Source of the DNA: a virus | Length of the DNA stretch: 22,702 bases | IMG/VR virus record: IMGVR_UViG_3300044630_002126 | Span: 1-22,702 of that record | Reading direction: 5' to 3' (one strand) | In this document: positions 1-22,702 of the stretch, in pieces | How the letters are laid out: every line of letters begins with the position of its first letter | Position numbering within the stretch: the stretch's first letter is position 1 | The notes under the pieces: model-generated | Seen by the model: only the letters and a program-made list of their open reading frames with translations | Databases searched by the model: none | What the model was told of the DNA's origin: nothing | Position numbers and translations under genes: made by a program

Positions 1-1094
1 ATACCAACGCTTCCGTTGGTGTTTCCACCACCGCCACCACCGCCATAAGCACGCAAAGTTCCGCTGATAGAAGAACCAAATCCTTCTCCGCCGACACCAG
101 CAAGGCCGTCATATTTGGCAGGTTGACCAGTTCTTGCACCGCCACCGCCACCGCCACCTTGACCAGAACCAGCACCGCCAGCAATTCCAGATCCAGAACC
201 GCCACCCCAGCCAACGCCACCGCTACCACCAGCACCGCCAGGAGCAGTAATATTGCCAATACCAAACATGGAGAAAGTTCCGCTACCACCATAAGCACTA
301 CCACCAGTTCCTACGACAACGCTAACTGGAGGGGTATTTTTGGGAACAGTTACGACGGCAAACTTGACATCGCCACCGCCACCGCCACCGCCAAACTGAC
401 CAGAACCGCCACCACCACCACCACCAACAACAAGGACTTCAACCTTGCCTTCAACGTTTGCAGCGGGGGTAAACAGTCCAGAAGACGTATAAGTATGAAT
501 CTTATACCCATCAATGATAGTTACAGTTCCCCCGCTAGCGTCAAAAGGGCTGCCACCCACAGCTTTCCATTCAGTTCCAGAGTAAACTTCCGCCTGTTCG
601 TTGGTGCTATTATAACGAATATCTCCAGCAACAGGAGTAGCAGGTCTTTCCGCAGTAGTGCCTACCGGAATTTTCATTGCACCAGTTCCATTGACAGTAA
701 CTCTTCCAGCAACAGTAAGCGTGCCAGTAACTGACACATTGTTTCCAAGGGTAATAAGTCCAGAAGAACTAAGCGTTAGAGTGTCTCCAGAAGTAATGGA
801 AATAGACTTTCCAGTTTGAGAAAGAATAGTGAAGTTTCCACCAGTAGTTCCAGTAATAGAATCAGTTACGATAGGAAACGGATTTAGAAAAATCTGATTA
901 AGAGTAACCTTCTTCAGTTGAAGCAATGATTCGTCGTGAATAAGCAGGGAATCGTCTCCAGCAACAGAAACGATTGCATCCTGCTCAGAGATTACGCCAG
1001 GAAGCAGGGTTGCTCCGTCAACATGGTTTTGGAGGTCCGAAGCAGTTAGCACCATGTTAGGGCTAAAGGTTTCTGGGGATTTGATTTTAGGCAT
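1..1094 (-). CDS. Glycine-rich phage tail fibre protein (partial, C-terminus beyond the left edge)
   Basis: An open frame of 364 codons starts at an ATG that overlaps the stop of the preceding gene (TAATG) and stays open to the left edge. Residues 1-130 are an N-terminal region rich in Thr, Ser and Val, probably beta-structured. Residues 143-180 carry a signature common in phage tail fibres: PVGTTAERP, then RYN, then YSGTEWKAVG. Residues about 197-210 (YKIHTYTSSGLFTP) and 218-230 (VEVLVVGGGGGGG) match the start of the glycine-rich domain found at the ends of many fibres. Long Gly runs follow to the edge. The role is probably host adsorption. The fibre is last in the visible part of the structural operon, the usual place for host-range genes. 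The family is clear from motifs, but the receptor-binding end is missing from the window. Confidence 0.85.
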   Translation of the reverse strand, partial: MPKIKSPETFSPNMVLTASDLQNHVDGATLLPGVISEQDAIVSVAGDDSLLIHDESLLQLKKVTLNQIFLNPFPIVTDSITGTTGGNFTILSQTGKSISITSGDTLTLSSSGLITLGNNVSVTGTLTVAGRVTVNGTGAMKIPVGTTAERPATPVAGDIRYNSTNEQAEVYSGTEWKAVGGSPFDASGGTVTIIDGYKIHTYTSSGLFTPAANVEGKVEVLVVGGGGGGGSGQFGGGGGGGDVKFAVVTVPKNTPPVSVVVGTGGSAYGGSGTFSMFGIGNITAPGGAGGSGGVGWGGGSGSGIAGGAGSGQGGGGGGGARTGQPAKYDGLAGVGGEGFGSSISGTLRAYGGGGGGGNTNGSVG

Positions 1095-2725
1095 TATTGC
1101 TTAGTATGAATGTTATGACCCACTAGGCTTGCCTCAACAGATACCGAACGGATAGTGGGTCTGAATCCTTCGATTGTAAATTTTACCTGAGATGAGTATG
1201 CGACTTTTCTTGCTGGAAGTCTCAGCACGTAATCTTCGTTTGCAGCAGGGGCAAAGTCAAGAAGTCTGGTAATAGTGTCAGGGTTGGTAGTAATAAAGTC
1301 AACGTCAATTTCACCAAAAGAAGGGAAATTAATGTCAGACTGAACGCTAGAAAAACGCTTGTCGGCAGAGGTCTTAAAGATGTAAGAACGAGTGATAAGT
1401 TCTGCGTTAATCTTATTAGGAGTATACTTGGTTTCAGAAATTCTGCAACCTTCGCTATTTAGTCTGGAATTCGGATTATCCAGAACAGGAGTTCCAACGC
1501 CAGGGCCAAACTCATCCCAGTCAAGTTCTTCAAGTAAAAAGATTCCCTCATTAGGGTCGACAGCCCAAAGTCGACGTTTGTTGTTCTTTTTGGCTACAAT
1601 GAACCGATGGACATCAAAACCCTCTGGATAAACATCTACTGACTCCCACGATTTATTGATAAAGTTAAACACCAAAACCGTGTTGTTAGTTTGAGAGTTG
1701 TCTAACGGAACGGCCAGATAGTATCTGTTTTCCCAATAAACAGCCGTAGCGTTTGACACATAGTTGTAGTTAATCCTAGAGATAATGTCGTCAATGGGGG
1801 CGGACATTGGTTCTGCCATAGTCAGCAATCTCATACCCTCTGGAGATGCCTGAGAAGCACCAGAAGCAGATGCTGGGTTTAGGAGATAAACGCCATTATC
1901 AGACAAAAAGATAATGCCTCCGCCAGCCTGAACAATCGACTTCCTTGCGAGACAGCCGATATCAGTAGCCAACGATTTTACATAGGAGTTATCTTCTGTT
2001 GCGGGGTCGCTCAACAGATAGGCACCAACACCTACGGAGGCGTAAAAAATAGAGTTTCTCATGAAAATGATAAACTCATTCAAAGTCCAAGGAGTAACGG
2101 CAACAAGCCTGTCATTGCTTCCATCATTGATGGAGAACATATCAAGAGCAGACCACTTGCTGTCCTCAAGATAATGACTCACCCTAATGGTGTTATGGTC
2201 AATCTGCACGATATGCCTGTTGGCATAGAAGATAGCGTGATTGGAGTTCGGGTAATTATGGTGAGAGGTATTACTAGGAACTACGACATTTCCTGAACCA
2301 ACAAGTCCGTTCCATCTAAGCGTGGTCTTGTTAAAACCTCTTGTGATATAAACATATCCAGACCCAAGAGCCTGATATACATCTACATCTTCTCCATTCG
2401 TAATGGTCTCTCCGTTAGGAAACGGAACCTTAGAAGACTCAATGTCCGTATCAGGGTTATAAATATACAACCCATTATCTACAACCAATACGAACTGCTC
2501 TGCTCCAGTTGCATTGACATAAAGACAAGCACCGCGGATGGTTTCGTTTTCTAATGCCGTAAAGGTGTATCTTTCAGCACCTTTTCTGGTTTCTGCAACA
2601 CCTCTGTTAAACCTGAAGTTCTTAGACTTCGTTACCATGCCAGTTTCAAGATTGACAGGGTTATCTCTGGAGTTCAAACCAATGAACCCCTGATCCCCGT
2701 CAGTCGTGTATGGCTGGGCAGGCAT
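1094..2725 (-). CDS. Tail nozzle / tail tubular protein B-like structural protein
   Basis: A 543-residue protein starting MPAQPYTTDG. The N-terminus has the pattern seen in podovirus nozzle and stabilisation proteins: a GFIGLNSRDNP stretch followed by a segment with RKG (residues about 13-50). The rest is a long series of short beta strands (for example FVLVVDNGLYIYN, GIIFLSDNGVYLLNP, RYYLAVPLDN), which reads as a beta-propeller-type fold as in T7 gp12 or P22 gp10-like proteins. No membrane segment or catalytic motif is seen. Both ends are stop-start fused to neighbours (TAATG at 2725 and at 1094). Its position between head-completion genes and the fibre gene fits a tail-tube or nozzle role. 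The assignment rests on pattern and context, so generic virion structural protein is the fallback. Confidence 0.6.
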   Translation of the reverse strand: MPAQPYTTDGDQGFIGLNSRDNPVNLETGMVTKSKNFRFNRGVAETRKGAERYTFTALENETIRGACLYVNATGAEQFVLVVDNGLYIYNPDTDIESSKVPFPNGETITNGEDVDVYQALGSGYVYITRGFNKTTLRWNGLVGSGNVVVPSNTSHHNYPNSNHAIFYANRHIVQIDHNTIRVSHYLEDSKWSALDMFSINDGSNDRLVAVTPWTLNEFIIFMRNSIFYASVGVGAYLLSDPATEDNSYVKSLATDIGCLARKSIVQAGGGIIFLSDNGVYLLNPASASGASQASPEGMRLLTMAEPMSAPIDDIISRINYNYVSNATAVYWENRYYLAVPLDNSQTNNTVLVFNFINKSWESVDVYPEGFDVHRFIVAKKNNKRRLWAVDPNEGIFLLEELDWDEFGPGVGTPVLDNPNSRLNSEGCRISETKYTPNKINAELITRSYIFKTSADKRFSSVQSDINFPSFGEIDVDFITTNPDTITRLLDFAPAANEDYVLRLPARKVAYSSQVKFTIEGFRPTIRSVSVEASLVGHNIHTKQ

Positions 2726-2832
2726 TAGTTCTTGAAGATGCTATACCAAGCAGCACGCAGGCTTTCACCATAGCGAGCACCGACATAGAGGCCGCCGAGG
2801 AAACCGACGACAGTAGCGATAATAGTAATCAT
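2725..2832 (-). CDS. 35-residue single-membrane-segment protein
   Basis: A 35-codon frame too short for most ORF callers. It starts at an ATG overlapping the stop of the gene before it (ATGA, 2829-2832) and its stop overlaps the next start (TAATG, 2723-2727), so coupling on both sides supports it. Residues 2-18 (ITIIATVVGFLGGLYVG) form a hydrophobic glycine-containing helix likely to cross the membrane. The tail, residues 19-35, is short and mildly basic (ARYGESLRAAWYSIFKN). It could be a holin or antiholin-like protein, a pinholin-like peptide or an inner-membrane partner for genome ejection. The sequence does not choose between these. Confidence 0.6.
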   Translation of the reverse strand: MITIIATVVGFLGGLYVGARYGESLRAAWYSIFKN

Positions 2833-3017
2833 TTGGGTAGGGAAATTTTAAGGCGATCAAGTTCGGCCTGAAGTTCTTCTTCGGTAGGTTTGTTGATGAG
2901 GGTAAGAGTCCCCCAATACTTTCCACCATTAGGAAACTCCTTGAATCCAAGACAGGTTTTGCCGTCCTTGACGAAGGCGTTCCAGCCGATTTCGATGTTA
3001 ATAGGTTCAGTAGCCAT
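2829..3017 (-). CDS. Small hypothetical protein, 62 residues
   Basis: I chose the ATG at 3017 (MATEPINIE) because the longer frame reaches into the preceding gene, which ends at 3023. The product has a compact beta-rich first half with aromatic and glycine positions (IGWNAFVKDGKTCLGFKEFPNGGKYW in outline, residues 8-35) and a short amphipathic helix at residues 43-58 (PTEEELQAELDRLKI). There is no signal peptide or membrane segment. The stop overlaps the next start as ATGA. No family recognised. Position between the HDG-repeat protein and the small membrane protein suggests a minor virion or assembly component. Confidence 0.65.
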   Translation of the reverse strand: MATEPINIEIGWNAFVKDGKTCLGFKEFPNGGKYWGTLTLINKPTEEELQAELDRLKISLPK

Positions 3018-3022
3018 AAGTG

Positions 3023-4000
3023 TTAAACGAAGATTTGCTGGCTGTAATAGCCGCCCCATCCATCCCAGAAGTAGGCGTAAACCCCATCATCCCAGATGTA
3101 TGTTCCATAGGAGTAGTAGTAGGTGTATTCAGCGTATGAGTAGAAGCCATTCCACTCACTCTGGAAATAGTAATAAACAACCCTGCCATTATTGTGCAAC
3201 TGTCCGGCAACATCCGTCTGGTAATTGTATTCAGTAATTAATCCTTCCGTGGGGGTGTAGTTGGTAGAAACTGTGGTAGAATAAAAACTTCCGTAACCAT
3301 CGTGGAAATATTCCACATCAGTAGTTCCATTCTGGAATGCTCCAACATAAGTCATTCCATCTGGAGTGTATAGGTAAAGATAACTCGGCTGATTATAAAG
3401 GATTACAATGCTACTTCCATATCCGTAGTATTCGGTAGACCCGCCGGACTGGTAATAACTACCCATGCCATCATGATAGTAGGTAACAGGTTGGTATCCA
3501 TTCTGGTAGTTAGTGCCTGAGATGTTTAGGTATGTAGGGATGCTTCCGCTTGTAATATACTCACCATACATCGTGCAACCTCCCATAAAGTTGTCAGCAT
3601 AGGTGCCTCCATTTCCATCATGGTAAAGGTCGTTGGAATAACTGCAGGACGAGCCATAGTTATATCCATCAATTATGATTGGTTCTGAGTTGCTAGACTG
3701 AACTCCAATATAGCCAGTTGCATAAGAAACAAACAAAGCATTACCCCAGTCAAGGAATGTGCCTCCAGTTCCGTTAGCAAGTTCATTTACCTCCCAATAT
3801 GTATTGGGAAAGTAGTTTCCATCGTGAGAAATATAACCTCCGCCTTCACTAACAAGCCTAATACGACTTGCATACCATTGGACAAAAGTTCCATACGGAG
3901 GGTATGAAGGACCAGACGGAGGTTGGTTAAAAGACGCAACAGAGCCAATTCCACCACCAAAGATGGATAGGTCGAATGGACTTCTGTATCTAAACCTCAT
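3023..4000 (-). CDS. Tyr/Gly-rich HDG-repeat virion protein, 325 residues
   Basis: The protein is strikingly rich in Tyr, Gly and Ser and poor in Lys. A degenerate unit recurs around an HDG core followed by aromatics: SHDGNYF (58-64), YHDGNGGTY (126-134), YHDGMGSYY (175-183), FHDGYGSFY (232-240) and a variant WDGWGGYY (312-319). Spacing between cores is uneven, about 49-79 residues. This resembles surface-exposed beta-repeat proteins and could form a fibre, appendage or decoration. The gene follows a small jelly-roll-like gene with TAATG coupling and precedes a 62-residue gene. No named family was recognised. It shows no enzyme motif, membrane segment or signal peptide. Carbohydrate or surface binding is only inferred, from the aromatic repeats and the virion-gene context. 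Confidence 0.75.
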   Translation of the reverse strand: MRFRYRSPFDLSIFGGGIGSVASFNQPPSGPSYPPYGTFVQWYASRIRLVSEGGGYISHDGNYFPNTYWEVNELANGTGGTFLDWGNALFVSYATGYIGVQSSNSEPIIIDGYNYGSSCSYSNDLYHDGNGGTYADNFMGGCTMYGEYITSGSIPTYLNISGTNYQNGYQPVTYYHDGMGSYYQSGGSTEYYGYGSSIVILYNQPSYLYLYTPDGMTYVGAFQNGTTDVEYFHDGYGSFYSTTVSTNYTPTEGLITEYNYQTDVAGQLHNNGRVVYYYFQSEWNGFYSYAEYTYYYSYGTYIWDDGVYAYFWDGWGGYYSQQIFV

Positions 4001-4299
4001 TAGGCGTAGGCAATAGCAATGCTGACCAACTCGCCACCAGAGTTACCCCTAATCCAGATAGCACCATTGTAGTTCTCGAACGAGAGGGTAAAGCCAGCAG
4101 CGATAAGGATGCCAGAGGAAGAGTTTCCATCAGAGTTGAAGAAAACAGAGGTAGAACCCTGGTTCTGGATAATCACGGAAACACGTCTCTTGTAGGCATC
4201 AGCCTTAGGGATGACTTCGGTATAAGAACCAGAAGCCATGATGTTCTGGTGCTCAAAGTTCTTGATGAACGGAGACGAGATTTTTACGAATGAAGACAT
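4000..4299 (-). CDS. Small beta-sandwich virion protein, 99 residues
   Basis: Residues about 38-98 show a pattern I associate with small phage decoration or fibre-attachment domains: a strand VSVIIQNQG, then VFFNSDG, then GILIAAGFTLSFENYNGAIWIRG, ending in SIAIAYA. Phage proteins of this type usually read as a strand with NxG, a VYxG strand, an LPAG turn and an AIA strand. A second ATG (residue 21, MASGSYTEV) is an alternative start. I keep the first because it lies two bases after the preceding stop (TAATATG). The stop is fused to the next start. Likely a minor capsid, spike or connector accessory protein. Confidence 0.6.
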   Translation of the reverse strand: MSSFVKISSPFIKNFEHQNIMASGSYTEVIPKADAYKRRVSVIIQNQGSTSVFFNSDGNSSSGILIAAGFTLSFENYNGAIWIRGNSGGELVSIAIAYA

Positions 4300-4300
4300 A

Positions 4301-5149
4301 TTAGTATATTTGGTTAAACTTTAATCTAGGCTGGACACCCTGTTGGATGATTGCCTTGCCAACTTCAAAGTCAAGAACAGCCAAGGCTTCTTTTTCGATA
4401 GCCTGTGCGTATTCTATCTGCATTTCAGACCTAAGCCAGTCAGCATGGCAACCCTTGATGATAAAATTACCAAGGAAGGCAGGAATCTTGATTTTCTCCC
4501 ACTTATCCGAGGAAGCAGGTGCGTTGTTGTTATTGACATTCGGAGAAGTGGTTGACTCGGAGATGCACTTCCAGAAATTGCCCTTTTTGCCAGAATAAGA
4601 GGGTCCGGTAGTAGGGGCAAAATACTTCCCGCTGGAATATGCCCAATATACCTGTTGGCCAGGATAGTAGGTTCCAGAAGACCAGATGTCTCCGATAAGT
4701 TCGGGACACTTGATTCTATAAGTTACATATGCAAACTGAGAGTCCTTGTCGGAAACGATAAGTCTCTGGACAGTATTGAATACGTTATTTCCAACATGAC
4801 TGTCGTATTCATCAAAGGTAAAGGACAGTTCGGTTACCTTACCCGTGGTTCTTGGGTCTTCGATGGTGATCTGCATCACGTCGCCAATGTCAATCTTGAA
4901 GGTGCCTTCGTTGTTGGTAACGATGCCGTCATCAGGAATGACGATGTAATGAACATCGCTCTGATGAACGATGGGCATCTTGGTAGTTCTCAGGAGTTGC
5001 GGCCAGATATCAAATTCGAACCCGAATCTGATTCTGTGGTTTGCAAAGTCCCTGAACTGGTTGAATGTCTCAACGCTAATATTTTCCCTATCCAATCCAC
5101 ACATCTGGAGGGATTGGGCAAGGATGGTTTCAAAGTCAATAGTTCTCAT
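4301..5149 (-). CDS. Head-to-tail adaptor-like protein with an inserted carbohydrate-binding-like segment
   Basis: The 282-residue protein has a helical N-terminus (residues 5-40), a beta-rich middle and a C-terminal helical segment (225-270). That end reads FLGNFIIKGCHADWLRSEM and LAVLDFEVGKAIIQQ, a pattern I associate with podovirus adaptor or tail-tubular-A-like proteins. Residues about 155-221 look like an insertion: IWSSGTYYPGQQVYW, GKYFAPTTG and a closing DKWEKIKIP. That is the layout of a small CBM5/12-type carbohydrate-binding module (W, G-Y-x-x-G-x-x-V, Y-x-A, final W). The start overlaps the stop of the previous gene (ATGA). Its position after the capsid gene supports a neck role. 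The domain insertion is inferred from pattern only. Confidence 0.6.
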   Translation of the reverse strand: MRTIDFETILAQSLQMCGLDRENISVETFNQFRDFANHRIRFGFEFDIWPQLLRTTKMPIVHQSDVHYIVIPDDGIVTNNEGTFKIDIGDVMQITIEDPRTTGKVTELSFTFDEYDSHVGNNVFNTVQRLIVSDKDSQFAYVTYRIKCPELIGDIWSSGTYYPGQQVYWAYSSGKYFAPTTGPSYSGKKGNFWKCISESTTSPNVNNNNAPASSDKWEKIKIPAFLGNFIIKGCHADWLRSEMQIEYAQAIEKEALAVLDFEVGKAIIQQGVQPRLKFNQIY

Positions 5150-5508
5150 GTGAGATATCCGTCAGAGGTAAACACGGCACCCCTGACCATGGTTCGTTTG
5201 AGTCTGTTTCTTACGGCAGTTTCCGGGTTATCTCGGAAAAATTCCTTGATAAACTGCTTATCTTCCCAGCATTCATAGCCAAGTCTTTGGCCCCAATAAT
5301 GGAAAGAGGAACGAGGGATACTACCTTGTAGTTCCCCGATTCCGTCAATTGGTTTAGCAACAGCGTTCTTGTGGAAAATGCCGAGACGCTTCTTTTCGGC
5401 AACGTCTTTAACTTCGTTAAGTTTCCAACCATTGATGAGTTCCCTCTCCACCTCCTTGCGGAGATGGGGAGGGATTGCATCAGCCAGACTTTGGAAAATG
5501 TCTGACAC
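5146..5508 (-). CDS. Head-completion-region hypothetical protein, 120 residues
   Basis: The start is GTG (GTGTCAGACATT), six bases after the stop of the capsid gene, with no alternative ATG nearby. The product is mostly helical and charged (HLRKEVERELINGW, KDVAEKKRLGIFHK, KEFFRDNPETAVRNRLKR) and has a central aromatic stretch (SSFHYWGQRLGYECW, residues 68-82). There is no membrane segment. The stop overlaps the adaptor-like gene start. Its place directly after the major capsid gene is where head-completion or minor capsid proteins commonly lie. No family was recognised. Confidence 0.7.
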   Translation of the reverse strand: MSDIFQSLADAIPPHLRKEVERELINGWKLNEVKDVAEKKRLGIFHKNAVAKPIDGIGELQGSIPRSSFHYWGQRLGYECWEDKQFIKEFFRDNPETAVRNRLKRTMVRGAVFTSDGYLT

Positions 5509-5514
5509 TACCGC

Positions 5515-6600
5515 TTAGGACAGGTCGAGCTTGCCGAAAGCGAGCGGGTTATGGATGCAAAGAGCAGCCACAGCCTCGATCAGTCTGGCAGGACCACCGC
5601 CGTAGTCAGGCAGCGAGGTGATTTCAGCCACGTTGCCACCATAACGGATTTCAACGAGGTCGAAGGGAATGATGTAACCAACGCTGAAGTTCTTGAGGAA
5701 CAGCGAGGGATGGATACGGAGCTGACCGAAGTCGCCGTCGAACACATCGATGGACGAGGTGTAGGTGCTGGCGGCAGCGTCACGATTGAACGCACGATTG
5801 GACTCGAGCGGGTTCGTGGCGGTGGATTCACGATTCGTGAAGACCAGGTTGGTGAACGCACGCTTCATCAGCGGACCAGCAAGGCAGTCATAGGTCTTAT
5901 ACTGGCCAGTCTGCTTGTAGATGGAGGTGAGGACGTTCTGGAGGGTGGTTTCGGTCAGGTCAGCGAGGTTGCCCGTGACGAGGGACGACGAGGTAGCGTC
6001 GTTGGCATCGAACGGAAGGCAGAACTCAGCAGGAGGGGTAGCGACAGTTTCAGCGGTATCTCTGTCGGCAGCCTTGACGAGCCACTTGTCAAGACCGCGG
6101 GTCTTGTAGGGGACGAGAGCACCACCAACGGTCTTTTCAGCCTGAGCCGAGTTGCTGGAGCACATCGTCTTTTCCATGTCACGCTTGAGCATGGTCATGG
6201 CCTTGGAGACGTTGTTCTGGAGTTCATCCTTCACGCCAGCGATGTTGGTAACGCTAGCCTGGGTGAGCTTCGAGACTCTCGTGGAGCGTCTGAAAATCTG
6301 GATGAAGTTGCCGAGTTCAGCACGATACTGCTTCGTGTTGCCCGAAGAGTCGGTGTTTCTGACGTAGTTATCGTAGTCAGCCTGAGAGACATCGGTGCCA
6401 TCGACGACACCATCAGTCTTGGGATCCGGAAGGGAGTCAACCTGCCAGCGGAAGAAGGTCTGCTGGGGCTGAGAACCCTTGCGAGCCATCGAGGTGAAGG
6501 GGGTATCCTTCGCATCGACGAGCGAGATGAGATTAGCGATTTCTTCTCTACGACCAAGCTTGTTGGCCTGGGAGAGATCGCGTTCGAACAGTTGAGACAT
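5515..6600 (-). CDS. Major capsid protein (SU10/DUF5309-like)
   Basis: The 361-residue product has the size and order expected of a podovirus major capsid protein, directly after a scaffold-like gene. The N-terminal part contains a segment typical of SU10-type capsid proteins: EIANLISLVDAKDTPFTSMARKG (split over residues 20-42), followed by TFFRWQVDSLPDP. The long spine-helix region (KDELQNNVSKAMTMLKRDMEKTM) and C-terminal beta strands (GQLRIHPSLF, VGYIIPFDLVEIRYGG) fit an HK97-like fold. The frame is GC-richer and more biased than its neighbours, as expected for a highly expressed gene. That bias also creates a long antisense frame. The start has no Shine-Dalgarno; a C-rich stretch precedes it. 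Family naming is from memory of DUF5309 proteins. Confidence 0.85.
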   Translation of the reverse strand: MSQLFERDLSQANKLGRREEIANLISLVDAKDTPFTSMARKGSQPQQTFFRWQVDSLPDPKTDGVVDGTDVSQADYDNYVRNTDSSGNTKQYRAELGNFIQIFRRSTRVSKLTQASVTNIAGVKDELQNNVSKAMTMLKRDMEKTMCSSNSAQAEKTVGGALVPYKTRGLDKWLVKAADRDTAETVATPPAEFCLPFDANDATSSSLVTGNLADLTETTLQNVLTSIYKQTGQYKTYDCLAGPLMKRAFTNLVFTNRESTATNPLESNRAFNRDAAASTYTSSIDVFDGDFGQLRIHPSLFLKNFSVGYIIPFDLVEIRYGGNVAEITSLPDYGGGPARLIEAVAALCIHNPLAFGKLDLS

Positions 6601-6618
6601 AGTAGTAGGGGGGTTGGA

Positions 6619-7629
6619 TTATAGGAATCTAGATACCGCCTTTTTAAGATCATCACGACTCTGGGTCTTAGCATAGCGTGAAGCGACATTTCTGGCGGAA
6701 GCATCAACAGTTCCAGAAACAGTCTTTGCAGAAGTAGGCTTAACCTGGAGATTAGGAGCCGAGCTTTGAACTGGCTTCTTGATTCCTTTAGCATTCCTCA
6801 TCACTAGTCCAGCAACGTAATCTCCGACAAACAACTTATGGTCAGGGAAGTGCTTGAAGTTTTTAAAGTTCTTCATGACTTCCTGGGCCAATTTGTATTC
6901 CTGAGACTCGGGCTTGCTATACCAAGGATAAATGGCGGAAGCTTGCTTATCAAAGTCAGACTTTTGTCTGACGAACTGAAGCTGACGGGGGAGGTGCTCC
7001 TCCATCGCTCTCATAGAGTTGATACGCATCTTATGAACCTGCTCCGAATTATAATAGGTTTCCCCAATTTGGAATCCGTTCGGGTTCTCTTCGCACATAT
7101 ACCGAAGTTTTCTGGCTTGCTCGTATTCCACTTTGACTCTGGCTTCGTCAGTCAGGTCGGCAAACGGATTTTCAGGAGTCGGTTCGGGGATAGATGAGGA
7201 AGCCTCAATACCCTCTAACTTAGCCTTATACGAGTTGACCTCTTCCGTCAGCTTTTCGACCTGCTCTTCAGCCTGCTTACGCAGGAAGGTGAGCCTATCG
7301 ATACGCTTCTGGAAGCCTTCAGATTTAACTTCTGGCTCGGTCTGCTGCTCTTCTGCATTTGAAAGAACATCGTTGCCATCCTCCGCCTTGGGGTCCGCTT
7401 CTGGCTGGAGTTCATCCCCGCTAAAGGATTCTCCGCTGTATTCGGCCTTGTCTTCCGTTTGGGCTTCTTCTGGGCTCTCCGAGGGTTCAGAATTCCCCTC
7501 AACCTGCTGTTCGGCGAACAGGATGGATTCTAGTCTTTTGCTAAAATCCGGAATTTCATTAGAAACGATTCCGACATCGTTTTCCGCGGGGTTTAGTGCT
7601 TCACCGCTATCAGCAGGATTGTTATCCAT
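6619..7629 (-). CDS. Scaffold-like capsid assembly protein
   Basis: The 336-residue product sits between the portal and capsid genes, the usual place of a scaffold. Residues 1-105 are acidic and probably disordered (many Glu, Asp, Ser, Pro). Residues 105-140 form a predicted coiled coil (FQKRIDRLTFLRKQAEEQ onward). A helical middle (160-260) contains aromatic positions such as IYPWYSKPE. The C-terminus (285-336) is basic and helix-ending (SRDDLKKAVSRFL), as in scaffolds that contact the capsid protein. There is no protease motif. The start is an ATG without Shine-Dalgarno. Assignment is by architecture and position. Confidence 0.75.
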   Translation of the reverse strand: MDNNPADSGEALNPAENDVGIVSNEIPDFSKRLESILFAEQQVEGNSEPSESPEEAQTEDKAEYSGESFSGDELQPEADPKAEDGNDVLSNAEEQQTEPEVKSEGFQKRIDRLTFLRKQAEEQVEKLTEEVNSYKAKLEGIEASSSIPEPTPENPFADLTDEARVKVEYEQARKLRYMCEENPNGFQIGETYYNSEQVHKMRINSMRAMEEHLPRQLQFVRQKSDFDKQASAIYPWYSKPESQEYKLAQEVMKNFKNFKHFPDHKLFVGDYVAGLVMRNAKGIKKPVQSSAPNLQVKPTSAKTVSGTVDASARNVASRYAKTQSRDDLKKAVSRFL

Positions 7630-7693
7630 ATGTATTGTTGGAACAGCGTTTCAATTAAGTCACGCAGAAACTAAAAATCAGAAAAACAAGAAA

Positions 7694-7951
7694 CTATCGT
7701 TTGTCAACGTTTTTTCTATTATGCTTAATCAGGGCTTCCTGTCTAGTGTCATTAAGAAGGTCCTTGACATACTGGATGCCGTCTGCTCTACCGCATTGGT
7801 GTGCACGCTTCGACTCTTCTTGACTTTGCGAAACAGCGAGGGTTAGCTCGTGCTTCTCTACGTCGTTGATAATCAGCATGATAGAGTCCCATAGGTCGCT
7901 TTCGTGGAAAAGCAGGGACGTAAATACTTTATTCTTTTGTTCTTCGGTCAT
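7694..7951 (-). CDS. Small helical protein between portal and scaffold genes, 85 residues
   Basis: The start overlaps the portal stop as ATGA, which supports coupled expression. The product is charged and likely all helical (WDSIMLIINDVEKHELTLA, then QSQEESKRAHQ). Its second half carries GRADGIQYVKDLLNDTRQEALIK. There is no membrane segment or cysteine motif. Small genes at this place occur in many podoviruses, but none is recognised here. A scaffold- or portal-associated assembly factor is a guess. Confidence 0.65.
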   Translation of the reverse strand: MTEEQKNKVFTSLLFHESDLWDSIMLIINDVEKHELTLAVSQSQEESKRAHQCGRADGIQYVKDLLNDTRQEALIKHNRKNVDKR

Positions 7952-10098
7952 TCGGTTTCGGGTTCAATGGGTTCTCCAGATTCCATCTTTTGCTTAAGTT
8001 CGTCACCAACAGGGGTAACGCCAGTTCTGCCAATCTGGGCATTTTGCTGCTGCATGATGCTCATCTGGAGGTTCTTTTGATAGTTCTGGAAGAGAGCCTG
8101 GAATACGCCGTCAGACTGAGCCATCTGCTGTGCCTTGGGGTTCTTGGACATGATATCCTGAACGGCCTGCATCTTGACTCCAGCCTGCGGGTCGTTTTCG
8201 GTGTATTGAGCCTCAAGACCAAGCATCATCATAGCAAGGTCGTTCTGGACTTCCTTATACTGCTTCTGGGTGGCGGTCTGCTGGTCGATGAAGATGTTCT
8301 GAGCACTTTCAGGAGCGATAGCGTCAACAGTAGCCTTGATTAGCTTTGCTCTGTCGATATTGCCACCAGTATCCATCGGAAGGACGAACTGATTGATTGC
8401 CTTCAGCTTTTCCAACACATAGTTGGTATCAAGTTCTCTTACATCGAATCTTACAGAGAAATCGAACATCTGGTTGATATCGATGCCAGAAGCCTCAAGT
8501 CTAGTTCCGGTAATTCTTTCGATTTCCTCAGGAAGCATATACTGCATGGAAAGGCAGAACATCTGCCTGTAAACCTGCGACCAAGAAAGGAAGAAGTTAT
8601 TGACCACGAACTGCTGGGTCATCTGCGTATGCGTAGGAACTACGTTAGGATGGTAGAGACCGAACATCTGTGCGGTCTTCAGTTCAATTCTTTCCATCAA
8701 AGCAAAGGCAGTCTGAGGAGTTCCACTAGGAGGAGGAAGCCAAGCGTAGTCATCCTTGTTGGCGACAGGCAAAAGTTGTCCAGGTCCGATTCTCTGGTTG
8801 TTTCCAAGTCTTCTGGAAACAGTCATAGGAGGCATAACCTCAAAGGCGGTTCTGTCACGGCTTGCGTCGTGCTGTGCCTTGAGTTCTTCCTGGTCGGTAA
8901 ATAGAATCTCAGGAATGCCTCTGGACTCCACGACAGGACGACGAAGGCGTTCTCTTCTGAGTTCTACGAAAGGATATTCCCCGTGTGCGTAGTCGAGGAC
9001 TTCGTGTTTGCCGTATAGGTCGTTTTCAACCTGAGGGCAAAACACAGTATAATGGATTGCAGCCTTTCCGTCATTATCTAGTTGTCTTGCGTAGGCATAA
9101 ACAATCTCGATGAGGTTGTTGGCCTTTTCAACGGCGTTAGGGACGGAGTTGATAAGAGGAATAAGGTTGGAGTCGTGGAGATATCCAGACTTTCCAGCCG
9201 TATTTACGGCCTCTTCCATGAACTCCTTTGACCATCCTTCGCTGAGTCCGATGTTTTTCATCTGGACTTCGCTCATGAAGGTTCTCTTGAAAATCATTCT
9301 GGCTTCCTGAAGTTCGACAGTCTCAGGCGGGAAAGCAATTTCATCGAAAGGCTTAAGGGCTGCAACGACAGGAAGGTTCTTCTGGATATACGGCATCTGG
9401 TAATCAGACCTGCCAAACTTAATGAGATTCTTTACGACCTGGGTAGCCTCTTCTTCCGTGCAACCAAGAGACTGCTGAATAAGCATCTTGGATAGGTCAT
9501 CTTCTTTTCCAACCTTGATGGATTCAAGGACTTTCATCAGGATGCCATTTCCCTGTGCGGCCGCAAGTCCGATATCCTCAAGAGTGATGGTTTCGGTTCT
9601 ATGTGCGACTCTTCTTTCCCATCCTACATGAATAGCAGACCATCCGAACTGGAATGCGTATTGAGCCCAAAGTTCGGCTTCTCTTTCAAGTTCAGGTCTG
9701 ATTCTGTTCTGGACAATCCACATCATCAGAGTCTGGGCTGCGGCGGACTTTTCAGCGTCATTGATTTCAATTCCATTAACTCTGATGTTAGCCCTCTGCC
9801 AAGAGGTCATAACCAGCATCACAAGCTGGTTGATGGTATTGTCAATAAGTCTGTTTCTTACGTCAGAAGCACCCTCAAAAGGAAAAGGCTCATGACCGAG
9901 ATATTCTTCGTGCTTCTTGCCGTCGTCGCTTTGACCTTCCCATCTGCACATTCGCTGGTCGTCAGAGGTGGTAAGTCTGGACATATTGCCACCATAATAC
10001 AAAGAACGATTAAGTTCGTCGTTCAGGTATTGGATGTCAGGCTTATTGTTGGAATAGGCAATCTTGTCAGAAGGATTGCCCCAGATTTGTTCAGACAT
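7948..10098 (-). CDS. Portal protein
   Basis: A 716-residue product in the size range of podovirus portals (about 700-730). The N-terminal part contains segments typical of the family: DDQRMCRWEGQSDDGKKHE, then EPFPFEGASDVRNRLID and TINQLVMLVMTSW (residues about 47-100). The middle has the wing/stem-like segment with PFVELRRERLRRPVVESRGIPE and DQEELKAQHDASRDRTAF, and PFEGASDVR is common in portals of lytic podoviruses. The C-terminus is a Gln- and Met-rich helical region (SIMQQQNAQIGRTG), fitting the barrel. It follows the terminase gene and precedes the scaffold. The start ATG has no visible Shine-Dalgarno, with an A/T-rich leader of 30 bases after the terminase stop. Confidence 0.9.
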   Translation of the reverse strand: MSEQIWGNPSDKIAYSNNKPDIQYLNDELNRSLYYGGNMSRLTTSDDQRMCRWEGQSDDGKKHEEYLGHEPFPFEGASDVRNRLIDNTINQLVMLVMTSWQRANIRVNGIEINDAEKSAAAQTLMMWIVQNRIRPELEREAELWAQYAFQFGWSAIHVGWERRVAHRTETITLEDIGLAAAQGNGILMKVLESIKVGKEDDLSKMLIQQSLGCTEEEATQVVKNLIKFGRSDYQMPYIQKNLPVVAALKPFDEIAFPPETVELQEARMIFKRTFMSEVQMKNIGLSEGWSKEFMEEAVNTAGKSGYLHDSNLIPLINSVPNAVEKANNLIEIVYAYARQLDNDGKAAIHYTVFCPQVENDLYGKHEVLDYAHGEYPFVELRRERLRRPVVESRGIPEILFTDQEELKAQHDASRDRTAFEVMPPMTVSRRLGNNQRIGPGQLLPVANKDDYAWLPPPSGTPQTAFALMERIELKTAQMFGLYHPNVVPTHTQMTQQFVVNNFFLSWSQVYRQMFCLSMQYMLPEEIERITGTRLEASGIDINQMFDFSVRFDVRELDTNYVLEKLKAINQFVLPMDTGGNIDRAKLIKATVDAIAPESAQNIFIDQQTATQKQYKEVQNDLAMMMLGLEAQYTENDPQAGVKMQAVQDIMSKNPKAQQMAQSDGVFQALFQNYQKNLQMSIMQQQNAQIGRTGVTPVGDELKQKMESGEPIEPETE

Positions 10099-10128
10099 AA
10101 TAGTTTATTAATTGAAACAGATGGAAAA

Positions 10129-11751
10129 TCAATAAGAACCTCCGCCCATCGGTTTGAATGACTGGTCGTCTTGATGGATGGGGTCCATGACTGCAAGGTA
10201 TCTAAGGGAGTCGATAGGGTCTTTAGTCGCACCTTTTTCACCGTCCTGGCCAGTCCACTCACGCAGGGAGTAGATGAGGTTTTGACATTTATCGGAAATA
10301 AAGAGCTTTGGCTGATTGATCGCTGACAGAGGTTGCGAGCTGTCAAAAGATAGCCAGTCATTGATAATTGCAATGCCTTGGTCGATTTTAATGCCAGCAG
10401 AAGGCCTAAAGAACATAGGAGTCTCGCCCTCGCCAAGAAGTTCAATCAAAGAGGTCCCACCCTGATGCCCAATAGCCTGGGTTGCTCCAGCACGGGGGTC
10501 AATATACCTCTCAACTACCTCTTCTCCGTCTTCGAGTTCGAGAATAAGCTTTTTATACTCATCCAGACCCCTTCCTGCACCAGACCTTTGAGCAGGTCCT
10601 TCACGCCCATCAGGGTCTGAGTCAGGCAAGGCCCATTCCCCGTATTTTTCATCTGGGAATTCCCTGTAAATAAAGATTTTTCCGTCTGGAGTGACCCTTG
10701 CCCAAAGCATGAACCAATTTCTTGCTCCAGCGGGGTCGATTGCCATGTAGTTTGTGCCTTCTTCCGGGATTTCTTCGTCTTTGACGATGTGCGTGTCCGT
10801 GAATTGCGGGAATTGCGAGCCGACAAGTGCTTGCGCCCAGCCATACGCTCTGATTTTCTTTTCATAATCTGTTTTAGAAGACAATTCTTTCGCCATTCTC
10901 TCGAAAGACGAGTAAACATTGAACTTTGAGTGAAACCAGATGATGCCTTGGTTCTTGTTTCTGCCTTCTGCTGTGAAAGGCATCTTTCCCTTGGGGCATC
11001 CAGGCACATGAACCAAGTTTTGTGCGAGAAGTTCTGCTTTTTCTGTCTTCAAGAACCTGCAACCGCTTACATACTCCTTGACTACCTGGGAAAATCCGTT
11101 GATAGGAGTGAAAGTAATCAGCAATTTGCCTAGTCTGGTAAGGATTCGGTAACGCAACGTCTGCACCCAGTCGAGAGGAACGAGTTCGTCGCACCAAATA
11201 AAGTCTGGTTCACCACCTTCGATGACTACTTTATCCTGTGCGTAGTTCATAAAGATACATTGAGACCCGTTAGGGAAGACGAAACTGTTGTTTGAGAACC
11301 CGTTTTTCAGGGAATACTGGATATTTGTGACTCTACCCTTCTTCAGCGTCTTATATTCTGACGGCACATACTTCCAGATGACGTTTTGTTGCATCTGGAT
11401 TGACGACATCGAGGTAGTATGGATGCACCAAACGATGGAATTAGGCTTGTTTACGAGCGTATAGATGGCTCGCTTTGCTGCATACTCGGTCTTGCCAGCA
11501 CGATTGCCACCAAGAATAAGCAACTCGTCCTTTTCCTTAAGCAGATTGTCCGCTTCAGCCCAATGAAACGGCTCATATCCGTGTCTGTAAGGGTCGGACT
11601 TCTCCGCTTGAATCTTATCTTCTCTGAGTTGAATCAGTTTTGCAACATAATCAAGCCCCTTGGACTCAATCATCTGGCGAAGAGAATCTTCATCAGGCTT
11701 CTTGAGCACGGGATGCTCAGTCATCCTTTCAACAATTGAGGATGGGTTCAC
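10129..11751 (-). CDS. Terminase large subunit
   Basis: The DNA-packaging motor, 540 residues. The ATPase half shows Walker A at 81-88 (GGNRAGKT), Walker B at 183-189 (DFIWCDE, Asp-Glu catalytic pair) and a coupling motif with TPINGF at 215-220. The nuclease half has the RNase H-like acidic positions: AIDPAG (Asp339), ERYIDPRAG (Asp418) and KDPIDSLRY (Asp511 and Asp514). The start is GTG, overlapping the previous stop as GTGA. The next in-frame ATG is residue 10. It lies directly before the portal gene. No small-subunit gene was recognised nearby. Confidence 0.95.
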   Translation of the reverse strand: MNPSSIVERMTEHPVLKKPDEDSLRQMIESKGLDYVAKLIQLREDKIQAEKSDPYRHGYEPFHWAEADNLLKEKDELLILGGNRAGKTEYAAKRAIYTLVNKPNSIVWCIHTTSMSSIQMQQNVIWKYVPSEYKTLKKGRVTNIQYSLKNGFSNNSFVFPNGSQCIFMNYAQDKVVIEGGEPDFIWCDELVPLDWVQTLRYRILTRLGKLLITFTPINGFSQVVKEYVSGCRFLKTEKAELLAQNLVHVPGCPKGKMPFTAEGRNKNQGIIWFHSKFNVYSSFERMAKELSSKTDYEKKIRAYGWAQALVGSQFPQFTDTHIVKDEEIPEEGTNYMAIDPAGARNWFMLWARVTPDGKIFIYREFPDEKYGEWALPDSDPDGREGPAQRSGAGRGLDEYKKLILELEDGEEVVERYIDPRAGATQAIGHQGGTSLIELLGEGETPMFFRPSAGIKIDQGIAIINDWLSFDSSQPLSAINQPKLFISDKCQNLIYSLREWTGQDGEKGATKDPIDSLRYLAVMDPIHQDDQSFKPMGGGSY

Positions 11752-13001
11752 TTGAATAGGGCTGAGTTTAACTGAAATACAAGATCGGGCCTGGACTTAA
11801 CAGTATCACGAAGTTTTTCTTCTTGTTTGATGTAGCCTTTGTTTTTCTGTCTGCTATCTAGCTCTGCCTCGTCCCATCTTGCCTGACGGAAAGCAGGTTC
11901 AAGAGATTCTGTCGAGAACCTTTGACCATCAATTTCAGTAACTTCAGCATCAGTATAAGTATTACCTTGACTGTCGTAATGCTTGAAAGGTCCTACTCCG
12001 GCAATTGAAGCAATGTCCTTAACGTCAGCATACTGGCTTACAGGTTCAGCAAGGAGTCTTCCAGCAAGATTAAATCCTTTCACGTTTAGACCCTTTTCCG
12101 TAAGCGTATTAGATGCGTTTACATGAGCAGATTTATATTCTTTGCTTCCGATGGTTTGCTTTTCAATTGCACTAGCAATTTTTTCTCTTTCTGCTTTCAG
12201 TTCTGCTAGTTGCTGCTTTAGTTTTTCCCATTCAGGTTTCTGGAGCTCAGAAAGTTCTGGATTAAATTCTCCTGACAACTTGTTGGTAAGATCACGCAGT
12301 TCATAGAATCCAAGCATAGCTTCTGTGACTTTGATTTGTGAATCAATCATACGAGTAGGCTTCATCCCAGACTCATATTTGTCATAGATTCTTCTGACTG
12401 TTTTCCAATTAGAGTCAAAGTCCGCGTCTTCTTCTGCAAGTTTTAGCATCTTAGCATCTCTTGACTCAAGCCGTCTTGCGTTCTCGAGATTCTGCTTTTG
12501 ATTGCTTAACTCAACTCTTTGAGCGTCAACTTTTCCCTTCAAATCAGAGTAAGGTCCTTGAAGTTCTGCTTGCCTCCAATCTGGGGCATCGGAAAACTCC
12601 TGAAGAAGTGCCTGAAGCTTCTTATCTTCAAAACCAAAATAACCACTAAGCCACTTAACCTTCTGTTCCAATGATGCAGGCTGAAGGATGTCAGGTAGAG
12701 CCTTTCTTTTCCATGAATCGCCACCATCCAATGGCCTGTCAGCTAATGGATCACGATGGGTAAACTCGAATGATTCTTGTCCTCTCTTCTTAAGCCAAGC
12801 ATCTGCACGTTTTCTCCAATCAGACGCACTATCGCTTTCCTTGGGTGGTTCAAAATAACTTACATTTGGCCTGTCTTGGCCTTGTATGTAAAACTTTCTT
12901 GCCCTTTCAGTAGCCGCACCTTCTGCGTCACTAATGTTTACAGTTCCATAAGTGCCGTCGTCCCATCCCAAGTAATAAGGGTCGAAATATTGATTAGCCA
13001 T
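11748..13001 (-). CDS. Coiled-coil structural or packaging-associated protein, 417 residues
   Basis: The product starts MANQYFDPYYLGWDDGTYG, an aromatic and acidic head, and is then mainly charged helix. Likely coiled coils lie at residues about 150-190 and 255-282 (LKQQLAELKAEREKIASAIE). A C-terminal segment (residues 300-417) is rich in Lys and Arg. No ATPase, helix-turn-helix or membrane signature was seen. The gene is immediately upstream of the large terminase and fused to it by GTGA. A small-terminase function is possible from position but the length and domains are unlike known ones. An internal virion or ejection protein is an equal alternative. Confidence 0.7.
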   Translation of the reverse strand: MANQYFDPYYLGWDDGTYGTVNISDAEGAATERARKFYIQGQDRPNVSYFEPPKESDSASDWRKRADAWLKKRGQESFEFTHRDPLADRPLDGGDSWKRKALPDILQPASLEQKVKWLSGYFGFEDKKLQALLQEFSDAPDWRQAELQGPYSDLKGKVDAQRVELSNQKQNLENARRLESRDAKMLKLAEEDADFDSNWKTVRRIYDKYESGMKPTRMIDSQIKVTEAMLGFYELRDLTNKLSGEFNPELSELQKPEWEKLKQQLAELKAEREKIASAIEKQTIGSKEYKSAHVNASNTLTEKGLNVKGFNLAGRLLAEPVSQYADVKDIASIAGVGPFKHYDSQGNTYTDAEVTEIDGQRFSTESLEPAFRQARWDEAELDSRQKNKGYIKQEEKLRDTVKSRPDLVFQLNSALFK

Positions 13002-13004
13002 AAC

Positions 13005-13247
13005 TTACCAAGCCTTGCAAGACCAGTATCTGGCCTTAGTCTTAGGGCCAGGGTTAGCACAGTTATGCCTCGCTCGGAAAGACTTCCTGCGAGCAGGATT
13101 GTTCTTTTTGATGCTCATCTTGGGATCGCCAAAACGAACAATCTTAGTCTTGCCGCCAGCCTTCACATAGACGGCAGACTTCTTAGGGCCACCAGGAGTC
13201 CTGAACGGCTTGTTAAGGGTAACCTTCCTTCCGTTCTTGGTAGCCAT
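13005..13247 (-). CDS. Basic phage head-gene-cluster protein with RxxHNC motif, 80 residues
   Basis: The ATG at 13247 is chosen because the preceding gene stops at 13249 (TAATATG) and the longer frame covers that gene. The product ends with ARRKSFRARHNCANPGP followed by KTKARYWSC and W. I recognise this ending from many environmental phage head-gene-cluster proteins, sometimes annotated DUF6321, where it forms a small C-terminal or stand-alone domain. The first half has KVTLNKPFRTPGGPKK and a YVKAGGKTKIVRFGDP segment. It is strongly basic, with two cysteines, and probably binds DNA or the capsid. Function is unknown. Confidence 0.75.
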   Translation of the reverse strand: MATKNGRKVTLNKPFRTPGGPKKSAVYVKAGGKTKIVRFGDPKMSIKKNNPARRKSFRARHNCANPGPKTKARYWSCKAW

Positions 13248-13248
13248 A

Positions 13249-13419
13249 TTACTTCTTACGCTTGCACTTACCGCAGTCCTTGCCTCGGTAGTTCTTGGAC
13301 TCACGCTTACCGGCCTTTTCGCCGTGCATAGCCTTCTCAATCATGACCATCTTGTTGTGGCCAGACTTAGATTCAGCCTTTTCGTGAGCCTTACGGGACT
13401 TATCAGAAGAGTATTCCAT
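13249..13419 (-). CDS. Very basic 56-residue protein with C-terminal CGKCKRKK
   Basis: A short frame too small for the usual cut-off, between two coupled genes. It begins MEYSSDKSRKAHEKAE and ends YRGKDCGKCKRKK, with about one third Lys, Arg and His. The two cysteines form a CxxC that could bind a metal ion. The stop overlaps within TAATATG with the next gene. There is no membrane segment. A nucleic-acid-binding or capsid-internal role is plausible from the charge, but no family is recognised. The leader has no Shine-Dalgarno. Confidence 0.65.
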   Translation of the reverse strand: MEYSSDKSRKAHEKAESKSGHNKMVMIEKAMHGEKAGKRESKNYRGKDCGKCKRKK

Positions 13420-13451
13420 AGTTTACAAAGATTGTTGGCGTATTGAAAAAG

Positions 13452-13904
13452 TCAACCAGCAAAAACTTTACCTGCATTGTTTACCTTGAACAAGCCTACC
13501 CATTTACCACCCCTATAAACCGCCGTAATGATACTGCCACGCCTCAGGAACGACGAGTCCCTTACCATGACATTCTCCCATTGTCCCCTGATTTCGCAAG
13601 CGACCAGTTTTCTGTTCGGAAGAAGCTGCTTTACAATCGCAGGACATCTGTCAAGAGCCTTAGGTTCTGGCTTAGTCTCGACAACTTCAACCTCTTCCTG
13701 AGCCGTAGGCTCATCAAATTTTATATTTTTGACAGACAGCAGCCTGCGAAGGCCGCTGTCGGTCCACAAAATAACAGGATTGCCGTTAGAGGTCTTGTCA
13801 AGAACCCAGTCAACGCCCTCCTTGTAGTCGTCCGACCTTCTGAACTCGACCAACTCCTTCTTCGTAAAGGGCCAAGTTTCAATAATAGTCTTTTCTCTGA
13901 ACAT
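13452..13904 (-). CDS. Hypothetical protein heading the late operon, 150 residues
   Basis: The ATG at 13904 (MFREKTIIE) is preferred over a GTG eight codons upstream, because GGTGG precedes it by six bases and no upstream gene constrains it. The N-terminal part (residues 10-60) contains WPFTKKELVEFRRSDDY and a GLRRLLSVKN turn that resembles a small helix-containing DNA- or protein-binding domain. The C-terminal part (100-150) looks like a small beta barrel (VMVRDSSFLRRGS, GGKWVGLFKVNNAGKV). It is the first gene of the leftward structural operon, just beside the palindrome-rich control region, so a regulator is possible but not shown. Confidence 0.65.
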   Translation of the reverse strand: MFREKTIIETWPFTKKELVEFRRSDDYKEGVDWVLDKTSNGNPVILWTDSGLRRLLSVKNIKFDEPTAQEEVEVVETKPEPKALDRCPAIVKQLLPNRKLVACEIRGQWENVMVRDSSFLRRGSIITAVYRGGKWVGLFKVNNAGKVFAG

Positions 13905-13952
13905 ATTTACCACCAATATACCTAGCACCCGCCAAAAAACAAGCGGGGGGTC

Positions 13953-14049
13953 GCTATTTTTCTAGCGGGGGGGGCGCTAGATTTCTAGCACATATAGTAA
14001 TAGAAGATAATAATAGTAGATAATAAAAAGAGGGTGCTAGTTTTCTAGC
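13953..14049. repeat. Three copies of a 14-bp GCTAG/CTAGC palindrome
   Basis: GCTAGATTTCTAGC (13976-13989) and GCTAGTTTTCTAGC (14036-14049) are perfect 5-bp inverted repeats with a 4-base spacer. GCTATTTTTCTAGC (13953-13966) has one altered base. The start-to-start distances are 23 and 60 bases. A further CTAGC half site lies at 13922-13926. This is a typical arrangement for a dimeric repressor or activator operator. Confidence 0.7.
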
Positions 14050-14104
14050 GTCTTGACATCTCTTTTTTGTAAAAAAATTGTCTGGGGCAGGACCATTTGA
14101 TTCT

Positions 14105-14163
14105 ACGGATTTTTACAAGTGTAAAGACCCCCTCCCCCCTTTACACTTTTTTTACAAATCCGT
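14105..14163. repeat. 59-bp nested inverted repeat (possible cruciform or terminator)
   Basis: Outer arms ACGGATTT (14105-14112) and AAATCCGT (14156-14163) surround inner arms AGTGTAAAG (14118-14126) and CTTTACACT (14139-14147), with a C-rich 12-base loop. A T-run follows the inner arm on the plus strand, so it may also act as a weak rightward terminator. Part of the right arm can alternatively pair with 14067-14078. Confidence 0.7.
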
Positions 14164-14223
14164 CATAAAGCCTCCAAACGAGCGTAAAACGATCATAAAC
14201 GCTCCAAACGCTCATAAAACAAT
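14164..14223. repeat. 30-bp tandem direct repeat, two copies
   Basis: Bases 14164-14193 and 14194-14223 match at 24 of 30 positions by eye. Both begin CATAAA and contain CTCCAAACG, then GTAAAAC or CATAAAAC. They directly follow the nested inverted repeat, in the style of iterons or a tandem protein-binding site. Confidence 0.65.
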
Positions 14224-14239
14224 CGATTATTGTCATATT

Positions 14240-14760
14240 TGAGGCTCGATTGTGTCGGTCGGATCGGTCATATTAATGGAGTCAGGGCAACCTACGGGTC
14301 GAATGACTACCACCAGCCTAGCGAAAGGCGGGCGATCGGCGTGAAACCCTGTCGCACCCCCTCTGACCGAAGCCACGGACGTATCTTTGACATAGGGCTA
14401 ACCACGCCTGCCAACAGAGGAACTGCGACACCCGCCCTAAATGCCAAGGCGTAAGCGTGAGCGTGAGACAGTAGGGCAAACCCTACCAAGTAGTCCCGAG
14501 GATTAGCACTATCAGGGATATGTCAGTAGAAAGCGTGCTGACTAAAACGATAGTGCGGTAACTTAGCACTCGGCCTGTTACGTAAGTCATAATGGATAAC
14601 ATATGCGGTAGCACGCTAGAGGACGAACCATCAGTAGCGTTGTGTAGTCGTAGTATTCGAACCTTCTTACTTTCGCCCGTGTGGGGCAACTCGCAAGAGG
14701 AATACCAGACTAGTAGAGTGAACCAACAGCATTGAACGTCGAAACACATAGGAAGGTAAT
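14240..14760 (+). ncRNA. Candidate large structured RNA or very long structured leader
   Basis: About 520 bases with no credible reading frame in an otherwise gene-dense genome and a balanced base composition. Possible local helices are: 14316-14319/14326-14329, 14471-14476/14481-14486 (loop CAAA), a nested pair 14506-14513/14549-14556 enclosing 14522-14528/14536-14542, 14613-14618/14635-14640, 14675-14678/14684-14687, and 14690-14692/14697-14699 capped by a GCAA tetraloop. TAGGGC (14393-14398) with GCCCTA (14434-14439) and ACGCCT (14404-14409) with AGGCGT (14447-14452) would interlock as a pseudoknot. Helices of 6-8 bp arise by chance in a region this size, so the case rests on density, nesting and lack of coding. 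Large phage RNAs such as GOLLD and ROOL are known precedents, but I cannot match it to either. It runs into the start of the next gene with no terminator between. Confidence 0.35.
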
Positions 14761-14765
14761 CAAAA

Positions 14766-15071
14766 ATGACGCAGAAACACAAGTGGAACACGTCCTGGAA
14801 GTTCAGCGAAGAGACCAATGCTCTCGTTACTTCCGTCGAGTCTTCCTTCGATGTGTCTGATGAAGCCAAGCGAGTCCTCCGACTCCGCGTGGCCGCATCT
14901 GGTAAGACGCTTGCCTACATTGTCGCCTTGGAGTCTTCCTTGGAGGCTGGTGCTGGCTTCTTCCATCCTGCTCTTATCCTCAGCCCTCACAAGCTGGATA
15001 AGCGTGGAGACATTGTCGAGAAGCTCGAAGGACTTGGCATCGAGAACCCGTTTGATATCATCATCGGGTAA
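14766..15071 (+). CDS. Hypothetical protein, first rightward gene, 101 residues
   Basis: The ATG at 14766 is preceded by AGGAAGG about ten bases upstream, a good Shine-Dalgarno sequence unlike most leftward genes. The product begins MTQKHKWNTSWKFSEETNAL and contains a helical segment (VSDEAKRVLRLRVAASGKTLAYIVALESSLEAG, residues 30-62) and an acidic, compact end (GDIVEKLEGLGIENPFDIIIG). No membrane segment or known motif is seen. It sits directly after the candidate structured RNA and is closed by a strong terminator at 15092. A small regulatory or host-interaction protein is possible, but no family is recognised. Confidence 0.7.
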   Translation: MTQKHKWNTSWKFSEETNALVTSVESSFDVSDEAKRVLRLRVAASGKTLAYIVALESSLEAGAGFFHPALILSPHKLDKRGDIVEKLEGLGIENPFDIIIG

Positions 15072-15091
15072 TCGGTAACCAAGTGCTCGTC

Positions 15092-15127
15092 AGGGAGAGG
15101 AGTGTTGGAATGCTCCTCTCCCTTTTT
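15092..15127 (+). terminator. Strong rho-independent terminator
   Basis: A perfect 11-bp stem (AGGGAGAGGAG at 15092-15102 with CTCCTCTCCCT at 15113-15123), a 10-base loop and a T5 tract to 15127. It follows the stop of the 101-residue gene. Confidence 0.9.
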
Positions 15128-15143
15128 ACCTTCTCTAACTTTC

Positions 15144-15170
15144 GTGGCACTACGCCACAAACTACGCCAC
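15144..15170. repeat. Two ACTACGCCAC direct repeats with a small hairpin
   Basis: ACTACGCCAC occurs at 15149-15158 and 15161-15170. The first copy also closes a hairpin GTGGC-ACTAC-GCCAC (15144-15158). It lies between the terminator and the next gene, so a promoter-linked site is possible. Confidence 0.5.
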
Positions 15171-15202
15171 CTAGATTGGTGGTAACCCCAACAAAGAAGG
15201 CT

Positions 15203-15502
15203 ATGAAGCACAGCGAAACCCAAGTGCTCGATGCTTATCTGATGGCGTGCAAGTTCCGGGATGCTCAGTCCCAGAACCTGTATCGCCTCCGCAATCCGAG
15301 TGCGGCCACCCTACGCAAGCAGACCGACCTGTTCAAAGGTCTGGTCGATGTGTTCGGTGAGTCAGAAGGCAAGCGACGCTGGATGCAGTATCTGCACGCT
15401 CTGAGGAAGGACAAGAGCAAGGCCAAGGAACTCCACTCCTACTGGAAGTCCGAAGCCAAGCGTCTCAATAAGGTCCTGCGATTCCTCAAGGCCATCGGAT
15501 AA
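15203..15502 (+). CDS. Hypothetical basic helical protein, 99 residues
   Basis: I start at the ATG at 15203 (MKHSETQVLD). The longer frame would read through the terminator at 15092-15127. AAGAAGG precedes the ATG but with only two or so bases of spacing, so the start is not firmly set. The product is Lys/Arg-rich and predicted all-helical (KFRDAQSQNLYRLRNPSAA, then a helix RRWMQYLHALRKDKSKAKEL and KSEAKRLNKVLRFLKAIG). It could be a DNA-binding or host-takeover protein. No family is recognised. Confidence 0.65.
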   Translation: MKHSETQVLDAYLMACKFRDAQSQNLYRLRNPSAATLRKQTDLFKGLVDVFGESEGKRRWMQYLHALRKDKSKAKELHSYWKSEAKRLNKVLRFLKAIG

Positions 15503-15520
15503 TATCCATCGACGCTAGTC

Positions 15521-15542
15521 GTGGGGAGGGCAACCTCCCCAC
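15521..15542 (+). terminator. Stable 9-bp hairpin with GCAA tetraloop
   Basis: GTGGGGAGG (15521-15529) pairs perfectly with CCTCCCCAC (15534-15542) around a GCAA GNRA tetraloop, just after the preceding stop. There is no following U-tract, so it may be an RNA-stability or processing element rather than a terminator. Confidence 0.55.
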
Positions 15543-15567
15543 TTATTGGGGGTAGTTACTTTCCCAA

Positions 15568-15589
15568 GCCAACAGGGTCTGTTGTTGGC
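15568..15589 (+). other. Second hairpin before the next gene
   Basis: GCCAACA (15568-15574) pairs with TGTTGGC (15583-15589). An alternative inner pairing AACAG/CTGTT is also possible. It lies in the leader of the 69-residue gene, about 20 bases before its ribosome site. Confidence 0.45.
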
Positions 15590-15612
15590 AACCAAAGTAT
15601 AGAAAGGACGAT

Positions 15613-15822
15613 ATGAAAGAAATCAACTGCATGCACGATCGTGATATCTGCATCGAGGAGATTGTCAAGATGACCTATCTGATGGGCATCCCCGACGATC
15701 CTCGGTTCAAGGTTCTCACGCTCATCCAGTTGCCGTATCACGAGCTGGCCCGTCGCCGTCTTGATTGCTACGTTGAGCTCATCAACTACGCATACAAGAA
15801 GCTGGGTCACCTCTCGATCTAA
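15613..15822 (+). CDS. Small hypothetical protein, 69 residues
   Basis: The ATG at 15613 is preceded by GAAAGGA at suitable spacing. The product (MKEINCMHDRDICIEEIVKM onward) is helical with two early cysteines and a basic-aromatic helical end (YVELINYAYKKLGHLSI). There is no membrane segment. It is followed by a hairpin with arms GGGGTG and CACCCC. A small early-acting phage protein is the likely class, but no family is recognised. Confidence 0.65.
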   Translation: MKEINCMHDRDICIEEIVKMTYLMGIPDDPRFKVLTLIQLPYHELARRRLDCYVELINYAYKKLGHLSI

Positions 15823-15837
15823 CAGCAACTGACATAC

Positions 15838-15858
15838 AGGGGTGGTGACAGCACCCCT
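15838..15858 (+). terminator. Hairpin after the 69-residue gene
   Basis: A 7-bp stem AGGGGTG/CACCCCT (15838-15844 and 15852-15858) is followed by a pyrimidine tract that is not a pure T-run. It is a weak terminator or attenuator ahead of the next gene. Confidence 0.5.
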
Positions 15859-15871
15859 TCTCTTTCCCACC

Positions 15872-16060
15872 ATGAAAACATACAATCCAAAGACGCACAA
15901 GATTCTTCCTATCAGGCATCCGATGCAGACGAGTTGGCCTCACAGCCCTCTCTATCCTGTCTATCTTGGTTGGATAATAGTCTCTATCGATGAGCTTTAC
16001 GAAGGGCCGGTAGCAACGGCGGTCTTCACGCCGTTCGAACCAGAGGCTGTCGAGGAATAA
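15872..16060 (+). CDS. Small hypothetical protein, 62 residues
   Basis: The frame from ATG 15872 encodes MKTYNPKTHKILPIRHPMQT and then a hydrophobic-aromatic middle (PLYPVYLGWIIVSIDELYEG, residues about 27-46) and an acidic end. The ATG lacks a visible Shine-Dalgarno, and GTG codons further upstream in the hairpin are alternative starts. The compact spacing with its neighbours supports coding, but the evidence is only moderate. No family is recognised. Confidence 0.45.
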   Translation: MKTYNPKTHKILPIRHPMQTSWPHSPLYPVYLGWIIVSIDELYEGPVATAVFTPFEPEAVEE

Positions 16061-16104
16061 TTTCCCCAAGCACCCAGGGGATGTTGGGTGCAATCATCGC
16101 AACA

Positions 16105-16317
16105 ATGGAAGACAACGAACCCACAGCGTGCACACGTTGTAATGCCCCTACCATGTATCACATGATGTATTGGCTGAACGACGCACATGGCATCCCGCTG
16201 TGTAAGGTCTGTCCTCTCTGCGAAGCCAAGGCCAAGAAGAAGTATAACCCGGCAATCTTCCGGCACTATACTTCCTACGACCTGGACGCAGGTGAGCAGA
16301 TCGAGCCTGACTACTAA
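16105..16317 (+). CDS. Small putative zinc-binding protein, 70 residues
   Basis: The protein has CTRC near the start and CKVCPLC around residue 35: two cysteine pairs separated by about 27 residues, a zinc-ribbon-like layout (C-x2-C, then C-x2-C-x2-C). The N-terminal Met is uncertain. The ATG at 16105 (MEDNEPTACTRC) is used here, and an ATG at 16081 adds eight residues (MLGAIIAT) but overlaps a CACCCA/TGGGTG hairpin. A basic stretch (EAKAKKKYNP) follows the cysteines. Likely nucleic-acid or protein binding. The gene is closed by a strong terminator at 16339. Confidence 0.65.
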   Translation: MEDNEPTACTRCNAPTMYHMMYWLNDAHGIPLCKVCPLCEAKAKKKYNPAIFRHYTSYDLDAGEQIEPDY

Positions 16318-16338
16318 ACACAGTCAGGGCATAATTCA

Positions 16339-16369
16339 GAGGCTGGCCTACGGGCTGGCCTCTTTTTTT
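16339..16369 (+). terminator. Rho-independent terminator closing the rightward gene block
   Basis: A 10-bp stem (16339-16348 with 16353-16362, two wobble pairs) is capped by a TACG loop of the UNCG class and followed by T7 (16363-16369). It is the strongest + strand stop signal in the window and separates the rightward genes from the iteron region. Confidence 0.9.
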
Positions 16370-16854
16370 GTGCCCATTTGATAGCGCACAGCGCACGGAT
16401 CCTGTCAAAGCTGCAAGTTTCTATTTGGCCACAGTCAAGCAGTATGTTGCGTCCAACCCCCCAACCAAACGGGAAACAGCAATCTACCATTAAACCGTTA
16501 TTGCATATTATCATAGAACCGCACATCCAGGCAGTCTGTGGATCTAGCAACAGGCCAACAGGTGCGGAAAGCGGGAACTACCATTCTACCATTATTGGTA
16601 TTTCCCAATAACCATTAAAACCGCATAACTGTATAAACTGTTAAATGCCCGATGCCGGCCATTCTATCATTCTACCATTAACCCTATTCTACCATTAATA
16701 GCATTCTACCATTACCATGTTTTTCACAAAGCCTTGACTTGTGGTGATCAGTCCAATCCACACATCCATCAATGTTTACGATAGTCCAGGCTATGGGTCT
16801 TTGCCGGATTTGCGGAACTGTATTTTTTGACACATACCCATTTTAACTGGAAAC
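16370..16854. other. Gene-free convergent region with iteron array
   Basis: About 480 bases with no credible gene, between a rightward terminator and a leftward terminator. It contains TCTACCATTA copies (described separately), a direct AGCGCAC repeat near 16383-16396 and AT-rich sequence. Since both flanking gene sets end here, promoters are not expected, which favours an origin of replication, a partition-like site or a regulator-binding array. No gene of matching function is adjacent, so this is only a proposal. Confidence 0.45.
16483..16714. repeat. TCTACCATTA iteron array
   Basis: Five exact copies of TCTACCATTA occur at 16483, 16585, 16671, 16688 and 16705, and the last three have a strict 17-bp period. 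Degenerate copies are ACTACCATT (16577-16585), ACCATTA (16611-16617) and TCTATCATTC (near 16663). Two TATACCATTA variants recur at 20171 and 20215, outside this array. On the minus strand the motif reads TAATGGTAGA. Confidence 0.75.
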
Positions 16855-16882
16855 AAAAAAGGGAGACTATCGCTAGTCTCCC
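16855..16882 (-). terminator. Rho-independent terminator for the leftward amidoligase gene
   Basis: GGGAGACTA (16861-16869) pairs with TAGTCTCCC (16874-16882) around TCGC. On the minus strand it is followed by T6 from the A-run at 16855-16860. It lies about 40 bases beyond the stop of the amidoligase gene. Confidence 0.9.
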
Positions 16883-16918
16883 TGATATCTGACTTACTTA
16901 CTTTGAGTAAGTTGCTGA

Positions 16919-18481
16919 TTAACTGAGATTGTGATCGCTGGTATATTCGTGCCTAATGTTATCAATAGCACTTACGACATTTACCCACTTATCCCAGGTT
17001 GGGGTAGACTCATTGATTGTGGGAAGTTGGAAAGCACCACAATGCGAGTTGTTCGCAAGGTGCTTTTCCCACAAAGGTTTGAATTTACCGATTCGCTCGA
17101 TCACATAAACCTTGAGTTCCAGCGGACATTCGGACTCCATAAAGTCCTCAAAGGTGTCAATCTTGGTAGAGTTATTGACACACCAGAACATAAGGCTTGC
17201 CCACATCTTCAACTTCCAGAAGTTTAGGGTAGGCATACCAACACGCACTTCCACAGTATTGTGTTCACTATGGCAATGGGTATTAATAGCAGAATACCTA
17301 GAAGCCTGAGAGTCAGCCCATACCGAACAATAGCGGTTTGTGGCTCTACGAGGACTGATGGTTCTATGCAACCACGACTTAAACGCATCTCTGACCCTTC
17401 CAGCGATCCTGTAATAAGTAGCAGAAGGGCGGTTTCGCATATCAATATGAACGTGGCAACCACAGGATTTGTTGATCCTACCACCTGCATCAGTTAGCAG
17501 TTTCAGGGTATTCTGGACTTTATCCCAATTCTCCTGATTGTTGATATTGAGGAAAGCCTTATACTCCTGATAACGAGCAACTGCCTCATCTTGGCAATCC
17601 GTAGTAATGCTACCATCCGTGGTAAACGAATTCCACCTAGAAGTGGGGTAATCATCACTATCCCAAGTTGCCAAAGGTGCGTTATTCTCGGAAACGAATT
17701 CTAACTCGATCCCGATACAATCACCTTCTGGGAACTTACGGAAAGCCACAGTCTTGTGGAAGTTGTCAAGATGCCTAGACCAGTGCATTGGGGCAGTATG
17801 GTAGATCCTGTCCATTGCTGCTTCCCACTTTTCTTGGATAGTCTCGTTTCTGACGAAACTACGAGCATAGTGGTTTCTACCAGTCTGCAGGTTCTCGCAA
17901 CCATCCATAAAGTAGCGGAATGCGTTTCCGTGCAGTTTCATGAATTGCGAGATATTGACTTTCACCTGATCCCAGTCGCTTTCGAAAACCCAGGGATTGG
18001 TGATATAGGTGCTATGCTGGATGTTGGTAGGAATGCGATCTTTGCACAACAGGTGAATCCAGCCTTCCACATTATTGCGGAAATACCCAGATTGATGGGT
18101 TCCCTTGATATGGGAATTATAGACTTTCGTCACCCAATCAAAAAGGCTGGACTTGTGGTTTCGGTGGATCTTGCATTCCAGCAGTTGTCCGATAGCCTCA
18201 GAACGCTGTTTAATGCCGTTTGCTGAGATCGAAGAACAATGGTTATGCGAATAGTTGGTGGAAGACGAGAGTCCCAGAACCACACAATCCGGATGTTTAC
18301 GGACAATGGGGTTCAGGCTGTTCCACCAATTCACACGACTATCGAGAGTCATGTAATGGCTGAAATCACCGCTATGCTTGGTTAGCATAGAAATGACTTT
18401 CTTCTGTTTCTTGGCGATCGGCTTCCGAATGGAAAGCAGAAAACCAAGTTTGTCGGGGGTTTCCTTATTATCAGGCTTCAT
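16919..18481 (-). CDS. Putative amidoligase (ATP-dependent, GCS/glutamine-synthetase-like)
   Basis: The 520-residue product carries motifs of the putative amidoligase family (Pfam Amidoligase_2) in its second half: IGIELEFV (257-263, Glu metal/ATP ligands), TDGSI (288-292), INKSCGCHVHID (336-347), RYSAIN (395-400) and NTVEVRVG (408-415). This family is predicted to join a carboxylate to an amine using ATP, by analogy with gamma-glutamylcysteine synthetase and glutamine synthetase. The first 250 residues are basic and match no domain I know. It lies 51 bases after a class II glutamine amidotransferase gene with a similar leader, which suggests paired action, the amidotransferase supplying ammonia. 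Its own leader is A-rich and lacks a Shine-Dalgarno. Substrate is unknown. Confidence 0.8.
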   Translation of the reverse strand: MKPDNKETPDKLGFLLSIRKPIAKKQKKVISMLTKHSGDFSHYMTLDSRVNWWNSLNPIVRKHPDCVVLGLSSSTNYSHNHCSSISANGIKQRSEAIGQLLECKIHRNHKSSLFDWVTKVYNSHIKGTHQSGYFRNNVEGWIHLLCKDRIPTNIQHSTYITNPWVFESDWDQVKVNISQFMKLHGNAFRYFMDGCENLQTGRNHYARSFVRNETIQEKWEAAMDRIYHTAPMHWSRHLDNFHKTVAFRKFPEGDCIGIELEFVSENNAPLATWDSDDYPTSRWNSFTTDGSITTDCQDEAVARYQEYKAFLNINNQENWDKVQNTLKLLTDAGGRINKSCGCHVHIDMRNRPSATYYRIAGRVRDAFKSWLHRTISPRRATNRYCSVWADSQASRYSAINTHCHSEHNTVEVRVGMPTLNFWKLKMWASLMFWCVNNSTKIDTFEDFMESECPLELKVYVIERIGKFKPLWEKHLANNSHCGAFQLPTINESTPTWDKWVNVVSAIDNIRHEYTSDHNLS

Positions 18482-18496
18482 GTTTTTTTGGTATTT

Positions 18497-18512
18497 GGTA
18501 TTTTTTGGGTTT
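18497..18512 (-). promoter_or_regulatory. A-rich 16-nt leader element (copy 1)
   Basis: On the minus strand AAACCCAAAAAATACC precedes the amidoligase start by about 16 bases. An identical 16-mer is at 19605-19620 before the glutamine amidotransferase gene. Neither gene has a Shine-Dalgarno, so this may be an A-rich translation enhancer or a regulator site. Confidence 0.5.
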
Positions 18513-18532
18513 CGCCTTTTGGGGCAAATTGG

Positions 18533-19594
18533 TTAGTCGTTATGTTTCCAGGGTTTGTTGTTAGCCCTGTATTTACGCATTTGTTCCTTTCGGAGTTCTT
18601 TGATATCCTCGGATTCCGGCTTTTGGGCAGGAGTGGTAGAAGGAGAGGAAGTGGGAGTATTGGTAGTTCCGGTATATCCGTCTACTTGGTCTTCCCAATA
18701 AGAACCGTATCCATAAGAACCGCTAGTAGTGCCATAACCAGCAACACCAGCAGAACCGAGAGATCGGCTAATTGCACCATATCCAATTCTACGGGAATAT
18801 GACTCAAACTTGGAAAACTCATTACTCTCGATCTCACCATTTGCGAGGAACGTATGTTTCACATAAGGTGCGAGAAGCATAGGAGTAGTGATAGTGGCAG
18901 TTTTGAGTCCATTGAAGGTAAGCATCAAATTAGCCAATTCGGTGCAATGGGTAGAGTCTGTGCAAATGATATATTGCCCAAGTTGCTTGATATACACAAG
19001 ATACAAAGGAGCACGATCATCACGTAAACAGAACATATCACCATTTGGGTTAATACCCACAACTGCGGCATATCCAGAAAGTCCCTCTTTAAAGGAATGT
19101 TCACCTTCTGCATAAAGGAAGCAATTGAGGATATGCTCAGAATCGCAAGTAGTATGGGTCGGGTATTTCTCACCTTCCCAGTCAACTACGCCATTATGGG
19201 CAATCGTATATTCGCCCTTTTCGCTGGTTCCATTGAAAGGGTGAGTATTGGTAATCGACTTTCCACAGGTTGCAGTCCTTCCGTGGGCAATATAAGACCT
19301 GAGGACTTTGCCATTTTCTGGCTTTGCACCTTTCTGGTCATAATCGATCCCGTAGGTTAACTGAGTCCTGATACTTGCGGGAAGTGTGTCCCGAGAGTCT
19401 TTCAGCACTCCGATACCTTTGCAGGTTTCCGGGTTTTGGTATCTTTCCATGAACACACCTTTAGTGGTTTGCATGGCATAACCGAAACCATCCTTTTGTG
19501 AAGAACCCAGGAGTTCCGCAGATTTGCGGACTACCTGACTTGCCTGCTTTAAGGATTTGCAGGCAATTACGTTCATTGCTATTAGTTTACACAT
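18533..19594 (-). CDS. Class II glutamine amidotransferase with a long disordered tail
   Basis: The 353-residue product begins MCKLIAMNV, so after Met removal Cys2 would be the N-terminal nucleophile of an Ntn-hydrolase glutaminase. Further class II signatures are DGFGYA (35-40), the AHGRTAT stretch (103-109, Arg for the glutamine carboxylate), NTHPF (116-120) and AHNGVV (132-137). DSEHIL (151-156) fits the later conserved acidic position. This chemistry frees ammonia from glutamine. The C-terminal 80 or so residues (about 270-353) are low-complexity Gly/Ser/Tyr and Thr/Pro, ending in a charged KELRKEQMRKYRA helix. No second catalytic domain is present, so ammonia must be used by a partner, most likely the adjacent amidoligase. 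Start is fixed by the nucleophile Cys. Confidence 0.88.
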   Translation of the reverse strand: MCKLIAMNVIACKSLKQASQVVRKSAELLGSSQKDGFGYAMQTTKGVFMERYQNPETCKGIGVLKDSRDTLPASIRTQLTYGIDYDQKGAKPENGKVLRSYIAHGRTATCGKSITNTHPFNGTSEKGEYTIAHNGVVDWEGEKYPTHTTCDSEHILNCFLYAEGEHSFKEGLSGYAAVVGINPNGDMFCLRDDRAPLYLVYIKQLGQYIICTDSTHCTELANLMLTFNGLKTATITTPMLLAPYVKHTFLANGEIESNEFSKFESYSRRIGYGAISRSLGSAGVAGYGTTSGSYGYGSYWEDQVDGYTGTTNTPTSSPSTTPAQKPESEDIKELRKEQMRKYRANNKPWKHND

Positions 19595-19604
19595 CGTGTT
19601 TTTT

Positions 19605-19620
19605 GGTATTTTTTGGGTTT
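19605..19620 (-). promoter_or_regulatory. A-rich 16-nt leader element (copy 2)
   Basis: This is the same 16-mer as copy 1 (AAACCCAAAAAATACC on the minus strand), about ten bases upstream of the amidotransferase start. Its recurrence before both enzyme genes suggests shared control or shared initiation mode. Confidence 0.5.
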
Positions 19621-19683
19621 TAGTGAGATCGGATATTTTGTAAATCTGCTAAATCTACAACTTCCCCTAGTTTCACTTTTCTT

Positions 19684-19711
19684 ATAATACATATATCTGA
19701 TCACCTGTCAA
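19684..19711 (-). promoter_or_regulatory. Sigma70-like promoter for the amidotransferase-amidoligase pair
   Basis: On the minus strand TTGACA (19706-19711) is followed after 16 bases by TATTAT (19684-19689). A TATAAG overlaps further downstream with 19-base spacing. The consensus -35 and near-consensus -10 point to host RNA polymerase. The implied leader before the ATG at 19594 is roughly 80 bases. Confidence 0.65.
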
Positions 19712-19727
19712 GCACATAATTTACTGG

Positions 19728-19978
19728 AAAACCGGAATCAGATTTTTGTTGGTTTGATAGTTTGTTGTAGTTTGCAAAATGATCTGCAATCAGTTTAAAA
19801 CCGGAAGTGATTATCTTGCTTTTATCTGGATTTAACGCCGGCTTTCTTTTTATGGAAAAACTGGAAGCGATCTAAAACTTGTTTCAGTCAAAAGCGCGAT
19901 CAAGACGTCGATTGTATCAAGATTTTGGTAGATACGAGATTTTGGTCGGATCAAGACGTCAGCTGGAACGAGATTTTG
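19728..19978. repeat. Repeated AAAACYGGAA and GATCAAGACGTC blocks
   Basis: AAAACCGGAA occurs at 19728-19737 and 19797-19806, with a variant AAAACTGGAAGCGATC at 19857-19872, spaced 69 and 60 bases. GATCAAGACGTC occurs at 19898-19909 and 19949-19960, 51 bases apart, and ACGAGATTTTG at 19934-19944 and 19968-19978. This is a mosaic of short direct repeats just upstream of the sigma70-like promoter. Confidence 0.65.
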
Positions 19979-20170
19979 TTGGGAATAGTCCAGGCCGAAT
20001 TAGTTATAGTTTCTTAAATCTGGCCAGAAAACTTGACCCGTCAAACTTGCAGATTTTTCGTTCCGCATCTTTCATTGATTTTTGATCGCAGTTTTTTGCC
20101 AACGCCAGACCTCGCTTTTCCGGCTTATTTTCAGTTTTTCGCGGCTTTCGGCCAGGATGATTTTGCCCCA

Positions 20171-20224
20171 TATACCATTAAATGGTTTTGAAATGAGATT
20201 TGATTTGACCTCAATATACCATTA
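20171..20224. repeat. Two TATACCATTA motifs
   Basis: TATACCATTA is found at 20171-20180 and 20215-20224, 44 bases apart. It differs by one base from the TCTACCATTA array at 16483-16714. The pair lies just beyond the stop of the 80-residue leftward gene. Confidence 0.6.
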
Positions 20225-20235
20225 CTCGAATTTAA

Positions 20236-20478
20236 TTACGACTTTTTGTTAAAACTCGCTTCAAACTTTTCCATTTGAAGGTCTAGGATTAGTTTTGAGT
20301 AAGCCAAGATAAGGCCCTCTCTTGCCATATAATCCTTTGTTTTATCATATTCGTCTACCAGAGAAAGGACAGGCATCATCTTCTCGATGGTGTCTACCTT
20401 TACTCCGAGCATGACGGCACAACCAGATATGGAAGAGTTCTTTCTCTGGCCTTTGTTAATCTTATCGTTTGGTAACAT
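20236..20478 (-). CDS. Hypothetical protein, 80 residues
   Basis: A small protein (MLPNDKINKGQRKNSSISGC onward) with a basic start and a helical body (TIEKMMPVLSLVDEYDKTK, then REGLILAYSKLILDL). It overlaps the previous gene's end by 17 bases in another frame, which supports coupled translation. There is no membrane segment. It is last in the chain before the repeat-rich gap. Family not recognised. Confidence 0.6.
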   Translation of the reverse strand: MLPNDKINKGQRKNSSISGCAVMLGVKVDTIEKMMPVLSLVDEYDKTKDYMAREGLILAYSKLILDLQMEKFEASFNKKS

Positions 20479-20842
20479 GGAAGAAAGGAAGAGCGTCGAT
20501 TAATACCTCACAGTTAGCGGAAGTATTGGTAGTGGTAAATGAGGAAACATACGTTCCGTCGGCGTTCTCATCTCCTGGGAATTTTGCACCAAGATGCTTT
20601 CTCGCCCACTTCCTAGCATTGAACATGATTTCGTCATGGTCTAGGGTTCTGAGTTCTCCATTACACTCTTCCGTGTCAAACTTGGTAACAGAGATACAAG
20701 CCCAAGGTTCTCGGTGCATGGAGCCATCGGAATACCAAGCCTTATAGAACGAGATGTAAGGCTCGTTCATATTGTATAGGCTATCAATCCTCTTAGAATA
20801 GTTTTCCAAGAATGTCTGTTTCATAAGCGTCAGCGTATCCAT
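20462..20842 (-). CDS. Hypothetical protein, 126 residues
   Basis: The product begins MDTLTLMKQTFLENYSKRID and contains aromatic strands (PYISFYKAWYSDGSMHREPW, residues about 28-47), a basic helix (FNARKWARKHLGAKFPG) and a Thr/Ser-rich stretch near the end. No known motif or membrane segment. The start ATG lies two bases beyond the stop of the gene before it, in the compact leftward early cluster. The leader has no Shine-Dalgarno. Confidence 0.65.
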   Translation of the reverse strand: MDTLTLMKQTFLENYSKRIDSLYNMNEPYISFYKAWYSDGSMHREPWACISVTKFDTEECNGELRTLDHDEIMFNARKWARKHLGAKFPGDENADGTYVSSFTTTNTSANCEVLIDALPFFHVTKR

Positions 20843-20844
20843 TG

Positions 20845-21357
20845 TTATTTCTTGTGGGTTTGGTAGGTTACTTGTTGTCCGTTGAGGTATACTGCGTCGA
20901 ACGAGTCGAACAGGTCAAGTTCGTTCTGGCAGGTAATCTCAAAAACGAGAAGCGGGAATTGAGAGGATACTTCCTTCAGCCAAGGAAGAGGGTGTCCTTC
21001 CAAGGTTCTGAATTCGTATCTAAGGACTTCATTGGGAGTCCCCCTGTCAACGTAATCCAAGGTTACATCGACGGCATCATACAGGGTTCCCCAGCGGTTC
21101 TTGCAGAACTCGAAAGAAGAGGAATAACCTGTCTTTGCAATTCTCTTGGCTCTGGCATCATCAGAGTCGTCCTCAATCGTGTCGATTAGGATATCTGGGA
21201 TTTGGACATGGAAGTAGAAAGACAGGGGAGAGCCATCATCTGGGTCTTCCACGTCAGACTCAAACAGGTCGAGTTCGTGTAGTGCGTCGGACTCATTGTC
21301 TTGTGGTGCAACCTTGAGGGTGCAATAAGTCCAGTCATTGATGTTTTCTTGGGTCAT
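20845..21357 (-). CDS. Api92-like / DUF1281-like protein, 170 residues
   Basis: The ATG at 21357 (MTQENINDWTYCTLKVAP) is chosen over an upstream start that would overlap the neighbouring gene. It carries the pattern of Api92-like proteins: a WTYCTLKV strand near the start, CKNRWGTLYDAVDV in the middle (compare the family's WGTKWD core), and an ending YEFRTLEGHPLPWLKEVSSQFP with a following LLVFEITCQNE strand. These proteins come from phages, plasmids and pathogenicity islands and have a ferredoxin-like fold of unknown biochemical role. Assigned from memory of that pattern, not a search. Confidence 0.6.
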   Translation of the reverse strand: MTQENINDWTYCTLKVAPQDNESDALHELDLFESDVEDPDDGSPLSFYFHVQIPDILIDTIEDDSDDARAKRIAKTGYSSSFEFCKNRWGTLYDAVDVTLDYVDRGTPNEVLRYEFRTLEGHPLPWLKEVSSQFPLLVFEITCQNELDLFDSFDAVYLNGQQVTYQTHKK

Positions 21358-21368
21358 ATGTTTTTTGG

Positions 21369-21527
21369 TTAGTAGTTTCGGCTTTCGCAGATTGCCTGCC
21401 AAGCAGACTCAATCTGCTCGTCCACAGGCTTTTTGTCAAGGCCTTCTTCGACCAATTCGCACCACTTAACTCTGTCGATTTTCCAGAGAGTATTAAGCAG
21501 GATTGATAGTTGTGCGTTCTCGTTCAT
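21369..21527 (-). CDS. Small helical acidic protein, 52 residues
   Basis: A 52-codon frame too short for a 60-residue cut-off, between a 67-residue gene and the Api92-like gene. It begins MNENAQLSILLNTLWKIDRV and continues with a KWCELVEEGLDKKP helix and a WQAICESRNY end. Its ATG lies three bases after the preceding stop (TAACATATG), and the gap to the next start is short. The position and open length in a tight cluster support coding. Function unknown. Confidence 0.6.
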   Translation of the reverse strand: MNENAQLSILLNTLWKIDRVKWCELVEEGLDKKPVDEQIESAWQAICESRNY

Positions 21528-21530
21528 ATG

Positions 21531-21734
21531 TTAGGATAGTTTTGCGATGTTGAACTTTGCGAGATTGGTAAGCATCACGAAGGCGTGATACTCTGCGATA
21601 TCTTGTGGTTTCTCATCATCGAAGTATGCGTATAGAATTGCGTTCTTAACGTCCTTGTCGGAGGACAGGAAGTCCAATTCGATAACATCGTTGGTGTTCT
21701 TGTTTTTGTTTTTTCGCTTTTTGTTTTTTGCCAT
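21531..21734 (-). CDS. Small hypothetical protein with a Lys-rich N-terminus, 67 residues
   Basis: The first 15 residues are almost all Lys, Asn and Arg (MAKNKKRKNKNKN), then an acidic strand (DVIELDFLSSDKD) and a helix (VKNAILYAYFDDEKP, then IAEYHAFVMLTNLAKFNIAKLS). The leader is A-rich with CCCAAAAAACA and no Shine-Dalgarno, like the two enzyme genes. It is followed by the 52-residue gene. No family recognised. Confidence 0.6.
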   Translation of the reverse strand: MAKNKKRKNKNKNTNDVIELDFLSSDKDVKNAILYAYFDDEKPQDIAEYHAFVMLTNLAKFNIAKLS

Positions 21735-21800
21735 ATTTGTTTTGTGTGTTTTTTGGGCTTAATGTCAAGCAGGTATGGGCGGAATATTTCCGTTACCTCC

Positions 21801-21857
21801 CGTCCAACGGCTGGACGAGAACCCATTCTGGTTGAAGCGCAAACGCTATTGTTTGCG
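21801..21857. other. Two hairpins in the gap between leftward genes
   Basis: CGTCCA (21801-21806) pairs with TGGACG (21812-21817) and CGCAAAC (21838-21844) pairs with GTTTGCG (21851-21857). They follow the stop of the leftward 145-residue gene, so they may terminate or stabilise its message. Neither has a long T-run on the minus strand. Confidence 0.5.
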
Positions 21858-21867
21858 TCAATCAAAA

Positions 21868-22305
21868 TTACTTCATCATATCTACGGCCATAGACAAGAT
21901 GCTCTTCTTATCTTCAAGAGTATACTCGGTGAGACTCTCGAACTGAGGAAGTCCTGCAATCTTGTGGACTGCCGCATCAATCTTATCCTTGATGGCCTGA
22001 TTATATCTGGCCTTGGAAATAGAGAGGAACAGTTTCCTGTGCTTTTCATATTCCATGACGATCTTGGAACGAGACTGCTTCTGGGACTCTCCTTCTCCCT
22101 TCACATACTCATATGCCTTCTTGTCGATGTTAGGCTCTTTGCAGAAGTTGATATAGACAGACAGAACCTTCTGACTAGGAGAGTTCTCAGTTCCGATGCC
22201 TTCTGGCACGATGGTGTAAAGTCGGGCTGCTTCTCGGTTGTTTAGACCTTGAAGTTTTCCGTAAAGGAACGTGGTGTTGTTCTTGATTTCTTCGGTGATT
22301 TTCAT
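21868..22305 (-). CDS. Hypothetical protein, 145 residues
   Basis: I start at the ATG at 22305 (MKITEEIKNNTTFLYGKLQG), because the gene before it stops at 22307 and the longer frame would lie inside it. The product is predominantly helical and charged (VKGEGESQKQSRSKIVMEYE, KHRKLFLSISKARYNQAIKD and a final LEDKKSILSMAVDMMK). No membrane segment, Cys cluster or helix-turn-helix was seen. The gap after it contains two hairpins. Family not recognised. Confidence 0.65.
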   Translation of the reverse strand: MKITEEIKNNTTFLYGKLQGLNNREAARLYTIVPEGIGTENSPSQKVLSVYINFCKEPNIDKKAYEYVKGEGESQKQSRSKIVMEYEKHRKLFLSISKARYNQAIKDKIDAAVHKIAGLPQFESLTEYTLEDKKSILSMAVDMMK

Positions 22306-22306
22306 G

Positions 22307-22702
22307 TTAGTTGAGTCCTTTGAAGCGGTCGGTGTTGGGGAAGTTGTTCTTGATTTCACCATTGTCTTCCATCTTGATGGTGAACTTGCCAGACTTGAGT
22401 GCATCGATGATTTGATTGGCTACATCGTTGTTCTCAATGTCAACTGCGAAGTCTTCTTCGACATTCACAACATTGTTGTCTTGGAGCAGAGAGCAGCCCT
22501 GCGAATACAGTTTCTTGAACTGCTTCAAGTCCTTAGAGAGACTGTAAACAGTAAGGGTTCCGTAGATGGAAAGAGGGCACTTAATCTTGTTCTCGTGAAC
22601 CATTCGAACAATCTGCCAAGCCATCAGTCGGGTAATCTTGTTCTCTTCCAGCAACTTGTAGATGCTGAGAAGGTCGCCTGCCTCGATTACGTTAATTCCA
22701 TC
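22307..22702 (-). CDS. Hypothetical protein (partial, N-terminus beyond the right edge)
   Basis: The frame is open from the right edge: 16 codons upstream of the first TTG (position 22654) are stop-free and read DGINVIEAGDLLSIYK, so the true start lies outside the window. The visible 131 residues begin with that segment, followed by a helical region (ITRLMAWQIVRMVHENKI) and a mixed part (VNVEEDFAVDIENNDVANQI, then TIKMEDNGEIKNNFPN). Its stop is one base before the next ATG (TAACATG). Function is unknown. Confidence 0.6.
   Translation of the reverse strand, partial: DGINVIEAGDLLSIYKLLEENKITRLMAWQIVRMVHENKIKCPLSIYGTLTVYSLSKDLKQFKKLYSQGCSLLQDNNVVNVEEDFAVDIENNDVANQIIDALKSGKFTIKMEDNGEIKNNFPNTDRFKGLN

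Follow-up and report, generated by a model that had tools for sequence, protein, structure and literature searches.

A compact two-gene phage locus pairing a stand-alone class II glutamine amidotransferase with an amidoligase: a candidate two-component amide-forming enzyme

The pairing of an amidoligase with a class II glutamine amidotransferase (GATase) is already known in phages, as LUZ24, phiEco32, and Arthrobacter phages carry both families. In phiEco32 (phi32_84/_83) and LUZ24 (gp18/gp19), an Amidoligase_2 protein adjoins a class II GATase, and the catalytic motifs are similar to those of the locus described here. The amidoligase gene comes first in these phages, the GATases are 510 and 676 aa in length, and neighboring genes encode a COOH-NH2 ligase, an ATP-grasp protein, and a gamma-glutamyl cyclotransferase (GGCT). 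Cassettes of this type are also found in tf, PaP3, UFV-P2, and PSA-HP1. The larger cassette has been described as a peptidoglycan modification cassette common to many podoviruses (PMC5498523), and the idea of a role in superinfection is repeated elsewhere, with Iyer 2009 as its source (PMC10580990). Arthrobacter phages Salgado (98/99) and Ottawa (65/66) carry adjacent annotated amidoligase and GATase genes, again with the amidoligase first, although their ligase is shorter and lacks the N-terminal region discussed below; Salgado has a GGCT gene upstream. In the group of OM43 phage MEP401, the two families are present in the same phages as auxiliary metabolic genes (PMC10580990), and it is in this co-occurrence that the likeness to the present locus consists. 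A further parallel is provided by EgtA and EgtC of ergothioneine synthesis, in which a gamma-glutamyl ligase works with a class II GATase-fold enzyme (PMC9103826); EgtC is a hydrolase. The papers searched yielded no experimental test of what the phage pair does.

The window analyzed here, a stretch of 22,702 nucleotides of viral DNA (IMGVR_UViG_3300044630_002126), is a tailed-phage fragment, as judged from its terminase large subunit (10129-11751), SU10-type major capsid protein (5515-6600, E=8.2e-43), and virion proteins. Among annotated phages, the terminase of phage C75C1 is the top phage match to that of the window (31%). A sister contig of 44,358 bases (IMGVR_UViG_3300044675_002639, hereafter G001) is 97.5% identical across the region of interest. 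Both genes of the pair lie on the minus strand, at the positions and in the order originally predicted, with the GATase gene (18533-19594) followed by a 51-nt gap and the amidoligase gene (16919-18481). The same two families adjoin one another in phi32_84/83, the phiEco32-like precedent that the original prediction had named, and profiles built from the present survey match the reference pairs of both phiEco32 and LUZ24. What the window adds is a compact version of the pair with two genes, the inverted gene order, and a helical region at the N terminus of the ligase that is specific to its clade. In contrast to phiEco32 and LUZ24, the GATase comes first and is 353 aa in length, the N-terminal region of the ligase is longer, and the two genes form a unit with its own promoter and terminator. 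No COOH-NH2 ligase, ATP-grasp protein, or GGCT was found among the flanking ORFs of the window or the sister-phage ORFs scanned, which cover part of that contig.

The first gene encodes a stand-alone class II GATase of the Ntn glutaminase type, an assignment that draws on Pfam matches, the AlphaFold2 fold, and residue conservation. Its match to PF13522 (GATase_6; E=1.8e-9, 38.1 bits) exceeds the cutoff of 27, as its match to GATase_4 (25.8 bits) exceeds that of 23, while a single-sequence search of the PDB with this protein gave no match. In the AlphaFold2 model, residues 1-260 form a single Ntn domain with pLDDT mostly 90-98, and the closest PDB structures include PurF (1ecb, E 5.3e-10) and the glutaminase domain of GlmS (1xff, E 5.6e-9). 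Cys2 and the motifs AHGRTAT (residues 103-109) and AHNGVV (132-137) are present, along with the residues that define the class, namely the glutamine-binding arginine R106, the oxyanion Asn-Gly pair N134/G135, and the aspartate that contacts the amino group, D151. Cys2, Arg106, Thr109, Asn134, Gly135, and Asp151 are each conserved in 69 of 69 pairs and correspond to the glutamine-binding residues of GlmS and PurF; the family profile was aligned with GlmS. This profile gives strong matches to GlmS (1.4e-17) and PurF (1e-13) but only a distant one to the hydrolase EgtC (2.5e-4), so that the sequence is not nearer to EgtC than to the ammonia-donating GATases. Comparison with the sister phage yields a dN/dS of 0.06, consistent with purifying selection.

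Beyond residue 262, the GATase consists of a mostly disordered tail rich in G, Y, and S, which contains an RSLG motif and ends in a short basic C-terminal helix. Since only this tail and helix follow the Ntn domain, the protein lacks an acceptor domain, as had been predicted. Of 44 non-redundant GATases, 12 carry an R[SA]LG motif, picked after the data had been seen, that follows the Ntn domain at a nearly constant spacing (shuffle mean 0.84, maximum 5); at this frequency it was rejected as a universal tail motif. In the close clade, the basic C-terminal segment ends in KPWK or PYK; the tail of the window protein is encoded at 18536-18806. The tail motif is a possible docking element.

The second gene encodes an Amidoligase_2 protein of 520 aa, a carboxylate-amine ligase of the glutamine synthetase/gamma-glutamylcysteine synthetase (GS/GCS) superfamily according to Pfam, PHROG, and AlphaFold2. 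The profile search placed it in this family as anticipated, with a PF12224 match (E=1.9e-7, 31.7 bits, cutoff 22) that spans residues 316-390 only and a PHROG match to amidoligase (4e-9). The catalytic core extends from about residue 245 to 470 and contains the motifs IGIELEFV (256-263), SCGCHVHID (339-347), and NTVEVRVG (408-415), preceded by the clade-specific helical region (residues 1-230); the core is modeled with confidence, while about residues 147-210 are not. All four superfamily motifs, ExE, DGS, HxH, and ExR, were found. Glu259, Glu261, Asp289, His343, Arg379, Glu411, and Arg413 are each conserved in 69 of 69 pairs, His345 in 68 of 69, and S291 in 64 of 69. The top PDB matches of the model were YbdK, gamma-glutamylmethylamide synthetase (GMAS), and glutamine synthetase (GS) (probability 0.85-1.0), with the gamma-glutamylcysteine ligases GCL and GshA lower in the list; the list is coherent, although the E values are weak (2.5e-3 to 2e-2) and the global TM scores low. 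Comparison with viral models recovered the annotated amidoligases of Salgado, tf, CW02, and others, with E values down to 1e-13, and the best tblastn matches among annotated phages were Arthrobacter phages Salgado and Ottawa, at 24% identity. A profile built from 55 amidoligases found no match among PDB sequences, and cytochrome matches obtained in a single-sequence PDB search were rejected as spurious. The dN/dS relative to the sister phage was 0.18, again consistent with purifying selection.

With a near-consensus promoter upstream and a strong terminator downstream, the two genes have the appearance of a single, independently transcribed unit. The single promoter of the original prediction corresponds to a sigma-70-like site, TTGACA-16-TATTAT, at 19684-19711 on the minus strand, 89 nt upstream of the GATase start; it is a consensus match only, with 11 of 12 positions. 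Promoter-like sites in the region are not enriched over shuffled sequence (10 versus 12.9), so that the call rests on score and position. Directly 3′ of the amidoligase gene, an intrinsic terminator at 16860-16883 (minus strand) consists of a 10-bp stem, a 4-nt loop, and a T run, and a hairpin with a T run likewise follows the pair in the related locus L094. Other strong terminator-like hairpins lie at 15092-15123 and 16338-16363, near a series of small plus-strand ORFs (14766-16317) that face the pair. The original prediction also noted a 16-mer shared by the two leaders. This element, AAACCCAAAAAATACC, is indeed present as exact copies at 19605-19620 in the GATase leader and 18497-18512 in the amidoligase leader, both on the minus strand and both A/C-rich; the 25-nt leader of the GATase is 92% A+C. 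Allowing up to three mismatches, three hits were found versus 0.33 expected, and none of 100 shuffles reached three. The leaders of relatives are A/C-rich but differ in wording, and AAACCCAAAAAATACC is kept only in the near-identical sister G001 among all relatives checked. It was consequently rejected as a conserved regulatory element and is read as part of an unstructured leader rather than a specific signal.

The two genes proved to be kept together in a survey of related phages, as the original prediction required. For viral contigs, loci were found by amidoligase alignment and GATases were then sought by profile. A GATase accompanied the amidoligase in 64 of 80 loci, always on the same strand and within 300 bp in 55; the order was amidoligase-GATase in 59 of the paired loci and GATase-amidoligase in five. 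Among 15 viral loci seeded with the GATase, 11 contain an amidoligase, two of them more than 1 kb away, and in the other four the contig begins inside the GATase gene. In bacterial genome contigs, for which a smaller alignment served as query, 26 of 80 amidoligase loci had a GATase. The closest relatives of the window show both gene orders (GATase first in L014, L017, and L094, as in the window; reversed in L015 and L016), which implies that the pair survived rearrangement. Paired distances of the two proteins were correlated across 69 pairs (r=0.42; the largest value in 2000 permutations was 0.15), with the qualification that the loci are non-independent and that shared inheritance alone yields some correlation. 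The remaining 16 of the 80 viral loci had no GATase nearby; 14 of their records were searched with PF13522, which found none, although many of the records are fragments and the profile can overlook GATases that are short and divergent, as in phage C75C1. Instead, a GGCT gene is present in several of the 16 loci. The pairing is real and strongly conserved, and the predicted catalytic residues are essentially invariant across the 69 pairs.

Other features of the surrounding loci were observed. Small uncharacterized proteins of about 75-120 aa, belonging to one or two families with a weak link between them, flank the amidoligase or GATase in considerably more than 12 phage loci, usually directly adjacent to it (e.g., L011 5548-5787, L050 6600-6830, L062 6648-6875, L073 7587-7934, and L083 6582-6845). 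They are a possible substrate or partner, and they were not found in the clade of the window. There, no third recognizable gene lies beside the pair, and the neighbors shared within the clade have no Pfam match. A PADLOC search for defense systems gave no match. Some phage regions contain several amidoligase ORFs, with five in L063 (IMGVR_UViG_3300035698_019371), at least two in L034, and two in L044. In phage C75C1 (OQ984151), a GATase-GGCT fusion and an amidoligase are encoded at 20149-21045 and 21898-22830; the 298-aa fusion protein, annotated only as gamma-glutamyl cyclotransferase, resembles a short class II GATase (MCLII..., HFRFATVG) joined to GGACT. Next to the terminase gene of G001, an extra 336-aa ORF (31699-32709) has a C-terminal part similar to that of a 417-aa ORF; the window contains the latter (11748-13001) but not the 336-aa copy.

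The GATase most likely supplies ammonia to the amidoligase, a role that the original prediction had proposed and that is plausible on sequence grounds. Two features of the GATase favor ammonia donation, namely its retained residues for binding free glutamine and a profile that lies much nearer to GlmS and PurF than to EgtC. In such a mechanism, the glutaminase would shed its initiator Met, and Cys2 would free ammonia from glutamine by attacking its side-chain amide. Binding ATP and metal through its ExE, DGS, HxH, and ExR motifs, the amidoligase would phosphorylate a carboxylate, and attack by ammonia (or an amine) would then form the amide. We infer that ammonia passes between the two proteins, which are probably in contact, possibly through the flexible GATase tail and the N-terminal helical region of the ligase. 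Because the genes beside the pair encode no obvious acceptor, a host peptide or a compound of the gamma-glutamyl/peptidoglycan type probably fills this role. Taken as a whole, the model of one operon encoding a two-component amide-forming enzyme, with GATase-derived ammonia, proteins in contact, and a host-type acceptor, has in our estimate about an even chance of being correct. In the best-known class II GATases that donate ammonia, GATase and synthetase form one fused protein; their separation in the window argues against ammonia donation, as do the 16 of 80 amidoligase loci with no GATase nearby.

Those solitary loci would also suit a view of the genes as chance neighbors or decayed genes with no joint function, which is extremely improbable given the same-strand linkage in 64 of 80 loci, pairing through changes of order, invariant catalytic residues, and purifying selection. 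A more serious rival is an EgtA/EgtC-like pair, in which the amidoligase would join an amine to glutamate at its gamma-carboxylate, with the GATase cleaving gamma-glutamyl amides and donating no ammonia. The GATase residues are not decisive here, because the conserved Arg and Asp fit glutamine or a gamma-glutamyl group alike. The fold matches of the ligase (YbdK and gamma-glutamylmethylamide synthetase, with GCL and GshA lower) mostly use the glutamate gamma-carboxylate, GGCT genes near related amidoligases hint at gamma-glutamyl chemistry, and phage C75C1 provides the GATase-GGCT fusion. Ergothioneine synthesis supplies the precedent (PMC9103826), and phage GATase and GGCT have been classed as degradative (PMC5498523). 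Set against these points, GlmS and PurF match the phage GATase profile much better than EgtC does, and no GGCT was seen in either the ORFs of the window or the scanned ORFs of the sister phage; we consider this chemistry rather unlikely. Somewhat more doubtful still is a minimal make-and-break system, in which the ligase would add a gamma-glutamyl group to a host amine, peptide, or wall component, the GATase-fold partner would remove or edit it, and the tail would dock the two enzymes.

Two further proposals concern the substrate. Phages hypermodify bases, and glutamine amidotransferases act in some 7-deazaguanine pathways, a general precedent for forming an amide on a modified base. The part of the sister-phage ORFs that was scanned contained RusA, ERF, N6/N4 methylase, and similar proteins but no base-hypermodification enzyme, and DNA or nucleotide modification is regarded as very unlikely. 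The published proposal for the larger cassette of phiEco32, LUZ24, PSA-HP1, and others (PMC5498523, PMC10580990) suggests instead that the pair may amidate or otherwise alter stem-peptide carboxylates, shifting the action of competing phages or of the phage's own lysin, as in peptidoglycan modification or superinfection exclusion. Amidation of peptidoglycan glutamate by MurT/GatD is a chemical precedent (PMC3267633), although these enzymes belong to other protein families, and near the pair the window has neither the ATP-grasp protein nor the second ligase that belong to that cassette. This proposal is a substrate claim only, for which the papers searched contain no experiment; compatible with either ammonia-donor or gamma-glutamyl chemistry, it is tentatively held to be possible.

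The same two enzymes adjoin one another in widely differing phages and in some bacterial contigs, and their recurrence across such different phages implies a common chemical job during infection. The two-gene unit of the window offers a small, tractable version of this biochemistry, consisting of two proteins in one operon, and solving it would help to explain the larger cassette of phiEco32 and LUZ24.
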